From positions 1,054,001-1,118,000 of the forward strand of contig JAHBZB010000001.1 of assembly GCA_019635635.1 (NCBI GenBank): a DNA stretch of 64,000 bases, given 5' to 3'. This stretch comes from Xanthobacteraceae bacterium. Its GTDB lineage: Bacteria > Pseudomonadota > Alphaproteobacteria > Rhizobiales > Xanthobacteraceae. Position 1 is the first letter of the stretch; each line of letters starts with the position of its first letter. The notes beneath the pieces are model-generated. The model did no database searches and was not told the DNA's origin. It saw only the letters and a program-made list of their open reading frames with translations. Below are positions 1 through 64,000 of this stretch, piece after piece. Position numbers and translations under genes: made by a program.

Positions 1-146
1 TTGTAGAGCTGCAAGGTCACGCCGATGACGTCGTAGCCCGCGCGCTTGGCGAGTGCCGCCGCGACCGACGAATCCACGCCGCCCGACATCGCCACCACGA
101 TGCGGGTGGTCTTCGGGTCGCCGTCCATCTCAAAGTCCGGGTTCAT
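1..146 (-). CDS. mnmA: tRNA-specific 2-thiouridylase MnmA, N-terminal part
   Basis: The gene runs off the left edge, so only the first ~48 codons are present. They read [11 protein letters not shown], then [20 protein letters not shown] and [12 protein letters not shown]. The SGGVDSS element is the ATP-pyrophosphatase P-loop of MnmA/TrmU, and the following VTLQLY is typical of this family. MnmA uses ATP and a relayed sulfur to make 2-thiouridine at the wobble position of tRNA for Lys, Glu and Gln. I chose the ATG at 146; an in-frame ATG at 161 would add five residues. The catalytic cysteines lie outside the window. Confidence 0.85.
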
Positions 147-354
147 GGCGCGGGGTGTCATGGCGCGGGTTATAGGGATGCTGATTTCTCAATGAAAGAG
201 GCGGCAAAGTCTGCCGGGTGTGCGGTTTCTGCCGGTCTGAGGCGGCGTTCCTGACGGCAAAAAGCGCTGATTTTCGGGCATTTTCTTCTGCCGTAGATTG
301 GCCCGCGGCTTGCTGGGAAAGGGGCGGATCCATCCGTTCCTGCCGAGGTGCTTC

Positions 355-1767
355 GTGGCCAGCGTTTCTTCCGTTGCTTCCGCCGATTTCCGGACGAGCC
401 TTTTGCCCGCGCAGAACAATGCGCCGGACGCGGAAGGCGACGACCCGTTCTCGCAGCTTCTGAACGCGGTCGGCAACGGCAACACGAACGGCAGCAATGC
501 GAGCGCCGCCGCAGCGCCGGATGCACCGAGGGCGGCCGAGCGCCGCGACGCCCCCGCGAAGCAGCTGAAGTCCGATGCCGGCGATGACCGTCAGGCGAAG
601 CGCAACGCGAAGCAAACCGACAAGCCCGAAGCGAAGACACAGACCGAAACTTCCGCGCCGGTAAAACAGCCTGCTTCCGAAGACGACAGCGACGATACCG
701 ACGCCGATACGGCTGCGGACGACAGCGCCGCAGCCGATGCGCTGTTGCTCGCCTTGAACGAAACACAGCCGCAGGCGGCGGCAGCGGCCGACGCTACCGA
801 TGCGGGCGGTGCGACGCCGGCAGCGGCGGACGCGCAGGCTCCCGTTACAGACGGCGAAGGTGCGCTCGCAGCCGCGATCGCCGATGCGGCGGCAAGCGAA
901 AAGCAGCCGGCGCAGACCGCGCAGAATACGGCTCCGGTGAAGGGACAGGTCGAGGTGTTCGCAGCTTCGCTACAGGCAGAACCCGAAGCCGAAGCGCTGC
1001 CCGCGAAAACAGCGGCCGATACGCTCTCTTCCTTGCCGAAGACCGTGAAGACGGCCGCGCATTTCGAAGCGGCGTCACAGATTCAGGGGCAGCCGCAGAC
1101 GCAGACCTCCGCGAACCTTGCTACGACCAATGCCGTTCACGGCCCCGCGCCCTTGGAAATGCTGACGGCCGCACTGAGCAAGCACAGCCAGCTTACGGCC
1201 GCCCACGAGGGTGTCGATGCCGCACCCGACACGCAAAAGCCGCTGATTTCCTCGAACGCGGTCGCGCCGAACTTCGCGCTCACGACGCAGGTGGCCGCAC
1301 CCATTTCGGTGCAAACGCAGCAGGCCGCCGACACCGCGCGCAGTGTGCCGATGGAATCGCTCGCGGTCGAAATCGCGACCCGCGCCGGCAAGGGCGAGCG
1401 CCGCTTCGACATCCGCCTCGATCCGCCGGAACTCGGCCGGATCGATGTGCGGCTCGAGATCGACCACAAGGGCAACACCACGACCAAGCTGATCGTCGAG
1501 CGTTCGGAAACGCTCGATCTGCTCCAGCGCGACGCGCGCGGGCTCGAGAAAGCGTTGCAAAACGCGGGACTGAAGACCGACGCGGGTGGTTTAGAATTTT
1601 CGCTGCGGCAGGACACACAGACCCAACAGGGCCAGCAGAGCCACGCGTCGGACATGCACGGGCGCCCCGATCTCGTACAGGCCGATGTCGAAACGGTGAG
1701 CGAGATCACGGCCGGCAACGCTTCGCTCGCGGCGCAGCTTCGCGGCGGCGTGGACATCAGGATCTAG
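355..1767 (+). CDS. fliK: Flagellar hook-length control protein FliK
   Basis: This 470-aa protein has a long low-complexity region rich in Ala, Gln, Asp and Pro (to about residue 330). It ends in a compact C-terminal domain with RRFDIRLDPPELGRIDVRLE and LIVERSETLDLLQRD, the signature of the FliK hook-length domain. FliK acts as a secreted ruler and switches the flagellar export apparatus from hook to filament substrates. I chose the GTG at 355, which has GAGGTG six bases upstream and gives the start MASVSSVASADFRT; a TTG at 298 is possible but has no good ribosome site. flgD follows nine bases after the stop, so the two are probably co-transcribed. Confidence 0.85.
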   Translation: MASVSSVASADFRTSLLPAQNNAPDAEGDDPFSQLLNAVGNGNTNGSNASAAAAPDAPRAAERRDAPAKQLKSDAGDDRQAKRNAKQTDKPEAKTQTETSAPVKQPASEDDSDDTDADTAADDSAAADALLLALNETQPQAAAAADATDAGGATPAAADAQAPVTDGEGALAAAIADAAASEKQPAQTAQNTAPVKGQVEVFAASLQAEPEAEALPAKTAADTLSSLPKTVKTAAHFEAASQIQGQPQTQTSANLATTNAVHGPAPLEMLTAALSKHSQLTAAHEGVDAAPDTQKPLISSNAVAPNFALTTQVAAPISVQTQQAADTARSVPMESLAVEIATRAGKGERRFDIRLDPPELGRIDVRLEIDHKGNTTTKLIVERSETLDLLQRDARGLEKALQNAGLKTDAGGLEFSLRQDTQTQQGQQSHASDMHGRPDLVQADVETVSEITAGNASLAAQLRGGVDIRI

Positions 1768-1776
1768 AGGCGCGTC

Positions 1777-2460
1777 ATGGCAGTCACTTCCGCAACCCAG
1801 ACGGCGGCCACCACGACTTCGGCCGCGAGCGCGACCACGCGCTCCACGATTGCGAGCAACTTCGACACCTTCCTGCAACTCTTGACCACGCAGCTCAAGA
1901 ACCAGAACCCGCTCGATCCGCTGGATACGAACCAGTTCACCCAGCAACTCGTGCAGTTCGCGGGCGTCGAGCAGCAGCTCCGCACCAACGACTCGCTGGA
2001 AGCGCTGGTGAAGCTCAACCAGTCGAGCCAGCTTTCGACCGCGATGAACTATGTCGGCGCGACGATTACCGCCGATGGCGCGACCAGCGCGCTGAAACAG
2101 GGGGTCGCGACCTGGTACGTCACCGCACCGCGCGCGGCCTCGGCCACCATCAACATTCAGGACTCGACCGGCAACGTCGTCTTCACGCAGGAGACGACGA
2201 TGGAGGCCGGCACGTCGAGCTTTACCTGGGACGGCAAGAAGTCGGACGGCACCACCGCGCCGGAAGGCCAGTACACTATCAAGATCAACGCGAAGGACGC
2301 GACCGGTGCGGGCGTCACCATCTCGACCCAGTTCTCGGGCGTCGTCGATGCGGTCGATCTTTCCGGCAGCGAGCCGCTGCTGATGGTGGGCACTGCGTTG
2401 CTCACGCTCGACAAGGTCAAAGCGGTACAACGCGCCTCCACCACGACCCCCACCGAATAG
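1777..2460 (+). CDS. flgD: Flagellar hook assembly scaffold FlgD
   Basis: The protein has 227 aa. The N-terminal block FLQLLTTQLKNQNPLDPLD followed by FTQQLVQFAGVEQQ is the classic FlgD assembly motif. Residues ~110-180 form the Ig-like insert (FTWDGKKSDG...PEGQYTIKI), and the end (FSGVVDAVDL..., LLTLDKVKAV) matches the tudor-like FlgD C-terminus. FlgD caps the growing hook and is removed when the hook is complete. It lies directly downstream of fliK, an order seen in flagellar clusters. The hook gene flgE is not in the window; the next gene is sciP. Confidence 0.93.
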   Translation: MAVTSATQTAATTTSAASATTRSTIASNFDTFLQLLTTQLKNQNPLDPLDTNQFTQQLVQFAGVEQQLRTNDSLEALVKLNQSSQLSTAMNYVGATITADGATSALKQGVATWYVTAPRAASATINIQDSTGNVVFTQETTMEAGTSSFTWDGKKSDGTTAPEGQYTIKINAKDATGAGVTISTQFSGVVDAVDLSGSEPLLMVGTALLTLDKVKAVQRASTTTPTE

Positions 2461-2613
2461 CGAAAACCCTTATTTTACCGGCATTTTTTAGCTGTTCCCG
2501 CTCCGATAAATGTGAGCGGAGCCAATAACCTTTTGGAAAGAAACACTTAGGGAAATGTTCATCGCTCGACACTAGTGTTTCCGTCATTACGAGTTGTGTT
2601 GAGTGAGTTTGTA

Positions 2614-2889
2614 ATGACCGAAGCGCATCGCCCGAGAGTGAAATATGTGATCGGGCCGGACGGCAGCCCACTGACGATTGCGGATCTTCCGCCGCCGTCG
2701 ACGCGCCGTTGGGTCATTCGCCGCAAGGCGGAAGTCGTCGCGGCTGTGCGCGGCGGGCTGCTCTCGCTCGAAGAAGCCTGTGCGCGCTACACGCTCACGG
2801 TCGAGGAATTCCTCAACTGGCAGGCTTCGATCGACAAACACGGCCTTGCCGGCCTGCGCACCACGCGCATTCAGCAATACCGGATGTAA
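2614..2889 (+). CDS. sciP: CtrA inhibitor SciP (DUF1153 family)
   Basis: The 91-aa product starts MTEAHRPRVKYVIGPDGSP and contains WVIRRKAEVVAAVRGGLLS, EEACARYTLTVEEFLNWQ and HGLAGLRTTRIQQYR. This is almost letter for letter the alphaproteobacterial SciP/DUF1153 sequence, a small helix-turn-helix protein. In Caulobacter, SciP binds CtrA and represses CtrA-activated promoters, including flagellar ones, in swarmer cells. The ATG at 2614 follows GAGTGAG and matches the conserved N-terminus; the frame stays open upstream but is not conserved. The 153-bp gap after flgD suggests its own promoter, in which I saw no clear GANTC methylation site. Confidence 0.93.
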   Translation: MTEAHRPRVKYVIGPDGSPLTIADLPPPSTRRWVIRRKAEVVAAVRGGLLSLEEACARYTLTVEEFLNWQASIDKHGLAGLRTTRIQQYRM

Positions 2890-2905
2890 TTCGCCGGGCC
2901 TTCTC

Positions 2906-3751
2906 TTAAAAAGGCCAGCGCAACAACCCGATCCCCACGACAATCAGGATTAACGCGGCCCAGCGTTTGGGACCGAAACGCTCGTCGAAAATCAGCGCTC
3001 CCAAAATCGCGGCGAACAGCACCGAGGTCTCGCGCAGCGCCGCGACCAGCCCGATCGGTGCTTTCGTCATGGCCCAAAGCGCGATGCCGAAGCTCGTGAT
3101 CCCGAGCGCGCCGCCGACAAGCCCGCGCAGCCAGAAGCCGAGTTCTTTCGCACGTGCCTCCTCGCGATAGAAGATCCATACGATCAGCGCGATCAGCGCG
3201 CCGGTCGCGGCCATCATCCACGAGACATAGGAAACCGCGTTGCCTGCGAGCCGCGCGCCGACGCCGTCGATCAGCGTGTAGGCGACCACCACCGCGGCGT
3301 TGGTGAAGGCAAGTACGGCGGTGCGCGGCGTGAGCCCGCCGCGCAAGAGCGCGTCGGCGGACAAGGTCACTACGCCGGCCGCGATCGCACCGACCGCGAG
3401 CCATCCGTTAAGTGCAAGATTTTCCCCGAGCCAGAGTGCTGCGAGAATCGCGGTGAAGGCGGGCGCCGAGCCGCGCGTCAGGGGATAGACCACGCCGAGA
3501 TCGGCATGGCGCAGCGCGTAGCCGACCAGCGCGAAATAGAACACGTGGATCACGGCGGAGATACCGATCATCGGCCAGGACGGCGCAAGCGGCAGCGGAC
3601 TCAGCGCCATCACCGGCAGCGCGACGAGCCCGGCACCCGCCGCGACGGCGGCCGAGGCGGCCAGTTTGTCGGGCTCCCATTTGATGAGGGCGTTCCAGCT
3701 TGCGTGCAGGAGCGCGCCGCCCAGAACCGCGAGGAGAATTGCCGTCGTCAC
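2906..3751 (-). CDS. EamA/DMT-superfamily membrane transporter
   Basis: This 281-aa protein is hydrophobic throughout, with about ten predicted membrane segments in two EamA-like halves. The first half contains YPLTRGSAPAFTAILAALWLGE and the second ALRETSVLFAAILGALIFDE, both typical of the repeated EamA domain. Members export amino acids or other small metabolites from the inner membrane, but substrate cannot be read from sequence. The start is a GTG at 3751 (MTTAILLAVLGG). It converges on sciP with a 16-bp gap and diverges from the isomerase gene on the other side. Confidence 0.85.
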   Translation of the reverse strand: MTTAILLAVLGGALLHASWNALIKWEPDKLAASAAVAAGAGLVALPVMALSPLPLAPSWPMIGISAVIHVFYFALVGYALRHADLGVVYPLTRGSAPAFTAILAALWLGENLALNGWLAVGAIAAGVVTLSADALLRGGLTPRTAVLAFTNAAVVVAYTLIDGVGARLAGNAVSYVSWMMAATGALIALIVWIFYREEARAKELGFWLRGLVGGALGITSFGIALWAMTKAPIGLVAALRETSVLFAAILGALIFDERFGPKRWAALILIVVGIGLLRWPF

Positions 3752-3877
3752 GCGAGACTCGTCTTTTATTCAAATGAGCCATAGCGGCTTTTCGAGTGGC
3801 CCGCGAATCCCGGTTATTCTTTTCTTGCGCTTTTGCCCGGGCTTCGCTTCCATTGCGCCGTTACGGGGGTAGTAGAA

Positions 3878-4654
3878 GTGTTTCGGTTTGCGGCGAACCT
3901 GAACATGCTGTTCGGGGAATATGCGTTTCGCGACCGCTTTGCGGCCGCCTATCACGCCGGGTTTTCGGCGGTCGAGCTTTTGCACCCCTATGCCGAGCCG
4001 GTGGAGCATCTGAAAGAATGGCTCATTGCGAGCCGGCTCGAATGCGTGCTCATCAATACGCCGTTCTCGCCGGAAGGAGGCGATGCCGGCTGTGCCGCCA
4101 TTGCGGGGCGTGAGCACGACTTCTTCCGCAAGATTCATCTGGCGCTGAGTTACGCGCGGGCGCTTTCGGTGCCGACGGTCCATGTCATGGCGGGCGACGC
4201 CAAGCGCGACCTGCGCAACACCGAAGCCTTCATTTCAAATCTGAAAGCGGCGGGAGCGGAAGCGGCGGAAGTCGGCGTTACGCTCACGATCGAGCCGCTG
4301 AACGCGCGAGACCGGCCGAATTATTTCCTGCGTACCAACGATCAGGCCGCCGAAATTCTCGACGCGGTCGGGCTCGACAATGTGAAACTGCAATTCGACA
4401 TCTACCATACGCAGATCACGGAAGGCGATCTGACGCGGCGGATCGAGAGGCATGCGAAGTGCATTGGGCACGTACAAGTCGCGGGCGTGCCGTTGCGCGA
4501 CGAGCCCGACCGCGGCGAGATCAATCTCGCTTCCGTGTTCAACACGCTCGCGTTTACGAGCTATGACGGCTTCATCGGTTGCGAGTACCGCCCGCGCGGC
4601 AGTACGGTCGAGGGGCTAAGCTGGCTGGAACCCTATCGCCGCGCCTATGCGTGA
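3878..4654 (+). CDS. hyi: Hydroxypyruvate isomerase family protein (TIM barrel)
   Basis: The 258-aa protein has the usual Hyi length and opens FRFAANLNMLFGEYAF. It has the xylose-isomerase-like TIM-barrel pattern: GFSAVELLHPY, LTIEPLNARDRPNYFL with the first metal/catalytic Glu, LQFDIYHTQ, IGHVQVAGVPLRDEP and GCEYRPRG with the second Glu. The family interconverts hydroxypyruvate and tartronate semialdehyde in glyoxylate metabolism, although several homologues act on other keto sugars. I chose the GTG at 3878, eight bases after GGGGG; the frame remains open upstream without conserved sequence. No glyoxylate-pathway neighbours are present, so the substrate is an inference. Confidence 0.82.
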   Translation: MFRFAANLNMLFGEYAFRDRFAAAYHAGFSAVELLHPYAEPVEHLKEWLIASRLECVLINTPFSPEGGDAGCAAIAGREHDFFRKIHLALSYARALSVPTVHVMAGDAKRDLRNTEAFISNLKAAGAEAAEVGVTLTIEPLNARDRPNYFLRTNDQAAEILDAVGLDNVKLQFDIYHTQITEGDLTRRIERHAKCIGHVQVAGVPLRDEPDRGEINLASVFNTLAFTSYDGFIGCEYRPRGSTVEGLSWLEPYRRAYA

Positions 4655-4712
4655 CATCGGGCAGCCGCGCCGCTAGTCTTTCTCGGCGGCGCTTGGGACA
4701 GGGACAGTAAGC

Positions 4713-5252
4713 GTGAGCGAGAAAAACACTCCGGCCATGCCGCCGGCAGCGACGCCGTTGAAGCAGGCTCTCCATGACGCACGGATCGAGGCCGCCGAGC
4801 GTTCGGCGGTCATCATCGAATTGCGCGACGCCGAGATGGCGCGGCTTGAAATTCTGAACGAGGCCGTCGACAAGGTCTTCAAGGATATTCCGGCGCGCCA
4901 CACCGATTATTTCGACCGCGGTGTTTCCGGCGGCGTGCAGCCGCGGCTCTGGATCGACGCGATCACCCATGTCGCGATGGGCGCCGACAAGCGCACCTAC
5001 CGGCTACTCACCGACACCGCGAACGGACGGCGCGTGCTCGAGGAAAGCACCGAAGTGCCTGCGATGCGCGAGGCGATCACGCGCTATGTCGCGCGCAGGA
5101 TGGTGGCGCGCGAGCAGTCGCTGGCGACGACCGAAGATTTGCAGGAAGCGCCGCAGAAAAGCGGCTGGAAGACGTTCTTCGCTTTCCTGCTCGGCGCGAT
5201 CTGTGGCGCCGCCGCGCTGTTCGCGGCGGTGTGGTTCACGACGAACCCCTAG
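4713..5252 (+). CDS. Conserved hypothetical protein with C-terminal membrane anchor
   Basis: I do not recognise a named family for this 179-aa protein. Residues 1-60 are helical and charged (KQALHDARIEAAERSAVIIELRD), followed by a soluble stretch with WIDAITHVAMGADKRTYRLL. One strong C-terminal membrane segment (FFAFLLGAICGAAALFAAVWF) leaves four residues outside. This suggests a tail-anchored inner-membrane protein with a cytoplasmic helical domain. The start is a GTG at 4713. Its stop directly abuts the convergent metallophosphoesterase gene, with no room for a terminator. Confidence 0.7.
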   Translation: MSEKNTPAMPPAATPLKQALHDARIEAAERSAVIIELRDAEMARLEILNEAVDKVFKDIPARHTDYFDRGVSGGVQPRLWIDAITHVAMGADKRTYRLLTDTANGRRVLEESTEVPAMREAITRYVARRMVAREQSLATTEDLQEAPQKSGWKTFFAFLLGAICGAAALFAAVWFTTNP

Positions 5253-6155
5253 TCAGAGCAGCTTCGCGCTCCTGAGCTTCGCGATGGCGCCGCCCCCCGG
5301 CGCGAAGCCGTAGCTATCCATATTGCATGACCAGCGGCCCGCCTCGCCGCCGATGCGATAGAGATTGTATGCGCCGCCGCGCTCCGGACTTGCGCCGGGG
5401 TTCGAGGCCGAGGGTACGCCGATCACGTTCACATCGCCGTCTGGGCCCTCGATCTTCTGCAGCATCGCCTTGTGCTTGTGACCGTGCAGCACGAGTTCCG
5501 CGCCTTCGCGCGCAACCACGGCGCAGAAGGCTTTCGCGTCGGTCAACACTTCATGCGGCGAATGACGCCCGGCCGGCGGATGATGGATCAGCACGACGCG
5601 GAAGCGGCGTTCGTCTTTCGCGATTCTCAGAAGGCGCTCGAACTCGTGGAGCTGCGCCTTGCCGAGCGTGCCAGTCGCGAGGAATGGCGCGGTCGGGATC
5701 GCGGTCGAAAGGCCGATGATCGCGAGATTGCCGCGGCGGCGCAGATAGGGGAACGGTGCGCCGCCGACATTCGCGTGCGGTTCGATTTGGTCGCCCGCGA
5801 TATATTCCTTCCACATGTCGAGATGCAGGAGTGCCGTGCCGCGCACATAGGCGTCGTGATTGCCGGGCACCATCGAGACGCGGTCGCCGGGCCCGAGGCT
5901 TTCGAGAAAGCGGCGCGCGAGGCCGTATTCTTCGGGCAGGCCGAGATTGACGAGATCGCCGGTGACGGCGAGGTGGTCGAAGCCGCGATCCTTCAGGTCG
6001 GCGACCAGCGCACTTAAATAATCCGGGCTGTGGTGCGTGCCGCGGTTCGTGCGCCAGTTGAAGTAGCCGACCGCGCGCTTGCCCATCAGTTCGACGAGCT
6101 TCGGGCGCGGCATCGGCGAGAGATGCGGGTCGGACAGATGGGCGAGGGCGAACAT
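5253..6155 (-). CDS. Calcineurin-like metallophosphoesterase
   Basis: This 300-aa protein contains all blocks of the dinuclear metallophosphoesterase fold in order: HLSDPHLSP (D-x-H) near residue 6, VTGDLVNLG (GD), VPGNHDAY (GNHD), LIHHPP (H) and VLHGHKHKA (GHxH). These residues bind two metal ions and hydrolyse phosphomono- or phosphodiesters; the closest well-known relatives include cAMP phosphodiesterase-like and Icc/CpdA proteins. No signal peptide is seen, so it is cytoplasmic. It is transcribed toward and abuts the tail-anchored hypothetical gene. A repeat element lies upstream. Confidence 0.88.
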   Translation of the reverse strand: MFALAHLSDPHLSPMPRPKLVELMGKRAVGYFNWRTNRGTHHSPDYLSALVADLKDRGFDHLAVTGDLVNLGLPEEYGLARRFLESLGPGDRVSMVPGNHDAYVRGTALLHLDMWKEYIAGDQIEPHANVGGAPFPYLRRRGNLAIIGLSTAIPTAPFLATGTLGKAQLHEFERLLRIAKDERRFRVVLIHHPPAGRHSPHEVLTDAKAFCAVVAREGAELVLHGHKHKAMLQKIEGPDGDVNVIGVPSASNPGASPERGGAYNLYRIGGEAGRWSCNMDSYGFAPGGGAIAKLRSAKLL

Positions 6156-6200
6156 CGGTCATGTCTAGCGGGATTTTATGAAAGGCAAAATGCTTTCGGT

Positions 6201-6294
6201 CCTCATCCTGCGGAGCGCCCGAAGGGCGCGTCTTGAAGGATGAGCCTCATGGTTCGAGACGCGCTCGCGTTGGCTCGCGCTCCTCGCCATGGGG
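6201..6294. repeat. REP-like palindromic intergenic element
   Basis: Two consecutive imperfect palindromes lie between the metallophosphoesterase and Nudix genes. The first pairs CTCATCCT (6202-6209) with AGGATGAG (6238-6245) and has an inner GCGCCC-gaa-GGGCGC hairpin at 6215-6229. The second begins CATGGTTCGAGACGCGC and ends GCGCTCCTCGCCATG. This layout is typical of extragenic palindromic repeats of Bradyrhizobiaceae relatives. No second full copy was noticed in the window, so multi-copy status is an inference. Confidence 0.6.
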
Positions 6295-6303
6295 CTGTAA
6301 GTA

Positions 6304-6756
6304 TTGGCCAGGATGATCCGCCGATTCCTACACCTCTACTGGCGCATGAAGCGCGGCATGACGCTCGGCGTGCGCGGCGCGGTGTTGCGCGACGGCGAGG
6401 TGATGCTGGTCCGCCACGGCTATGTGCCGGGCTGGCACCTGCCGGGCGGCGGGGTGGAGCCGGGCGAGAGCTTCGAGGAAGCGCTCGCGAAGGAATTGAT
6501 GGAAGAGGCGAACGTGCGAGTGACCGGCACACCAAAGCTGCACGCGCTGTTTCAGAACATGAATGCATCCGCGCGCGACCATGTCGCGGTCTATGTCGTG
6601 CGCGAGTTCGACTATGGCGGGCCGCTTCCGCCGAGCTTCGAAATTAAGGAAGCGAAATTCTTTCCGCTCGACGCATTGCCTGAAGAAACCACGCAGGCGA
6701 CACGGCGGCGTCTCGCCGAGATCACAGGCGGTGCGCCGCCTTCACAGCAATGGTGA
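6304..6756 (+). CDS. Nudix hydrolase
   Basis: The 150-aa protein carries a Nudix box at residues ~55-80 (LPGGGVEPGESFEEALAKEL, then MEEANV). It departs from the consensus at two places: Lys replaces the Arg of the RE pair and Asn replaces the late Gly. The catalytic glutamates EL and EE are kept, so activity is plausible. Such short Nudix enzymes hydrolyse nucleoside diphosphate derivatives; the substrate is unknown. The start is uncertain: TTG at 6304, ATG at 6313 and ATG at 6346 are all in frame. Its stop abuts the convergent glutathione transferase gene. Confidence 0.8.
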   Translation: MARMIRRFLHLYWRMKRGMTLGVRGAVLRDGEVMLVRHGYVPGWHLPGGGVEPGESFEEALAKELMEEANVRVTGTPKLHALFQNMNASARDHVAVYVVREFDYGGPLPPSFEIKEAKFFPLDALPEETTQATRRRLAEITGGAPPSQQW

Positions 6757-7743
6757 TCACGCGCTCTCGAATTTTGCGCGGTCGTGCGGCGCATCGAGAT
6801 TCAATTCGGGCCCCAGCGGAACGATGCCGGTCGGATTGATCTGGCGGTGGCTGGCGTAATAGTGCGTCTTGATGTGATCGAAGTTCGTGGTCTCGCCGAA
6901 GGCGGGCATCTGGAACAGCTCACGCAGGTAGTTCGACAGATTCGGATAATCCGCGATGCGGCGCAGGTTGCACTTGAAGTGGCCGACATAAGCCGCGTCG
7001 AAGCGGATCAGCGTCGTGAACAGCCGCACGTCGGCTTCGGTCAGCTTCGCGCCCGCAAGATAGCGCTGGCGCGATAATCGCTGCTCGATCACGTCGAGTT
7101 CGGCGAAGAGCGCGTTGAAGGCTTCTTCATAGGCTTCCTGCGTGGTCGCGAAGCCCGTGCGATAGACGCCGTTGTTGATGAATTTGTAAATCGGCTCGTT
7201 GATCGCATCGATTCCGGCGCGCAGCGCTTCCGGATAATAGTCGTCGCGGTTGCCGGTCAGATCGTCGAAAGCCGAATTGAACATGCGGATGATTTCCGCC
7301 GACTCGTTGTTCACGATCGTGTTGCGCTTTTTGTCCCATAGCGCGGGTACCGTGACGCGGCCGGAGTAATCGGACTTCGCCGCGAGATAGATTTCGTAGA
7401 GCCGCTTTTTCCCGAGCAGCGTGTCTTCGGTCGTGGCGGGATATTCGCGGAAGGTCCAGCCTTCCTCGCGCATCAGCGGATGTACGACCGAGACGGAAAC
7501 GATGTCCTCGAGTTTCTTCAGCTTGCGGAAAATCAGCGTGCGATGTGCCCAAGGGCAGGCGAGCGACACATATAAGTGATAGCGGGCCCGCTCGGCTTTG
7601 AAGCCGGCATCGCCGGAAGGTCCGGCTTCGCCATCGGGCGTGATCCAGTGGCGGAAATTCGTCACCGTGCGCTCGAAGCGGCCTCCGGTGGATTTCGTGT
7701 CGTACCACTGGTCCTGCCAGACGCCGTTTACCAAAAGCCCCAT
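6757..7743 (-). CDS. Glutathionyl-hydroquinone reductase (Xi/omega-class GST)
   Basis: The 328-aa product starts MGLLVNGVWQDQWYDT and has the catalytic Cys in SLACPWAHRTLIFRKLKKL. It also contains VSVVHPLM, GWTFREYP, TVPALWDKK, VNNESAEIIRMFN and the C-terminal helical domain (LTEADVRLFTTLIRFD, HFKCNLRRI). This matches the YqjG/PcpF/ECM4 family, which removes glutathione from glutathionyl-hydroquinones in quinone detoxification. The ATG at 7743 has GGAG about ten bases upstream. The frame is open for 20 further codons, but they lack family character. Confidence 0.93.
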   Translation of the reverse strand: MGLLVNGVWQDQWYDTKSTGGRFERTVTNFRHWITPDGEAGPSGDAGFKAERARYHLYVSLACPWAHRTLIFRKLKKLEDIVSVSVVHPLMREEGWTFREYPATTEDTLLGKKRLYEIYLAAKSDYSGRVTVPALWDKKRNTIVNNESAEIIRMFNSAFDDLTGNRDDYYPEALRAGIDAINEPIYKFINNGVYRTGFATTQEAYEEAFNALFAELDVIEQRLSRQRYLAGAKLTEADVRLFTTLIRFDAAYVGHFKCNLRRIADYPNLSNYLRELFQMPAFGETTNFDHIKTHYYASHRQINPTGIVPLGPELNLDAPHDRAKFESA

Positions 7744-7888
7744 ACTTTTTCTCCTTCGTAGAACGCAATGTCGGAAGAAATTCCGGCGAAGCAAGCGGCG
7801 CAATACACATTTGCAAACCTGCCGTCATTGGACCGGCCTCGGCTGCCATGGTATTTCGCGCGCGCGATTTTCAAGCGGATTCCCAGCC

Positions 7889-8398
7889 TTGGCCGACCTC
7901 TCGCTCAACATTCAGCCGGAAACGCCGGAAGACGATCATCAGATCGAGAAGCTTTCGGAGCGGACCTTCGGGCCGGGGCGCTTCGCGCGTTCGGCCTATC
8001 GTCTGCGCGAGGGTGTGCTGCATCGGCGCGAACTCTCCTACACCGCCCGTATCGGTACACTTCTTGTTGGCTCGGTACGTTTGACGCCGATCAAAATCGG
8101 TGGTGCGAAAGCGTTTCTGCTCGGGCCGCTTACGGTCGAGCCGCCGTTCCGGAGCCGCGGCGTCGGGCGCGCGCTGATGGATGCCTCGATGAAGGCAGCG
8201 AAGGAGGACGGTGCGAAACTCGTGCTGCTGGTAGGCGACGAGCCCTATTACAGCCGCATGGGCTTCAAGAAGGTTGCGCATGGCCGCGTGAAGCTTCCGG
8301 GCCCGGTCGATCCCGAGCGGGTATTGATCGCGGAGCTCGCCGCCGGTGCGTTCGAGGGCGTCGAAGGTGATGTGCGCCGCGACTACGGCCGCGACTAG
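7889..8398 (+). CDS. GNAT family N-acetyltransferase
   Basis: This ~169-aa protein shows the GNAT fold: NIQPETPEDDHQIEKL at the start, ARIGTLLVGSVRLTPI (beta 2-4), LLGPLTVEPPFRSRGVGRAL with the acetyl-CoA-binding R/Q-x-x-G-x-G/A element, and LVGDEPYYSRMGFKKV. This pattern matches the small YhbS-like acetyltransferases; the acceptor is unknown. No ATG precedes the conserved part. A TTG at 7889 is the best start available, although its ribosome site is weak. It diverges from the hydroquinone reductase gene across about 145 bp. Confidence 0.78.
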   Translation: MADLSLNIQPETPEDDHQIEKLSERTFGPGRFARSAYRLREGVLHRRELSYTARIGTLLVGSVRLTPIKIGGAKAFLLGPLTVEPPFRSRGVGRALMDASMKAAKEDGAKLVLLVGDEPYYSRMGFKKVAHGRVKLPGPVDPERVLIAELAAGAFEGVEGDVRRDYGRD

Positions 8399-8541
8399 GA
8401 TATTCGCTGTACGAGCACGAAGGTCTGTTCGAGCCTGCACACGGGCAGTGCGGTCAGCGGCTGCAATAGTTTGAATTTTCCGCTCGTATCAGTCAGTGGC
8501 GGAGCCGGAAATAGAGGTAATCGATATATGCGATCATGGCC

Positions 8542-8557
8542 GGCGTCCTACGACGCC
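8542..8557. other. Short hairpin in the 226-bp gap after the acetyltransferase gene
   Basis: GGCGTC (8542-8547) and GACGCC (8552-8557) form a six-base stem with a four-base loop. It lies between two convergent genes with no T-run after it. The rest of the gap, 8399-8615, contains no convincing gene. Confidence 0.35.
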
Positions 8558-8615
8558 AGCGGCTACTAGCCAATCGCCGCGTCCGGACGCAGTCGTCGGC
8601 CTTCGCGAGCCGTTG

Positions 8616-8635
8616 AAGGCAGGTCTACCTGCCTT
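8616..8635. terminator. Perfect 9-bp inverted repeat at the end of the MoxR operon
   Basis: AAGGCAGGT (8616-8624) and ACCTGCCTT (8627-8635) are perfectly complementary with a two-base loop. The repeat overlaps the stop codon of the last operon gene. There is no T-run on either strand, so it may be a 3'-end stabilising hairpin rather than a true terminator. Confidence 0.4.
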
Positions 8636-10688
8636 CGCGTGCCCACGCGGCGGCAATGCCCGCCATCAGAATCAATAGTCCGGAAAGTCCGGCGAACAGC
8701 GGGAACAGGCCAAGCCCGCGCACCACGCTTGCGTCGCGCTGCTTGAGGCCGATCCAGTCGGGTCCGGCGAAGCGTTCGGCGGAACGAATTTGCACGATCC
8801 GCGGCGCGTTACCGGATAGATCGGCAAGCCGCAAGACGCCGCCGCGGGTGCCGTTCACGAGCGGCAACATCACCTCGCGCGTGCTCGTCACTTCGAGATA
8901 TTCGCGCGGATTGAGCGGCCCGAGATTGATCAGCGCGTTCAGCGTGCCGTCGGTTGCGCGCCACAGGCCGAGTTCGGCGGCCTTCACGCTCGCGCGGAAA
9001 ATGCCGGGCTCTGCCTGCGTAAGATTGAGTATCTGCGTGCCGCCGGAGGGCTGCGTCACCGTCACCGGCTCCACTTTCTCGTTCATCGTGCGGCGCTCGA
9101 TCAGGATCTCGCCGCCGCGCGCGCTCATCACGAGGCGTTCTTCCTCAAGCTCCGGTTCCTTCATCAGCCAGTGCGAAAGCCGCCGCAACAGATCGAGGTG
9201 CGGCCCGCCGCCTTCATAGCCGCGCGCCCAGAGCCAGATCTGGTCCGACAGAAGCAGCGCGATGCGGCCCTGGTTCTGCCGCGAGAGCACGAGCAGCGGA
9301 TGGTTGTCGGGGCCGTTCATCAGCGCGGTGCTGCCGTCCACGGTCTGCGCGTCGATTACGCGGAAGAAGCGGCTCCATTGCGGCGGAGAGTTTTCCGCGC
9401 CGGGGAGGTTGCGCGTCACCGGGTGGCGCTTGCCTGCGTCGGTCAAGAGCGCGCGGTAGCCGACCTCGGTGATGTTGCCGCTGGGTGTCGCGGGCAAGAT
9501 CGCTTCGAGCGGCGTGCGCCAGACCGAATTGTGCCCGGCGTAATCCGGCCCCGCCGCGATCAAAAGCGCGCCGCCCGCGCGGACATATTCGACGATATTG
9601 TCGAAATAGATCAGCGGCAGCACGCCCTGCTGGGCGTAGCGGTCGAAGATGATGAGCTGAAATTCGCGGATTTTCTGCTGGAACAGCTCACGCGTCGGAA
9701 ACGCGATCAGCGAAAGTTCGTTGATCGGCGTGCCGTCCTGCTTCTCCGGCGGGCGGAGAATCGTGAAATGCACGAGATCGACGTTGGCGTCGGATTTCAG
9801 AAGATTGCGCCAGGTGCGCTCGCCGGAATGCGGCTCGCCGGAGACCAGCAGCACGCGGAGCTTCTCGCGCACGCCGTCGATGGTGAGGGCCGCGCGGTTG
9901 TTCAGGAGCGTCAGTTCGTTTTCCAGCGGTGCGGCCTCGATCTCGACGATGTTCGCGCCGGCATGCGTAATTTCGATCTGCACTTTTTCTTCGACGCCTG
10001 CGGTCACCACCATGTTTGCGACCGTATTGCCGTCGCGGCGGATCACCACGTTCACGCGCGCGCCGTTCGGAATGCCTTCGTCGGAGACGCGGAAGCTGAC
10101 GGTCTGGCGCTGGCCGACGATGCCGAAGCGAGGCGTCGCGGTGAGTGCGACGCGGCGGTCGCGTTCGTTTTCCTTGCCGGTGATCAGTGCGTGCACCGGC
10201 GCGTCGAAGCCCAGATGCTGCGGCAAGGGCACGTCATGCACGCGGCCGTCGGTAATCATGATCGCGCCCGCGATGCGCTCGGGCGGCACGTCGGAGAGCG
10301 TCGCGCTCAAGGCCGCGAACAGCTTGGTGCCGTCGCCTTCGCCGTCCGTGCCGCCATCGACGATGCGGACTTCGAGGTTCGGAATCGCGCCGAGGCGCTC
10401 CTTGATAATTTCCGCCGCCTTGTTGGTGGCCCCGGTGCGGTCGCCGAAACGCTGGCTCGCGCTCCTGTCGAGCACGACCGCGACCACGGAGGTGAGCGGA
10501 TCGCGATCCTCTTTTGTCAAAGAAGGATTGGCGAGCGCGATCACGCCGAGCGAGAGCGCGAGTGTGCGCAGCGCCGAACCGCGCGAACGGGAGAAAAGCA
10601 GAAGGCCCGCGACCAGCGCGGCAATCACCGCGGCCGCCACGAGCAGCGGCAGCGAAATCAGCGGTTCGAATGCAATGCCGAGGTTCAT
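8625..10688 (-). CDS. Large membrane protein of the MoxR/DUF58 operon (glutamine amidotransferase-like)
   Basis: This 687-aa protein begins with two membrane segments (residues ~13-33 and ~42-55) and ends with one (LGLFPLFAGLSGLLILMAGIAAAWA). The first soluble region has von Willebrand-A-like features (VVAVVLDRSASQRFGD, GAIMITDGRVHD). The centre resembles a class I glutamine-amidotransferase-like fold (LRVLLVSGEPHSGER, IIFDRYAQQG, YVRAGGALLIAAGPDY). I see no obvious catalytic Cys-His pair, so it is probably structural. Four bases separate it from the upstream gene. It is the last member of the MoxR operon, and its biochemical role is unknown. Confidence 0.75.
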   Translation of the reverse strand: MNLGIAFEPLISLPLLVAAAVIAALVAGLLLFSRSRGSALRTLALSLGVIALANPSLTKEDRDPLTSVVAVVLDRSASQRFGDRTGATNKAAEIIKERLGAIPNLEVRIVDGGTDGEGDGTKLFAALSATLSDVPPERIAGAIMITDGRVHDVPLPQHLGFDAPVHALITGKENERDRRVALTATPRFGIVGQRQTVSFRVSDEGIPNGARVNVVIRRDGNTVANMVVTAGVEEKVQIEITHAGANIVEIEAAPLENELTLLNNRAALTIDGVREKLRVLLVSGEPHSGERTWRNLLKSDANVDLVHFTILRPPEKQDGTPINELSLIAFPTRELFQQKIREFQLIIFDRYAQQGVLPLIYFDNIVEYVRAGGALLIAAGPDYAGHNSVWRTPLEAILPATPSGNITEVGYRALLTDAGKRHPVTRNLPGAENSPPQWSRFFRVIDAQTVDGSTALMNGPDNHPLLVLSRQNQGRIALLLSDQIWLWARGYEGGGPHLDLLRRLSHWLMKEPELEEERLVMSARGGEILIERRTMNEKVEPVTVTQPSGGTQILNLTQAEPGIFRASVKAAELGLWRATDGTLNALINLGPLNPREYLEVTSTREVMLPLVNGTRGGVLRLADLSGNAPRIVQIRSAERFAGPDWIGLKQRDASVVRGLGLFPLFAGLSGLLILMAGIAAAWAREGR

Positions 10689-10692
10689 GACG

Positions 10693-13533
10693 CTACTGCC
10701 CCAGCCTTTCCAGCAGCGCGGGCACGTGCACCTGATCGGCCTTGTAGTTGCCGGTCAGCACATACATCACGATGTTGACGCCGACGCGGTAGGCGAATTC
10801 GCGCTGGCGTGGTTCGCCGGGGGTCAGCGGCAGCATCGGCTGGCCGTCGGAAGAAATCGCCCAGGCGCCGGCGAGGTCGTTCGAGGTAATCAGGATCGGG
10901 GAAACGCCGTCGCCCGCGCGCGCCGGACGGTTGTCGGCGTCGGCATCGTTCACGGGCAGCGTTTCCACCCAGAGATTGCCGCTGGTGAAACGGCCCGGAA
11001 ATTCGCGCAGCAGGTAGAAGGATTTCGTCAGCACGTGCGCGGGCGGTACCGGCTCGAGTTCAGGCAGATCGAGTGAAGAGAGAATATCGCGCAGGGTCTT
11101 TGTCGCCGGCGTGACTTCGCCGCCGCGCGGATTGACGATGGCGAGTGCGTCGCGCGTGTCAAACAAAATGGTGCCGCCCTGTTTCATGTAAGCGTCGATG
11201 CGGCTGAGCACCTCCGGCGCGGGGCGCGGCGTGCCGGGAACGACCGGCCAATAAAGCATGGGAAAGAAGGAAAGCTCGTCGCGCGCGATGTTCACGCCCA
11301 TCGGCGTGCCGGGTTCGAGCGCGGTGCGTGCGGCGAGAAACGCAGTGAGGCCTTCGAGGCCGGCCTTGCTGATATTGTCGGTCTCGGTGTCGCCGGTGAT
11401 GACATAGGCAAGGCGCGTCCGCTGTGCCGCGCGCACTTCGAAAGGAAGCGAAGCGTCTTCGGTCTGCTGCGCGCGCGGCGCCATCTGTGCCAGCGCTTGA
11501 TTATTCTGGAAGAACAGCAAGGCGCCGAGCGTGAGCAGGATCGCAGCGGCAGCGCGGCGGCGGGTCATGCGATTCAGGCCGCCCGCGAGCCAGAACACGA
11601 CGAGGGCGTCGATCACGAGCAGCATCAGCATCAGCGAAAGCAATGCCGCGCGCAGATCGACCGGCTCGGAGCGCCGATAGGGTTCGATGCTCGCGCCCTT
11701 GAGTTTGGAAAGATCGAGTGCCGTCGGACGGTCGTTCGGCATCAGCACGTTTACGGCGAGCAGGCCGTCGGCGGGACCGTAGAAGCCCGGCGGATGATCG
11801 GCGTTGGCGCGCTCCTGATAGTCGATCGCGACCGGACGGATGGTCGGTCCCGGTGCGGTGAATGCGCCGTAGCCGTCGAGGATGCGGCTCGGCGCCACCG
11901 TCTGCACGTTCGCGCGCGGTGCGTTCGGTGTGTTTTCCGGCGCACGGTTGATCGCACTGCCCAAGCCCACGGTGCGGCGGAGCATTTCGACGAACGCGCC
12001 GGAAAGCGGCAGGTTCGACCAGCCGGTGTCGGCGGTGACGTGAAAGAGTGCAAGCAAGCCCTTGCCGCGCTTTTCGGCGGTGACCAGCGGCGTGCCGTCG
12101 GCAAGCGAAGCCCAGGTGCGTTCAGCAAGCTGGCTATCCGGTTCTGCGAGAACCTGTCGCGTTACGGTTACGTCGTCCGGCACGGTCATGTCGGCAAACG
12201 GGCCCTCGCGCGAAAAGCTGCCGAGTTTCTGCGGCTGTTCCCACGAAAGCGAACCGCCGAGCACGCGGCCGCCACGGCGCAGGCGCACCGGCACGAGATT
12301 GTCGTCGGTCGCGGCGGCAAGACGGCGTCCCGCGAAGCGGATCAGCACGCCGCCGTTCTCCATCCATTTATTGAGTTGCTCGTGGACTTCCGGCGGGATG
12401 GTGCCGACGTCCGAGAGTACGATCACCGGAATTTGCTGCTCGATGAAACGCGCAATCGCTTCGCCCGCGGCGACGTTGCCGGCGTTGCGCACATCCGCGA
12501 ACGGGGCGAGCGCGCGCGCAAGATAAAAGCTCGCGGCAAGCAGCGGCTGCGCGGTGTCGATAGTGCCGCCGGAAACGATGCCGACGGTGCGGCGGCGCCA
12601 GCGCTTGTCGAGGAGTTGTACCGCGCCCGCCGAGCGTTCGCCGGTAATTTCGAGCCGCGAAATATCGTTCCTGATTTCTACGGGAAGCTCGAATTTCGCT
12701 TCCGCTTCCAAAGCACCAACCGCAAAGGAAAACGGCGCGTCGCCAAGCGGAAGCCCGCGCAGGTCACGCGCGCGCACGCTGCCGTTCGCGGGCGTGTTCG
12801 TATCGGCGCGCACGACCTTCACGACCAGCGCGCCGGCGTTGTTATCGGCGCCCGCGAGCGCGAGCGCACTCTCCGCGCCGCCGGCAATTACCGTGAGCTG
12901 TCCGGCCGGCACGCGGTCGTTCAGTGCATTGATGAAAACGTCGCCGTCGCCGAGATCGACGCCGTCGGCAAGCCAGATCACGGTTGCATCGGGCTGGCGC
13001 TTCAGCAGATCGGCAAGCTGCGGCAGCACATCCGCGCGGTTCGGCTGCCAGGGCGACGGGACGAGCAGGCGCAATTGCTCGCGCGCTTCAAGCGGGCGCA
13101 AAAGCGAGACGTCTTTTTTTGGGTTCGCAGTGCCGAGCAGTGCGACGGGGCGGTTTTCCGCTTCCGCGCGGGCGATGATCGCGTTTGCGGTATAGAGCCG
13201 GTTCTGCCATTGCGCGGCGGAAGCCCAGCCGGAATCGACCATCAGAATGATCGCGCCGGAGGCGCGCGAGGTCGCGGCGGGCGGATTCAAGAGCGGCCCT
13301 GCGGCGGCGAGAATGACGAGAGCTGCGAGCAAAAGCCGCAACAGCGTGAGCCACCATGGCGTGCGCGCGGGCGTTTCTTCTTTCGGCTCGATCTCGAGGA
13401 GAAGCCGTGTCGGCGGAAAGCGTACAAGGCGCGGCTTCGGCGGCACGAGACGCAGCAGGAACCACAGCACCGGGAGCGCGAGCAACGCTAGCAAAATCAG
13501 GGGAGAGGTAAAGCCGATCGGAAGGCCGATCAT
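10693..13533 (-). CDS. BatA-like membrane protein with C-terminal DUF4159 domain
   Basis: The 946-aa product has an N-terminal BatA-type region: FTSPLILLALLALPVLWFLL, PPKPRLVRFPPTRLL, then a second membrane segment near residue 62. A vWA-like region follows (GAIILMVDSGWASAAQW). Two more membrane segments lie near residues ~640-700, then a DUF4159 domain (RLAYVITGD, FFPMLYWPV, YMKQGGTILFDTRD, NIVMYVLTGNYKADQVH). Such proteins are periplasm-facing partners of MoxR AAA+ ATPases. The start ATG overlaps the DUF58 stop as ATGA at 13530-13533, indicating translational coupling. Confidence 0.85.
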   Translation of the reverse strand: MIGLPIGFTSPLILLALLALPVLWFLLRLVPPKPRLVRFPPTRLLLEIEPKEETPARTPWWLTLLRLLLAALVILAAAGPLLNPPAATSRASGAIILMVDSGWASAAQWQNRLYTANAIIARAEAENRPVALLGTANPKKDVSLLRPLEAREQLRLLVPSPWQPNRADVLPQLADLLKRQPDATVIWLADGVDLGDGDVFINALNDRVPAGQLTVIAGGAESALALAGADNNAGALVVKVVRADTNTPANGSVRARDLRGLPLGDAPFSFAVGALEAEAKFELPVEIRNDISRLEITGERSAGAVQLLDKRWRRRTVGIVSGGTIDTAQPLLAASFYLARALAPFADVRNAGNVAAGEAIARFIEQQIPVIVLSDVGTIPPEVHEQLNKWMENGGVLIRFAGRRLAAATDDNLVPVRLRRGGRVLGGSLSWEQPQKLGSFSREGPFADMTVPDDVTVTRQVLAEPDSQLAERTWASLADGTPLVTAEKRGKGLLALFHVTADTGWSNLPLSGAFVEMLRRTVGLGSAINRAPENTPNAPRANVQTVAPSRILDGYGAFTAPGPTIRPVAIDYQERANADHPPGFYGPADGLLAVNVLMPNDRPTALDLSKLKGASIEPYRRSEPVDLRAALLSLMLMLLVIDALVVFWLAGGLNRMTRRRAAAAILLTLGALLFFQNNQALAQMAPRAQQTEDASLPFEVRAAQRTRLAYVITGDTETDNISKAGLEGLTAFLAARTALEPGTPMGVNIARDELSFFPMLYWPVVPGTPRPAPEVLSRIDAYMKQGGTILFDTRDALAIVNPRGGEVTPATKTLRDILSSLDLPELEPVPPAHVLTKSFYLLREFPGRFTSGNLWVETLPVNDADADNRPARAGDGVSPILITSNDLAGAWAISSDGQPMLPLTPGEPRQREFAYRVGVNIVMYVLTGNYKADQVHVPALLERLGQ

Positions 13534-14495
13534 GCCGCCTCCGTTTCGCCGAGCTTCACGCTCGAGCGCTTGCGCGTGATCGTGTCGCGCGCTTCGCCCA
13601 TGCGGGCGTGTAGCGAGATCAGAAGCTCGCTCGCCGGCCGGTCGGTGCGGTGGATCGCGAAACTCCAGCCGCGCGGCGAGGTTTCGGCGCGGATCAGTTC
13701 GCGCTGGCGCGCAACCTTCGCGAGATAATCGCGCGCCCACATTTCGGCGCGGCCGACCATGAGATGTGCGCCGGTCTCCGGCTCGCGGAAGTCGATGCGG
13801 CCGGAATAAGGGAAGGTCTCTTCGGCGGGATCGACGACCTGAACGACATGGCCGCCGGGGCCGCGCTTCGCCATGTGGTCGATCGCGGCGACGATTTCAT
13901 GCACCGGATTCCAGAGGTCGGACAGCAGCACGACTTCCTCGCGCGGCCCGGGCGTGATCGGCGGCGGCAGGCTTTTCCATTCGCCGCTAAAATGGATGAT
14001 CGCTTCGGCCATGCGCTCGATCACGTTGCGGCTCGCGGTAGGCCGCATCAGGCCGGGGATCGCGACACGCTCGCCGCCGCGCACCAAGAGTTCGCCGAGC
14101 GCGAACGCGAGTACCAGCGCGCGGTCGCGCTTCGTTTCCCAAACCAGCGGAGAGGCGAAGATCATCGACGGCGAAAGATCGGGCCAGATCCAGACCGTGT
14201 GCGAGGCTTCCCATTCGCGCTCGCGCACATAGAGATGGTCGTCGCGCGCGGAGCGGCGCCAGTCGACGCGGTTCGACGGCTCGCCGTCGTTGAAGCGCCG
14301 GTACTGCCAGAAGTTTTCACCCGGCCCCGCGCGGCGGCGGCCGTGCAATCCGTGAAAAACCGACGCGGCGGCGCGGCGGGCTTCGAGAATCAAGCGCGGC
14401 ATCGCGGCCACGAGTTCTTTCGCGCTTCCCGTGGCAACGCGGACCGGCGCAATCTCTTCTTCCCGTGCTCCCGCTACGTCGATGGGCGCAGTCAT
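13530..14495 (-). CDS. DUF58 domain protein
   Basis: This 321-aa protein carries the DUF58 hallmark FRRFNDGEPSNRVDWRRSAR-like block (FNDGEPSNRVDWRRSARDD at residues ~82-100) followed by LYVREREWE. A vWA-like fold follows (TVWIWPDLSPSMIFAS with a degenerate metal site, EVVLLSDLW). DUF58 proteins almost always accompany MoxR ATPases and are thought to help present or assemble client proteins at the membrane. It overlaps its upstream neighbour (MoxR) and its downstream neighbour (BatA/DUF4159) by four bases each. No signal peptide is evident. Confidence 0.88.
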   Translation of the reverse strand: MTAPIDVAGAREEEIAPVRVATGSAKELVAAMPRLILEARRAAASVFHGLHGRRRAGPGENFWQYRRFNDGEPSNRVDWRRSARDDHLYVREREWEASHTVWIWPDLSPSMIFASPLVWETKRDRALVLAFALGELLVRGGERVAIPGLMRPTASRNVIERMAEAIIHFSGEWKSLPPPITPGPREEVVLLSDLWNPVHEIVAAIDHMAKRGPGGHVVQVVDPAEETFPYSGRIDFREPETGAHLMVGRAEMWARDYLAKVARQRELIRAETSPRGWSFAIHRTDRPASELLISLHARMGEARDTITRKRSSVKLGETEAA

Positions 14496-15505
14496 CCGAT
14501 CTTTGCTTTCAGCTTTCCGATCACGCTTTCGACGGACGCGCCGTCGGCGCGCGCCGCGAAAGTGAGCGCCATGCGATGCTTCAAGACGGGCTCGGCAAGT
14601 TCGAGCACGTCGTCGACCGAAGGGGCGAGGCGGCCGTCGAGAAGCGCGCGGGCGCGCACCGCGAGCATCAGCGCTTGCGATGCGCGCGGGCCGGGGCCCC
14701 ATGCAATTTGCTTCGCGAGGTCGCCGCTCGCGTTATCGGGGCGCGCGGAGCGAACGAGATTCAAGATCGCTTCGACGACCGACTCGCCGACCGGGATTCG
14801 GCGCACGAGGCGCTGGGCCGCCATCAGATCTTCGGCACTCATCGCGGCGCGGGGTTTGGCCTCCTCGACACCGGTGGTGTCGAAAAGAATTTTCTTTTCC
14901 GCTTCACGATCGGGGTAGGTGACGTCGATCTCCATGAGGAAGCGGTCGAGCTGCGCTTCGGGGAGAGGGTAGGTGCCTTCCTGTTCGAGCGGGTTCTGGG
15001 TCGCAAGCACATGGAAGGGTTTGGGCAAATCGTGGCGCTGGCCCGCTACCGTCACATGATATTCCTGCATTGATTGCAGTAGCGCGGATTGCGTGCGCGG
15101 GCTTGCGCGGTTGATTTCGTCGGCGAGCAGCAACTGCGCGAAGACCGGCCCCTGAATGAAGCGGAAGGCGCGCTTGCCGGTGTTCGACTCTTCCAGCACT
15201 TCCGCGCCGAGAATATCGGAAGGCATCAGGTCCGGCGTGAACTGCACGCGCCGCGCGTTCAGGCCGAGCACCGTGCCCATGGTGTCGGCGAGCTTGGTCT
15301 TTGCAAGCCCCGGTACACCGAGGAGCAGTGCGTGGCCGCCGGCAAGCACCGTGATCAGCGCATGATCGACGACCTTCTCCTGACCGAAGATGACGTTGCC
15401 GATCGCGGTGCGCGCGGCCTTCACGGATGCGGCAGTGGTTTCGGCCGCGCGGACAATCATCTGGTCGAAATTTTCGGGACTTGCGGGGCTCAACGGCGCC
15501 TCCAT
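14492..15505 (-). CDS. MoxR-family AAA+ ATPase
   Basis: The 337-aa protein has Walker A (LLGVPGLAKTKLAD, residues ~61-74), Walker B (LLLADEINRASPRTQ), sensor-1 (LATQNPLEQEGTYPLPEAQLDRF) and the C-terminal AAA lid (GPRASQALMLAVRARALL). This is a textbook MoxR chaperone ATPase. MoxR proteins use ATP to activate or assemble envelope or metal-containing complexes together with vWA/DUF58 partners, and exactly such genes follow here. It is first in the operon, with a 193-bp upstream region shared with the divergent DUF1285 gene. Confidence 0.95.
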   Translation of the reverse strand: MEAPLSPASPENFDQMIVRAAETTAASVKAARTAIGNVIFGQEKVVDHALITVLAGGHALLLGVPGLAKTKLADTMGTVLGLNARRVQFTPDLMPSDILGAEVLEESNTGKRAFRFIQGPVFAQLLLADEINRASPRTQSALLQSMQEYHVTVAGQRHDLPKPFHVLATQNPLEQEGTYPLPEAQLDRFLMEIDVTYPDREAEKKILFDTTGVEEAKPRAAMSAEDLMAAQRLVRRIPVGESVVEAILNLVRSARPDNASGDLAKQIAWGPGPRASQALMLAVRARALLDGRLAPSVDDVLELAEPVLKHRMALTFAARADGASVESVIGKLKAKIG

Positions 15506-15698
15506 TGTCTCAAGGACAGCAAAGAGCCGGACTTGTATTCGCGGCCTTCCGACTCACTTATCTCAGGCATGTTCATGCAATTTCCATGCGCACGAAAGGC
15601 TGCGACTGGGCCTATATCAAGGCGGGCCGAAAGGCCTTCCGGAGCGTTTAGGCTATGATGAAACCACGCTTTTTCGCGATCACAATCCGAGTAGCTTT

Positions 15699-16301
15699 AT
15701 GACGGTGGAAAGCACCAATCCGGGGATGGCGCCGAAAGGGCTCGAATCGCTGATCGCGGCGGTGGGCGAGACGCGAAAGCTGCCGCCGGTGCATCTGTGG
15801 AATCCACCGTTTTGTGGCGACATCGACATGCGAATTGCGGCGGACGGAACCTGGTTCTATCTCGGCACACCGATCGGGCGGCCGGCGCTGGTGCGACTCT
15901 TTGCATCGGTCCTGAAGCGGGAAGGCGAGAAGTATTTTCTGGTGACGCCGGTGGAGAAGGTCGGGATCAAGGTCGAGGATGCTCCCTTTCAGGCGGTGGA
16001 GATGGCCATCGACGGCGCGGGCGCGCGCCGCAAGCTCTCGTTTCGCACCAATGTCGATGATCTGGTTTCCTGCGACGCCGAGCATCCGCTGCGCTTCGAG
16101 CCCGAGGAAAATACCGGGGGGTTGAAACCCTATCTCCATGTGCGGCGCGATCTCTGGGCGCGGGTGACGCGCGCGCTGTTTTTCGATCTCGTAGAGATGG
16201 GTGAGACTCGCAATCTTAACGGCAAGGAATTGTTCGGCGTGATGTCGGCGGGAGAATTTTTCTCGATGGCGCCGGCCGAGAGCATCGCGGGTTTGCGCTG
16301 A
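15699..16301 (+). CDS. DUF1285 domain protein
   Basis: The 200-aa protein has the DUF1285 sequence pattern: PPVHLWNPPFCGDIDMRIAADGTWFYLGTPIGRPALVRLFASVL (split here as PPFCGDIDMRI and GTWFYLGTPIGR), YFLVTPVEKVGIKVEDAPF, LSFRTNVDDLVSCDAEHPL and LKPYLHVRRDLWARVTR. The family is widespread in proteobacteria; its function is unknown. I chose the ATG at 15699. The frame is open for 100 codons upstream, but that part overlaps the MoxR promoter and 5' end and lacks family sequence. The CoA pyrophosphatase gene begins directly after the stop. Confidence 0.85.
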   Translation: MTVESTNPGMAPKGLESLIAAVGETRKLPPVHLWNPPFCGDIDMRIAADGTWFYLGTPIGRPALVRLFASVLKREGEKYFLVTPVEKVGIKVEDAPFQAVEMAIDGAGARRKLSFRTNVDDLVSCDAEHPLRFEPEENTGGLKPYLHVRRDLWARVTRALFFDLVEMGETRNLNGKELFGVMSAGEFFSMAPAESIAGLR

Positions 16302-16967
16302 ATGAGCGGAAGCAAAGTGGAAGAAAGATTTTCGCCGGCGCTTCGCGATTTCGTCGCGCTCGCGAAAGAGAAACTCTATCCGGCGCCGCAGGGCGATCTG
16401 TTTGCGCATGCGCGCGAATTCGTGCGCGGAGACCACATGCTGAACCCGGATTTCACCGATCGGATCGGTGCGAATGCGCCGCGCCCCGCCGCGGTGCTCG
16501 TTCCGATCGTCGCTCATGAAGCGCCGACCGTGCTGCTCACGCAGCGATCGAAACATCTGAGCACACATGCGGGGCAAGTGGCCTTTCCCGGCGGGCGGAT
16601 CGATCCGGGCGACGCATCTCCCTTGGCTGCGGCCTTGCGCGAGGCCGACGAAGAGGTCGGGCTGCCCGCGCGCTACGCCACGCCGCTCGGCTATCTCGAT
16701 TCTTACTTATCCGGTACCGGATTTCGCATCGTGCCGGTGGTGGCGCTGATCGAGCCGGGCTTCAGCCTGAAGATCAACGAAGCCGAAGTGGACGAGGCTT
16801 TCGAGGTGCCGCTGTCGTTTTTGATGACGCGGGAGAACCACGCCCGCCATTCCGGCGTCTGGAAGGGGGTCGAACGGCACTTCTACGCAATGCCGTTCGA
16901 ACAGCGTAATATCTGGGGCGCGACCGCCGGAATCATCCGGAGCCTTTACGAGAAGCTGTACGAATAA
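16302..16967 (+). CDS. CoA pyrophosphatase (Nudix, NudL/YeaB type)
   Basis: This 221-aa Nudix protein carries the CoA-specific signature before and inside the box: LLTQRSKHLSTHAGQVAFPG, GRIDPGD, then AALREADEEVGLPA. The LLTxRS-x-x-LxxHxGQ element separates CoA pyrophosphatases from other Nudix enzymes. The reaction is CoA to 3',5'-ADP plus 4'-phosphopantetheine. The ATG at 16302 follows immediately after the DUF1285 stop, and its own stop overlaps the next start as TAATG, so this is a compact operon. Confidence 0.92.
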   Translation: MSGSKVEERFSPALRDFVALAKEKLYPAPQGDLFAHAREFVRGDHMLNPDFTDRIGANAPRPAAVLVPIVAHEAPTVLLTQRSKHLSTHAGQVAFPGGRIDPGDASPLAAALREADEEVGLPARYATPLGYLDSYLSGTGFRIVPVVALIEPGFSLKINEAEVDEAFEVPLSFLMTRENHARHSGVWKGVERHFYAMPFEQRNIWGATAGIIRSLYEKLYE

Positions 16968-17233
16968 TGGCCCGCACCGTCTTCACCGAGCTTGCACTCT
17001 TCATCGCTCCGTTCGCGCTTTACGCGATCGTGCTGGTTCTGATGCGCAAGGATGCACGCGAGCGCGACCACTGGGGCGCGAAAGTGGTGGCCTGGCTCGC
17101 GTTTGCGGGTATCGTGCTGGTCGCGATCAGCCTCGTCTGGTTTGCGCATTACGGCGGCTATCAGCCCGGCAAGACCTACGTTCCCGCCTATATCGACAAG
17201 GACGGCAAATTCCATCCGGGCGAGACGCGATGA
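16967..17233 (+). CDS. Small two-segment inner-membrane protein (DUF6111-like)
   Basis: The 88-aa product has two membrane segments (FTELALFIAPFALYAIVLVL and VVAWLAFAGIVLVAISLVWFA) with a charged loop (MRKDARERDHW) between. The tail GGYQPGKTYVPAYIDKDGKF ends HPGETR. This is the form I associate with DUF6111, found between Nudix and CCA-adding enzyme genes in Rhizobiales. Function is unknown. It overlaps the upstream stop by one base (TAATG) and the cca start by four bases (ATGA). Confidence 0.8.
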   Translation: MARTVFTELALFIAPFALYAIVLVLMRKDARERDHWGAKVVAWLAFAGIVLVAISLVWFAHYGGYQPGKTYVPAYIDKDGKFHPGETR

Positions 17234-18480
17234 GTGGCTCTCCCGCGCAACGAAAACTCGCCGCGGAAGAAGCTGCTTTCCTGAAACAGAAACCGCTTTC
17301 CGACGTACTCGCCGTCCTGAACGGCGAAGGCGAGGAGACGCGGGTGGTCGGCGGCGCGGTCCGCAATCTTTTGCTTGCGCTGCCGCTTCATGAGGTCGAT
17401 CTGGCGACGACCGCCGCGCCGAAGACCGTGATCGATCGCGTCACGGCCGCGGGCTTCAAAGCAGTGCCGACCGGCATCGAGCATGGCACGATCACCGTCG
17501 TGGCCGACGGCAGGCCTTTCGAGGTCACCACGCTACGTGAAGATGTCGAAACCGACGGGCGGCACGCGGTGGTGCGCTTCGGCCGCGACTGGAAGAAGGA
17601 CGCGGAGCGCCGCGATTTCACGATCAACGCGATGTCGCTTTCGAGTGACGGCACGCTGCACGACTATTGCGGGGGACTAGCCGACATCGAAACGCGGCGC
17701 GTGCGTTTCATCGGCGAGGCGGACAGGCGCATCGCGGAAGATTATCTGCGGGTGCTGCGTTTCTTCCGCTTCTTTGCGGCTTACGGGGCAGGGGAGCCGG
17801 ATCGCGAAGGTTATGTCGCATGTGCCCGCGCACGGCCTAAACTCGGGGCATTGTCGCGCGAGCGCATCCGCGCCGAGATTATGAAGACGTTGGCTGCAAA
17901 GCGCGCTTCCGACGCGATGACGGCGATGGCCGAAGCCGGCATATACGACGCGGTATTCGCAAATGCGCCGGAACTGTCCGCGCTTTCGCGCCTCATGCTG
18001 ATCGAGCAGTCGCTCGAAATCGAAACCGACGCGGTGCGGCGGCTGGCTGCGGTCGCGGTCCGTATCGACGAAGACGCCGTGCATCTGCGCGAGCGCTTCC
18101 GGCTTTCCAACGAAGAATACGGGCGGCTCTATTCGATGGCGGATCGCTGGTGGCAGCTCACGCCCGCGAGTGGCGAGGCTTATGCGAAGGAAACGCTCTA
18201 TCGTGTCGGCCCGGAGGAATACGCCGATCGCGTGCTGATTTCGTTTGCGCATTCCGCAGCCTCGCTCGCCGACGAACGATGGGGTGCGCTGCTTTCGCTC
18301 CCCTCCCGCTGGAGTGCGCCGAAGTTTCCGCTCTCCGCCGACGAATTCATCAGGCGCGGCGTCGAAAAGGGACCGAAGCTCGGCAAGGCCTTGGCTGCGG
18401 CCGAAGCCGCCTGGATTGCCGCGGATTTTCCCGAGGACGCGGCGGCGCTGCAGAAGATCGCCGACGGGGTTATTTCCTGA
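17230..18480 (+). CDS. cca: CCA-adding tRNA nucleotidyltransferase
   Basis: The 416-aa protein has the class II nucleotidyltransferase/poly(A)-polymerase head: VVGGAVRNLLLALPL at residues ~38-52, GTITVVADGRPFEVTTLR, ERRDFTINAMS, GGLADIETRRVRFIGEADRRI and EDYLRVLRFFRFFA. The C-terminal half is helical RNA-binding sequence. It adds or repairs the 3' CCA end of tRNA. The usual Asp-x-Asp metal pair appears here as Glu-x-Asp (HEVDLATT), a conservative change. The start overlaps the previous stop as ATGA. A palindrome follows the stop. Confidence 0.92.
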   Translation: MSGSPAQRKLAAEEAAFLKQKPLSDVLAVLNGEGEETRVVGGAVRNLLLALPLHEVDLATTAAPKTVIDRVTAAGFKAVPTGIEHGTITVVADGRPFEVTTLREDVETDGRHAVVRFGRDWKKDAERRDFTINAMSLSSDGTLHDYCGGLADIETRRVRFIGEADRRIAEDYLRVLRFFRFFAAYGAGEPDREGYVACARARPKLGALSRERIRAEIMKTLAAKRASDAMTAMAEAGIYDAVFANAPELSALSRLMLIEQSLEIETDAVRRLAAVAVRIDEDAVHLRERFRLSNEEYGRLYSMADRWWQLTPASGEAYAKETLYRVGPEEYADRVLISFAHSAASLADERWGALLSLPSRWSAPKFPLSADEFIRRGVEKGPKLGKALAAAEAAWIAADFPEDAAALQKIADGVIS

Positions 18481-18520
18481 CGTCGCCCCGCCTTCGCGGG
18501 CACGACGGTTTTGGTTTCCT
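18481..18520. repeat. REP-like palindrome after cca
   Basis: CGTCG-ccCCGC (from 18481) faces GCGGG-ca-CGACG (to 18507) around a short loop. A T-rich stretch (GGTTTTGGTTTCC) follows. The unit has the 'CGTC...GACG' outline seen again near 38575. It could act as the cca terminator. Confidence 0.5.
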
Positions 18521-18593
18521 CGCGTAATCGTCATCGGTTTGAGGCTGGCGGCGCGGCGGCCGTCGGTTACACTGATAAAAAGGGGAGAACGGA

Positions 18594-19100
18594 ATGCGAC
18601 GCTTTCTTCGCGGTCTTCTGCTGTTCGTGTTCGGCGGGATTCTCGGCACGGGTGCCGGCTTCGCGCTCGGCATCTATTTCTTCCCGTTCATTTTTCCGCC
18701 GCCGGCCGGCACCGACGTGATGACGCAGACCGAGCAGGCTGCGCCCATCATGGCGACCGGTAAATTCATCCATGCGGACCCGAGCGACCGCGTGCATTGG
18801 GGGCAGGGCACTGTCACCGTGCAGAAGGATCAGGTTTTCCTCAACGCCGATTTCAAGGTCGGGCCGGGGCCGGATTATCGGGTGCTCCTGGTGAAGAAGG
18901 CGGGCATCAAGACCAAAGAAGAAATGAAGGAACTGATCGAGAAGAAGCAGTTCGTCGAGATCAGCCGCCTGCGCGCCTTCGAGGGCGGGCAGCGCTACGC
19001 AGTGCCGGCGGGTGTGAACGTCGAGGAGTATCAGAGCGTGGTGATCTGGTGCTGGGCGTTCTCGCAACTGATTACGCCCGCGACGCTTGAGAAGAAGTAG
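18594..19100 (+). CDS. Membrane-anchored DM13 domain protein
   Basis: The 168-aa protein has an N-terminal membrane anchor or signal (LRGLLLFVFGGILGTGAGFA, residues ~5-25). A DM13 domain follows from about residue 58: TGKFIHADPSDRVHWGQGTV, FLNADFKVGPGPDYRVLLV, KKQFVEISRLRAFEGGQRYAV and VVIWCWAFSQLI. The WCWAFS element is the family hallmark and its Cys is a proposed redox or haem-contact residue. The domain should face the periplasm. It converges on trmL with only four bases between the stops. Confidence 0.85.
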   Translation: MRRFLRGLLLFVFGGILGTGAGFALGIYFFPFIFPPPAGTDVMTQTEQAAPIMATGKFIHADPSDRVHWGQGTVTVQKDQVFLNADFKVGPGPDYRVLLVKKAGIKTKEEMKELIEKKQFVEISRLRAFEGGQRYAVPAGVNVEEYQSVVIWCWAFSQLITPATLEKK

Positions 19101-19104
19101 GGCT

Positions 19105-19566
19105 CTAGCCGAAGTTCAAGCCGCCGGTCTGGCGCAGGCCTTCGCCCAGCACCATCGCGAGCGCGACCGCGATGTTGAGCGAGCGCATGTTCTCGCGCAT
19201 CGGAATCTTCAAGGATGCGTCGGCCGCGGCATGCACCCGGTCGGGGGCGCCCGAGGATTCGCGCCCGACCATCAGGATGTCTCGGGCGCCGAATGCAAAA
19301 TCCGGATAGCCCTGCTTCGCTTTCGTGGTGAGCAGGACAAGCCGCCGGCCGTTGGCCTTGCGCCAGTCTTCGAACGCCTCGAACGAGATGTGGCGCTCGA
19401 TTTTCACCGCATCCAGATAGTCGAGACCGGCGCGGCGGAAGGCGCGGTCGCTGACCGGAAAGCCTGCGGGTTCGACGATATGGACGCCGACGCGGAGGCA
19501 CGCGGCGGTGCGCAGGATGGTCCCGGTGTTCTGCGGAATATCCGGTTCGTAAAGCGCGATTTCCAT
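19105..19566 (-). CDS. trmL: tRNA (cytidine(34)-2'-O)-methyltransferase TrmL
   Basis: The 153-aa product is the size of TrmL and begins MEIALYEPDIPQNTGTILRT. It has the SPOUT trefoil-knot motifs RRAGLDYLDAVKIERH, ILMVGRESSGAPDRVH and KIPMRENMRSLNIAVALAMV. The enzyme 2'-O-methylates the wobble nucleotide of tRNA-Leu isoacceptors using S-adenosylmethionine. The ATG at 19566 was chosen from family alignment; the 29 upstream codons in frame are not conserved. It is divergent from petA, separated by 267 bp, an arrangement common in alphaproteobacteria. Confidence 0.93.
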   Translation of the reverse strand: MEIALYEPDIPQNTGTILRTAACLRVGVHIVEPAGFPVSDRAFRRAGLDYLDAVKIERHISFEAFEDWRKANGRRLVLLTTKAKQGYPDFAFGARDILMVGRESSGAPDRVHAAADASLKIPMRENMRSLNIAVALAMVLGEGLRQTGGLNFG

Positions 19567-19833
19567 TGCCGGTTCAATGGCATGAGCGGGGCGGAAAGAC
19601 ACGCCGAAACCCCTGCATAACGACTCCGTGCCGCATGGCCGGATACTGGACAAGGCTAGGCTCTAGTGACATTAGAAGCGTTCAATAGGGGCGCCGCAAT
19701 CGGCAGGATTCTGCCGATTTTTGCAGGGTTTGCGCCGCGGATCGGGGCTACCGCCGACGTGCAGGCGAGTCCGTTTCGCGGCGTCTTGCTTGAGGCCAGG
19801 CCGCTCCGTCGAGACGATGGAAAGGACCGGAAC

Positions 19834-20367
19834 TTGGCGACCACGAAGACCATGAACGGCGAGCAGCCGACCCGGCGTGACTTCCTCTACATCGCAACCG
19901 GAGCAGTCGGCGCGGTCGGCGCTGCCGCTGTCGCCTGGCCGCTCGTTCACCAGATGAACCCCGACGCCTCGGTGCAGGCGCTGGCCTCAACGGAAGTCGA
20001 TCTTTCGCCGATCGCCGAAGGTCAGATCGTCACCGTGAAGTGGCGCGGCAAGCCGGTGTTCATCTCGCACCGGACCAAAGCAGAAATTCAGGCGGCGGAA
20101 GCGACCCCGCTTCGCGACCTGCCTGACCCGCAGCCGGATTCGGCGCGCGTCCAGAAGGGCAAGGAGCAGTGGCTGATCGTGGTCGGCGTCTGCACCCATC
20201 TGGGCTGCGTGCCGCTCGGCCATCAGGGCGACTACAAGGGCTGGTTCTGCCCGTGCCACGGCTCGCACTACGACACCTCCGGCCGCATCCGCAAAGGACC
20301 CGCGCCGGCCAACCTGGTCGTGCCGTCTTACACATTTACCTCAGACACGATGGTGCGGATCGGCTGA
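19834..20367 (+). CDS. petA: Ubiquinol-cytochrome c reductase Rieske iron-sulfur subunit
   Basis: This 177-aa protein has a twin-arginine-like anchor ([20 protein letters not shown]) that stays as the membrane helix. Both Rieske cluster loops are present: CTHLGC with [12 protein letters not shown] near residue 125, and CPCHGSHYD. The two Cys and two His ligate the [2Fe-2S] cluster that carries electrons from ubiquinol to cytochrome c1. No ATG fits; the TTG at 19834 ([17 protein letters not shown]) has GGAAAGGA seven to eight bases upstream and gives the usual N-terminus, while the internal ATG would leave it short. It is first of petA-petB-petC. Confidence 0.93.
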
Positions 20368-20401
20368 TCCGCCACTCGAACGCCAGAACGGAATTTGAAG
20401 A

Positions 20402-21658
20402 ATGAGCGGGCCGTCGAACTTCAAGCCGAAAAGCGCAATCCTGCAATGGACCGAGCGCCGTCTCCCGATCCTCGGGCTGATGCACTCGTCCTTCGTCGCT
20501 TACCCGACGCCGCGCAACCTGAACTACTGGTGGACCTTCGGCGGCATCCTGTCGTTCTGCCTCGGGGTGCAGATCATCACCGGCATCGTGCTGGCGATGC
20601 ATTACACGCCGACCGTCGCCGGCGCCTTCGAGTCGGTCGAGCACATCATGCGCGACGTGAACTACGGCTGGCTGATCCGCTACGTGCACGCGAACGGCGC
20701 CTCGATGTTCTTCATCGCGGTCTATATCCATATTTTCCGTGGTCTCTATTACGGCTCATACAAGGAGCCGCGCGAGATCCTCTGGATTCTCGGCGTAATC
20801 ATCTTCCTCCTGATGATGGCGACCGCCTTCATGGGTTACGTGCTGCCGTGGGGCCAGATGAGCTTCTGGGGCGCGACCGTGATCACCAACCTGTTCTCCG
20901 CGCTGCCGGGCGTCGGTCCGAAGATCGTCGAACTGCTTTGGGGCGGCTATTCGGTCGATCAGCCGACGTTGCAGCGTTTCTTCTCGCTGCATTACCTGCT
21001 GCCGTTCATGATCGCGGGCGTCGTGGTGCTGCACATCTGGGCGCTGCACGAAGTCGGCCAGAACAACCCGGCCGGCATCGATGTGAAGTCCGACAAGGAC
21101 ACGGTGCCGTTCACGCCCTATGCCACCGCGAAGGACAACTTCGCGATGATCTGCTTCATGATCTTCTTCGCGTGGTTCGTGTTCTACATTCCGAATTATC
21201 TCGGCCACGCCGACAACTACATCCCGGCGAACCCGTTGCAGACGCCGACGCACATCGTGCCGGAATGGTACTTCCTGCCGTTCTACGCGATCCTGCGCGC
21301 GATCCCGTCGAAGCTCGGCGGCGTCATGGCGATGTTCGGCTCGATCGCGCTGCTCGCGTTCCTGCCGTGGCTCGACCGCGCCAAGACGCGCTCGGCACGC
21401 TACCGCCCGCTGTTCAAGCAGTTCTTCTGGGTCTTCGTGATTGTCTGTATCGGTCTCGGCTGGCTCGGCTCGAAGCCTGCGGAAGGCGCCTACGTCATCG
21501 CGTCGCGCATTCTCACCGCTTACTACTTCATCCACTTCCTCGTGATCCTGCCGCTGCTCTCCTACTATGAGAAGCCGGCGCCGGTGCCGGCGTCGATTGC
21601 GGACTCGGTGCTCGGCAATCAGCCGCTCGCGCCGGCGCGGGTCAAAGGTTCGCGCTAA
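20402..21658 (+). CDS. petB: Cytochrome b subunit of the bc1 complex
   Basis: The 418-aa multi-span protein has eight expected membrane helices. It carries haem-ligand regions ([34 protein letters not shown]) and the Qo-site PEWY motif ([15 protein letters not shown]). Also visible are [17 protein letters not shown] and the second histidine pair in [21 protein letters not shown]. Cytochrome b houses both quinone sites and the low- and high-potential haems. It starts 34 bases after petA. Unlike the fbcH genes of Bradyrhizobium, it stops before cytochrome c1 and is a separate polypeptide. Confidence 0.97.
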
Positions 21659-21665
21659 GGGGCCA

Positions 21666-22511
21666 ATGATGAACAAGAACACCCTTCTCGCGCTCGGCGT
21701 CGTTTCCGCGATTTCCTTCGGCGCATCGTTCCCGGCGTTCGCCGCCGATGACGCGCATTCGACGCCGCAGCCGCCGCGTTTGAGCTGGACCTTCGCCGGT
21801 CCCTTCGGTCACTTCGACAAGGCGCAGATCCAGCGCGGCTTCAAGGTTTACCGCGAAGTCTGCCAGTCCTGTCACTCGATGAAGCTCGTCGCCTTCCGCA
21901 CGCTCGGACAGAGCGGCGCGCTCGGCTTCAGCGAAGGTCAGGTCCGCGCGATCGCGGCCGAGTATCAGATCAACGACGGTCCGAACGACCGCGGCGAGAT
22001 GTTCCAGCGTCCGGGCCGCCCCTCGGATTACTTCCCGCTGATTTATCCGAACGAGCAGGCCGCGCGCGCCACCCATAACGGCGCGCTGCCGGTCGACTTT
22101 TCGGTGATCGCGAAAGCGCGCACCTATGAAGTCGGCTTCCCCGGCTTCCTGATCGACATCGTCCGCCAGTATCAGGAGAACGGCGTCGATTACATCCACG
22201 CGCTGCTCACCGGCTACGCCAAGGCGCCGGAAGGCTTCGAAATCTCGCAGACGCAGTTCTACAACAAGTATTTCCCCGGCCACCGCATCGCGATGCGCCC
22301 GCCGCTGGAAGACAACCGCGTCGAATACACCGACGGCACGCCGCAGACGGTCGATCAGTATGCGCGCGACGTGAGCGCTTTCCTGATGTGGGCTGCGGAG
22401 CCGCATCTCGAAGCGCGCAAGCGCATCGGCTTCCAGGTCATGATCTTCCTGATCGTGTTCGCGGGACTCGCCTACTTCACCAAGAAGAAGGTCTGGGCGG
22501 ACGCGCACTAA
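21666..22511 (+). CDS. petC: Cytochrome c1 subunit of the bc1 complex
   Basis: The ~281-aa protein has a Sec signal peptide ending [11 protein letters not shown], the haem-binding motif CQSCHSMK, a sixth-ligand Met region (HRIAMRPPL) and a C-terminal anchor ([22 protein letters not shown]). It receives electrons from the Rieske protein and passes them to soluble or membrane cytochrome c. Two adjacent ATGs (21666 and 21669) are possible; GGGG at 21659-21662 is better spaced for the second. Seven bases separate it from petB, and a strong terminator follows. Confidence 0.96.
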
Positions 22512-22535
22512 AGGCGAACGCAAGAACGAAAATGA

Positions 22536-22564
22536 AAAGGCCCCGCATCTGCGGGGCCTTTTTT
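22536..22564 (+). terminator. Rho-independent terminator of petABC
   Basis: AAGGCCCCGC and GCGGGGCCTT form a ten-base stem with an ATCT loop, followed by an unbroken T-run. It lies 25 bases after the petC stop. Its reverse complement also ends in T's, so it may serve the convergent 33-aa gene as well. Confidence 0.9.
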
Positions 22565-22581
22565 GTTTTCCGAGGCAGCGC

Positions 22582-22683
22582 TTACTTGCCGTAAGATTGC
22601 TTGTAGGAAGACGTGCCTTTCTTGGACGTCTCCGCCTTCGGCTTCTTCTTTTCCTTCGGGGGTTTCTGCTGGCCCTTGGCCAT
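22582..22683 (-). CDS. 33-residue lysine-rich microprotein
   Basis: This short gene encodes [20 protein letters not shown] followed by [13 protein letters not shown]. It is supported by an AGGAGA ribosome site eight bases upstream, an ATG, a TAA stop and placement between two terminator-flanked units. The product is very basic, has no membrane segment and is likely disordered; similar MAKGQ-starting microproteins occur in Rhizobiales, to my recollection. Function is unknown; nucleic-acid or ribosome association would fit the charge. Confidence 0.65.
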
Positions 22684-22797
22684 GACATTTCTCCTGGTGA
22701 CCGTTGCGGCGTTCTCGCGAATCCGTCGCCGCCGGGAATTAGGCTATTCTCGTTTCGCGCCCGCCGACAAGACGCCTGTCACAGTTCAAGGATGTCC

Positions 22798-23343
22798 ATG
22801 AACCCGCCCGATACGCTCGATCTCCGTTCCGCGATCCGCACCATTCCGGATTACCCGAAGCCGGGCATCCAGTTCCGCGACATCACCACATTGCTCGGCA
22901 ACGCGCGCGCGTTTCGGCGCGCGGTGGACGATCTCGTGAACCCGTGGGCGGGTTCCAAAATCGACAAGGTGGCGGGGATCGAGGCACGCGGCTTCATCCT
23001 CGGCGGGGCGGTGGCGCATCAGGTTTCGGCGGGCTTCGTGCCGATCCGCAAGAAGGGCAAGCTGCCGTTCGAAACGGTGCGGATCGCTTATTCGCTGGAA
23101 TACGGCATCGACGAAATGGAGATGCACAAGGACGCGGTCAACGAAGGCGACCGCGTGGTGCTGGTCGACGACCTGATCGCGACCGGCGGCACGGCGGAAG
23201 GTGCCGTGAAGCTGCTCCGTAACATGGGCGCGGAGGTGCTCGCCGCCTGCTTTATCGTCGATCTGCCGGAGTTGGGCGGGGCGGCAAAGCTGCGCGAACT
23301 CGGCGTGTCGGTGCGGACGCTGGTGAGTTTCGAGGGGCATTGA
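22798..23343 (+). CDS. apt: Adenine phosphoribosyltransferase
   Basis: The 181-aa protein has [20 protein letters not shown] at the N-terminus, [39 protein letters not shown] and the PRPP-binding loop [18 protein letters not shown]. It salvages adenine to AMP using PRPP. Two ATGs lie close together; AAGG at 22788-22791 directly touches the first (22792), so the second at 22798, six bases away, is preferred. Hairpins separate it from the convergent MaoC gene. Confidence 0.96.
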
Positions 23344-23348
23344 AAAGG

Positions 23349-23389
23349 CGGCCGGGACAAGTCCGGCTATCACGCACTTCCGTGCGTTA
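23349..23389. terminator. Hairpins between apt and the convergent MaoC gene
   Basis: GCCGG-gacaagt-CCGGC is followed by ACGCAC-ttcc-GTGCGT, which reaches into the MaoC stop region. Neither has a long T-run. The first unit resembles the 'GGCCGGGACAAG' palindromes near 38580. Confidence 0.4.
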
Positions 23390-23866
23390 CTTCGGCTTTT
23401 TCGGAATGAACGCCGAACTGTCGAACTCGTACACGCGCTCGCCCTTCTGGTTCGTGCCTACGATCTTCGCGAACATGATGCCCCATTCGGGGCGCGTGGC
23501 TGACTCGCGCAGGTCCACGATCTCGCTCGTGTAGGTCACGGTGTCGCCGGCATAGACGGGTTTGAGCCACTTCAGATTTTTGAATCCGGGCGAGGGGCCG
23601 GACGGAACGGGCTTTTCGCCGCGCGCAAGCGCCGCTTCGTATTGCGCCTTGTTGAAGTCCACGATCTTGCGCATGCAGGCGGCACCTGTATGCCAGCCGG
23701 ACGCACAGAGGCCGCCGAACAGCGATTTCTTTCCGGCTTCCTCGCTCAGGTGAAACGGCTGCGGGTCGTATCTCTTCGCGAAGTGGATGATGTTCTCAGC
23801 GGTAAAGGCGTAGGAGCCGAATTCGCGCACATCGCCGACTTTCATGTCCTCGAAGTAAGGCATCAT
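23387..23866 (-). CDS. MaoC-like (R)-hydratase, second of pair
   Basis: This 159-aa protein has a hot-dog fold pattern with the hydratase motif IHFAKRYDPQPFHLSEEAG (catalytic Asp and His in YDPQPFH), GGLCASGWHTGAACMRKIVD and LKWLKPVYAGDTVTYTSEI. MaoC enzymes add water to enoyl-CoA thioesters. Its start overlaps the stop of the paralogous upstream gene by four bases (ATGA), so the two are translated together and may form a heterodimer. The physiological substrate cannot be read from the sequence. Confidence 0.85.
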   Translation of the reverse strand: MMPYFEDMKVGDVREFGSYAFTAENIIHFAKRYDPQPFHLSEEAGKKSLFGGLCASGWHTGAACMRKIVDFNKAQYEAALARGEKPVPSGPSPGFKNLKWLKPVYAGDTVTYTSEIVDLRESATRPEWGIMFAKIVGTNQKGERVYEFDSSAFIPKKPK

Positions 23867-24333
23867 GCCGCTCCCGCGTTGCGCTTGCCGAAGAAGCCGG
23901 AATAGGACGACGCCATCACCGTCTCCCCCTTCGCATTCGTCATTTCGAGATTGAAGCGCACGATGCCGACCTGCGGACGGCTTCCGGAATCGCGTTTCTC
24001 GAGAATCGTAATGCGGATCGTAAGCTCGTCGTTCGGGCGGACCGGGCGGATCCAGCGCACTTCATCGACACCGGGCGCGCCGAGCGAACTCGATTCATGC
24101 AGCAAGCCGTCATAGATCATGCGCATCATGATCGCGCAGGTGTGCCAGCCGGAGCCGGAGAGGCCCTTCAGCATCGAGCGGTTCGCCGCTTCCTCGTCGA
24201 GATGCATCGGCTGCGGGTCGAACTCGGTCGCGAATTCGATGATCTCCTCGCGGGTGACGAGGCGCGGGCCAAAACTTTTGACGCTGCCGACCTCGAAATC
24301 CTCGTAACAGATGCGCGCGGTTTTCGCGTCCAT
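23863..24333 (-). CDS. MaoC-like (R)-hydratase, first of pair
   Basis: The 156-aa product is a paralogue of its downstream neighbour: ICYEDFEVGSVKSFGPRLVT, IEFATEFDPQPMHLDEEAAN (catalytic Asp and His), LKGLSGSGWHTCAIMMRMIYD and VRWIRPVRPNDELTIRITIL. Both proteins keep the catalytic dyad, so this is not an active/inactive pair. The TTCA-containing junction at 23863-23866 gives ATGA coupling. It lies 15 bases after ychF in the same direction, so it may be part of the ychF-pth transcript. Confidence 0.85.
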   Translation of the reverse strand: MDAKTARICYEDFEVGSVKSFGPRLVTREEIIEFATEFDPQPMHLDEEAANRSMLKGLSGSGWHTCAIMMRMIYDGLLHESSSLGAPGVDEVRWIRPVRPNDELTIRITILEKRDSGSRPQVGIVRFNLEMTNAKGETVMASSYSGFFGKRNAGAA

Positions 24334-24348
24334 TCCGGTGTCCCGTAG

Positions 24349-25446
24349 CTAATTGGCGAAGCGGAAGTGCATGACGTCGCCATCCTGCACCACGTAATCC
24401 TTGCCTTCGAGGCGTAGCTTGCCCGCGTCGCGCGCGCCAGCCTCGCCCTTGCATGCGACGTAGTCGGCATAGGCAATGGTCTCGGCGCGGATGAAGCCCT
24501 TCTCGAAATCGGTGTGGATGACGCCGGCAGCCTGCGGCGCCTTGGTGCCCTTCACGATGGTCCAGGCGCGGGCTTCTTTCGGGCCGACGGTGAAGTAGGT
24601 GATGAGGCCCAGGAGTTCGTAGCCCTTGCGGATCAGGCGATCGAGGCCGGGTTCTTCGAGGCCCGCCGCGTCGAGAAATTCCTTGCGGTCGGAAAGCGGC
24701 AGCATCGCGATTTCGGATTCGATCTTGGCCGAGATCGCGACCGCGACCGCGTTTTCGGATTTGGCTTTCGCCTCGACCTTCTTCGAGAGTTCGTTGCCGG
24801 TGTTGGCGGCACTTTCCTCGACGTTGCAGACATAGAGCACGGGCTTGGCGGTGATGAGTTGCAGCGCTTGAAACGCGGCTTCCTCTTCGTGCTTGCGCTC
24901 GATGGTGCGGGCGGGCTTGCCGTTCGAAAGCACCTCGATCGCACGTTTGACGAGATCGAGCTGCGCCATGGCCTCCTTGTCCTGACCGCGAGCTTTTTTC
25001 GTCAGGTTGTCGATTCGCTTCTCGAGGCTGTCGAGGTCGGCGAGCATCAGTTCGGTTTCGACCGTCTCCGCATCTCGCAAAGGGTCGATGCCACCCTCGA
25101 CATGCGTGACATCGTCATCGACGAAGCAGCGCAGTACATGCACGATGGCGTCGACCTCGCGGATATGGCCGAGAAACTGGTTGCCTAGACCCTCGCCCTT
25201 GGAGGCGCCGCGCACGAGGCCGGCGATGTCCACGAAATTGATCTTGGTCGGCAGGATTTCGGCGGAGCTTGCGATCTTTGCGAGCGCCTCGACGCGCGGA
25301 TCGGGGACGGCGACTTCGCCGACATTCGGTTCGATTGTGCAGAACGGGTAGTTCGCCGCCTGCGCGGCGGCGGTCTGCGTCAATGCATTGAAGAGGGTCG
25401 ATTTGCCGACATTCGGCAGGCCGACGATTCCGCACTTGAATCCCAT
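24349..25446 (-). CDS. ychF: Redox-regulated ATPase YchF (Obg-family)
   Basis: The 365-aa protein starts MGFKCGIVGLPNVGKSTLFN with the P-loop. It has the switch region NFVDIAGLVRGASKGEGLGN, QFLGHIREVDAIVHVLRCF, a coiled-coil middle part and a C-terminal TGS domain (LITYFTVGPKEARAWTIVKG, GFIRAETIAYADYV, GKDYVVQDGDVMHFRF). YchF prefers ATP over GTP and associates with ribosomes and the stress response. It follows pth by 15 bases, the usual pairing. Confidence 0.97.
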   Translation of the reverse strand: MGFKCGIVGLPNVGKSTLFNALTQTAAAQAANYPFCTIEPNVGEVAVPDPRVEALAKIASSAEILPTKINFVDIAGLVRGASKGEGLGNQFLGHIREVDAIVHVLRCFVDDDVTHVEGGIDPLRDAETVETELMLADLDSLEKRIDNLTKKARGQDKEAMAQLDLVKRAIEVLSNGKPARTIERKHEEEAAFQALQLITAKPVLYVCNVEESAANTGNELSKKVEAKAKSENAVAVAISAKIESEIAMLPLSDRKEFLDAAGLEEPGLDRLIRKGYELLGLITYFTVGPKEARAWTIVKGTKAPQAAGVIHTDFEKGFIRAETIAYADYVACKGEAGARDAGKLRLEGKDYVVQDGDVMHFRFAN

Positions 25447-25461
25447 GATCCGGTTCTTGTG

Positions 25462-26052
25462 TTAGCTGGCTTTGAGGACGCCGCTCTTCTCGAGCGCGAC
25501 GTGTACGCGATTCTGGAAGTCTTCGAGCTTGCGGCTCACGAGGTATTCGGCCGCATCGGAGATCGCCTCGCACATGGCTTCGACCCAGGGCTGCTCGGCA
25601 CGGGCGAAATCCGAAAGCACCCAGCGCGAGACGAGGTTGCGGTCGCCGGGATGGCCGACGCCGATGCGCACCCGCATGTAATCGTTGCCGCAATGGGCGC
25701 TGATCGATTTCAGTCCGTTCTGTCCCGCGTTGCCGCCACCAAGCTTGGCGCGCATTTTCGCGGGTGGCAGGTCGATCTCGTCATGGAAGACGACGACATC
25801 GCCGAGCGCGATCTTGAAAAATTTCTGCGCGGCGCCGACCGAAAGGCCGGAGTCGTTCATGTAGGTTTCGGGTTTCAGCAGCAGGACTTTTTCGCCGCCG
25901 ATCTCGCCTTCGGCGGTCTGGCCGGAGAAACGCTTGCGCCAAGGCGAGAAACGATGCCGGTAGTGGATGGCGTCGGCGGCCATAAAGCCGACATTGTGCC
26001 GGTTGCGGCGATACTGCTCGCCCGGATTGCCCAGTCCCGCGAATAAAAACAT
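25462..26052 (-). CDS. pth: Peptidyl-tRNA hydrolase
   Basis: This 196-aa protein has FAGLGNPGEQYRRNRHNVGF with the catalytic His, FLLKPETYMNDSG in the form LLLKPETYMNDSG, VVFHDEIDLPPAKMR with the catalytic Asp, and GGGNAGQNGLKSI...RVRIGVGHPG. It frees tRNA from prematurely released peptidyl-tRNA. It lies between rplY and ychF, the standard alphaproteobacterial order. A long perfect hairpin separates it from rplY. Confidence 0.97.
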   Translation of the reverse strand: MFLFAGLGNPGEQYRRNRHNVGFMAADAIHYRHRFSPWRKRFSGQTAEGEIGGEKVLLLKPETYMNDSGLSVGAAQKFFKIALGDVVVFHDEIDLPPAKMRAKLGGGNAGQNGLKSISAHCGNDYMRVRIGVGHPGDRNLVSRWVLSDFARAEQPWVEAMCEAISDAAEYLVSRKLEDFQNRVHVALEKSGVLKAS

Positions 26053-26077
26053 CGAACGGTCTCCGCGGGGACCGGCG

Positions 26078-26104
26078 CGCGGGCACTCGGGAAGAGTGCC
26101 CGCG
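26078..26104. other. Perfect 11-bp hairpin between rplY and pth
   Basis: CGCGGGCACTC (26078-26088) and GAGTGCCCGCG (26094-26104) pair completely around GGGAA. It sits between two minus-strand genes, nine bases past the rplY stop and 26 bases before the pth start, and lacks a T-run. It is more likely a processing or stability element, or a partial attenuator, than a complete terminator. Confidence 0.6.
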
Positions 26105-26112
26105 GCGTCGCG

Positions 26113-26847
26113 TTACTTCTTGTCGCCGCCTTCCGACTTCGCAGCGGCGGCCGGAGCGGCAGCGCCAGCGGCCGGAGCAGCGGCATCGCCGGCAGCCGGG
26201 GTCCCGGCAGCAGCGGCGGCTTCCGCGGCTGCGGCGTCGGCTTTCGCCTTCTGCGCGGCAGCGGCCATTTCTTCGAGGTAGCCCGACGACGGCACGATGG
26301 TCGCGATCGTGAAGTCGCGATCGCGGATCAGCGGCACCACGCCCTCGGGGAGCTTGACCGCCGAAATGTGCAGCGAGTCGTTGATCTCGAGGCCGGCGAG
26401 GTCGGCCGTAATCGATTCCGGGATGCTTTCGGCCGGCGCCATGAACTCGACGGTGTGGCGCACGACGTTCAGGGTGCCGCCGCGCTTGATGCCGGGGGAG
26501 TCGGCCTGGTTCACGAAGTGGACCGGGACCGCGACCTTGATGACCGCGCCCTTGCCGAGGCGCTGGAAGTCGACGTGGATCGGCTGGTCCTTCAGCGGAT
26601 CGAGCTGGAAGTCGCGCGGGATGACGCGGGTCTTCTGACCGTCGATGTCGAGATCGAACACGGTGGTCAGGAAGCGGCCGGCGAAGATGCTGCGGCCGAG
26701 CTCGACCGAGTCGACCGAGATCGAGGCCGCCGGCTGGTTCTCGCCGTAAACGGTTCCGGGTACGCGGCCGGCGCGGCGCTCGGCACGGGCGGCGCCCTTG
26801 CCAGCGTTCTCGCGCTTCACAGCCTTCAATTCCTTCGCGGCAGCCAT
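26113..26847 (-). CDS. rplY: 50S ribosomal protein L25/Ctc
   Basis: The 244-aa product has the N-terminal 5S-rRNA-binding L25 domain (LKAVKRENAGKGAARAERRA, GRVPGTVYGE) and the TL5/Ctc C-terminal domain (HVDFQRLGKGAVIKVAVPVHF, GGTLNVVRHTVEF). It ends in a long Ala/Gly/Pro tail of about 40 residues (AAAAEAAAAAGTPAAGDAAA...). It binds 5S rRNA in the large subunit. The ATG at 26847 has AAGGA eight to nine bases upstream; the frame has six further codons that are not conserved. Confidence 0.95.
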   Translation of the reverse strand: MAAAKELKAVKRENAGKGAARAERRAGRVPGTVYGENQPAASISVDSVELGRSIFAGRFLTTVFDLDIDGQKTRVIPRDFQLDPLKDQPIHVDFQRLGKGAVIKVAVPVHFVNQADSPGIKRGGTLNVVRHTVEFMAPAESIPESITADLAGLEINDSLHISAVKLPEGVVPLIRDRDFTIATIVPSSGYLEEMAAAAQKAKADAAAAEAAAAAGTPAAGDAAAPAAGAAAPAAAAKSEGGDKK

Positions 26848-27005
26848 GGCTCTATTCCTTGTCAAGTCTTTGATCGGACGGCAAAAAATCGCCTGTCCGG
26901 CGGCGCACCGGCATCACGCGACAGCGCAAGCCTGTAGGGTTCGAGCGGGCTTATACCGGCAAGATTTGGCAGGCGCAACGAGGCTTTCGCGCCGCCCCGC
27001 CCGGG

Positions 27006-27812
27006 TCAGAATTTGCGGTTTATGCCCGCCTTGAGGGCGTTCACCGGAGAGATTTCCTGGCTCGGAGCGAGCACCCAAGGGGCGGTACGTTCGGCCGAGA
27101 CGAAGCCCTCGGTGTTGCCGAAGGTCTGGCGGTATTCGAGTTTCGTGGTCCGGGTGTCCGCGAGCGGATTTACCTCGAAGCCGGTGCCGATCTTCCCGCC
27201 GAGCAGCGACGACGGAAGGCTGTAATAGGTGCCACCGACGAAATTGTTGCTGAGCGCAAGCGTGCCGTCGGCATTCGCCACCAGCCCGTTCTTGGTGCCG
27301 CCGTAGAACTGCCAGGTGTTCGCGTCGTATTCGATGCGCCCGTTGATCGCGCCGGTGCCGCCATAGGCAGTAATGCTGCCGGCATAGGCCTCGACCGGAA
27401 TGACGGTCGTGGGGGCGGTTGCCGTCGTCACGTTGGTGCCGACATTGGCTTTCCAGTTGCCACGATTGAGCGAGAGCGAGGTCGGAACCGAAGTGTCCGG
27501 CTCCATCACGTTGCCGTAGGCGGGATAGCGCTTGATGCGCTGGGCTAACGCGTCGAGCGACACGTCGCCGCCTTCGGGAATCTCGGTCAGCCAGAAGTCG
27601 GCGGAAAAAGTTTCCCAGTCTTCGTGATCTGCGGCAGGCCGTTGCGTGCCGTCGTGGGCCTTCTGGGTCGCTTCGATCAGACCGCGCAGCTGCGCGGAGT
27701 CCGGCGTCTCGTTTTGCGACGGCGGAGGCAAGTCGCTGGTCTCGATCGGACCGGCAAGCGCGGTTCCGCCGAGGAGCAGAGAGAAAATTGTGGCCGCGAT
27801 TTCGCGCTTCAT
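27006..27812 (-). CDS. Secreted protein with putative outer-membrane barrel
   Basis: I do not recognise this 268-aa protein. It has a clear Sec signal peptide (MKREIAATIFSLLLGGTALA-G). A Pro/Gln-rich linker follows, then alternating polar/hydrophobic strands (FYGGTKNGLVANADG, FVGGTYYSLPSSLLGGKIG, GFEVNPLADTRTTKLEYRQT), ending ALKAGINRKF with a terminal Phe. The terminal aromatic and strand pattern suggest a beta-barrel inserted by BAM. It stands alone between rplY and prs, with ~150 bp on each side. Confidence 0.6.
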   Translation of the reverse strand: MKREIAATIFSLLLGGTALAGPIETSDLPPPSQNETPDSAQLRGLIEATQKAHDGTQRPAADHEDWETFSADFWLTEIPEGGDVSLDALAQRIKRYPAYGNVMEPDTSVPTSLSLNRGNWKANVGTNVTTATAPTTVIPVEAYAGSITAYGGTGAINGRIEYDANTWQFYGGTKNGLVANADGTLALSNNFVGGTYYSLPSSLLGGKIGTGFEVNPLADTRTTKLEYRQTFGNTEGFVSAERTAPWVLAPSQEISPVNALKAGINRKF

Positions 27813-27958
27813 AGGGCCGTCCCTATGCGACGTCTGCCGCAGTTTCGTGTGTGGCTTTGCTGTTACGCTCCAATCATGGAAGCGTTATGGCAGCCAAACA
27901 CGATTTCGTTAACAGATTGCCCGGATCCGGCGCGGCATTCGCTACGCGGCGGTGATAA

Positions 27959-28924
27959 TCAGTCGAACAGGCTGGAGACGCTCTCTTCGTGGGCAGTCCG
28001 GCCGATCGCTTCGCCCATTAATGTAGCAATCGACAGCACACGAATGTTGCGGGCGACCCGCACGGCTTCGGTCGGCTGGATCGTGTCGGTGATCACGAGT
28101 TCTTTGAGCTTCGACGCGGTAACGCGCGCGACCGCGCCGCCGGAAAGTACGCCGTGGGTGATATAGGCGGAAACCGAAGTCGCGCCTTTTTCCAAGAGCG
28201 CTTCGGCGGCGTTCACGAGCGTGCCGCCGGAGTCCACGATGTCGTCGATCAGCACGCAGTCGCGGCCCTCGACGTCACCGATCACGTTCATCACTTCGGA
28301 TTCGTTCGCGCGCTCGCGCCGCTTGTCGATGATGGCGAGCGGCGTATCGATGCGCTTGGCAAGCCCGCGTGCGCGCACGACGCCACCGACGTCCGGCGAG
28401 ACCACGGTGACCTTGCCGAGTTCGTAGCGCTCCTTCACGTCGCGCACCATCACGGGCGAGGCGTAGAGGTTGTCGACCGGAATATCGAAGAAGCCCTGAA
28501 TTTGTCCGGCGTGCAGATCGACCGTCATCACGCGGTCGGCGCCGGCGCGCGTGATCAGGTTCGCGACGAGCTTCGCGGAAATCGGTGTGCGGGGTCCGGG
28601 CTTACGGTCCTGCCGCGCGTAACCAAAATAAGGAATGACCGCGGTGATGCGCCGCGCCGAGGAGCGGCGTAGCGCGTCGGTCAGGATGAGCAATTCCATC
28701 AAGTGGTCGTTCGCGGGGAACGAGGTCGATTGCAGGACGAAGACATCCTGGCCGCGCACGTTCTCCTCGATCTCGACGAAAATCTCCATGTCGGCGAAGC
28801 GCCGCACGGTGGCTTTCGTCATCGGCGTTTCGAGATAGGAGGCGATGGTTTCGGCGAGCGCGCGGTTCGAGTTGCCGGCGACGAGCTTGATAGTTCCGTT
28901 ATTTCTGCTCTGCCGACCGGACAT
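27959..28924 (-). CDS. prs: Ribose-phosphate pyrophosphokinase
   Basis: The 321-aa protein has [68 protein letters not shown] and the PRPP loop [18 protein letters not shown]. It makes PRPP from ribose 5-phosphate and ATP for nucleotide, His and Trp synthesis. The ATG at 28924 gives [17 protein letters not shown]; thirteen in-frame codons further upstream lack conservation. The two ~100-145-bp flanks hold no other gene. Confidence 0.97.
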
Positions 28925-29023
28925 GCACGCCACCCATTCGCGCCTTCCGGCGCCAGACCCCAATGCTCAATTCCACTAGCGGCCACGGCCAACCCTGTAA
29001 ATACAGGGGCAAAAGCCGTCCCC

Positions 29024-29791
29024 TTATTCGGGAATGAGCGCAATCGCCGCAATCTGGCGGCCGTAATCCGGCTCATTCCGATGCGTGGTACGCCGGTAGG
29101 AGAAGAAGTGCTGCTCGTCCACATAGGTGTCGAGGCCGAGGTCATCGATCTGGCCGACGCCCGCGCGCTCCAGCCGCAGCCAGATCAGTCCGGCGAGATC
29201 GAACAAGGCGTGGCCCGCCTTTGCGGAAGGCAAAAAGAATCGCCCATAGGTTGGGTCGGCCGCCTCGAAGCGGGCGACGAATTCCGGCCCGACCTCATAG
29301 CTTTGTTGCCGGATCAGCGGGCCGATCGCGGCGACGATGTTCTCGCGCTTTGCGCCGAGTTCTTCCATCTTCGCGACGGTCGCTTCCGCGATGCCGCCGA
29401 GCGCGCCCTTCCAGCCTGCATGCGCAGCCGCGACGATACGTGCGCCGCTGTCAGCAAACAGAAGCGGTCCGCAATCCGCAGCGGCGGCACCCACCGCGAG
29501 CGCGGGCGTGCGTGTGACGATTCCGTCGGCGCGCGCGGCATCCTCGCGACTCCAGGCTTTGCCTGCGACCACGACATCGGCGGAATGGATCTGGTAGCAG
29601 GTGAGAAGATGTTCCGCGCCGAGTGCGCCCGCCATGCGGCGGCGATTTTCCTGCACGTTCATTTGATCGTCGCGCGAGCCGATGCCGCCGTTCAGCGACG
29701 CATAGATACCGGTCGATACGCCGCCTTCGCGCGTAAAGAAGGCGTGACGGATGCCGGGGAGTTTCGCGAGCGCTTGCGATTCAACTTTCAT
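29024..29791 (-). CDS. pgeF: PgeF/YfiH family purine nucleoside phosphorylase (DUF152)
   Basis: This 255-aa protein has the family's metal-binding blocks: FFTREGGVSTGIYASLN, CYQIHSADVV (His), VGAAAADCGPLLF (Cys) and AAHAGWKGALGGI (His), plus AAIGPLIRQQSYEVG. Once called multicopper polyphenol oxidases, these proteins are now assigned purine nucleoside phosphorylase/adenosine deaminase activity, and E. coli YfiH also edits peptidoglycan precursors. Three bases separate it from the methyltransferase gene upstream, so they form an operon with lgt. Confidence 0.9.
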   Translation of the reverse strand: MKVESQALAKLPGIRHAFFTREGGVSTGIYASLNGGIGSRDDQMNVQENRRRMAGALGAEHLLTCYQIHSADVVVAGKAWSREDAARADGIVTRTPALAVGAAAADCGPLLFADSGARIVAAAHAGWKGALGGIAEATVAKMEELGAKRENIVAAIGPLIRQQSYEVGPEFVARFEAADPTYGRFFLPSAKAGHALFDLAGLIWLRLERAGVGQIDDLGLDTYVDEQHFFSYRRTTHRNEPDYGRQIAAIALIPE

Positions 29792-29794
29792 GAT

Positions 29795-30901
29795 TCAAGA
29801 GTCGCCGCTGTGTTTTGCGCCGTCAAATCCTGGTAGCGTCGGCAAATCCTTGTGCGCAAAGGCGAACGCCTTGAACAACTCACCCATACCCGGCGCGGGG
29901 CCGGTCAGCCGCTCGAGCGAGATCGTGATTTCGGCGCGCAGTTCGTCTTTTGCGTTTTGCCGCAGGATGTCCGCGCGCGCCCCGATGCCGAGCTGGCCGA
30001 GAAATTCGCGCTGGGTGACGGGACCGAATGCGTGGACTGTTTCATTCGCGAGGGCGGCAAGCACCTCGAAATCGACCTGCGCTGTGAGATCGGCTTCGCC
30101 CGGCGTCTCCAGCGGTTCGGCGTAGTCGTGGCCGCGCACGGCCTGCAACGTGTCGCCGAAGCCGGACTCCGTGTGACCGTAATCGACGAAGAGTGCCGCG
30201 CCGCCGTTCTTCTCGATGCGTGACAGGATGCCCGCGACGGGCCCGAGCGCGCGGCGCTCAAAAATTGCGCCCTCGGGTGCCGGCGTAAGACGGTCGGGAA
30301 GATGGCGCTCGAAATCGGGAATGCGCGCGGTGTCGAGGCCGAGCGCGAAGCCATCGACACCGAGGCCGATCTTTCGCTCGTGCCAGCGGCCGGCCTTTTT
30401 CTCGAACTGGTCGATGGGAAGCGCATCGACGAATTCGTTTCCGATCGCGACCAGCGGGGCATCATCGGGCAGCGTGCTTACTTCGCCATGCCACGCGATC
30501 GAAGGCACGGCGCCGTGCAGAGCTTCGCGCTGGCGCTCCTGTAAGAGCGGGCTCGTCTCGATGAGATGCAATTCGATCGCGTCGAGAAAGCCCGGCAGAA
30601 CTTTCGCGGCGCGCAGCGCATCCTTCATCAGCGTGCCGCGCCCCGGGCCGGCTTCGACGAGGGCCACGCGCGACGGCGCGCCCATCAGCCGCCAGACTTC
30701 CGCGCACCAGACGCCCACGAGTTCGCCGAACATCTGCGAGATTTCCGGCGCGGTGGTGAAGTCGCCGCCGGCGCCGAAGGGATCGCGCGTGACGTAGTAT
30801 CCGTATTCGGGATGGGCGAGGCAAAGCGCCATGTAGCGCGAGACGGGAAGCGGTCCCTGGGTTTCGATCAAAGCGCGGATTTCGCGCTCAAGCGGATTCA
30901 T
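29795..30901 (-). CDS. SAM-dependent methyltransferase of the NDUFAF7/MidA family
   Basis: The 368-aa protein has [58 protein letters not shown] (SAM-binding glycine-rich loop) and [13 protein letters not shown]. Also visible are [18 protein letters not shown] and [11 protein letters not shown]. This pattern defines the MidA/NDUFAF7 family, whose mitochondrial member methylates an Arg in a complex I subunit. The ATG at 30901 overlaps the end of lgt by 14 bases. A role in complex I assembly here is inference. Confidence 0.9.
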
Positions 30902-31742
30902 TCTTCCGCTTTTCCGGCGCCTTGAACTTCGCAGCACCGCGCTTCCAAGCGATCCAGATCGCGCCAAAGCCGACGATCAGCATCGGGATCGACAACAGCA
31001 TGCCCATCGTGAGCCCGCCGGCGAGATAGCCGATCTGCACGTCCGGCTCGCGGAAAAATTCCGAGACGATGCGCGCGACGCCGTAGCCGCCGACGAACAC
31101 GCCGCCGATCATGCCCGGATATTTCAATACGCCTCTGCGCCACATGAAAAGCAGGATCGCGAACAGCACGATGCCTTCGAGCGCGCCTTCATAAAGCTGA
31201 CTCGGATGGCGCGGGTTCGGCCCGCCGTTCGGAAACACGAAAGCCCAGGGCACGTCGGTGACGCGGCCCCACAATTCGCTGTTCACGAAATTGGCCATAC
31301 GGCCGAGGAACAGGCCGATCGGTGTCACGATCGCGGCGACGTCGAGCATCGACAGCATTGGGATGCCGCGCGAGCGTGCGAACAGGAGCAGCGCAAGGAT
31401 GGTGCCGAGAAAGCCGCCGTGGAACGACATGCCGCCGTGCCACAGCACGAAAATCTCCGCCGGGTGTGCTGCGTAATACGCCGGGTTGTAGAACAGCACG
31501 TAGCCGGTGCGGCCACCGAGCACGACGCCGAGCGCGGCCCAGACGATCACGTCGTCGATGTCCTCGGGAACCATGGGCGAGACGCCGCCCCAATAGGCCT
31601 TGGCAGCGGCGATCCTGCGGGCGAGCCACCAGGCCGCGATCAGCCCGCCGACATAAGCAAGTGCATACCAATGGATCGAAAAGGGGCCGACCGAAATCAG
31701 CACCGGGTCGATCATGGGGAAGGGGAGCGCGAAAAGCGGCAT
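30888..31742 (-). CDS. lgt: Prolipoprotein diacylglyceryl transferase
   Basis: The 284-aa integral membrane protein has the Lgt signature [17 protein letters not shown] and [14 protein letters not shown], plus [12 protein letters not shown] and [11 protein letters not shown]. Seven membrane segments are apparent. Lgt transfers diacylglycerol from phosphatidylglycerol to the lipobox Cys of prolipoproteins. The ATG at 31742 is used; an ATG at 31715 ([10 protein letters not shown]) is also plausible and neither has a strong ribosome site. It leads the lgt-methyltransferase-pgeF operon. Confidence 0.97.
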
Positions 31743-31860
31743 GGGGTCTGGTGAATCCTCTTTGCCTTAACCCAAGTCAAGGAGCCGCCTTGCGGCGACG
31801 CGTCCCAATGCCCATTGTAGGACTTGAGGCCGTAAATCGCGGTCCCGAGGAGCCTTTGCC

Positions 31861-32127
31861 ATGACCCAGACCAGCAACCGCATTTTCGACGAATTCGCGC
31901 GGCTCGCGAATGACGCGGCAGGCGTTGCCAGCGGCGTGCGCCGCGAGGTCGAAACCATGGTCCGCTCGCAGGCGGAGCGTATTTTGCGCGGCATGGACGT
32001 CGTGAGCCGTGAGGAACACGTGGCGGTCAAGGAAATGGCGGCGAAAGCCCGCGACGAGAACGAGAAACTCGCTGCCCGCCTCGCTGAACTCGAGGCGCTG
32101 GTAAGGCAGCAGGCCTCGTCGGCCTGA
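31861..32127 (+). CDS. ubiK: UbiK-family accessory factor (BMFP coiled-coil protein)
   Basis: This 88-aa protein has the BMFP layout: an amphipathic N-terminal helix (RIFDEFARLANDAAGVASGV), a central region (VREEVETMV-like RREVETMVRSQAERIL, DVVSREEHVAVKEMA) and a C-terminal coiled coil (ARDENEKLAARLAELEALV). In gammaproteobacteria UbiK helps aerobic ubiquinone synthesis as a lipid-binding scaffold. The assignment by coiled-coil layout is good, but the ubiquinone role in this organism is inferred. It is divergent from lgt. Confidence 0.8.
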   Translation: MTQTSNRIFDEFARLANDAAGVASGVRREVETMVRSQAERILRGMDVVSREEHVAVKEMAAKARDENEKLAARLAELEALVRQQASSA

Positions 32128-32368
32128 GTAGTTCTCCACGGATAATTGCGGGCATTCCGGCCTGCGGCTGTGGGAAGTCGCCTGTACGCCATTGAAGGCA
32201 GCGGCGAATTCGATTCTTCTGACACGACTGATTTGCGATTCATTTCGGCGAATCAGCGAGTTGCGGCGGCAGATCACACGGCAAGCGAAAGGCGGCTTCG
32301 GCACCTTGGCCGGAGATCGCTGAAGGATTCGCGGCGGGGCTTCTCGGCCCTCGAGGAAAGGATGCGGA

Positions 32369-32869
32369 ATGTCACTGGCTGAATTCGATAGAGGCCCCGG
32401 CGGGAATCCCGTCGACCTGGTCGAGCGGCTGGCTGCGGTCAACGACTGGTCGTTCGAGCGCTCGAACGAGTCGGAGATCACGCTTTCCATCAAAGGGCGG
32501 CATACCAATTACAACGTCTCGTTCCAGTGGATGGACGAGCTGGAGGCGCTGCATACGGCCTGCGCCTTCGATCTCAAGGTGCCGGAGCCGAAGCGCGCGG
32601 AAATCTACAAGCTGCTCGCCATGGTCAACGAGCAGCTCTGGCTCGGCCATTTCGATCTCTGGTCGGAAGAAGGCCTCGTCATGTATCGCGACGGGCTGGT
32701 ACTCTCCGGCGGAGCGGAGGCAAGCGGCCGGCAATGCGAAGCGCTACTCGAAAACGCCGTCAGTGCGGCGGAGCGTTACTACCCCGCGTTCCAGTTCGTG
32801 ATCTGGGCGGGCAAGAACGCGCGCGAGGCGATGGACGCGACCCTGTTCGAGACGGCCGGCGAGGCGTGA
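32369..32869 (+). CDS. YbjN domain-containing protein
   Basis: The 166-aa protein has the YbjN fold pattern: VDLVERLAAVNDWSFERSNE, TLSIKGRHTNYNVSFQWMDE, ALHTACAFDLKVPEPKRAEI and KLLAMVNEQLWLGHFDLWSE. YbjN proteins resemble type III secretion chaperones and are linked to stress and motility regulation in enterobacteria; in alphaproteobacteria the role is unknown. AGGAAAGG precedes the ATG. proC starts four bases after the stop, a conserved YbjN-proC pairing. A 240-bp gap upstream holds nothing I recognise. Confidence 0.85.
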   Translation: MSLAEFDRGPGGNPVDLVERLAAVNDWSFERSNESEITLSIKGRHTNYNVSFQWMDELEALHTACAFDLKVPEPKRAEIYKLLAMVNEQLWLGHFDLWSEEGLVMYRDGLVLSGGAEASGRQCEALLENAVSAAERYYPAFQFVIWAGKNAREAMDATLFETAGEA

Positions 32870-32873
32870 GGCC

Positions 32874-33692
32874 ATGAGCGCGCTTTCCGCGCTGCGCGGC
32901 TCAGTCATGCTCGCGGGTGCGGGCAAGATGGGCGGCGCGCTGCTCGAAGGCTGGCTGAAGGCGGGACTGCCCGCTTCTCAGGTCGCGGTGCGCGATCCCG
33001 GCCCGCCGCCGGAAATTCTTTCGCTGCTCTCCGCGAACAAGATTCCGCTCAACCAAAACCCTTCCGGCGAAGTGGCCGCGCTCATCCTCGCGGTGAAGCC
33101 GCAGGTCGCGCCGGAGGTGCTGCCCGCGCTTTCGCAATTCGCGGGCGCGGATACGGCTGTGATCTCGATCATGGCGGGGCGCACGATTTCGTTTCTTGAA
33201 CAATCTTTTCCTGCCTCGGCGGTGGTTCGCACGATTCCGAATACGCCGGCTGCGATCGGCCGGGGCATTACGGTCGCGGTGCCGAATGCGCGCGCGGACG
33301 AGAAAGCGCGTGCGCTGACCGATGCGCTTCTTCGCTCGACCGGTCCGGTCGAATGGATCGATGACGAAAATCTCATGGATGCCGCGACCGCCGTTTCCGG
33401 CTCCGGCCCGGCTTATGTGTTTCTGCTCGCCGAGATGTTGGCGCATGCGGGCGAGAAGGCGGGACTATCGAAAGAGCTTGCCGCGAAACTGGCGCGCGAG
33501 ACCGTCGCGGGTGCGGGCGAACTCCTTTACCGTTCCGAGCTTCCGGCGTCGAAGCTCCGCGAGAACGTCACTTCGCCGAACGGCACCACGGCCGCGGCAC
33601 TTAAAATTTTAATGGGCGAGGCGGGCTTCGAGAAATTGTTCGAAGAGGCGGTCGCCGCTGCGACCAAGCGCGGCAAGGAACTGGCGGGGTAA
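32874..33692 (+). CDS. proC: Pyrroline-5-carboxylate reductase
   Basis: The 272-aa protein has the Rossmann start VMLAGAGKMGGALLEGWLKAG, AALILAVKPQVAPEVLP and ISIMAGRTISFLEQ. Also visible are VVRTIPNTPAAIGRGITVA, AVSGSGPAYVFLLAEML and the C-terminal signature LRENVTSPNGTTAAALKIL. It reduces 1-pyrroline-5-carboxylate to proline with NAD(P)H. It is closely linked to the YbjN gene, with a four-base gap. Confidence 0.96.
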   Translation: MSALSALRGSVMLAGAGKMGGALLEGWLKAGLPASQVAVRDPGPPPEILSLLSANKIPLNQNPSGEVAALILAVKPQVAPEVLPALSQFAGADTAVISIMAGRTISFLEQSFPASAVVRTIPNTPAAIGRGITVAVPNARADEKARALTDALLRSTGPVEWIDDENLMDAATAVSGSGPAYVFLLAEMLAHAGEKAGLSKELAAKLARETVAGAGELLYRSELPASKLRENVTSPNGTTAAALKILMGEAGFEKLFEEAVAAATKRGKELAG

Positions 33693-33776
33693 CTACGGTC
33701 TTTTCTCCGCCACAGGCTCTCCCTAGACTGAACCCTCACGCATTTCCGGCGTTTTCAGACTTTGGAGGACTCCTAA

Positions 33777-34454
33777 ATGGCTGACGCACAGGCCCGCGAA
33801 AAAATCCTCGGCGCGTTGCTTACGCTGCTCGCCGAAAAGCGCTTCGAGCGGATCGAGCTTTCCGAAGTCGCGAAACTCGCCAACGTCACGCTCGCCGATC
33901 TGCGCGGCGAATTCGGCTCGACTTTCGACATGGTCGCGGCCTTCATGCGCGAGACCGACAAGAAGGTTCTTGCCGGCGACGAGCAACTGACGCTCGATCC
34001 GGAGATGCCGGAACAATCCGCGCGCGACCGTCTCTTTGAGGTGCTGATGCGCCGTTTCGAAGTGCTCGCACCCTACCGCGAAGCGATCCGTTCGCTCTAC
34101 CGCTCGGCCCGCACCAACCCGCAACTCGCGATGGGCCTGAACAAGCTCGCGGTACGCTCGCAGCAGTGGATGCTGTCTTCGGCGGGCGTCGGCTCGTCCG
34201 GGCTGATCGGCGGCATGCGCGCGCAGGCGCTGGCCGGGTTCTTCGCGCGCGCGATGCAGACCTGGCTAGACGACGAGGACCCGGGTCTTGCGCGCACCAT
34301 GGCCGCACTCGATCGCCAGCTTGCGAGCGCGGAACGGCTCGCGGGCTTTGCGCGCGAGATGTGCCGCTTCGTGCCGGGTTGCCGTCCGCGCCGCCGCTCG
34401 TCCTATCGCGACGAGGCGTTTCCGGAAGACCCGAACGCGCCGCTCGCGGTCTGA
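33777..34454 (+). CDS. TetR/AcrR-like regulator (COQ9-like C-terminal part possible)
   Basis: This 225-aa protein has an N-terminal helix-turn-helix of the TetR type (KILGALLTLLAEKRFERIEL, SEVAKLANVTLADLRGEFGS, FDMVAAFMRETD). An all-helical C-terminal part follows (DRLFEVLMRRFEVLAPYREA, LARTMAALDRQLASAERLAG), ending in a basic tail. The layout also resembles COQ9-like lipid-binding proteins, which share the TetR fold, so DNA binding is not certain. GGAGGACT precedes the ATG. csaA follows 24 bases later in the same direction. Confidence 0.75.
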   Translation: MADAQAREKILGALLTLLAEKRFERIELSEVAKLANVTLADLRGEFGSTFDMVAAFMRETDKKVLAGDEQLTLDPEMPEQSARDRLFEVLMRRFEVLAPYREAIRSLYRSARTNPQLAMGLNKLAVRSQQWMLSSAGVGSSGLIGGMRAQALAGFFARAMQTWLDDEDPGLARTMAALDRQLASAERLAGFAREMCRFVPGCRPRRRSSYRDEAFPEDPNAPLAV

Positions 34455-34478
34455 AGAAATCTTATCTGGGAGATGAGA

Positions 34479-34835
34479 ATGAAGAGCGCCACGCCTGCGC
34501 CGAGGATTTCGTTCGACGATTTCATGAAAGTCGATGTGCGCGTAGGCACTATCGTTTCGGCGGAACCGTTTCCGGAAGCGAAGAAGCCCGCGATCAAGAT
34601 GATGATCGACTTCGGTCCGGAAATCGGAATCAAGAAGTCGTCCGCGCAGATCACAAAATACTACAAGCCCGAGCGGCTTCCCGGTAAACGCGTCGCGGCG
34701 GTGGTGAATTTTCCGCCGCGGCAGATAGGGCCGTTGATGTCGGAAGTGCTGACGTTGGGTTTCCCGGACGAAGAAGGCGCAGTCGTGCTGTTCTCGCCGG
34801 ATCACGCGGTGCCGAACGGGGCGCGGCTGTTCTAG
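34479..34835 (+). CDS. csaA: CsaA-like tRNA-binding protein
   Basis: The 118-aa product is a stand-alone OB-fold domain: [79 protein letters not shown] and [15 protein letters not shown]. It matches CsaA, related to the C-terminal tRNA-binding domain of methionyl-tRNA synthetase. Two ATGs are possible; GGGAG at 34468-34472 supports the second at 34479. The stop overlaps the stop of the convergent kinase gene by three bases on opposite strands. Confidence 0.9.
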
Positions 34836-36220
34836 GCCGGAATCCGCACCGTCGCGCGCAAGCCGCCCATCGGGCTATCGGAAAGAAAAATGTCGCCGCC
34901 ATGCGCGATTGCGATATCGCGCGCGATGGATAGACCGAGGCCGCTGTTGCCCTGGTTCTGGTTGCGGGATGCGTCCAGCCGCAGGAACGGGCGGAAGACT
35001 TCCTCGCGGCGGTCGGCGGGAATGCCGGGGCCGTCGTCTTCGACGGAAATTTCCAGCCAGCGCGGTTCGCGTTTGCCGGTGAGCGCGATGTTCTTGCCAT
35101 AGCGGATCGCATTCGCGACCAGATTGGCGACGCAGCGCCGTAGCGCCTCCTTCCGTGCCTGCACGATGGGCGGGCCGGCAAAGCTCGCGGTCGCTTTGCG
35201 GCCCTGCCGTTCGGCGTCGGCAGCGAGGTCTTTCAGCATCTCGGCAGCATCCAGCATGCCCGGCCCTTCACCGGATTCGCCGCGCGCGAACGAGAGATAG
35301 GCCTCGAGCATGGTGTTCAACTCGTCGACGTCGCGGCGCATGGCCTCGGCTTCGGGGCCTTCCGGCAGAAGCGCGAGTTCGAGCTTGAAGCGGGTCAGCA
35401 CGGTGCGCATGTCGTGCGAGACGCCGGCGAGCATGGTGGTGCGCTGCTCGATCTGGCGCTCGATGCGGCGCTTCATTTCCAGAAACGCGGCCGCCGCGCG
35501 CCGTACTTCGGTCGCGCCGCGCGGGCGGAAGTTTGCGACTTCGCGGCCCTTGCCGAAAGCTTCCGCGGCTTCGGCGAGCTGCTGAATCGGCTTGATCTGG
35601 TTGCGCAAGAACAGAATCGAAATCGCGACCAGCACCAGCGAGGTGCCGAACATCCAGATAATGAAAATGTGCGAGTTCGAGGCATAAGCGTAGTTGCGCG
35701 GCGCGAACACGCGAAACACGTTTTTGTCGAGCTTGATGCGGACTTCGATGACGTTCGAATTGCCGACCGTGTCGATCCAGAACGGGCGTTGGATCAGTCC
35801 GCCGATCTCGCGCGAGAGTGCGCTGTCGAGCGGCGAAAAGAACGGCTTCGGGCCGGGCGGCGGCAAGTCGGCGTCGGGAAGAAGTTCGACTGTCAGGCTC
35901 AGCCGCTCGGCGGCGATCTTGCGCAGGAGTGCCGCGTCCTTCGCCTGCGGATATTTTTCGTAGACGTCGATGAGTGCGGCGATGTCGCGCGAAACCGCTG
36001 CCGAAAGGCGCTGCGTTACCAGATTCCAGTGCCGCTCCAGAAACACGAAAGTCAGCACCGATTGCAGGAGCACGATCGGAATCAGGAGAATGAGCAGTGT
36101 GCGCGCGTAAAGCCCCTTCGGCAGGCGCGCGTTCATGAAGGTGCCGAAGCGGCCGTAGGCGCTGCCGATCCGGCTGAAAGCCGACCTTATTCCGCGAAGG
36201 CCTGCGTCGATCGAGGTCAC
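34832..36220 (-). CDS. EnvZ-like sensor histidine kinase
   Basis: This 462-aa kinase has two membrane segments ([20 protein letters not shown] and [20 protein letters not shown]) bounding a ~130-aa periplasmic sensor. A HAMP segment ([20 protein letters not shown]) follows, then the H-box ([20 protein letters not shown]), N-box ([10 protein letters not shown]), G1 ([20 protein letters not shown]) and G2 ([13 protein letters not shown]). It should autophosphorylate and pass phosphate to the upstream response regulator, whose stop overlaps its GTG start (GTGA). This is the EnvZ type. The signal is unknown. Confidence 0.93.
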
Positions 36221-36936
36221 GGGGTTATCAGCAGCCGATAGCCTACGCCGCGCACCGTGCGCAGATAGACCGGGTCGGCAGGGTCCTTCTCGATCTTGCG
36301 GCGCAGCCGATTGATCTGCACATCGACCGCGCGGTCGGAGGCGTCGCCGCCGGGTGCGACCAGATCCTGCCGCGGCACGGTTTCGCCCGCGCGTTGCGAG
36401 AGCACGCGAAGCATGTCGCACTCGCGGTCGGTGATGCGCACCGGCCCGCCGTTCTTCGTGAGGTCGCCGCGCTCGAGATGAAATTCGAAATCGCCAAAGC
36501 GCACGCTTTCGACCGCGGGTACGGCGGGCGTCGCTGCGCGGCGCAGCACGCTGTTGATGCGCAGGAGCAACTCGCGCGGATCGAACGGTTTCGGCAAGTA
36601 ATCGTCGACGCCGGCTTCGAGACCCGCGATGCGGTCGGAAGTTTCCGCGCGGGCGGTCAGCATCAGGATCGGCACGTCGGAATTTTCGCGAATGGATTTC
36701 GCGAGCTCGAGCCCGGTCTCGCCGGGCATCATCACGTCGAGCACCAGCATGTCGAAAGCCATGCCGCCGAGTTTCACGCGGGCGTCGGCGGCATCGGAAG
36801 CGGTGGTGACGCGATAGGCGTGGTCGGTGAGATAGCGCGAGAGCAGCTCGCGAATGCGCTGGTCGTCATCGACCACCAAGAGATGCGGCGCGTCGTCGGA
36901 GGGCGCCTTGAGCGGCTTGTTCATGGCCGTGTTCAT
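36217..36936 (-). CDS. petR: OmpR-type response regulator (PetR-like)
   Basis: The 239-aa protein has a receiver domain with acidic DDD (LLVVDDDQRIRELL), phosphoacceptor Asp (DMLVLDVMMPGETGLELA), Thr (LMLTARAET) and Lys (YLPKPFDPRELL). A winged-helix DNA-binding domain follows (ITDRECDMLRVLSQRAGETV, DVQINRLRRKIE, LRTVRGVGYRLL). Pairing with a preceding MarR gene matches the alphaproteobacterial petP-petR operon, known from Rhodobacter to be needed for photosynthetic and respiratory growth. The ATG at 36936 overlaps the MarR stop (ATGA). Confidence 0.85.
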   Translation of the reverse strand: MNTAMNKPLKAPSDDAPHLLVVDDDQRIRELLSRYLTDHAYRVTTASDAADARVKLGGMAFDMLVLDVMMPGETGLELAKSIRENSDVPILMLTARAETSDRIAGLEAGVDDYLPKPFDPRELLLRINSVLRRAATPAVPAVESVRFGDFEFHLERGDLTKNGGPVRITDRECDMLRVLSQRAGETVPRQDLVAPGGDASDRAVDVQINRLRRKIEKDPADPVYLRTVRGVGYRLLITP

Positions 36937-37475
36937 TTCTTCGTGTCCGCGCCGGCAATCAGGCGCTCGACTTCCTCGCGCGATTCCGGATCGATCATGG
37001 ACGCCAGAAACTTCCGCGCTTCGAGACGGGCGCCGGGTCCGCATTCGTTGAAGGCGCGGGCAAAACGCCGGGTCTGGAGGGAGACCAACTGGCGCGAGAG
37101 TTCCTCGCCCTTGGCCGTCACATAAAGCAGCCGCTCGCGGCGGTCGCTGTCGCCGGCGCGTTGCAAGACGTAGCCGTGATCGACGAGTTCGCGCAGCACG
37201 CGGCCGAGGCTCTGCTTGGTGATCTTCAGCACGGCAAGGAGGTCGGCGACCCGCATGCCGGGATGGCGGCTTACGAAATGGACGACCCGGTGATGGGCGC
37301 GGCCGAAGCCGAGCTGTGCCAGATGTTCATCGGCATCGCCGACGAAATCCCGGTATGCAAAAAATAACAGCTCGATCAGCTCGACCGCAGGGATGCCCTC
37401 ATTGCCTTGAGAATCATCGCTTTTTCCCCCGGTCTTGGGGCTAACAGGGAGCGCGGAGACGTTTACGTCAGCCAT
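36933..37475 (-). CDS. petP: MarR-family regulator (PetP-like)
   Basis: The 180-aa protein has the MarR winged helix: FGRAHHRVVHFVSRHPGMRV, ADLLAVLKITKQSLGRVLRE, LVDHGYVLQRAGDSDRRERL and LYVTAKGEELSRQLVSLQTR. It leads an operon with the response regulator and kinase, each overlapping the next by four bases. The MarR-OmpR order is that of petP-petR in Rhodobacter; the petP assignment rests mainly on this context. It is divergent from ilvE over 202 bp containing a perfect TTTCGCGAAA palindrome, a possible operator. Confidence 0.82.
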   Translation of the reverse strand: MADVNVSALPVSPKTGGKSDDSQGNEGIPAVELIELLFFAYRDFVGDADEHLAQLGFGRAHHRVVHFVSRHPGMRVADLLAVLKITKQSLGRVLRELVDHGYVLQRAGDSDRRERLLYVTAKGEELSRQLVSLQTRRFARAFNECGPGARLEARKFLASMIDPESREEVERLIAGADTKK

Positions 37476-37514
37476 ATTGACTTATTTTCGTCTGATTGTT
37501 ACCGAGAGTGCCGT

Positions 37515-37524
37515 TTTCGCGAAA
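37515..37524. promoter_or_regulatory. Candidate operator palindrome between petP-like and ilvE genes
   Basis: TTTCGCGAAA is a perfect ten-base palindrome 40 bases upstream of the MarR start. MarR proteins often bind short palindromes in their own promoter. A single ten-base palindrome could occur by chance. Confidence 0.3.
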
Positions 37525-37677
37525 GGATCGTACCGAAAGGCCCGGTGGCCGCATTACGATCATTGCGCGAAGCAGACAGAACCGCTCTCATTGGCCGCAA
37601 ACATAACGGGTGTGGGCCGGTGAGGCAAAACCCGGAAAGAGAGAGCCGAGAACGGCTCGCCAGTGAGGAGCAACGCC

Positions 37678-38565
37678 ATGGCCGGTGAACCCTTCGACAA
37701 ACGTCCAGGAAAAATCTGGTACGACGGCCAACTCGTGCCGTGGGAAAGCGCGAACCTGCACGTGCTGTCACACGGGCTGCATTACGCAAGCTGCGTGTTC
37801 GAGGGCGAGCGCGCTTACGGCGGCGAAATCTTCAAGAGCACCGAGCACAGCGAGCGGCTCAGGAAGTCGGGCGAACTGCTCGATTTCGAAATCCCGTTCT
37901 CGGTCGCGGAGATCGATGAGGCGAAGGCGCTGGTGCTGAAAACCAACGGCCAGAAGGACGCTTATGTGCGCCCGGTCGCATGGCGCGGCTCGGAGATGAT
38001 GGGCGTCTCGGCGCAGAACAACAAAATCCATCTTGCGATCGCGACCTGGGAATGGCCGAGTTATTTCGATCCTGCGGAAAAGATGAAGGGCATCAGGCTC
38101 GACGTCGCCGACTATCGCCGCCCGGATCCGGCGACGATCCCGTGCAAGGCGAAGGCCGCGGGCCTCTACATGATCTGCACGATCTCGAAGCACAAAGCCG
38201 AACGCAAGGGCTACGCCGACGCGATGATGTACGACTATCGCGGCTTCGTCGCCGAGTGCACCGGCGCGAATATGTTCTTCGTGCAGGACGGCAAGCTGCA
38301 TACGCCGACGCCGGATTGCTTTCTCGACGGCATCACGCGCCGCACGGTGGTCGATCTCGCCAAGCGCCGCGGCTATGAAGTGATCGAGCGGCACATCAAG
38401 CCGGAAGAACTCGCGGGCTTCAGCGAGTGCTTCATCACCGGCACGGCGGCGGAAGTGACGCCGGTTTCCGAAATCGGCCAGTGGAAGTTCACGCCGTCCA
38501 AGATCACGCAGACGCTGATGGACGACTACACGGCCGCGGTGCAGCCGAAGCAGGCGGCGGCGTAA
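37678..38565 (+). CDS. ilvE: Branched-chain amino-acid aminotransferase
   Basis: The 295-aa class IV aminotransferase begins with IWYDGQLVPWESANLHVLSH and LHYASCVFEGERAY. It has the PLP lysine region (CKAKAAGLYMICTISKHKAE) and FVAECTGANMFFVQDG, FLDGITRRTVVDLAKRRGYE, CFITGTAAEVTPVSEI. It transaminates Leu, Ile and Val with 2-oxoglutarate. GAGGAG lies eight bases before the ATG at 37678. A GAGCCG-agaa-CGGCTC hairpin (37643-37658) stands just before the ribosome site. Confidence 0.94.
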   Translation: MAGEPFDKRPGKIWYDGQLVPWESANLHVLSHGLHYASCVFEGERAYGGEIFKSTEHSERLRKSGELLDFEIPFSVAEIDEAKALVLKTNGQKDAYVRPVAWRGSEMMGVSAQNNKIHLAIATWEWPSYFDPAEKMKGIRLDVADYRRPDPATIPCKAKAAGLYMICTISKHKAERKGYADAMMYDYRGFVAECTGANMFFVQDGKLHTPTPDCFLDGITRRTVVDLAKRRGYEVIERHIKPEELAGFSECFITGTAAEVTPVSEIGQWKFTPSKITQTLMDDYTAAVQPKQAAA

Positions 38566-38574
38566 GGCGTCATA

Positions 38575-38605
38575 CGTCATGGCCGGGACAAGGCCGGGCA
38601 TGACG
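38575..38605. repeat. REP-like palindrome after ilvE
   Basis: CGTCATG and CATGACG face each other around two GCCGGG units. The outline resembles palindromes at 18481 and 23349. It lies immediately after ilvE and before a second, stronger hairpin. Confidence 0.5.
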
Positions 38606-38622
38606 AAGAAGAAAGATAGCAA

Positions 38623-38654
38623 GCGCGGCGGGTCACCCCGCCGCGCATTTATTT
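38623..38654. terminator. Hairpin terminator between ilvE and moaE
   Basis: GCGCGGCGGG (38623-38632) and CCCGCCGCGC (38637-38646) form a perfect ten-base stem with a TCAC loop, followed by ATTTATTT. It lies between convergent genes and can serve both, with a weak T-rich tail on the plus strand. Confidence 0.7.
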
Positions 38655-39107
38655 CCAGCGGTCGAGCGCGCGTTCGTCTTTTTCGTTCGCCTCGACCCAG
38701 GCTTCGCGCTTTCCGCCTTCGGTGCGCTTCCAGAACGGGGCGCTCGACTTCAGATAATCCATGATGAACTCGGCGGCCTGAAAGGCGGCTTCGCGATGCG
38801 CGCTCGCGGTCGCAACGAAGACGATGGTTTCGCCCGGTTCGATGCGGCCGACGCGATGCACTACGCGCGCGGAGAGCAGCGGCCAGCGGCGCTTGGCTTC
38901 CTCGACGTGCGCCGAAATCTCCTGCTCGGCCATGCCGGGATAATGCTCGAGAAACAGCGCGGAGATTTCCTCGCCTTTCTCGTCGGCGCGGCAGATGCCG
39001 GAAAAGGACACGAGCGCGCCGACATTGCCGCCGGCAGCGGTGATGGCCTTCGACTCTTTATTCGTGTCGATCGGTTCGAGGGTGATCGTTACGGTTTCGC
39101 CGCTCAC
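38649..39107 (-). CDS. moaE: Molybdopterin synthase catalytic subunit MoaE
   Basis: This 152-aa protein has VGALVSFSGICRADEKGEEI, FLEHYPGMAEQEISAHVEEA, RVGRIEPGETIVFVATASAH, FIMDYLKSSAPFWKRTEGGK and REAWVEAN. The Lys residues and the KRTE element form the active site that transfers sulfur from MoaD thiocarboxylate to precursor Z. The start is a GTG at 39107. moaD lies immediately upstream, four bases apart, giving both synthase subunits. Confidence 0.94.
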   Translation of the reverse strand: MSGETVTITLEPIDTNKESKAITAAGGNVGALVSFSGICRADEKGEEISALFLEHYPGMAEQEISAHVEEAKRRWPLLSARVVHRVGRIEPGETIVFVATASAHREAAFQAAEFIMDYLKSSAPFWKRTEGGKREAWVEANEKDERALDRWK

Positions 39108-39111
39108 GGGA

Positions 39112-39363
39112 TCAGCCGCCCGTCATCGGCGGGAAAAACGCGATCTCGTTCGCGCCTGCGATTTTCGCGCCGGGCTGCACATGGGTCTTGTCGATGGCGG
39201 CGCGGATCACCTTGGGATTGTCGAAGGCGTATTCATATTCCTCGCCGCGCGACTTCAGCCATTGCATCAACTCGCCAATCGTCTGCACCGAGGCGGGGAT
39301 TTCGATATCCTCCTCGGTCTTATTCAGCCGCTCGCGCAGCCAGGCGAAATAAACGATCTTCAT
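39112..39363 (-). CDS. moaD: Molybdopterin synthase sulfur carrier MoaD
   Basis: The 83-aa ubiquitin-like protein starts MKIVYFAWLRERLNKTEEDI, has ELMQWLKSRGEEY and ends AFFPPMTGG. The C-terminal Gly-Gly is activated by MoeB-like adenylylation and thiocarboxylated to donate sulfur in molybdopterin. The ATG at 39363 matches family starts; a TTG three codons upstream is less likely. pgsA ends three bases inside its 5' part, so all three genes are closely linked. Confidence 0.93.
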   Translation of the reverse strand: MKIVYFAWLRERLNKTEEDIEIPASVQTIGELMQWLKSRGEEYEYAFDNPKVIRAAIDKTHVQPGAKIAGANEIAFFPPMTGG

Positions 39364-39364
39364 T

Positions 39365-39988
39365 TTACTCAACGAGATGTTTGGAGCCGGCGCGGAAATA
39401 GTCGTAGCCGGTGTAGAGCGTGAGTAGCGCGGAAAGCCAGAGCAGCGTCGCGCCGATATAGGTCGTGTAGGGCAAGACGCGGTCGCCGGCGTCGCCCGCG
39501 ATCAGAAAGCCGATCGCGACAAGCTGCATCATGGTCTTCCACTTCGCGAGATTGGTGACCGGAACGCTGACGCGCAATTCAGCGAGATATTCGCGCAGGC
39601 CCGAGACGAGAATCTCGCGGCAAAGAATGATGATCGCAGCCCATAGCGCCCAGCCGCGGATGGTGCCGTCGGCGGCGAGCATCAACAGACAGGACGAAAC
39701 CAGGAGCTTGTCTGCGATCGGATCGAGCATGCGGCCGAGTTTCGAGAACTGGCCGTAAGCGCGCGCGACCCAGCCGTCGAGATAATCGGTGATCGCAGCG
39801 ACGACATAAATCGCAAGCGCGACCCAGCGCAGCCACAGGCCGCCGTCGAGCACCGCGATTCCGAACAGGCACGCAGCCACCGCCGGCACTGCCGCGATCC
39901 GCCCGTAGGTCAGAATATTTGCAAGACTCCACGCCGAAGCGCCCTTGGCGGGCGTGACAGGTGCGGCGGTTGGCGTCGTCCGATTCAT
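39365..39988 (-). CDS. pgsA: CDP-diacylglycerol-glycerol-3-phosphate 3-phosphatidyltransferase
   Basis: The 207-aa membrane protein has the CDP-alcohol phosphotransferase motif DGWVARAYGQFSKLGRMLDP followed by IADK, with all conserved Asp, Ala-Arg and Gly residues. SLANILTYGRIAAVPAVAAC is the usual N-terminal segment. It makes phosphatidylglycerol phosphate. The ATG at 39988 was chosen because ten upstream codons are not conserved. It overlaps no upstream gene; uvrC ends 73 bases beyond on the same strand, the common uvrC-pgsA-moaD-moaE order. Confidence 0.95.
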   Translation of the reverse strand: MNRTTPTAAPVTPAKGASAWSLANILTYGRIAAVPAVAACLFGIAVLDGGLWLRWVALAIYVVAAITDYLDGWVARAYGQFSKLGRMLDPIADKLLVSSCLLMLAADGTIRGWALWAAIIILCREILVSGLREYLAELRVSVPVTNLAKWKTMMQLVAIGFLIAGDAGDRVLPYTTYIGATLLWLSALLTLYTGYDYFRAGSKHLVE

Positions 39989-40060
39989 CCGTTTTTCCGT
40001 TCCGGGCAAGCAAGCCACCCTCGTCTGGGCGCGTCAATGCGGCATCGCGCGAAGCTGCAT

Positions 40061-42103
40061 TCAGCCGCCTGCATGGAAGTAATCATAGACCGCCCGGGCG
40101 AGGCGGGCGTCGATGCCGGGCACGGTTTCGAGGTCGGACAGCGACGCCTGCTCGATCGCCTTCAGGGTTCCGAAGTGGTGCAGGAGCGCGCGCTTGCGCG
40201 ACGGGCCGACGCCCGGGATTTCCTGCAAGCCGGTGGTGCCGATGTCCTTGCTCCGGCGCGTGCGGTGCGAGCCGATCGCGAAGCGGTGCGCTTCGTCGCG
40301 CAGGCGCTCGACGAAATAAAGCACGGGATCGCGCGGCGGCAGGCGGAACGGTTCGCGGCCCCTGATGTGAAAGAGTTCGCGGCCGGATTCGCGTTCGAGG
40401 CCTTTCGCGATGGCGAGCAACGGAACGTCGCCGACGCCGACTTCTTCCATGGTTTCGCGCGCGGCGGTGAGCTGCGGCAACCCGCCGTCCACGATCACGA
40501 GATCAGGCCAAGGCGTATCGCTCGCCGTCTCGCTCGCGGCTTCTGCTGCCTGATCGCGCTGCGTGCGCGGGCTTTCCTCTACCAGCCGCTTGAAGCGGCG
40601 TTTGAGCACTTCGCGCATCATGCCGGTGTCGTCGCCGGCCTTGGTGTCGGGCGACTTGATGTTGAACTTGCGATACTGGTTCTTCGCAAACCCTTCCGGC
40701 CCGGCCACGATCATCGCGCCTACCGCATTGGTACCCATGATATGACTGTTGTCGTAAACCTCGATGCGTTTCGGCGCATGCGGAAGCTGCAACAGCTCGC
40801 CAAGGTTTTTCAAGAGCCGCAGTTGCGAAGACGATTCCGCAAGCTGCCGCTCGATCGCCTCGCGCGCGTTGCGGGTCGCGTGATCGATCAGTTCGTATTT
40901 CTCGCCCCGCTTCGGAACAGTAATTTCGACCTTGCGGTCGGCTCGTGTCGAAAGCGCTTCGGCAAGCACGTCCTGGTCCGGCACGTCATGCGAGAGCAGG
41001 ATTGCGCGCGGCACCGGCTTGCCATCGTAGAACTGCGCGAGGAACGAGCCCAGTACCTCGCCGGCTTCGAGCGACTTGTCGGCGCGCGGGAAATGCGCGC
41101 GGTTGCCCCAGTTCTGGTGATTGCGAATGAAGAAGCTCTGGATGCAGTTGATGCCGCCCTGCTGGAAGATCGCGAAGACGTCCGCTTCTTCGACGTTGCG
41201 CGGATGCACGCCGTGCTGCGACTGGATCAGCGAGAGCGCGGCCATGCGGTCGCGGATCACCGCGGCCTTCTCGTAATCCTGCTGTTCGGAAGCTGTCTGC
41301 ATTTGTGCGAGCAGCGCGTCCTTGATCGCCGTACTCTTGCCGCAGAGAAAGTCGCGCGCCTGATCGACCAGCCGGTTGTAGTCGTCGAGCGCGATCTCGC
41401 CGGTGCAAGGCGCGGAGCAGCGCTTGATCTGGAACAGCAGGCAAGGCCGCGTGCGGCTTTCATAAACGGAGTCCGAGCAGGAGCGCAGGAAGAACGCGCG
41501 TTCGAGCGCGGTAATCGTGCGGTTCACCGAGCCCGCGGAAGCGAACGGTCCGAAGAAATCGCCGGGCCGGTTGCGCGCGCCGCGATGTTTCGCGATCGCG
41601 GGTGCGGGATGGCCCGCGGTCAGGAGAATATAAGGAAACGACTTATCGTCGCGCAGCAGCACATTATAGAACGGACGGAAGCGCTTGATGAGGTTCGCTT
41701 CCAAAAGCAGCGCTTCGGGCTCGGTGCTCGTGGTCACGAACTCCATCGTGACGGTCGCAGCGATCATGCGCGCGATGCGGTTCGTGTGTCCGTCGGGCCG
41801 CGCATAGGAAGTCACGCGTTTACGGATGTTCTTGGCCTTGCCGACGTAGAGCACAGTGCCGTTCGCATCGATCATCCGGTAAACACCCGGCGCTTCGGGT
41901 GCCAGTTTCGCGAAACGCCGGATCGCGTCGCGGCCTTTTTGCAGGGGGCCGCTCTCGGGCTCGCTGTCGTCCTCGGGTGAGGACTCGATAATAGGCGCGG
42001 GTTCGTCGTCGTCGGCATCGTCCGCCGCGGCGCCGATCAGGCCTTCTTCTTCCTCGATCTTGCGCTCGAGTTCTTCGTCCGGTGCGGCTTTTTCGCGGGG
42101 CAT
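40061..42103 (-). CDS. uvrC: UvrABC excinuclease subunit C
   Basis: The 680-aa protein has an acidic N-terminal extension ([20 protein letters not shown]), a GIY-YIG domain ([26 protein letters not shown]) and the Cys-rich Fe-S loop ([20 protein letters not shown]). It also has a UVR motif, an RNase H-like 5'-nuclease domain ([33 protein letters not shown]) and the C-terminal helix-hairpin-helix repeat ([20 protein letters not shown]). It makes both incisions in nucleotide excision repair. The ATG at 42103 is used; thirteen in-frame codons precede it. Confidence 0.96.
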
Positions 42104-42344
42104 GGCGGGAAAATAGGGTTTCAGGGCGTATCCGGCCAGCACGGGGAACTTTCGCCCCCGGCACGGCGGAGAAGGATCACGTTTCAGTCCATGGGCTTCC
42201 TCAGGAGAGCCCGTTTTTACCCTTTGTTAGGCACGCGAGCGAAGAAGCCCGCACTTCCTAACGGCAGTTAACTACTCAATTTTCTTAAAACTTTATCGTT
42301 CTCGGGAAAGCATTTTATTCCGCCCACCGCGGAGGAGGCCGGTT

Positions 42345-42950
42345 GTGAAGAAGTTGATCCTGGCAGCGGCATTGTTGGTCGCGGGCCCCGCTTATGCGGG
42401 TGATATGCCGCGCTACAATAACGCGCCGCAGGTCTACCAGAACCTGTTCAACTGGACTGGCTTTTATGCCGGCCTGAATACGGGTCTGGGCTGGGGCGAT
42501 GCCAACGGTTCCGACGTTTCCGGTTACGCAATCGGCGGCCAGATCGGTTACAATTATCAACTCGTGAGCGGCCTCGTGTTCGGTGCGGAAACCGACATTA
42601 CGATCACCGGCATCGATGGCGCGACCGCCAGCGGATTTTTCTCTGCGGATTACATCGGCACGCTGCGCGGCCGACTCGGTTATGCATTCGATCGCGTACT
42701 GCTCTACGCCACAGGTGGCTTTGCTTATGCTGGCGGCGATCTTCACGTTGCCGGTCTGTCGAACGACCAGACCCATTATGGCTACGCACTCGGTTTCGGC
42801 ATTGAAGGTATGATCGCGCCGAATATCAGCGCGCGGCTCGAGTATCTCTATACGGATTTTGGCAGTCGTACTTACCAAACCGTTGGCGGTCCGGTGGGCG
42901 TAGGCTTCAGTTCGAGTCTGCTGCGTGCCGGTGTGAACTATCGTTTCTGA
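42345..42950 (+). CDS. Outer-membrane beta-barrel protein (Omp25/31 type)
   Basis: This 201-aa protein has a signal peptide (MKKLILAAALLVAGPAYA-GD), then FNWTGFYAGLNTGLGWGDAN. It has repeating amphipathic strands (ISARLEYLYTDFGSRTY, SLLRAGVNYRF) and a terminal Phe for BAM recognition. It matches the porin-like barrel family of Rhizobiales. The start is a GTG at 42345 with GGAGGAGG six bases upstream. It is a paralogue of the next gene. The 241-bp upstream gap holds an A/T-rich stretch (42275-42300) but no recognisable gene. Confidence 0.87.
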   Translation: MKKLILAAALLVAGPAYAGDMPRYNNAPQVYQNLFNWTGFYAGLNTGLGWGDANGSDVSGYAIGGQIGYNYQLVSGLVFGAETDITITGIDGATASGFFSADYIGTLRGRLGYAFDRVLLYATGGFAYAGGDLHVAGLSNDQTHYGYALGFGIEGMIAPNISARLEYLYTDFGSRTYQTVGGPVGVGFSSSLLRAGVNYRF

Positions 42951-43227
42951 GTTTGATTCAAAGCAAACAAATGAAATGGAACTTTTGAAATAAACGTCGC
43001 GTAATGGAACCTGTAATGAGATGCAGCGTTTGCATGAAGGTCCACTTAATCGACGAATTCGTGTCCGGTTTCCGCCATATTCTGGTACCGCCTTTTCGGT
43101 GCGGTGTTGCCGAAATGGCATAGTTTTTCGGCACTCTTGGAGTTAAACCGACGCGAACTTAAGCGACCAACTGGCCTCCTTGGTGGGGGCGTTGTTTTCC
43201 AAGTTCTGTGAATCAAGGATGGTCAAA

Positions 43228-43812
43228 ATGAAGAAGATCCTGCTCTCCGGTGTCGCGCTTGCTGCGCTGCTCGCCGCGGCTCCCGCTTCCGCCGCCGACA
43301 TGCCGGTCCGCGGCCCGGTCTATAAGGCTGCTCCGGCGCCGGTGTTCAACTGGACCGGTTTCTACTTCGGCGGTCACGTCGGCTACGGCTGGAGCGATAC
43401 CGCTGTCGGCAACGTCGACGGTTTCCTCGGCGGTCTGCAGACCGGTTACAACTGGCAGCTCAGCCGCAACTGGGTGTTCGGCGTCGAAGCTGACATCAGC
43501 GGCACCGACATGAACAACGCCTTCCCGGCGCACATCGACTACCTCGGCACGCTGCGCGCTCGCGTCGGCTACACTTGGGATCGCACGATGCTGTACGGCA
43601 CGGGCGGTCTGGCCTGGAACCGCAGCGCGGTTGCCGGCTTCCACGACACTGACACCGGCTATGCGCTCGGCGCTGGTATCGAATGGGCGTTCGCTCCGGC
43701 TTGGTCGGCGAAGGTTGAGTACATGTACTACAACTTCGACAACACCACGACGCTCGGCAATACCGACGCCTCGACCGTCAAGGTCGGTCTGAACTATCGC
43801 TTCGGCTACTAA
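43228..43812 (+). CDS. Outer-membrane beta-barrel protein (Omp25/31 type)
   Basis: The 194-aa product has a signal peptide (MKKILLSGVALAALLAAAPASA-AD), the family core VFNWTGFYFGGHVGYGWSDT, ADISGTDMNNAFPAH, LRARVGYTWDRTMLYGTGGL and AWSAKVEYMYYNFDNTTT, and ends VGLNYRFGY. It is a paralogue of the preceding gene, with shorter strands. AAGGA lies eight bases before the ATG at 43228. Codon use is strongly biased toward C-ending codons, as expected for an abundant protein. A strong terminator follows; the 277-bp gap before it holds no gene. Confidence 0.9.
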   Translation: MKKILLSGVALAALLAAAPASAADMPVRGPVYKAAPAPVFNWTGFYFGGHVGYGWSDTAVGNVDGFLGGLQTGYNWQLSRNWVFGVEADISGTDMNNAFPAHIDYLGTLRARVGYTWDRTMLYGTGGLAWNRSAVAGFHDTDTGYALGAGIEWAFAPAWSAKVEYMYYNFDNTTTLGNTDASTVKVGLNYRFGY

Positions 43813-43835
43813 GCCGAACCGAATTCAAGACAAGA

Positions 43836-43866
43836 AAAACCCCGGACTTCGGTCCGGGGTTTTTTG
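43836..43866 (+). terminator. Rho-independent terminator after the second barrel gene
   Basis: AACCCCGGAC and GTCCGGGGTT close around TTCG-like TTCG sequence and are followed by TTTTTTG. It lies 24 bases past the stop and faces the convergent GST gene. Confidence 0.9.
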
Positions 43867-43882
43867 TTTTTGTGCACCGTTC

Positions 43883-44488
43883 TCAATGCGCTTTGGTTTT
43901 TTCGAAGGATGGGACCTTCACCGCGAAATCGTCGAGCCAGGCGACGAGCTTCGGATAATCCGCACGCCATTTTCCCTCGAAACGCAGATCGAGATAGCCG
44001 AGCGCGCAGGCGAGCGCGATGTGGCCGATGTCCGGGGTCGCGGGCAGCGACGGCGGGCTCGCCTCGAGTACGTCGAGCGCGCGCGTAATCTTTTCCGCCT
44101 GATAGTCGGTCCATTTCGCGACCCAGTGCTCCTCCGGACGAAAACGCTTTTCGTAAACCTGAAGGAGTGCAGCATCCATGATGCCGTCCGCAGTCGCGTG
44201 CAGACGCAGCGTATCCCAGCGCGGCTTGCCGTCGCGTGGAATAATCTTTCCGCCGCCGGCGAGGCTGTCGAGATATTCGAGGATCACCGGAGAATCGAAC
44301 AGCACCGAACCGTCTTCCAGAATCAGCGCGGGGATTTTTCCGAGCGGGTTCTGTTTGCGGATCGTGTCCGACGGATCGTTGGTGTCGGTGACTTCGACCT
44401 TGATGCGGTCGCTCAAGTTCAGAAGCGCCGCGGCGATCTTGATTTTACGCCCGAAGGGCGAGGGCGGAGAACTGCGTAAGATAAGCAT
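43883..44488 (-). CDS. Glutathione S-transferase family protein
   Basis: The 201-aa protein has the thioredoxin-like N-domain: LILRSSPPSPFGRKIKIAAA with Ser at the catalytic position, NPLGKIPALILEDGSVLFDS and ILEYLDSLAGGG. A helical C-domain follows (AEKITRALDVLEASPPSLPA, IGHIALACALGYLDLRFEGK). The substrate is unknown. The final charged residues KTKAH lack a membrane segment. A cold-shock gene follows 30 bases upstream on the same strand. Confidence 0.88.
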   Translation of the reverse strand: MLILRSSPPSPFGRKIKIAAALLNLSDRIKVEVTDTNDPSDTIRKQNPLGKIPALILEDGSVLFDSPVILEYLDSLAGGGKIIPRDGKPRWDTLRLHATADGIMDAALLQVYEKRFRPEEHWVAKWTDYQAEKITRALDVLEASPPSLPATPDIGHIALACALGYLDLRFEGKWRADYPKLVAWLDDFAVKVPSFEKTKAH

Positions 44489-44518
44489 TGCTACTTATCG
44501 TACGCGGTTCCGGTCCGA

Positions 44519-44734
44519 TCAACTGGCGTTCTCGAGATTCACCGCTTTCGGTCCCTTGCCGCGCTTGTCCGGCTCGATCTCGAACGAGACGCGCTGTCCT
44601 TCATTCAAGGTGCCGAGACCCGAACTCGTTACCGCCGAAACGTGGACGAAAACGTCGCGCCCGCCGTCATCGGGCTTGATGAAGCCATAGCCTTTTTCGC
44701 TGTTGAAAAACTTCACGGTGCCGACCGTCGGCAT
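44519..44734 (-). CDS. Cold-shock domain protein
   Basis: This 71-aa protein starts [20 protein letters not shown] with RNP-1 (KGYGFI), RNP-2 (DVFVHVSAV) and ends [20 protein letters not shown]. It binds single-stranded RNA or DNA and acts as an RNA chaperone. AGGGGAGAG precedes the ATG by five to eight bases. The long 5' part (44735-44826) shows no additional ORF, but such leaders often regulate csp translation. Confidence 0.95.
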
Positions 44735-44826
44735 ACTTTCTCTCCCCTGTATTTTGCGGCCGCTTATGCGGCTCTCTCTTCCCGGCCGAAAGCGTAGGCG
44801 AAACCGCCTGCCTTGAAAAGCAGCAG

Positions 44827-45654
44827 CTATCCGGTTTCGCCGATCCGGACCGCGCCGCGCTGTGTGGCGCCGAGCGCATGCTGCAGGGCGGGCAGCATCA
44901 CCGCGCACTCTTCTTTCAGCTTCCACGGAGGGTTCAGAACCAGAAGTCCGGTGGCGGTAAGCGGCCCATCGGCGACCGGCTTTGCCACTTCCAGTTCGAG
45001 CCGGAGGCAAGGCTTCTGTGCCGCGCGCTGGATGCGGCGGATCGCAGCATCAGTGTCGTGCCGGTTCTTTACCGGATACCAGAGCAGGTAAACGCCGGTG
45101 GCGAAGCGACGCATCGCCTCCTCGATACCGTCGGCCGCACGGCGGAATTCGGCCGGGTCTTCGTAGGGTGGGTCGATCAGGATCACGCCGCGCCGCTCCT
45201 TCGGCGGCAGCAGCGATTTCAGCGCGGTCCAGCTGTCGAGTGCCATGCACTTCGCACGGCGGTCGCGGCCGACCGCCTTTTCGAGCCTGGCATATTCTTC
45301 GGGGTGCAGTTCGCAGAACACGAGCGCGTCCCGCGGGCGGGCGAGCGCCTGCATCAGCAAAGGCGAGCCAGGATAGGCGGGCGCGTATTTTTCGACCGCG
45401 CCGAGATAAGGCTTCAGAAGTTCGAACGCCTCGCCGCGCGGAAGATTTTCGAGCAGGCGGCGGATGCCGTCATTGAATTCGCCGGTCGCGAGCGCCTGTT
45501 GCGAGTCGAGCGCATAGCGCCCGGCGCCTGCATGCGTGTCGATCGCGCGATAGGGCGCCTCCTTCGCGGCCATGAGCGTCAGCACGCGCGCGAGCACGGC
45601 GTGCTTGAAAACGTCGGCAAAATTTCCGGCGTGATAGCCGTGCCGGTAGTTCAT
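44827..45654 (-). CDS. rlmJ: 23S rRNA (adenine(2030)-N6)-methyltransferase RlmJ
   Basis: The 275-aa protein starts [20 protein letters not shown], has [15 protein letters not shown] (SAM loop), [15 protein letters not shown] (the DPPY catalytic motif of N6-adenine methyltransferases) and [13 protein letters not shown]. It methylates A2030 of 23S rRNA. The N-terminal YHAGNFADV sequence is highly specific to the family. It is followed on the same strand by the RNase T2 gene upstream and the csp gene downstream. Confidence 0.95.
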
Positions 45655-45677
45655 GGCCGGATGTTAAAGGAGCCGCG

Positions 45678-46325
45678 TCAGCCGCGCACCGGCGGCAACG
45701 CGACCTTCGGATTGCGACAGGCCTGACGGTCGACCTGCGGGCAGGCGCGGAATTGAAGATCCTTGCTCATGCAGATCCGCACTTCACGCAGATGCCGCCG
45801 GTCGCAGGTGACCGCGATCATGTCGCCTTCGAGTTTCGGATTGGCGACGCGGAAGGCGTTTTCGATTTCGGGCGGCGAAACGGTCTGCCACTGGCTCGTG
45901 TGTTCGAACTGCGCCGGGATTTTCACGCGCTCGAAGGCGCGGCGCACCAGCGCGAAATAGTCGTCCGGCGAAAGCCCCGAGCAGGTGCCGTGCTTGCGCC
46001 ATTCGTAAATGATGAGGCGGCGGCTCGGCATGATGTCGAGCATGGAATTGATGGTGCGCTCGGAAACACGCTGTGCATTGTAGGAGCAGTCCTGCGGATA
46101 GCCGCGATCGTATTGCGGCCAGAGCCCGTGGATGACGAAGCTCAAGGGCTTGCCGCGGCGGCACTGCGCGGGATCGGCACGATTGCCCGCGGTCTCGCAA
46201 TAAGACGGCGACCAAGAAAGCGACAGCACATAGAAGTCGAACTGGCCCGGCTCGCCGTAGCGCTGCGCATTCGCAGGCAGGAGGGCGGCGAGAAGAAACG
46301 CCAGCGCGAGCGCCGCGCGGCGCAC
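45678..46325 (-). CDS. Secreted ribonuclease T2
   Basis: This 215-aa protein has a signal peptide (MRRAALALAFLLAALLPANA-Q) and FYVLSLSWSPSYCE. The first catalytic block is FVIHGLWPQYDRGYPQDCS and the second IIYEWRKHGTCSGLSPDDYF. RNase T2 cleaves RNA through 2',3'-cyclic phosphates in the periplasm. The second block usually begins His-Glu; here Tyr replaces that first His while the essential Glu and KHG His remain. Cys residues fit the expected disulfides. The start is a GTG at 46325; the following gene on the same strand is two bases away. Confidence 0.9.
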   Translation of the reverse strand: MRRAALALAFLLAALLPANAQRYGEPGQFDFYVLSLSWSPSYCETAGNRADPAQCRRGKPLSFVIHGLWPQYDRGYPQDCSYNAQRVSERTINSMLDIMPSRRLIIYEWRKHGTCSGLSPDDYFALVRRAFERVKIPAQFEHTSQWQTVSPPEIENAFRVANPKLEGDMIAVTCDRRHLREVRICMSKDLQFRACPQVDRQACRNPKVALPPVRG

Positions 46326-46327
46326 GG

Positions 46328-46792
46328 TTACGGTCTCGCCTGCTTGCAGTCCGGCGCGTAAGCGAGATTACGGTCCGCGCCGACCACGCACCAGTTCACG
46401 CCCCAGGTGAAGCCGGCGAAGCCTGTATCTTCGCCGATCGAATAATAGACCTTGGTCCAGACCTGCTTGCCGAAAGAGGCGCTCGAAACCAGCGCCTTGG
46501 CTTCGCAGTAGCGGCGCGGGATCACCTTGTCGCCCCACGGGCGGTAGGCGACTTCACGCACGTCGGCGTAGTCGTCGATGACCGCGTCGGAAGCCCAGAA
46601 GCGGCTTTCCTTCTGGCTGAAGCGCGAGGAAATAGTGCCGAGGCCCCAGTCGCAGGTGGGTACATTGCCGTCATAGCCGGGGCCGCGCAGCAGCCCGAAA
46701 TTCATCTCCAGCCAGCTTGCGGCGGCGGCCGGCTGCGCGAGCAGCGTAGAGCCGGCGAGAAGAAGGACGGTGATCGACTTGAGGCTGCGCAT
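46328..46792 (-). CDS. Secreted hypothetical protein, operonic with RNase T2
   Basis: I do not recognise the family of this 154-aa protein. It has a signal peptide (VLLLAGSTLLAQPAAAA-SW). The mature part carries four Cys (TCDWGLGTISSRFSQKE, PRRYCEAKALVSSASFG, GVNWCVVGADRNLAYAPDCK) that can form two disulfides. It lies two bases before the RNase T2 gene, so they are co-transcribed; similar pairs are known to me from Rhizobiales genomes without assigned role. No active-site motif is visible. Confidence 0.75.
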   Translation of the reverse strand: MRSLKSITVLLLAGSTLLAQPAAAASWLEMNFGLLRGPGYDGNVPTCDWGLGTISSRFSQKESRFWASDAVIDDYADVREVAYRPWGDKVIPRRYCEAKALVSSASFGKQVWTKVYYSIGEDTGFAGFTWGVNWCVVGADRNLAYAPDCKQARP

Positions 46793-46941
46793 GCGAATTT
46801 TCCCGATTTCAGGGCACGATTACTTGACCCCGGGGACCGGTCAAGCGCGGAAAGGGCACACTCGCTACGAAAATGCTGCACTTGCTTCGTTCCGGGCTCC
46901 GCACTAGCTTGCCCAGAAATCGATCCCTCCCGGAGCACTCA

Positions 46942-47511
46942 ATGTTCGTCCTCAAATCCAGGGCCGAATGGATCGCGGGCATCGCGCTTGCCGTCCTCAT
47001 GGCCGTCACCCGCATCCATCACTTCGGTATCGGGTCGGTTGCTCCGGATGCGTCCACCGGCGTGTTCTTCCTCGCAGGCGTGCTGCTCGGCTCGCCCTTG
47101 TGGATCGTCGCGTTCCTGATTGAGGCGGTGATCCTCGACGGCATCGCGCTCGGTTTCCTCAACGTCGCCGACGCCTGCATGTCGTCAGGCTATGCGCTGC
47201 TTGCGCCCGCCTATGGTGCATTATGGTTTGCCGGCCGCGCGCTGCGACCGCAGCAAACGATCGATCTGGCTGGCGCGGTGAAGTTCGCGGCGCTGGTTTG
47301 CGCGGGTACTGCCGTTTTCTTTATCGTTTCAAATCTTGGCTATTTCCTCGGCAGCGACTTCTATTCGCTCGGCCTTGCGGAATACGTCACCCGCGTGTCG
47401 CATTACTTCCCGATGTACCTTACGGTAACGTTTTTCTATTCCGCATTCGGCATCGCGGCATTCATTGCCGCGCGCCGATACGGAATCATGGAAGCTGCGT
47501 CAGCGCGCTGA
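46942..47511 (+). CDS. Multi-span membrane protein, ECF S-component-like
   Basis: This 189-aa protein has five or six hydrophobic segments (IAGIALAVLMAVTRI, GVFFLAGVLLGSPLWIVAFL, ADACMSSGYALLAPAYGALW, GAVKFAALVCAGTAVFFIVS, YLTVTFFYSAFGIAAFIAAR). The first loop HHFGIGSVAPDASTGVFFLA resembles small permease proteins related to ECF substrate-binding components. No ATPase or T-component gene is nearby, so transport is inference. The ATG at 46942 follows GGAG; the frame continues upstream without support. Confidence 0.65.
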   Translation: MFVLKSRAEWIAGIALAVLMAVTRIHHFGIGSVAPDASTGVFFLAGVLLGSPLWIVAFLIEAVILDGIALGFLNVADACMSSGYALLAPAYGALWFAGRALRPQQTIDLAGAVKFAALVCAGTAVFFIVSNLGYFLGSDFYSLGLAEYVTRVSHYFPMYLTVTFFYSAFGIAAFIAARRYGIMEAASAR

Positions 47512-47642
47512 TTTTTGCGAAATTTTTTTCGATTTCGCGTTCTTATAAGTACAAAACCCCTCGCGCCGGATGATGGCTTCCGGCGCGAAAGTGGTATTAT
47601 ACGCCTCCGAGGTTTTTGCTTTTCAATGCAGGAGGCGTGCGT

Positions 47643-48122
47643 ATGACGATTCTCGGTAAGGGTATGGCCGGCGAGCCGGTAAAGTTGTTGCAGAAGAAAC
47701 TCGGCGTTGAAGCCGACGGTGTGTTCGGTCCGGGCACCGAAAAAGCGCTCCGCGAATATCAGGCCAAGGAAAAGATCGACGTCGACGGGCTCGCGGGTCC
47801 CGACACGTTCACGCATATGGGTCTGCCCGAACTCGTCTATCTGACGGTCGGTTCGCGCGGCGAGACCGTGAAGAAGCTCCAGACCGAACTCGGCATCACC
47901 GCCGACGGCGTCTACGGCGCGGGTACCGCCAACGCGGTCAAGGCGTTCCAGAAAAAGAACGGCCTGACCGAAGACGGTATTGCCGGACCGACCACGCTCG
48001 CCAAGACCAAGACCTTCGGCAGCGTGATGAACGCGTCTGTTATTGCGGGTTCGATCATCGACGCCGGCACCAAGGCTGCGCGCAGCATCTGGGACACGAT
48101 CACCGGCGCGTTCAAGAAGTAA
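47643..48122 (+). CDS. Peptidoglycan-binding domain protein without signal peptide
   Basis: The 159-aa protein contains two PG_binding_1 repeats: GEPVKLLQKKLGVEADGVFG, GTEKALREYQAKEKIDVDGL at residues ~8-50, and GETVKKLQTELGITADGVYG, GTANAVKAFQKKNGLTEDGI at ~68-110. A C-terminal helix (MNASVIAGSIIDAGTKAARS, IWDTITGAFKK) follows. No Sec or Tat signal is present, so how it reaches the cell wall is unclear. AGGAGG precedes the ATG. A strong terminator follows, indicating a one-gene transcript. Confidence 0.85.
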   Translation: MTILGKGMAGEPVKLLQKKLGVEADGVFGPGTEKALREYQAKEKIDVDGLAGPDTFTHMGLPELVYLTVGSRGETVKKLQTELGITADGVYGAGTANAVKAFQKKNGLTEDGIAGPTTLAKTKTFGSVMNASVIAGSIIDAGTKAARSIWDTITGAFKK

Positions 48123-48133
48123 GTTTTTCTGAT

Positions 48134-48166
48134 CCGCCGCTCCAAAAAGGAGCGGCGGATTTTTTC
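48134..48166 (+). terminator. Rho-independent terminator after the peptidoglycan-binding gene
   Basis: TCCGCCGCTCC (48134-48144) and GGAGCGGCGGA (48150-48160) form an eleven-base stem with an AAAAA loop, followed by six T's. Position and strength are ideal for ending the preceding gene. Confidence 0.93.
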
Positions 48167-48234
48167 TGGCGTGCTGCTATCGCTCCGTGAAGCGGCAGGT
48201 CTTTCTTCCGCGACGCGGAGCAGGGAGGCGATCC

Positions 48235-48528
48235 ATGTCACCAACCATTATCAATCTCATCGTTCAGGTCATTGCCGGCGCACTTGCGGGCACCGCGCTC
48301 GGCAACACGCTGAAGAATCTTTCCGCGGGTCCGATCGGCAACCTCATCATCGGCGCGGTCGGCGGCGGTATCGGCGGCCAGATTTTGCAGGCGCTGATTC
48401 CGGCGCTGCAGGCGACGGCCGCAGGACCTGACATCGGCAGCATTGTCGGTCAGGCAGTCGGCGGTGGCGCGGCCGGAGCGATCCTGACCGCAATCGTCGG
48501 CGCGATCAAAAACAACATGGGCAAGTAA
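48235..48528 (+). CDS. Small glycine-rich membrane protein
   Basis: The 97-aa protein is made of glycine-zipper-like hydrophobic stretches: IINLIVQVIAGALAGTALGN, IGNLIIGAVGGGIGGQILQA, IVGQAVGGGAAGAILTAIVG, with a short basic end (IKNNMGK). GGGAGG lies six bases before the ATG. Similar Gly-zipper proteins insert into membranes or oligomerise as channels, but I recognise no specific family. It follows the peptidoglycan-binding gene with its own ribosome site and has its own terminator. Confidence 0.7.
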   Translation: MSPTIINLIVQVIAGALAGTALGNTLKNLSAGPIGNLIIGAVGGGIGGQILQALIPALQATAAGPDIGSIVGQAVGGGAAGAILTAIVGAIKNNMGK

Positions 48529-48550
48529 GTTCGTTCTTGCCGCCAAGAGA

Positions 48551-48580
48551 AGCCCCGGCGAGCGATCGCCGGGGTTTTTT
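48551..48580 (+). terminator. Rho-independent terminator after the glycine-rich gene
   Basis: CCCCGGCG and CGCCGGGG pair around AGCGAT, then TTTTTT follows. It separates this gene from the convergent 81-aa gene. Confidence 0.9.
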
Positions 48581-48583
48581 GTT

Positions 48584-48829
48584 TTACCAGTTGCGTTCGT
48601 GCAGCACGCTGCCGCCTTCGCTGTTCCAGTCGAGATCGGGAAAGACATAGCGGGCAGGAATCGGATGGCCAGTCTTCCAGACCGGCGGATAAACTTGGCG
48701 CTGGGCGACGTAGACGTTGTTGCTCCAGAAGCCATGGAAGAACGTGCGCTGGTCCGCGATCTGCGCGCCCGCTGTGGTGGTGAGCGTGAGCAGCAGGGCG
48801 GCGGCAGCTGTAAGGCGAGCGGTTTTCAT
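48584..48829 (-). CDS. Short secreted protein
   Basis: This 81-aa product has a signal peptide (LTAAAALLLTLTTTAGA-QI). Its mature part of about 58 residues is rich in Trp, Tyr and His (FFHGFWSNNVYVAQRQVYPP, IPARYVFPDLDWNSEGGSVL) with no Cys. No family is recognised. It is the first of three consecutive short secreted proteins on the minus strand. Confidence 0.65.
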   Translation of the reverse strand: MKTARLTAAAALLLTLTTTAGAQIADQRTFFHGFWSNNVYVAQRQVYPPVWKTGHPIPARYVFPDLDWNSEGGSVLHERNW

Positions 48830-48936
48830 CCGGCAGACTCCAGTGTCGTCCGGTCCAAACGCGCAAATGACCGTGCCTGTTCCCGCACAAGCAAACCGGC
48901 TCCGGGGAATGCCGGAGCCGATGCTTGTTCGTCGCC

Positions 48937-49209
48937 CTAGCGGCGGCAGACCTCGACCGGACCGCTGCGGCGGTTTTCAACCCAGCACGCACCCGACGGG
49001 CGCACGGTGACAACACCGGTATGGGCGGGCGGACCATAGGCATAGGCATTGTCCGCAGCGGCACCGAGTGCCACGCCGCCGATGCCGGCAACGATGATCG
49101 CCGGGATCACCCAGGCCGGCGTCGCTGCCGCTGGCTGGGTCGCGCCGATGGTGCCGAGGCCCAGGGCGCCGGCCGCGGCGAGTGCAATTACGGTCTTTCT
49201 GAAAATCAT
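48937..49209 (-). CDS. Short exported protein with Cys-pair tail
   Basis: The 90-aa product starts MIFRKTVIALAAAGALGLGT and has a second hydrophobic segment (TPAWVIPAIIVAGIGGVALG), so it may stay in the membrane. The tail VVTVRPSGACWVENRRSGPV followed by EVCRR has two Cys that probably pair in the periplasm. AAGGAG lies about eight bases upstream of the ATG at 49209. The Cys-x(n)-Cys-Arg-Arg tail is common in small Rhizobiales secreted proteins. Function is unknown. Confidence 0.7.
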   Translation of the reverse strand: MIFRKTVIALAAAGALGLGTIGATQPAAATPAWVIPAIIVAGIGGVALGAAADNAYAYGPPAHTGVVTVRPSGACWVENRRSGPVEVCRR

Positions 49210-49334
49210 CGTGCATCTCCTTCTTTGCCCGTAACGGTGGGCAACAGGCGGCTGCACGCATCGTTCCTGACGAAGCAAGGTGATTGCTGGACGATGTTGT
49301 GACGGCGATGTGCGAAAGGAACCGGAGTTCCGTG

Positions 49335-49769
49335 TCAGCAGCGCCAGATGTTGACCGTGGTGCGGCCCATGCTGCCGGGCACGTTCACCTGCTGTACACC
49401 GCAGGCGCCGGTTTCGCCGACGCGATGCACGACCGGCCGCGCCGGAATCTGTACCTGCGGAATCGAGCCGGTGAATTCTTCCTGCGGCGGGATGCCAATT
49501 TCGCCGTTCTGGTAGATCACCATGGGTCCGGTTAGCGCAGGCAGCGGCTGGAAGCGGCGATGATACCGCCAGCCGTAGCGGTGATGCCGGTTGACGTAGG
49601 AGTAATTCCGCGGCGTGACCGGGAAGCGGTAATCCAGCGGGCGATTGACGCCATGCGCGCGGAACGGCGACGTGTTCGACGCGGCCTGTGCGCTGTTCGA
49701 TTCAACGCCGGAAAAGGCCGCGAACGAAAAAGCGAACACGAGCGCAACGGCAGCCGTCGTTTTCTTCAT
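49335..49769 (-). CDS. Secreted protein with C-terminal Cys pair
   Basis: The 144-aa protein has a signal peptide (MKKTTAAVALVFAFSFAAFS). A basic, Tyr/His-rich region follows (YSYVNRHHRYGWRYHRRFQP), then a C-terminal segment GETGACGVQQVNVPGSMGRT ending VNIWRC. The two Cys resemble the tail of the neighbouring 90-aa protein. I recognise no enzyme motif. The ATG at 49769 is preferred; the frame is open far upstream but without signal-like sequence. Confidence 0.68.
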   Translation of the reverse strand: MKKTTAAVALVFAFSFAAFSGVESNSAQAASNTSPFRAHGVNRPLDYRFPVTPRNYSYVNRHHRYGWRYHRRFQPLPALTGPMVIYQNGEIGIPPQEEFTGSIPQVQIPARPVVHRVGETGACGVQQVNVPGSMGRTTVNIWRC

Positions 49770-49925
49770 GACGCCACTCCTGACATGCCCGCCGCATCCG
49801 GGAGAAAGCGTAGACCCGTTTGCCACTGGAAGTCGACAAGATTGATCGCGGCTTGCATGGCTCCGTAATCGTGGCAATGCCGCGCGACCGTGATATGACT
49901 TAACGCAAGAGAGGGGCCGGCTGAA

Positions 49926-50435
49926 ATGAAGTGCTACTGGTGCCGCGACACCGCGCAGGTCGATGCGGCTGCGAGGCTGTTTTCGTCCAATTTGACGGCG
50001 GCTTATATCTCGCACTCCGAATTACAGGGCCCACGCGCGATTGCGCCCGGCAAATGGCACCCCGACATTGCAAGGATCATCCGCGAAGATTTGGCGGCAC
50101 GCATCGGCGCCGCCGAGGATGCGCCGGTTGGCGGACAGACGCAGCTCGCCGCGATATTGGAGAATGATGACCGCATGGTCGGCGTGTTTTTCGTTACGTT
50201 CTCCCGTGACGGCGCTGTCCCCTACGCAGTGCTCGAGGACATGGTCGTTGAGGCGGATGCGCGCGGCAAAGGTTACGGTTCCTTCTTTATGGAATGGATC
50301 AATCAGGAATGTCTCAAGCGCGGCATCAAGCGGCAGTTTCTCGAGAGCGGTATTGAAAATCACGACGCGCATCACCTGTTCGAGAAACAGGGTTTCAAAC
50401 AGGTATCGGTCGTGATGATGAAAGAGATTTCGTAG
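49926..50435 (+). CDS. GNAT family N-acetyltransferase
   Basis: This 169-aa acetyltransferase has VGVFFVTFSRDGAVPYAVLE, DMVVEADARGKGYGSFFMEW (the acetyl-CoA Q/R-x-x-G-x-G loop) and LESGIENHDAHHLFEKQGFK. It has the complete fold but an unknown acceptor. The stop is nine bases before the next gene's ATG, so they are co-transcribed. Its codon use is somewhat more A/T-rich than the surrounding genes. Confidence 0.85.
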   Translation: MKCYWCRDTAQVDAAARLFSSNLTAAYISHSELQGPRAIAPGKWHPDIARIIREDLAARIGAAEDAPVGGQTQLAAILENDDRMVGVFFVTFSRDGAVPYAVLEDMVVEADARGKGYGSFFMEWINQECLKRGIKRQFLESGIENHDAHHLFEKQGFKQVSVVMMKEIS

Positions 50436-50444
50436 GATTTGGCC

Positions 50445-51443
50445 ATGCAGCCGATTGTAACGATCGCAATTATTTTTCTCGAGTTTGTTTCGCTGCTGTG
50501 CTCGCTCTACATCACATATTTTATTTGGCTCCGCTGGAAAAACGAAGAAGGTGCGCACGACCCGCTCAAACTTGACCTTGCTTTTGTTGCTGCCAGTCTT
50601 CTATTTGTTGCTTTGATCTTCGCGTCGCTCTGGGGCGCGCATAGGCTTTCCGCTGATGGCACTATTCTCGATGCAGCTTCGCTGCTCGGCGGAAGTTTTG
50701 TAGTCGCCGGGTTTCTTTACGGCGGCTATTTGCGCAACAGGTGGGATGACGATCGCATTCGCTACGCGGTCTTGCTTTGGGCCACGCTATGGGCGGTAAT
50801 CGTTTTCTTTCTGTTCGTTGCCTGGCATTGGCGCGATCTAAAGCCCGACGAGAGCGCATTGCAGGTCATCAACAATGCCGCGCAAATTCTCGGCATCGTG
50901 ATCGCAGCGGCGATGATCGTGATCACAAATCATCTCAACTCGAAGCAACAGAATGCGACGGCGCAGCACAAGATCTATCAGACGCTCGAACTGCAATCGG
51001 TGCAGCTTTTTCAATGGGAGTGCGAGCATCCGCAATTCGCGAAGATGTTCTGGTTCGCGGAAAACCCGCCGCGCGACGAGTTGAAGCGGCATTTGCTGCG
51101 GCAATATATCTGTCAGACGCTCAATCTTTTCGAAATGGCAGTGCGCTTTCGGCGCCAGAAGATCGTCGCACCCGAGGTGTTCGGCTCATGGGTGATCTGG
51201 ATGTGGGAAGTTTGCCGCGCGCCGGTTTTTCAGAAGCTCTGGGGTGGCGAGGGCGGCATCTGGACAAATTACGTCGCTGAGTTTCGCAGGATCATGACGC
51301 GCGGCATCGAAATCACCAGTGAGTCGGGCAACGAAGCCTCGCAAAGGAAAGCATTCTTCAAGTTTGTCGGCGAACTTTTCGATTGTGAGGACGTAGAGCA
51401 CTGGATGGATATATCTGTTCAAGACTTTCGGCAGAGAAAATAG
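50445..51443 (+). CDS. Five-segment membrane protein with cytoplasmic tail
   Basis: The 332-aa protein has membrane segments near residues 3-26, 45-66, 76-95, 104-125 and 141-158 (IVTIAIIFLEFVSLLCSLYI, LDLAFVAASLLFVALIFASL, LLGGSFVVAGFLYGGYL, AVLLWATLWAVIVFFLFVAW, ILGIVIAAAMIVITNHL). A ~170-aa soluble tail follows, with WECEHPQFAKMFWFAENPPR and LNLFEMAVRFRRQK. The tail recalls DUF4760-like proteins, but I am not certain. The ATG at 50445 has AGGAT six bases upstream. Composition is a little A/T-richer than neighbours. Confidence 0.65.
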   Translation: MQPIVTIAIIFLEFVSLLCSLYITYFIWLRWKNEEGAHDPLKLDLAFVAASLLFVALIFASLWGAHRLSADGTILDAASLLGGSFVVAGFLYGGYLRNRWDDDRIRYAVLLWATLWAVIVFFLFVAWHWRDLKPDESALQVINNAAQILGIVIAAAMIVITNHLNSKQQNATAQHKIYQTLELQSVQLFQWECEHPQFAKMFWFAENPPRDELKRHLLRQYICQTLNLFEMAVRFRRQKIVAPEVFGSWVIWMWEVCRAPVFQKLWGGEGGIWTNYVAEFRRIMTRGIEITSESGNEASQRKAFFKFVGELFDCEDVEHWMDISVQDFRQRK

Positions 51444-51449
51444 AGCGCT

Positions 51450-51953
51450 TCATTTTCTTCCTTTCAGCACGCGCCAGCCTTTCTTGCCGTCGCAGTCCTT
51501 GGTCTCGCGCCAGAACACGAGCTTGGGCTTTAAGGCATTCTGCGCGATCCAGCGTGCCTCGGTGCGGCAGACCGATTCATCTTCCGGATTGACGAACAGG
51601 GAATTGAACTCCCGCGTCGCCGGGAAAAACTCCACGTTGGAAATCTCTTCAAGCGGCGTGCCACGCGGCACCGGAAAGCGGATCAGCTTCGCGTCCTTGC
51701 CGTTCTTGTCGCGGGAGAAAACCTGCGCCTTGATGAAGTTGGCGTGGTTGCTCGGACATTTCGACTGCCACAGCCAGCCGCCGGCGAAGGCGTCGCGGGT
51801 GATGATGTCGTCGGCTTCGTCGCAGGTAACCGCCGCCCGCACTTCCTTCGGAGCTTCGGCTCGCCGGAAGATAGCGTGGCTGTCCTCCTCGGCCTTGGAT
51901 GACGCTACGGCGATTAGGCAGAACGCGGCGGCGGTAAACAAGCGAGGATACAT
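51450..51953 (-). CDS. Secreted hypothetical protein (possibly DUF1176-related)
   Basis: This 167-aa product has a signal peptide (YPRLFTAAAFCLIAVASSKA-EE). Its mature part has four Cys, including VTCDEADDIITRDAFAGGWL, SVCRTEARWIAQNAL and RETKDCDGKKGWRVLKG. The layout of acidic Cys-containing strands and the Trp-Arg end resembles DUF1176 proteins, although it is shorter. The ATG at 51953 was chosen because upstream codons are not signal-like. It converges on the five-segment membrane protein with six bases between. Confidence 0.65.
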   Translation of the reverse strand: MYPRLFTAAAFCLIAVASSKAEEDSHAIFRRAEAPKEVRAAVTCDEADDIITRDAFAGGWLWQSKCPSNHANFIKAQVFSRDKNGKDAKLIRFPVPRGTPLEEISNVEFFPATREFNSLFVNPEDESVCRTEARWIAQNALKPKLVFWRETKDCDGKKGWRVLKGRK

Positions 51954-52078
51954 CGGAAGCTCCCGGGCGGCGATTTTCGCATGGCGGGGGCCTAGCCGGA
52001 AGCGCGCTCGCGCTTTCGTCATTTTCCGCCGCGCGCGGTTGGTTTATAAGCGCGCCCGACCCGGAACGGGGAAAGGCT

Positions 52079-52465
52079 ATGAAACGGTTTCCGCTCACTG
52101 TTATGGCGGCCTTGGCGATGACGGCGTCCGCATCGGCCTCGGCTAATCTCGACTGCTCCGCGCAGGACAAGAATGTCGAACTTACGGTCGAGGCGATCAC
52201 CTCCCGCGACGGCAAGTATCTCGCGAGCCTGCGCGGCGAATTGCAGCTTGCTTCGGGTATCAAGCTTTCGTTCGAGCGGAGCGACGTGAAGTCTTATAAC
52301 TGGGGCAAGAATGTCGCGCTGGTGCTTCTCAAACAAACCCCGCAAGGCGCGGTCGAAGTCCGCATCTATGCCAAGCCGAAAGACGAAATCGAACTCGCGG
52401 GCAGCTACGTCGTGACCTTGGGCAAAACCAAAGTCTCCGGCAAAGCGCAGTGCTCTGGAGGCTGA
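52079..52465 (+). CDS. Secreted two-Cys beta protein, member 1 of trio
   Basis: The 128-aa protein has a signal peptide (FPLTVMAALAMTASASASA-NL). Its mature domain begins LDCSAQDKNVELTVEAITSR and ends VTLGKTKVSGKAQCSGG, with one Cys at each end. The strand-rich middle (LQLASGIKLSFERSDVKSYN, GAVEVRIYAKPKDEIELAGS) suggests a disulfide-closed beta sandwich. The next gene starts four bases later and encodes the same layout; both share D-x-K-NV and R-SDVK elements, so they are paralogues. Function is unknown. Confidence 0.72.
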   Translation: MKRFPLTVMAALAMTASASASANLDCSAQDKNVELTVEAITSRDGKYLASLRGELQLASGIKLSFERSDVKSYNWGKNVALVLLKQTPQGAVEVRIYAKPKDEIELAGSYVVTLGKTKVSGKAQCSGG

Positions 52466-52469
52466 GCGG

Positions 52470-52895
52470 ATGAAACGGCTTCTTTTCATAGCCGCGGCGT
52501 TGCTTGCGCTCTCCGTGCCGGCTTTCGCCTCGGCCGGGTTTTCCTGCGAGGCCGACGACAAGAACGTGACCAAGCTCTCAGTCGGCGGCGCGACCCCGCG
52601 CTCGGGCGGCAACCTGATCAATTTCGGTGCCGAGCTCGAAATCGACGGTGAGAAGATCGTGTTCAGGCAATCGGACGTGAAGCGTTACTTCGGCGCGGGC
52701 GGCGTGATCCGGGTTCGCGTCGGCGCGCGCGCGGGCGAGCGCGACTATCTCGTGATGGTGGACGCGAAGCGCAATCCGAAAGACGAGGATGACTGGTCCG
52801 GCACGTATGAGGTGCGCTATGGCCCGGCGGCCGTGCCGGGCAAGAAGACCGCGCCGCAGATCAGACGCGGCAAGGTAAAATGTTTCGTCGAGTGA
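52470..52895 (+). CDS. Secreted two-Cys beta protein, member 2 of trio
   Basis: The 141-aa product has a signal peptide (LLFIAAALLALSVPAFASA-GF). It begins FSCEADDKNVTKLSVGGATP and ends RRGKVKCFVE with a second Cys. It shares with member 1 the CxADDKNV/CSAQDKNV start and the RQSDVKRYF/RSDVKSYN element. The central region LEIDGEKIVFRQSDVKRYFG is strand-rich. The third gene overlaps its last 16 bases, so the trio is translated from one transcript. Confidence 0.72.
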   Translation: MKRLLFIAAALLALSVPAFASAGFSCEADDKNVTKLSVGGATPRSGGNLINFGAELEIDGEKIVFRQSDVKRYFGAGGVIRVRVGARAGERDYLVMVDAKRNPKDEDDWSGTYEVRYGPAAVPGKKTAPQIRRGKVKCFVE

Positions 52896-53308
52896 CGCTG
52901 CGCGCACTCTTGCTCGCGCCCGTTCTTTTCGCCGCGCGGGCGCAGGCCGCGGATAAACTCATCCTGAGTTGTTTTCCGCTTCCCGCCGAAGGGCCGGTGA
53001 AGATTGAGGCCTATGTCGATGGCACCGCGGAAAGCGAATATCCGCCGAAACAGATCGGGGCGGTGCGCGTGCTGGTGCGCTTCGGCGAGGATCCTTACGA
53101 ATATTTCCCGGAGCAGACGAAGCTCTCCGAAATCAGGAACGGCGTGCTGCGGCTGCATCTGTTCCAGCCGCTTTCCGCCGGCGAAAGCGCGGAGCTTCGA
53201 TTCGAGGGCAAGCTGCCCGCCAGGAAGGGCGAGCAGTTTGCGTTGCGGATGGAGATACGCGCGGAGAAGCGCGTGGGCCGCGGGCAGGTGCGCTGCACCA
53301 TCGAATAA
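52880..53308 (+). CDS. Secreted two-Cys beta protein, member 3 of trio
   Basis: This 142-aa protein has a signal peptide (TLRALLLAPVLFAARAQA-AD). It starts ILSCFPLPAEGPVKIEAYVD and ends GRGQVRCTIE, so it keeps the two-Cys, G-x-V-x-C end of members 1 and 2 while the middle diverges (IGAVRVLVRFGEDPYEYFPE, GESAELRFEGKLPARKG). The ATG lies 16 bases inside member 2. The ordered loss of similarity suggests duplication followed by divergence. Confidence 0.72.
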   Translation: MFRRVTLRALLLAPVLFAARAQAADKLILSCFPLPAEGPVKIEAYVDGTAESEYPPKQIGAVRVLVRFGEDPYEYFPEQTKLSEIRNGVLRLHLFQPLSAGESAELRFEGKLPARKGEQFALRMEIRAEKRVGRGQVRCTIE

Positions 53309-53368
53309 TGCGGCCGCCGCGGAACCGCTGCCGCCGGACCGGCGTTTCCGGTCCGGGAGGAATTCGCC

Positions 53369-53578
53369 ATGCGATTTCCTGCGCAATTTCCGCCACACTG
53401 GATGATGGAACTGGTGCTGACCATCGCGCTCTTTATTACGGTCGTGGTGCTGATCTTCTCCTTGCGCGGACCGCCGGGCGACCGCACCCGGGTAACCCTC
53501 GAGCGCAGCGATGCGGTGCGGATTATCGGCGAGCGGCGGGTGCCGCTGGCCGCCGAGGAAACCGCGCTCGGCCGCTGA
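53369..53578 (+). CDS. 69-residue single-pass membrane protein
   Basis: The protein has a single membrane segment (WMMELVLTIALFITVVVLIF) at residues ~11-30. A basic cytoplasmic-type tail follows (GPPGDRTRVTLERSDAVRII, GERRVPLAAEETALGR). No family is recognised. It lies 60 bases after the secreted trio and 110 bases before another small membrane protein. Confidence 0.6.
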   Translation: MRFPAQFPPHWMMELVLTIALFITVVVLIFSLRGPPGDRTRVTLERSDAVRIIGERRVPLAAEETALGR

Positions 53579-53687
53579 TGCGCGCCGCGCGCGCCGCGTA
53601 AATTTTCCGTTCAAGCGGCGATTTGCGCGCATGCCCGCGCGGGAGTAAATTTGCTGCATAGAAGGTTGGCGCCCGAGGCCCTCCGCG

Positions 53688-53945
53688 ATGAGCCGCGACA
53701 AGGTTCGGATCATTCCATTTCCCAAGCGCAAGACCGTGCGCCAGCGCGACTGGTCGCGCGTGCCGATGGACCTTCTGTTCATAGCCGGTCTCGGCGTCGC
53801 CTTCGTGATCGCGCATTACAGCGACAAGCCGCCGCTGGTAGATAAGCCGATCTCGCTCCAGCGCACCGGCGGGCCGCAATTCGCCGACAACCCGCAAATC
53901 GGCGTGCGCGTGATCGACTCCGGCCTGCGCGGCTACGAGCGGTAG
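53688..53945 (+). CDS. 85-residue single-pass membrane protein
   Basis: The N-terminus is basic (SRDKVRIIPFPKRKTVRQRD). One membrane segment follows (MDLLFIAGLGVAFVIAHY), then a polar tail (DKPISLQRTGGPQFADNPQI, GVRVIDSGLRGYER). The positive-inside rule puts the N-terminus in the cytoplasm. I do not recognise the family. It ends 27 bases before a convergent secreted-protein gene. Confidence 0.6.
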   Translation: MSRDKVRIIPFPKRKTVRQRDWSRVPMDLLFIAGLGVAFVIAHYSDKPPLVDKPISLQRTGGPQFADNPQIGVRVIDSGLRGYER

Positions 53946-53972
53946 CGCCGCTTTCGCGGGGACGGCGAGCAA

Positions 53973-54617
53973 TCATTCCGCGCTCGCGGAATAGCTGAGC
54001 GTGAAAATCCAGAGCTTCGGCTTCAGCGAAAGCAAATCGGGATCGTTGCTGCCGATCTCGACTTCGCCGATGAAGCGCTTGAGATGTTCGGGCGGCTGGC
54101 CGCCCTCGATCTCGAAATGCGCGCCGAACGAACAGCCGCCCGCGAGTTTCTCGAGCTTGGTGCCTTCGAAGTGGCCCTTTCCGGCGACGTCGAAGCCGAA
54201 ACCGTTGATCCTGAACGGCTTGCCCGCGATCTGCTCGATGCGTGCAATCGTCATGCCGTTCCTGATGCCGAAGGGGCCGATCCAGCGGTTCTTCTCGCCG
54301 AACACGGTGATGACCGCGGGCCTTGCCTTCTTCTCCTCGTCGAACCATTCGACCTCGAGGCGGCGCGAAGGATCTTTTGCAAACACAACGCTCGCCACCA
54401 CGACCTCGCCTTCCGCGCGGGCGATTTCCTCGACGGCGACGTTCTTCGCGCCATAAGCCTTCACCAGATCGGCGTGGGTTGCGTTCGGCCCGAACTGCCC
54501 GCGGCATTCGACGCGATATTGCGGCTGCGGAATCTGCGGCGCGGGCTGCGCGCGCGCGGGAATAGCGAAGCATGTGGCGCAAAGCGCGATAGCGAACATA
54601 GCGGAATGAATTTTCAT
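53973..54617 (-). CDS. Secreted hypothetical protein
   Basis: This 214-aa protein has a signal peptide (MFAIALCATCFAIPARA-QP). It begins YRVECRGQFGPNATHADLVK, YGAKNVAVEEI and VFAKDPSRRLEVEWFDEEKK. Later blocks are IGPFGIRNGMTIARIEQIAG, KPFRINGFGFDVAGKGHFEG and AGGCSFGAHFEIEG. The 'IRNGMTIARIEQIAGKPF' region resembles short bacterial proteins with a substrate-cleft fold of unknown role. It has only two Cys in the mature part, at its two ends. Confidence 0.72.
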   Translation of the reverse strand: MKIHSAMFAIALCATCFAIPARAQPAPQIPQPQYRVECRGQFGPNATHADLVKAYGAKNVAVEEIARAEGEVVVASVVFAKDPSRRLEVEWFDEEKKARPAVITVFGEKNRWIGPFGIRNGMTIARIEQIAGKPFRINGFGFDVAGKGHFEGTKLEKLAGGCSFGAHFEIEGGQPPEHLKRFIGEVEIGSNDPDLLSLKPKLWIFTLSYSASAE

Positions 54618-54736
54618 CGGGCGAAGCGTTCCTGGTGAAAGTTTTTGCGGTCCGGTCTTACGAATCCGTCATCTTGCGGAACCGAGTGCAGGCATCGCCC
54701 GTTGTTCCACCGGAGGCAACAACCATCGGAGATATC

Positions 54737-54994
54737 ATGTCACGTCATTTCAAGACCGTTATTGCGGCCGTCGCCATGCTTGGTTTCGTGGGCGCAGCTA
54801 CCGTCAACGCGCAGCCCGCGCCGAAGAATCCGCCGCAGGCCGACGACAACAAGGCCACCAATCCGGGCGGCCAGAACAAGACGAAGAATACGATGCCGAA
54901 AACGAAACCCGACGCGATGAAGAACGCGCCGAAGGGCAAGAACGCGCCGCAGGCCGACGATAACAAGGAAACGAACCCGGCGGGCAAGAAGTAA
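54737..54994 (+). CDS. Short secreted Asn/Lys/Pro-rich protein with an internal repeat
   Basis: The 85-aa product has a signal peptide (FKTVIAAVAMLGFVGAATVNA-QP). Its mature part contains two near-identical units: NPPQADDNKATNPGGQNK and NAPQADDNKETNPAGKK, separated by a Lys-rich linker. GGAG precedes the ATG at 54737; 34 in-frame codons upstream are not signal-like. Probably disordered; function is unknown. A strong hairpin terminator follows. Confidence 0.7.
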   Translation: MSRHFKTVIAAVAMLGFVGAATVNAQPAPKNPPQADDNKATNPGGQNKTKNTMPKTKPDAMKNAPKGKNAPQADDNKETNPAGKK

Positions 54995-55028
54995 CGTCGC
55001 GAAATACTGCGAGTGCGCAGACGCGAAG

Positions 55029-55053
55029 GCTCGGGCATTTGCCCGGGCTTTTT
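55029..55053 (+). terminator. Rho-independent terminator after the repeat-containing secreted gene
   Basis: GCTCGGGCA and TGCCCGGGC pair with a two-base loop and one G-T wobble, followed by TTTTTC. It lies 34 bases past the stop. Confidence 0.8.
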
Positions 55054-55143
55054 CGTTTGCGGTTTGCGCGAACGCGGGGGAGGTGAGCGCCGCGAAAGCC
55101 GCAAGAGTTGAGGCCGCCGCAAAAGCAAGCATCGTGGGCATCC

Positions 55144-55737
55144 CTAGGGTTTCGGCAGCTTGAGCGAAGGCTCGGGTTTGCTCAGTTGCGTCGTGAAGAT
55201 TTCGTAGCCATCGCCGGTCATGCGCGTTTCCGCGCGCGTGACGAAGTTTTTGTCGGCGCGGTTTACCCAGTATTTTGTGTGCACGCGCACCTTCTGGTTC
55301 GGCAGGTCGGTTTCGGCTTCGACGGTTTCGTGCTTGATTCCGTTCAACGTGTCTTCGCCGCATTGCGCGTTGCGTGCGCTCGCGGCCTGTTTCTTCACGT
55401 TGTCGTCGGCGCCGGCCTGCTGCTGCGTCTTGTCGAAGGTGCGGATTTTCTTCCAGTTCTTGCCTTCGTCGTCGCTCTGGTACATCGCACCGTCATAGGT
55501 GAGGTACCACGGCCCCTTGGGGTCGGTCGCCTTGTGCAGATAGTGGCCGGGCGCGGCCCAGAGAAACTCGCTCTTGTTGAGAGCGGCGCCCTTCATCTGC
55601 TGCGTGTTCTGCGAGACGGTCGCCCGCGTGTTGGCGTAGTTCGTGAGCACGGCGATGAACTTGTCTTTGCACGCGTCGGCAAGCGCGGGCGAGCTGTAAA
55701 GCAGGAGCAGGGCCAAAGCGGCCAGGCGGATTTGCAT
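55144..55737 (-). CDS. Secreted hypothetical protein
   Basis: This 197-aa protein has a signal peptide (RLAALALLLLYSSPALA-DA). Its mature part starts CKDKFIAVLTNYANTRATVS and continues EFLWAAPGHYLHKATDPKGP, WYLTYDGAMYQSDDEGKNWK, NAQCGEDTLNGIKHETVEAE and YWVNRADKNFVTRAETRMTG. The 'YWVNRADKNFVTRAETRM' part recalls proteins with a lipoprotein-carrier-like fold, but no firm family is seen. AAGGAGG precedes the ATG at 55737. The frame continues to 56163, but this part runs through the structured region and is not coding. Confidence 0.75.
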   Translation of the reverse strand: MQIRLAALALLLLYSSPALADACKDKFIAVLTNYANTRATVSQNTQQMKGAALNKSEFLWAAPGHYLHKATDPKGPWYLTYDGAMYQSDDEGKNWKKIRTFDKTQQQAGADDNVKKQAASARNAQCGEDTLNGIKHETVEAETDLPNQKVRVHTKYWVNRADKNFVTRAETRMTGDGYEIFTTQLSKPEPSLKLPKP

Positions 55738-55861
55738 CAGGTCTTCCTCCTTCTCTGGATTGGCGAAGTATAGGCCGCGCAATTTTACGGTTGCACCCGG
55801 TTCATTGTCGCGCGCACGGGTTCTCCTTCTCGCGCGTGAATGCCGAGTTATGAGGGCGGCG

Positions 55862-56132
55862 GGGACGCCGGGAGAATTCCGTCTCCCACGGCCGCCTGTG
55901 CGAAGAAAACAGCACAGACGAGGGTAGTCACCGCGAAAGCCGGAATCGTTCCCGGCGTCCCGCACAGCGCGCGCGGGGGTTAGCCCGTTCGCGCCATTAC
56001 GCACGGTGGAGTTACAGCTTCGTTCGCGCGGCCCCCGGTGGACTGACCGAACTATCCACCGCTGGCGGGCCTTATCTGCTTCGCCGTACTTGCGTTGGCA
56101 CACGTTCCCAACGAAGCAGCCAAGCAAGGCCC
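55862..56132. ncRNA. Candidate structured RNA or folded repeat
   Basis: Several nested complementary pairs stand out. GGGACGCCGGG (55862-55872) matches CCCGGCGTCCC (55951-55961) over 11 bases and encloses CTGTGC/GCACAG (55896-55901, 55912-55917). CGGTGGA (56004-56010) pairs with TCCACCG (56055-56061). A third domain nests GGGCCTT/AAGGCCC (56067-56073, 56126-56132), CTGCTT/AAGCAG (56076-56081, 56114-56119) and CGTTGG/CCAACG (56093-56098, 56108-56113). The strand cannot be decided. It lacks the tag of a two-piece tmRNA and the core of RNase P RNA. I recall similar translated 'ORFs' being annotated in relatives, which would fit a conserved non-coding repeat, but this is memory only. Confidence 0.5.
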
Positions 56133-56365
56133 TTGTGACGAGCGGCAGGCTCGCCGGAACCATGCGACTTCAGCCGCTGCGGATTTGGGTGCGTTACGCC
56201 CGCATTCGCAGCCACCGTTCCCGATCCGCACATCGAACACGCCGCGCGACATGGCCCTTATTTGGACCGGGACGAGAAGGAATATAGTCCTAGTTTGGGG
56301 TGGAAGTATGACGGGGGCAAAATTTGCATGGGGTGTAGCCCATTACCTCAGTCCGAACGAAGTCC

Positions 56366-56387
56366 TACGTCTGCAATCGTGTATACT
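56366..56387 (+). promoter_or_regulatory. Possible promoter of the DUF6119 gene
   Basis: TATACT (56382-56387) lies 33 bases before the ATG at 56420 and is a good sigma-70 -10 hexamer. A matching -35 is weak. A/T content rises here compared with upstream sequence. Confidence 0.3.
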
Positions 56388-56419
56388 GCTTTGTTTTTCG
56401 AGTTCGGAGGGGAAGCCGA

Positions 56420-57976
56420 ATGGCAAAATCGATATCACTTTCAATCCGCCTTATTAGTGAGGATGCAAAGACCGAGAATTCAATTCTTAAAACAGGTTTG
56501 GGATTGCGTTCGGTAGGCATTAAGGGGAAGGCTGGAAGCAAGATATTTTTTCAAGCAACAGCAACAAAGACTCCGAAGTGGCTTCCACGCGTAAATGCAA
56601 TTGCTGAGAAGCCAGTTGCAAATCTGTTCAACGCTCAAGCCTCAGCGCTATTGCTTCTTAAAGTTGATAAGCGTTACTTCGCAGTGTCGTTTGGGTCTGG
56701 CTGGGCGTGGCTCGAAGGTAGCGCTGTTGAAAGAAGATTCGGCCTGTTGGCGGCGTTAAATTGTATAGGCGAAGAGCAAATTAAAGTCGTCGATGCGCAG
56801 CAGATCGATACGCTGGCGCTTTCAAAGCGTTCACAAGTCTCTCACAGTTCTGAGATAGCGGCGTTCGGCTTGGATGCCAGCCGAGATTTAATGCAAGCCG
56901 TAATGGGAAAGCCGAAGGACTCTTCAATTGGCAGCAGCATAACCGGTGCAGATGCGTTGCGGCTAGTCGCTAAATTGGATCTCTCTGATATCGATAAGAA
57001 GTGCTCAGAACTTCTAAAGCTGTCAAAATCCAAAGAATACCAGAAGCGATATAGCTGGATTGACAATATTGAGCAGGTCAAGAACCCAGATCAGAAGGAA
57101 AAGCTAGACCAGCTGTTGGTGAAGAGCATCAATGAGAAAGAGACGGATCGCCTTTTCCTGTCTCCTCCGCGTATTCGAGATATCATGACTGATGAAGAAT
57201 ATCGATTACCTTTTGGCGATAAGGATGATGAGCCAGACTACGATCTCGAAATAGAAAAGCTTCTTCCGAGACTCTACGCGAAGCCTCCTATAAAAATAGA
57301 TCTGCTAAAGAAAAATCATATTGACGTCTTTATCAACGATTCTCCGGCAGGAAGATTTTCTATTTATTCCGCTCTGGTTTTTGAAGTGAAGAGCGGCAGC
57401 AGCCTATTTTGCTTAATAGACGGCACTTGGTTCAAAGTCGCGTCGAGTCACGTTGAGGAAGTAAATAAGAAAATCGATGCAATAAAAGTTTCAAACATTG
57501 ATTTGCCGAAAGCAAAAAAGGGCGAGAAAGAGAAGGAGTACAATACTCGCGCCTCACAAGAGAAGAATCTTCTATTCTTGGATGAGAAGTTGATTGTTTA
57601 TGGTGGTGGTCAAAGTAGAATCGAGATTTGCGATTTAATGAGCGATAAGCCGGAATATGTTCATGTAAAAAAATCTGGCGGCTCTCAGGTGCTAAGCCAC
57701 CTTTTCAATCAAGGCGTGGTTTCTGGTCAATCCTTAATGGACTTGCCATTCCGCAAACTTTGCAAGCAATACGTGACCGGGAAATATTGGCCGCATCTGG
57801 AAGACGGAAAGTTTAGCGCGAACAAATCAACTGTAGTGTTTGCTCTTATTATGTCGAAACCAAAGAACATTCCAACAGGCTTGCCGTTTTTCAGCAAGCA
57901 AACGCTGGCAAATGCCAACGACCAACTCAGTCGATTTGGCTATAAGGTCGAAATAATCGGGATTGGAGTAGAATAG
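56420..57976 (+). CDS. TIGR04141/DUF6119 family sporadically distributed protein
   Basis: The 518-aa protein opens MAKSISLSIRLISEDAKTEN with the family's beta-rich start. It has FNAQASALLLLKVDKRYFAV, SFGSGWAWLEGSAVERRFGL and LALSKRSQVSHSSEIAAFGL in the N-terminal half. In the C-terminal half it has CLIDGTWFKVASSHVEEVNK, LFLDEKLIVYGGGQSRIEIC and EYVHVKKSGGSQVLSHLFNQ, then GVVSGQSL. These match what I know as TIGR04141 (DUF6119), a patchily distributed family of unknown biochemical role that occurs in genomic islands. GGAGGGG lies eight bases before the ATG. Codons are far richer in A/T than the neighbours, a sign of transfer. No membrane segments are seen. Confidence 0.8.
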   Translation: MAKSISLSIRLISEDAKTENSILKTGLGLRSVGIKGKAGSKIFFQATATKTPKWLPRVNAIAEKPVANLFNAQASALLLLKVDKRYFAVSFGSGWAWLEGSAVERRFGLLAALNCIGEEQIKVVDAQQIDTLALSKRSQVSHSSEIAAFGLDASRDLMQAVMGKPKDSSIGSSITGADALRLVAKLDLSDIDKKCSELLKLSKSKEYQKRYSWIDNIEQVKNPDQKEKLDQLLVKSINEKETDRLFLSPPRIRDIMTDEEYRLPFGDKDDEPDYDLEIEKLLPRLYAKPPIKIDLLKKNHIDVFINDSPAGRFSIYSALVFEVKSGSSLFCLIDGTWFKVASSHVEEVNKKIDAIKVSNIDLPKAKKGEKEKEYNTRASQEKNLLFLDEKLIVYGGGQSRIEICDLMSDKPEYVHVKKSGGSQVLSHLFNQGVVSGQSLMDLPFRKLCKQYVTGKYWPHLEDGKFSANKSTVVFALIMSKPKNIPTGLPFFSKQTLANANDQLSRFGYKVEIIGIGVE

Positions 57977-58201
57977 CTAATCGAGATTTGGCAGGTCAAA
58001 CTGGTCTGGGTGATCGATACGGCTAGTGGTGGAGTAAGTAGGCGCTCGGAAATACTCAGTGACTTCCACCGACTTTTCTTCGTCTTCAACTAGTGACGGT
58101 TGTGTCCGGTCAAATAGCGTTCGCCCCGGCCCTTGATTTGGCCTTCGCCGACGATAGTGGCGCACAAAATCCTTTGCGGCAGGTGATCGATAGCGGGCCA
58201 T
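57977..58201 (-). CDS. 74-residue orphan protein, tail-to-tail with the DUF6119 gene
   Basis: The product begins MARYRSPAAKDFVRHYRRRR, is very basic in its first half and acidic in its second (LVEDEEKSVEVTEYFRAPTY, DHPDQFDLPNLD). The stop codon directly abuts the DUF6119 stop. I recognise no family. A charge-split small protein of this kind could bind nucleic acid or a partner, but no ribosome site is strong and expression is not established. Confidence 0.5.
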   Translation of the reverse strand: MARYRSPAAKDFVRHYRRRRPNQGPGRTLFDRTQPSLVEDEEKSVEVTEYFRAPTYSTTSRIDHPDQFDLPNLD

Positions 58202-58284
58202 TTTCTAGTTCGAATCCTAGCTCGAATTCATTGTAATCGGATTCGCCTTAAGAAAAGTAATAATTACTGAAACGGGTTAGCGGT

Positions 58285-58608
58285 TCAGACAACCACACGC
58301 TCAAGAACCGCTTTAATTTCAACGCCGGGTAAATCGGACGACTCGCAAACGCACATAATGTTCTGGAATCCGCCGCGCCCGCTCATTCTGATTCTACGGA
58401 CATATTTACGGGCCTCCCCAGAAAACTGTACAAATAGCGGTCTGACTTCCACGTCGGCGCTAAAGTTATCGCCTTTCCGAGTGTAACTGCCCACATACAG
58501 GAGTTTGTTGTTGCCGCCGTAAAGCTTCTTGCCTTCTGCAAGAGTTATAACGCCGAGGTCAGTTCCATCAGGCGTTTCAAAGCGAGCTTGATAAAAACCG
58601 TCGAACAT
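58285..58608 (-). CDS. GrlR-like small regulatory protein
   Basis: The 107-aa product reads MFDGFYQARFETPDGTDLGV, ITLAEGKKLYGGNNKLLYVG and SYTRKGDNFSADVEVRPLF, then GGFQNIMCVCESSDLPGVEI. The start 'DGFYxxxFxTP', 'GxxYGGN...YYVGSY' and 'GDxFxA' steps are those of the GrlR family, small lipocalin-like proteins first known as negative regulators of LEE in enteropathogens. In other bacteria GrlR-like proteins have no defined partner. GGGGAGG precedes the ATG at 58608. No GrlA partner is visible. Confidence 0.75.
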   Translation of the reverse strand: MFDGFYQARFETPDGTDLGVITLAEGKKLYGGNNKLLYVGSYTRKGDNFSADVEVRPLFVQFSGEARKYVRRIRMSGRGGFQNIMCVCESSDLPGVEIKAVLERVVV

Positions 58609-58717
58609 AAATGCCTCCCCACATCGTGTTATTTTGGGCATGTGGGGGCCAAAACTGGAGCCTACAAGTCAGTCTTCAATAATTTTTTGCGCGGTCCCAG
58701 ATAGTTTTAAGGGCGAC

Positions 58718-61171
58718 CTACCGCCCCTTCCTCTTAAACGCCCGCGTGCCGCCGCGGCCCGCGGTGGAGGCGGGTTTGCGGCCGGTCGGAAGAGGGGCTG
58801 CCATCTTGCTTTTTGATGATCCCGCATGGGTGCTCGCTCCGCTCGCCATGCGGGATGTCGGATCATCGACAAACGCCATTTCGACTTCGCGCAGGCGCTT
58901 CAACTCGTCACGAAGCCGCGCGGCTTCCTCGAAGTTCAGGTCGCTGGCTGCCTCTTTCATCTGCTTTTCGAGATCGGCGAGCACCGCCTCGAAATTGTGC
59001 CCGTAGGTCGCAATATCCTCGGCGAAGCCCGCGTCCACCGTCACGCGGTCGCGCTCGTAGATCGAGCCCATGATGTCGCCGATGGATTTGCGTACGCTCT
59101 CCGGCGTGATGCCGTTCTCGGCGTTATATTCTTCCTGCTTCGCGCGGCGGCGATTGGTCTCTGCGATCGCGCGCTGCATCGAGCCGGTCTCCGAGTCGGC
59201 ATACAAGATCACGCGGCCGTCCACGTTGCGCGCGGCGCGGCCGATGGTCTGCACCAGCGACGTCTCGGAGCGCAGGAAACCTTCCTTGTCGGCATCCAGA
59301 ATCGCGACCAGCCCGCACTCGGGAATGTCGAGGCCCTCGCGCAGCAAGTTAATGCCGATCAGCACGTCGAAGGCGCCGAGGCGCAGGTCACGGATGATCT
59401 CGATGCGCTCGATGGTGTCGATGTCCGAGTGCATGTAGCGCACGCGCACGCCCTGTTCGTGCAGATATTCGGTGAGGTCCTCGGCCATGCGCTTGGTCAG
59501 CGTGGTGACCAGCGTGCGGTAGCCGCGCTTCGCGGTCTCGCGCACTTCGCCGAGCAGATCGTCGACCTGCGTGCGTGCGGGGCGAATGTCGATCTGCGGA
59601 TCGGTCAAGCCGGTCGGGCGGATCACCTGTTCCGCGAACACGCCTTGCGTCTGGCCCAGCTCCCAGCCGCCGGGCGTCGCGGACACGGCGATGGTCTGCG
59701 GGCGCATCGCGTCCCATTCCTCGAAACGGAGCGGGCGGTTGTCCATGCAGGAGGGGAGCCGAAAGCCGTATTCGGCGAGGGTCGCCTTGCGGCGGAAGTC
59801 GCCGCGATACATGCCGCCGATCTGCGGCACGGTGACGTGGCTCTCGTCGACGAAGATCAGTGCGTTGTCCGGCACATATTCGAACAGCGTCGGCGGCGGC
59901 TCGCCGGGAGCGCGGCCCGTGAGCCAGCGCGAATAGTTCTCGATGCCGGAGCAGACGCCGGCTGCCATCAGCATTTCCAGGTCGAACATGGTGCGCTGCT
60001 CGAGCCGCTGCGCTTCGAGGAGGCGGCCCGCTTTGACCAGTTCGTCGAGGCGCTGCTTCAGCTCGGCTTTGATGCCTTCGATCGCCTGATTGAGCGTCGG
60101 GCGCGGGGTCACGTAATGCGAGTTCGCGTAGATCTTGATGAATTCGAGCTCGTTGTGCTTCGCGCCGGTGAGCGGGTCGAATTCGTGGATCGCCTCGACA
60201 TCGTCGCCGAACAGCGAGACGCGCCAGGCGCGGTCTTCATAGTGCGCGGGGAAGATTTCGATGACGTCGCCGCGCACGCGGAAGGTGCCGCGCGCGAAAT
60301 CCATGTCGGTGCGGCGATATTGAAGCGCGACGAGATCGGCGATGATCTGGCGCTGGTCGAGCTTGTCGCCCTTTTTCACGTCGAAAGTCATGCGCGAATA
60401 GGTCTCGACCGAGCCGATGCCGTAGATGCACGACACCGAGGCGACGATGATGACGTCGTCGCGCTCGAGCAACGCGCGCGTCGCCGAGTGGCGCATGCGG
60501 TCGATCTGCTCGTTGATCGCGGAGTCTTTTTCTATGTAGGTGTCGGTGCGCGGGACATAGGCTTCCGGCTGGTAGTAGTCGTAATAGCTGACGAAATACT
60601 CGACCGCGTTCTCGGGGAAGAACGCCTTGAACTCGCCGTAGAGTTGCGCGGCAAGCGTCTTGTTCGGCGCGAGAATGAGCGCGGGGCGCTGCGTGCGCTC
60701 GATCACCTGCGCCATGGTGAAGGTCTTGCCGGAGCCGGTGACGCCGAGGAGCACCTGCGTGCGCTCGTTGTCGTGCACGCCGTTGACGAGTTCCTCGATC
60801 GCGGTGGGCTGGTCGCCGGCGGGCGCAAACTCCGAGACCAGCTTGAACTTCCTGCCGCCTTCGGATTTTGCCGGACGCTCGGGGCGATGCGGCGTCCATG
60901 CCGCGTTGTTGATGACGTCGCGGCCGTTCGCGATCAGCGCATTCAGCGCGTCCGCGCTTTTCGAGGAGCCGAGCGAAGCGCGGAAATCGTTCTCGTCCTG
61001 CGGCTTTTCGAAACCGGCCGCGCGCGCGAGTTCCGGGTCCACCGTCGGCGCAAGCGCCGGCGTCTCGAAATTCAGCTGCGGACGTTCGGCCATGCCGTGG
61101 CTGACGCCGCGGGCGGTGCGATAGGGCTTGTCGGCCTTACCGGCCGCCTTGGGCTTCGACTCTTTGGGCAT
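58718..61171 (-). CDS. uvrB: UvrABC excinuclease subunit B
   Basis: The 817-aa protein has a ~100-aa N-terminal extension, then Walker A ([20 protein letters not shown]), the beta-hairpin ([20 protein letters not shown]), DESH box ([20 protein letters not shown]), motifs IV-VI ([50 protein letters not shown]) and the C-terminal UVR domain ([20 protein letters not shown]). It loads onto damaged DNA with UvrA and recruits UvrC. The tail past the UVR domain ([20 protein letters not shown]) is encoded by a palindromic element at 58815-58867. The convergent or neighbouring island ends just downstream. Confidence 0.97.
58815..58867. repeat. Palindromic element inserted in frame in the uvrB tail
   Basis: GATGATCCCGCATGG (58815-58829) faces CCATGCGGGAT-gtcg-GATCATC (58846-58867), giving a long, nearly perfect hairpin. 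It is read on the minus strand as [18 protein letters not shown] in the uvrB frame, and it looks like an extragenic palindromic repeat of the kind found between genes. Its coding use is clear from the uninterrupted frame. The insertion does not touch the helicase core. Confidence 0.8.
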
Positions 61172-61210
61172 GGCCCGAATATGGGGTGGCCGCGCGGAAG
61201 AATAAAGGCG

Positions 61211-61939
61211 TCAGTCGCCGCCGCCGATATATCCCGCGATGCGCCACTTGCCGTCGCGCTTGGCGAAGCAGAGCCGCGGGTCGAGCGGCGTCAGGAGTTC
61301 GCCCGGCGCGACGAAAGCCTTCTTGCCGTCGTGGGTGACAACCGGCGACCAGCCGTTCTTGTAATCGAAGTCGGAGCCGCGCGCGGCAAGATCGACATAG
61401 ACGAAATGCGCGGAGAGTTTCGCGACTTCCGGCGAACCGGCTTCGCCTTTCTCGCGCGCAATCACGTTACCATGCGCGGGATAGCCCCAGTCGAAGACTT
61501 CGGTGTCGGTGTCTTTCAGGAGCTTCTCGAACTCCTTCTCATTATATTTCGGCGCGGGTGGGCCGCAGAACACGCCCTTTTTTTTCTCGTGCGGTCCCGG
61601 AACTTGGGCCGCGAATTTCGCAAGCAGCTCCCAGCCGCTGCCGTCGTCGGCATTCAGGCTGAGCGCGGTGGCGAAATTGATGAAGGCGGACTTCTTTTTC
61701 TCGAAGCCGCCGCCGAAGTCGCGTTCCCAGAAGAAACTGCCGGCGACGAGCTTGCGCAGCGCCTCGGCGTCTTTCTTCCGTGCGATTTCGCCAAGCGTCG
61801 CGCGGAATACTTCGAGCGAGGGATCGCTCGGACCCTTCGCGATCTCGGCTGCAACCAGCGGATATTCTTTAGGCGGTTCGGCGCTTGCCGTGGCGGTGAA
61901 AGCCAGCGCGAAAAGCGCGGTCAGAACGATTTTTTTCAT
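61211..61939 (-). CDS. Secreted protein with SH3-like end
   Basis: This 242-aa protein has a signal peptide (VLTALFALAFTATASA-EP). The first part has ALRKLVAGSFFWERDFGGGF, then FINFATALSLNADDGSGWEL. The C-terminal part has VFDWGYPAHGNVIAREKG, HFVYVDLAARGSDFDYKNGW and LCFAKRDGKWRIAGYIGGGD. The last 60-70 residues look like a small beta-barrel of the SH3 type. No catalytic motif is visible. It lies about 40 bases beyond uvrB on the same strand. Confidence 0.7.
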   Translation of the reverse strand: MKKIVLTALFALAFTATASAEPPKEYPLVAAEIAKGPSDPSLEVFRATLGEIARKKDAEALRKLVAGSFFWERDFGGGFEKKKSAFINFATALSLNADDGSGWELLAKFAAQVPGPHEKKKGVFCGPPAPKYNEKEFEKLLKDTDTEVFDWGYPAHGNVIAREKGEAGSPEVAKLSAHFVYVDLAARGSDFDYKNGWSPVVTHDGKKAFVAPGELLTPLDPRLCFAKRDGKWRIAGYIGGGD

Positions 61940-61988
61940 GCGTGCTCGAGGGTAGCGCCGATTATGAGGGGATTGTGGCTATGGGCCA

Positions 61989-62159
61989 TCACAGGCCCCG
62001 GAACATCGCCCCGATCATGAGCGCCGCCCAGGCGCCGGTCATGAAGGCGAAGCGGTGCAGGCCGACGAAGGGGATGTCCACGATCAGGCTAAGAAGCGCC
62101 AGCACCGCGAGGATCACGGACAGGAGGAATACGATGGTGGTCGGCGCGGTCAGGCGCAT
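61989..62159 (-). CDS. 56-residue membrane protein
   Basis: A short reading frame gives MRLTAPTTIVFLLSVILAVL, ALLSLIVDIPFVGLHRFAFM and TGAWAALMIGAMFRGL. It has two hydrophobic segments with Pro and His between, a GGAGAG ribosome site about nine bases upstream of the ATG at 62159 and a TGA stop. The layout is typical of the small two-span proteins common in this group. Function is unknown. Confidence 0.7.
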   Translation of the reverse strand: MRLTAPTTIVFLLSVILAVLALLSLIVDIPFVGLHRFAFMTGAWAALMIGAMFRGL

Positions 62160-62272
62160 GGGTCTCTCCGGGAACTGCGTTTGCGGACGTTGTGGCGGGA
62201 ATCGGATTCAGTCTAGCTTCGCGCCTCGTCCCGCGCGACTCCGCTTTTCCCCGTTCCCGCCCCGGTGCCCTG

Positions 62273-62620
62273 ATGACGCTTTCGCCCGCGATCACGCCGA
62301 TCCTGCTCCTGTTCGTTTCCAACATTTTCATGACCTATGCCTGGTATGGGCATCTGAAGGACAAGTCGTCGCCCATCATCTACGCGATCCTGTTCAGCTG
62401 GGGCATCGCCTTCATCGAATACTGCTTCGCGGTGCCCGCGAACCGCATCGGGCACGGTGTCTATTCGGCGGCACAGCTCAAGACGATTCAGGAAGTCATT
62501 ACACTGGTGATCTTCGCGGCGTTCTCGGTGCTTTACCTCGGCGAGAAGTTCACCTGGAATTATCTGGTCGGCTTCGCGCTGATCGCGGCCGGCGCCTATT
62601 TCATCTTCCATAAGTGGTAA
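62273..62620 (+). CDS. DUF486 family membrane protein
   Basis: The 115-aa protein has four hydrophobic segments and the DUF486 pattern ILLLFVSNIFMTYAWYGHLK, IYAILFSWGIAFIEYCFAVP and ANRIGHGVYSAAQLKTIQEV. It continues ITLVIFAAFSVLYLGEKFTW, NYLVGFALIAAGAYFIF. DUF486 proteins are small inner-membrane proteins of unknown function related to DMT transporters. The ATG at 62273 fits the family start; the frame extends upstream without support. It faces the PQQ-type dehydrogenase across six bases. Confidence 0.93.
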   Translation: MTLSPAITPILLLFVSNIFMTYAWYGHLKDKSSPIIYAILFSWGIAFIEYCFAVPANRIGHGVYSAAQLKTIQEVITLVIFAAFSVLYLGEKFTWNYLVGFALIAAGAYFIFHKW

Positions 62621-62626
62621 GGGCAG

Positions 62627-63766
62627 TTATTTCGCTGGCGTGAGCCGCAGGACCTTGCCGTTTCGCGCGTCGGTCAGGAGCCAGATCGCGCCGTCGGGCG
62701 CCTGCCGCACGTCGCGGATGCGGTCGCCTCCGGCTTCGAGCAACGCTTCCTCTTTCACGAATTTTTCGCCGTTCACTTCGATGCGGTAGAGAGAAGTGAA
62801 GACCAGCGAGCCGGTGAAGAGATTGCCCTTCCATCCGGGAAACAGATCGCCGGTGTAGAACATAGCACCCGAGGGCGCGATGGACGGCGTCCAGTAATGG
62901 ATCGGCTGCTCCATGCCTTCCTTGTGCGTATTTTCGTGAATCTTCGCGCCGGAATAGTCGATGCCGTAGCCGATCACCGGCCAGCCGTAATTCTTGCCGG
63001 CTTCGGGAATGTTGATCTCGTCGCCGCCGCGCGGGCCGTGCTCGACGATCCAGAGCTTGCCGGTTTGAGGGTGAAGGACCGCGCCCTGCACGTTGCGGTG
63101 GCCGTAGGACCAGATTTCCGGCTTCGCGTCTTTATTCTTCACAAAGGGATTGTCCATGGGCACGCCGCCATCGGGCGTCACGCGGATGATCTTGCCGATG
63201 TGGTTGGAAAGCTCCTGCGCCGGCGTCTTCAGGTTACGCTCGCCGGTGGTGATGAAAAGATTGCCGTCGCGCGCGAACACGAGCCGCGAGCCGAAGTGAA
63301 AGCCGCCGGGCCGCGCAGGCTCCTGCCGGAAAATCACTTTTACGTCTTCCAGCGATGCCTTGCCGTCTTTTTCCACAAACTTCCCGCGCGCGACCGAAGT
63401 GCTCGAGCCGTTCGCGCCGCGCGGTTCGGCGAAACTCAGGAAAACCAGATTGTCTTTTACAAAATTGGGGGAGAGCGCGACGTCGAGCAGTCCGCCCTGG
63501 CCGACGGCGGCGACTTCGGGCACGCCTGCGACCGGATCGGAGAGTTTGTTGTCCTTGCCGATGATGCGAAGCCGTCCCGGCCGTTCGGTGACCAGCGCGC
63601 GGCCATCGGGCAGGAAGGCGAGACCCCACGGATTTTGCAATCCGCTGGCGATGACTTCGACGCTGATTTGCGCTTTTTCGCTTTTGACGACGGTCGCTTC
63701 GGTCTGCGCCGATGCGGGCACGGCGAACAGAAGCGGGAGCAGGAAAAGGGTGCGGATTTTTTTCAT
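62627..63766 (-). CDS. PQQ-dependent sugar dehydrogenase (soluble glucose dehydrogenase family)
   Basis: The 379-aa protein has a signal peptide (LFLLPLLFAVPASA-QT). A six-bladed propeller follows: LQNPWGLAFLPDGRALVTER, GRLRIIGKDN, GQGGLLDVALSPNF, GSRLVFARDGNLFITTGERN, GHRNVQGAVLHPQTGKLWIV and EHGPRGGDEINIPEAGKNYG. Then WPSITPSGAMF-like WTPSIAPSGAMFYTGD and FTSLYRIEVNG appear. The catalytic His/Arg and EHGPRGGDE are those of the Asd/soluble GDH family (YliI-like). It oxidises aldoses in the periplasm with PQQ; the sugar is unknown. It converges on the DUF486 gene. Confidence 0.93.
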   Translation of the reverse strand: MKKIRTLFLLPLLFAVPASAQTEATVVKSEKAQISVEVIASGLQNPWGLAFLPDGRALVTERPGRLRIIGKDNKLSDPVAGVPEVAAVGQGGLLDVALSPNFVKDNLVFLSFAEPRGANGSSTSVARGKFVEKDGKASLEDVKVIFRQEPARPGGFHFGSRLVFARDGNLFITTGERNLKTPAQELSNHIGKIIRVTPDGGVPMDNPFVKNKDAKPEIWSYGHRNVQGAVLHPQTGKLWIVEHGPRGGDEINIPEAGKNYGWPVIGYGIDYSGAKIHENTHKEGMEQPIHYWTPSIAPSGAMFYTGDLFPGWKGNLFTGSLVFTSLYRIEVNGEKFVKEEALLEAGGDRIRDVRQAPDGAIWLLTDARNGKVLRLTPAK

Positions 63767-63823
63767 GCAGGAAAGCCTAGAGCCTTCCTGCATAACCTGC
63801 CAACGCAGCGATGGTTCGGAAAA

Positions 63824-63994
63824 TCAGCGGCGGGTTCGGTTGGTGCGCTTGTTGTGCACCGGGGCCACATCCCGCAAGGCGAGGATGGTGAGAACGCCCA
63901 TCACGACCACGATCAGCGCGAGGATGCCCATGGTGGTGAGCGCGGAGCTTGCGGACTCTTCCATCATGATGAGGTCGCTGCGGTTCGAGGCCAT
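63824..63994 (-). CDS. Short membrane protein at the right edge, possibly truncated
   Basis: The visible frame gives MASNRSDLIMMEESASSALT, TMGILALIVVVMGVLTILAL and RDVAPVHNKRTNRTRR. It has one membrane segment and a basic tail. The ATG at 63994 lies only six bases from the edge, so an earlier start or a longer gene cannot be ruled out. No family is recognised. Confidence 0.5.
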   Translation of the reverse strand: MASNRSDLIMMEESASSALTTMGILALIVVVMGVLTILALRDVAPVHNKRTNRTRR

Positions 63995-64000
63995 GGCGCT

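Follow-up and report, generated by a model that had tools for sequence, protein, structure and literature searches.

The DUF6119 gene and its surroundings

The window (the whole 64-kb stretch of DNA that was analysed) contains, on the plus strand at positions 56420–57976, a gene encoding a 518-aa protein, with the sequence GGAGGGG placed 7 nt 5′ of its ATG. The protein is a full-length member of the DUF6119/TIGR04141 family, far over the curated cut-offs of both models. DUF6119 (PF19614) matched residues 7–514 with 431.5 bits (cut-off 27; model positions 1–522 of 524), and TIGR04141 matched with 433 bits (cut-off 35) over the entire model (1–516 of 516). The family assignment made in the first-pass annotation is therefore borne out by profile search. 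This was the only DUF6119 match in the whole genome. Neither model names a function, and none was found for DUF6119 or TIGR04141 in the literature covered by our search, outside which most subscription papers lay; the mention of DUF6119 that was retrieved came from a wheat gene-family paper. No family of PADLOC 2.0.0 matched the protein at E ≤ 1.

The gene lies in an A+T-rich island. The sudden rise in A+T that had been noted near 56.28 kb is clear in the base counts: counted in 500-base windows, GC is 0.41–0.50 between 56250 and 58749 and 0.59–0.68 on either side (52250–56249 and 58750–63999). The DUF6119 ORF itself has a GC content of 0.443 and a GC3 of 0.466, as compared with 0.648 and 0.857 for uvrB, while the GC content of the whole window is 0.623. 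The lowest GC among 64 one-kb windows (0.423) is found at 57001–58000, and when 1,557-base windows were moved in steps of 100, the 21 with the lowest GC all overlapped the DUF6119 gene. Promoter and terminator scans around the locus gave signals only at the level of shuffled sequences, and each of the three Rfam matches between 53500 and 59500 scored below its gathering score.

Three reading frames follow on the minus strand: a convergent 74-aa ORF (57977–58201), a 118-aa gene (58285–58641) and uvrB (58718–61171), which forms the conserved right-hand anchor of the locus and was named from its sequence and wide conservation, not from a profile. The 74-aa ORF described in the first-pass annotation does exist, but it could not be demonstrated to be a gene. 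It has no Pfam match over the curated cut-off (best E 0.063), nothing in NCBIfam, PADLOC or PHROGs at E ≤ 1, and no homologue among the collected loci; for these reasons, it may not be a gene at all. It was also considered as an antitoxin, a candidate rejected because no homologue occurs among the collected loci. The name "GrlR-like" given earlier to the 118-aa product was not borne out, as this protein has zero matches at E ≤ 1 in Pfam, NCBIfam, PADLOC and PHROGs. Its gene is also low in GC (0.493) and had been taken as part of the island. However, a counterpart with 85% protein identity sits beside uvrB in a sister genome without DUF6119 (G001), which places the 118-aa gene outside the insert, as a resident of the uvrB side, and excludes it as cargo.

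The borders of the insert were drawn by blastn comparison of the locus in four sister genomes (G001, G002, G003 and G007); the other three of the eight genomes of the genus (G004, G005 and G006) have broken contigs here or gave no match and stood outside the comparison. Homology of the left flank stops at 56324 in G003, and that of the right flank restarts at 58283 in G001, whereas in G002, G003 and G007 homology is back only at uvrB. This gives a probable length of 1,958 bases for the insert with DUF6119, from 56325 to 58282, each border being taken from one genome. A search for terminal repeats at its ends returned only chance-like ones, and no tRNA was found within the window. Abutting the insert on the left is a stretch common to G003 (55853–56324), which contains a GC-rich dispersed repeat; six further sites of the genome hold partial copies of it, 80–86% identical. 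Parts of this repeat are also present in G002 and G003, where they flank the cargo at its uvrB-distal end.

Each of the four sister genomes carries something else at the same site. G002 has a gene with a caspase domain (PF00656, E 3.5e-17), and G003 has a MerR–DUF433 gene overlapping a DUF5615 gene. In G001, the site holds a 276-aa protein with no Pfam match and a weak match to a PHROG without assigned function (E 0.00025), and in G007 it holds a 195-aa protein, again with no Pfam match. We read the uvrB side as a small exchange site; going by domain names alone, three of the five cargoes have a defence-like appearance.

With the genome under study counted in, DUF6119 occurs in one of the eight genus members, in 2 of 41 relatives, in 10 of 385 genomes at class level and in 11 of 398 at phylum level; none of the 14 control genomes had it. 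With its anomalous composition and sporadic occurrence, the gene was probably acquired horizontally. This agrees with the earlier description of a sporadic family, to which the variability of the locus among the four sister genomes can now be added.

DUF6119 relatives and type I restriction genes

A scan with one genome per species recovered 199 DUF6119 relatives, which to judge by the titles of their records come from many bacterial phyla. The best 80 of these 199, which are not a random draw, were used to assemble a set of 82 loci; removal of 34 loci that were more than 60% identical to another left 48. The closest aligned relative of the window protein, from Bradyrhizobium iriomotense, shares 36% identity with it, and the window copy forms a deep branch in a tree of 87 proteins. 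One relative with an apparent fusion, a 1,790-aa ORF (locus L138), was dismissed as such: Pfam covers only residues 1265–1787, and its start was read as overlong. DUF6119 also occurs in two viral contigs and 26 plasmid records, and a search of 50,697 phage records with the window protein gave one match at E ≤ 1e-5. In the phage vB_PaeS-D14B, the gene adjoins an integrase. In a family-level relative (G020), it lies among prophage head genes, between those for a minor head protein and a head protease, at a locus that also carries a 283-aa orphan; this prophage is Mu-like by our reading.

Type I restriction subunits were encoded within flanks of at most 10 kb in 12 of the 48 dereplicated loci (18 of 82 overall); of the 36 loci showing none, some do so because they sit on short contigs. 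HsdM (11 loci), HsdR (11) and HsdS (9) were the only neighbour clusters present in at least three of the 48 loci, in a clustering limited to ORFs of at least 70 aa, which a small antitoxin could thus escape. In seven of the 48 loci, hsdS lies directly upstream of DUF6119 on the same strand; these come from Armatimonadota, Elusimicrobiota, Chloroflexota, Verrucomicrobiota, Zixibacteria, Omnitrophota and Caulobacteraceae. The order hsdM-hsdS-DUF6119-hsdR is found in five of the 12 linked loci, with extra predicted ORFs between some of the genes. Among 90 immediate neighbours (for L138, the upstream one was taken from the overlong start), Methylase_S was matched by seven with Pfam and by eight with PADLOC, while BrxL, MmeI, GmrSD and Abi_C were single cases.

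HsdS-bearing loci numbered 10 of 48, against about 0.1 expected by chance. The expected number is an order of magnitude: its baseline of about 21 loci was counted by eye in 162 Mb of sequence (58 genomes) and represents one class, that of the window, whereas the 48 loci come from many phyla. As a control, 58 genes more than 6.5 kb away were searched with PADLOC and gave 152 model matches, of which 25 were listed, as in defence islands. Since these distant genes also match defence models, the contrast between near and far genes is not a clean one. Mapping linkage to restriction genes over the 87-protein tree took 15 changes, a number as low in 75 of 500 shuffles; the linkage is no more clustered than in the shuffles, so the link with restriction appears scattered and not the habit of one lineage.

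Of the 26 plasmid records, 21 were read, and five of these lacked gene annotation, leaving 16 annotated stretches, nine of which encode type I subunits. DUF6119 stands between hsdS and hsdR in four of the 16: three have the order S-M-S-DUF6119-R and one S-S-DUF6119-R, the latter and one of the former being near-copies. In all four operons, its reading frame abuts or overlaps hsdS and hsdR by a few bases. Of the stretches without type I genes, one encodes Shedu and a TIR protein, one a TIR protein and one a NACHT protein; in two annotated stretches, no plain defence gene was seen. The window gene is solitary, with no hsdM, hsdS or hsdR adjacent to it. Its genome has one hsdM/hsdS locus (Methylase_S), on contig C3, and the DUF6119 gene is on contig C1.

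Predicted fold and conserved residues

An AlphaFold2 model of the full protein, built from 65 sequences, had a pLDDT of 90.4. It was divided into a beta-rich N-terminal region (residues 1–340; 56420–57439, plus strand) and a C-terminal domain (residues 341–518; 57440–57973, plus strand; pLDDT 94.7 when modelled alone) with a predicted PD-(D/E)XK-like core. In the C-terminal domain, the elements run helix (E371), strand, strand (E402 and D405), strand (H415 and K417), long helix (S422, H427 and Q431), strand, helix and strand, which we take, judging by the order of the elements alone, to be that of a PD-(D/E)XK core.

In the 23 sequences obtained by profile search or tblastn, the residues named in these elements, and D388 as well, show no variation. 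For the structure alignment, 18 of the 82 proteins were excluded as fragments, overlong ORFs or near-copies. In a wider set of 87 proteins, E371, E402, D405, S422, H427 and Q431 are present in all, K417 in 86, and H415 and D388 in 85. It should be noted that conservation between L425 and G432, which includes H427 and Q431, is partly fixed in this wider set, because many of the added loci were found by a pattern over that very stretch. The position two residues before K417, where an acidic D or E is usual in the PD-(D/E)XK signature, is histidine in 85 of the 87.

Structural searches of the PDB with the full model and with the C-terminal domain gave no match at E 0.001, and a search of the PDB by sequence profile gave a single match, to a zinc uptake regulator (E 1.4). 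Among the weak matches of the C-terminal domain were the CdiA-CT DNase at rank 1, BglII at ranks 2 and 3, HamA of the Hachiman system at rank 4, Mus81-Eme1 at ranks 9 and 13, and SfsA at rank 22, all of which are of the PD-(D/E)XK type. The top ten also include the unrelated folds of lumazine synthase, ORC and ribonucleotide reductase. The model and the conserved residues suggest that the C-terminal part of DUF6119 has a PD-(D/E)XK-like nuclease fold.

The CdiA-CT DNase (PDB 4g6u) is the top PDB match of both the C-terminal domain and the full model, but weakly (E 0.026 and 0.04, with a TM-score of 0.32 or less), and CdiA-CT is a secreted toxin domain, not a large two-part protein. HamA (PF08878; PDB 8vxy) resembles DUF6119 in its predicted nuclease core; the structural E value is only 0.16, however, and no helicase besides HsdR is found among the recurrent neighbours of DUF6119. 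Comparison with the HamA and HamA-like sets gave an hhalign probability below 1%, and PF08878 had no match at E ≤ 1.

For the N-terminal region, Foldseek points, mostly through weak matches, to a possible resemblance to RdgC or a clamp: RdgC and sliding clamps recur in both the PDB and the viral match lists of the full model. Among viral structures, phage PTXU04 supplied the top match of the full model, a 284-residue protein labelled "exonuclease" (probability 0.99, E 0.003). This phage has two 284-aa proteins, one of which matches RdgC (PF04381, 30.6 bits), the other matching nothing over cut-off; the "exonuclease" is thus most likely RdgC. At the sequence level, hhalign against 31 RdgC sequences gave a probability of 0.2%, no RdgC was found in the 41 related genomes, and we know of no RdgC with a C-terminal domain of the DUF6119 kind. 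The structural matches of the C-terminal domain are weak and mixed, and profile comparison reveals no kinship to HamA or RdgC. With the model and the conserved residues taken into account, we regard the nuclease reading as probable and the RdgC-like front half only as a lead.

Proposed role and alternatives

The reading we favour, to which we give about even chances, is that DUF6119 reached this genome by horizontal transfer and forms, as a single gene, an accessory defence unit encoding a putative DNA-cutting nuclease with an N-terminal part that holds or senses DNA. The PD-(D/E)XK-like domain would cut DNA with a variant site, E371...E402-x-x-D405...H415-x-K417...Q431, and the large beta-rich N-terminal part would hold or sense the DNA and may gate the cut. 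In some relatives, the protein belongs to type I restriction operons, encoded immediately behind hsdS, and could add there a second attack on invading DNA that escapes the methylation-based system; in the window genome, it would work alone, from a variable site beside uvrB. What the data show is the family membership, the base composition, the sporadic occurrence, the link of some relatives with restriction operons, the conservation of the named residues and a fold predicted with confidence; nuclease activity, a DNA substrate, N-terminal gating and defence are what we infer. The defence role, which the first-pass annotation had offered as its own suggestion, gains indirect support from the type I genes near 12 of the 48 relatives and the defence genes near some plasmid relatives, from the copies in the head operon of a prophage and adjacent to the integrase of a phage together with the nuclease-like predicted fold, and from the domains suggestive of defence that two sister genomes encode at this site.

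The nuclease-like core would also fit a protein that its own N-terminal part or the restriction complex keeps silent and that attacks the DNA or RNA of its own cell when a phage interferes with restriction. PrrC and RloC are models for such guard-type action, and the frames that abut or overlap hsdS and hsdR in the four plasmid operons would be in keeping with it. In most loci, however, no restriction partner was seen; among ORFs of 70 aa or more, no further neighbour cluster reached three of the 48 loci, and restriction genes are absent from the surroundings of the window gene. We consider a suicide guard fairly unlikely. It is distinctly less probable that DUF6119 chiefly serves prophages and plasmids, for instance by superinfection exclusion, by competing with other elements or by helping plasmids to persist, and merely hitch-hikes with restriction genes. 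The prophage head genes of G020, the integrase neighbour in vB_PaeS-D14B, the 26 plasmid records and the two viral contigs would all suit a gene of mobile elements, but a position directly after hsdS in seven loci from several phyla is more than co-residence, and only one of the 50,697 phage records matched.

Very improbable, in our view, is a primary role in DNA repair or recombination, with an RdgC-like DNA clamp to which a further domain has been added and defence as a secondary matter. It is the PTXU04 protein, most likely RdgC, and the presence of RdgC in the PDB match list that bring this explanation forward; the similarity to RdgC is absent in sequence, and a sporadic distribution and a restriction-operon context are unsuited to housekeeping repair. 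The favoured reading of an accessory defence nuclease can also be extended. In its widest form, DUF6119 would be an uncharacterised family of anti-phage nucleases with an unusual H-x-K site and an RdgC- or clamp-like front that encircles DNA, able to work alone and repeatedly recruited across phyla as a fourth type I subunit, and the uvrB site of this genus would exchange single-gene defence cargo. Taken as a whole, this wider proposal is unlikely, and we put it forward tentatively.

Genes embedded in a type I operon have a precedent in TgvAB. TgvAB is reported as two genes within a type I operon of Vibrio cholerae VPI-2 that act against phages (PMC11411939). It is presented there as a GmrSD-like type IV restriction system that targets phages with modified DNA independently of HsdR activity, although for several phages the protection from tgvAB alone was 10- to 100-fold below that of a fuller strain (PMC11411939). 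The DUF6119 genes of some relatives are alike in lying inside type I operons; unlike TgvAB, which needs two proteins and is GmrSD-like, DUF6119 is a single protein with another predicted fold. The window copy differs further from its operon-borne relatives in lacking restriction neighbours.

What the analysis suggests as new for the family is a nuclease-like predicted fold with conserved site residues, and an association of some relatives with type I operons. These results give DUF6119 a testable role, with a nuclease, named residues and a restriction partner. DUF6119 is an integral gene of some type I restriction operons, and layered restriction systems would thereby become a larger group.

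Neighbours of DUF6119 genes in relatives

At two loci of DUF6119 relatives (L052:4179-8004 and L142:6914-8254), the gene directly 5' of DUF6119 encodes a 446-aa protein for which Pfam gave no match over the cut-off; at L052, this protein is itself preceded by an ATPase and an S8 peptidase. BrxL (BREX) is found in this position in an Eisenbacteria genome (L086:7605-9713). In the family-level relative G020, DUF6119 lies amid prophage head genes and adjoins a 283-aa orphan (L027:9531-10382) with neither a Pfam nor a PHROG match, which is possibly co-carried with it as cargo.

Cargo and repeat beside uvrB

The uvrB-side place holds differing cargo in the sister genomes: a caspase-domain protein in G002 (L023:4433-6187), a MerR-DUF433/DUF5615 pair in G003 (L026:3861-4945), and a 276-aa protein without a Pfam match in G001 (L025:4967-5797). 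Judged by eye, the DYIF...AELK stretch of the latter appears to resemble PD-(D/E)XK.

Left of the insert, window positions 55853-56324 hold a GC-rich dispersed repeat, with partial copies (80-86% identical) at six further genomic places. Partial copies also adjoin the cargo in G002 and G003, and the repeat may be a recombination point.

A second low-GC dip

Another dip, at about 49814-51468 of the window (GC 0.50-0.55 from 50.0 kb), is absent from G002; in that genome, 69 bases separate the match to 49813 from the match to 51469. This stretch is probably another insert.
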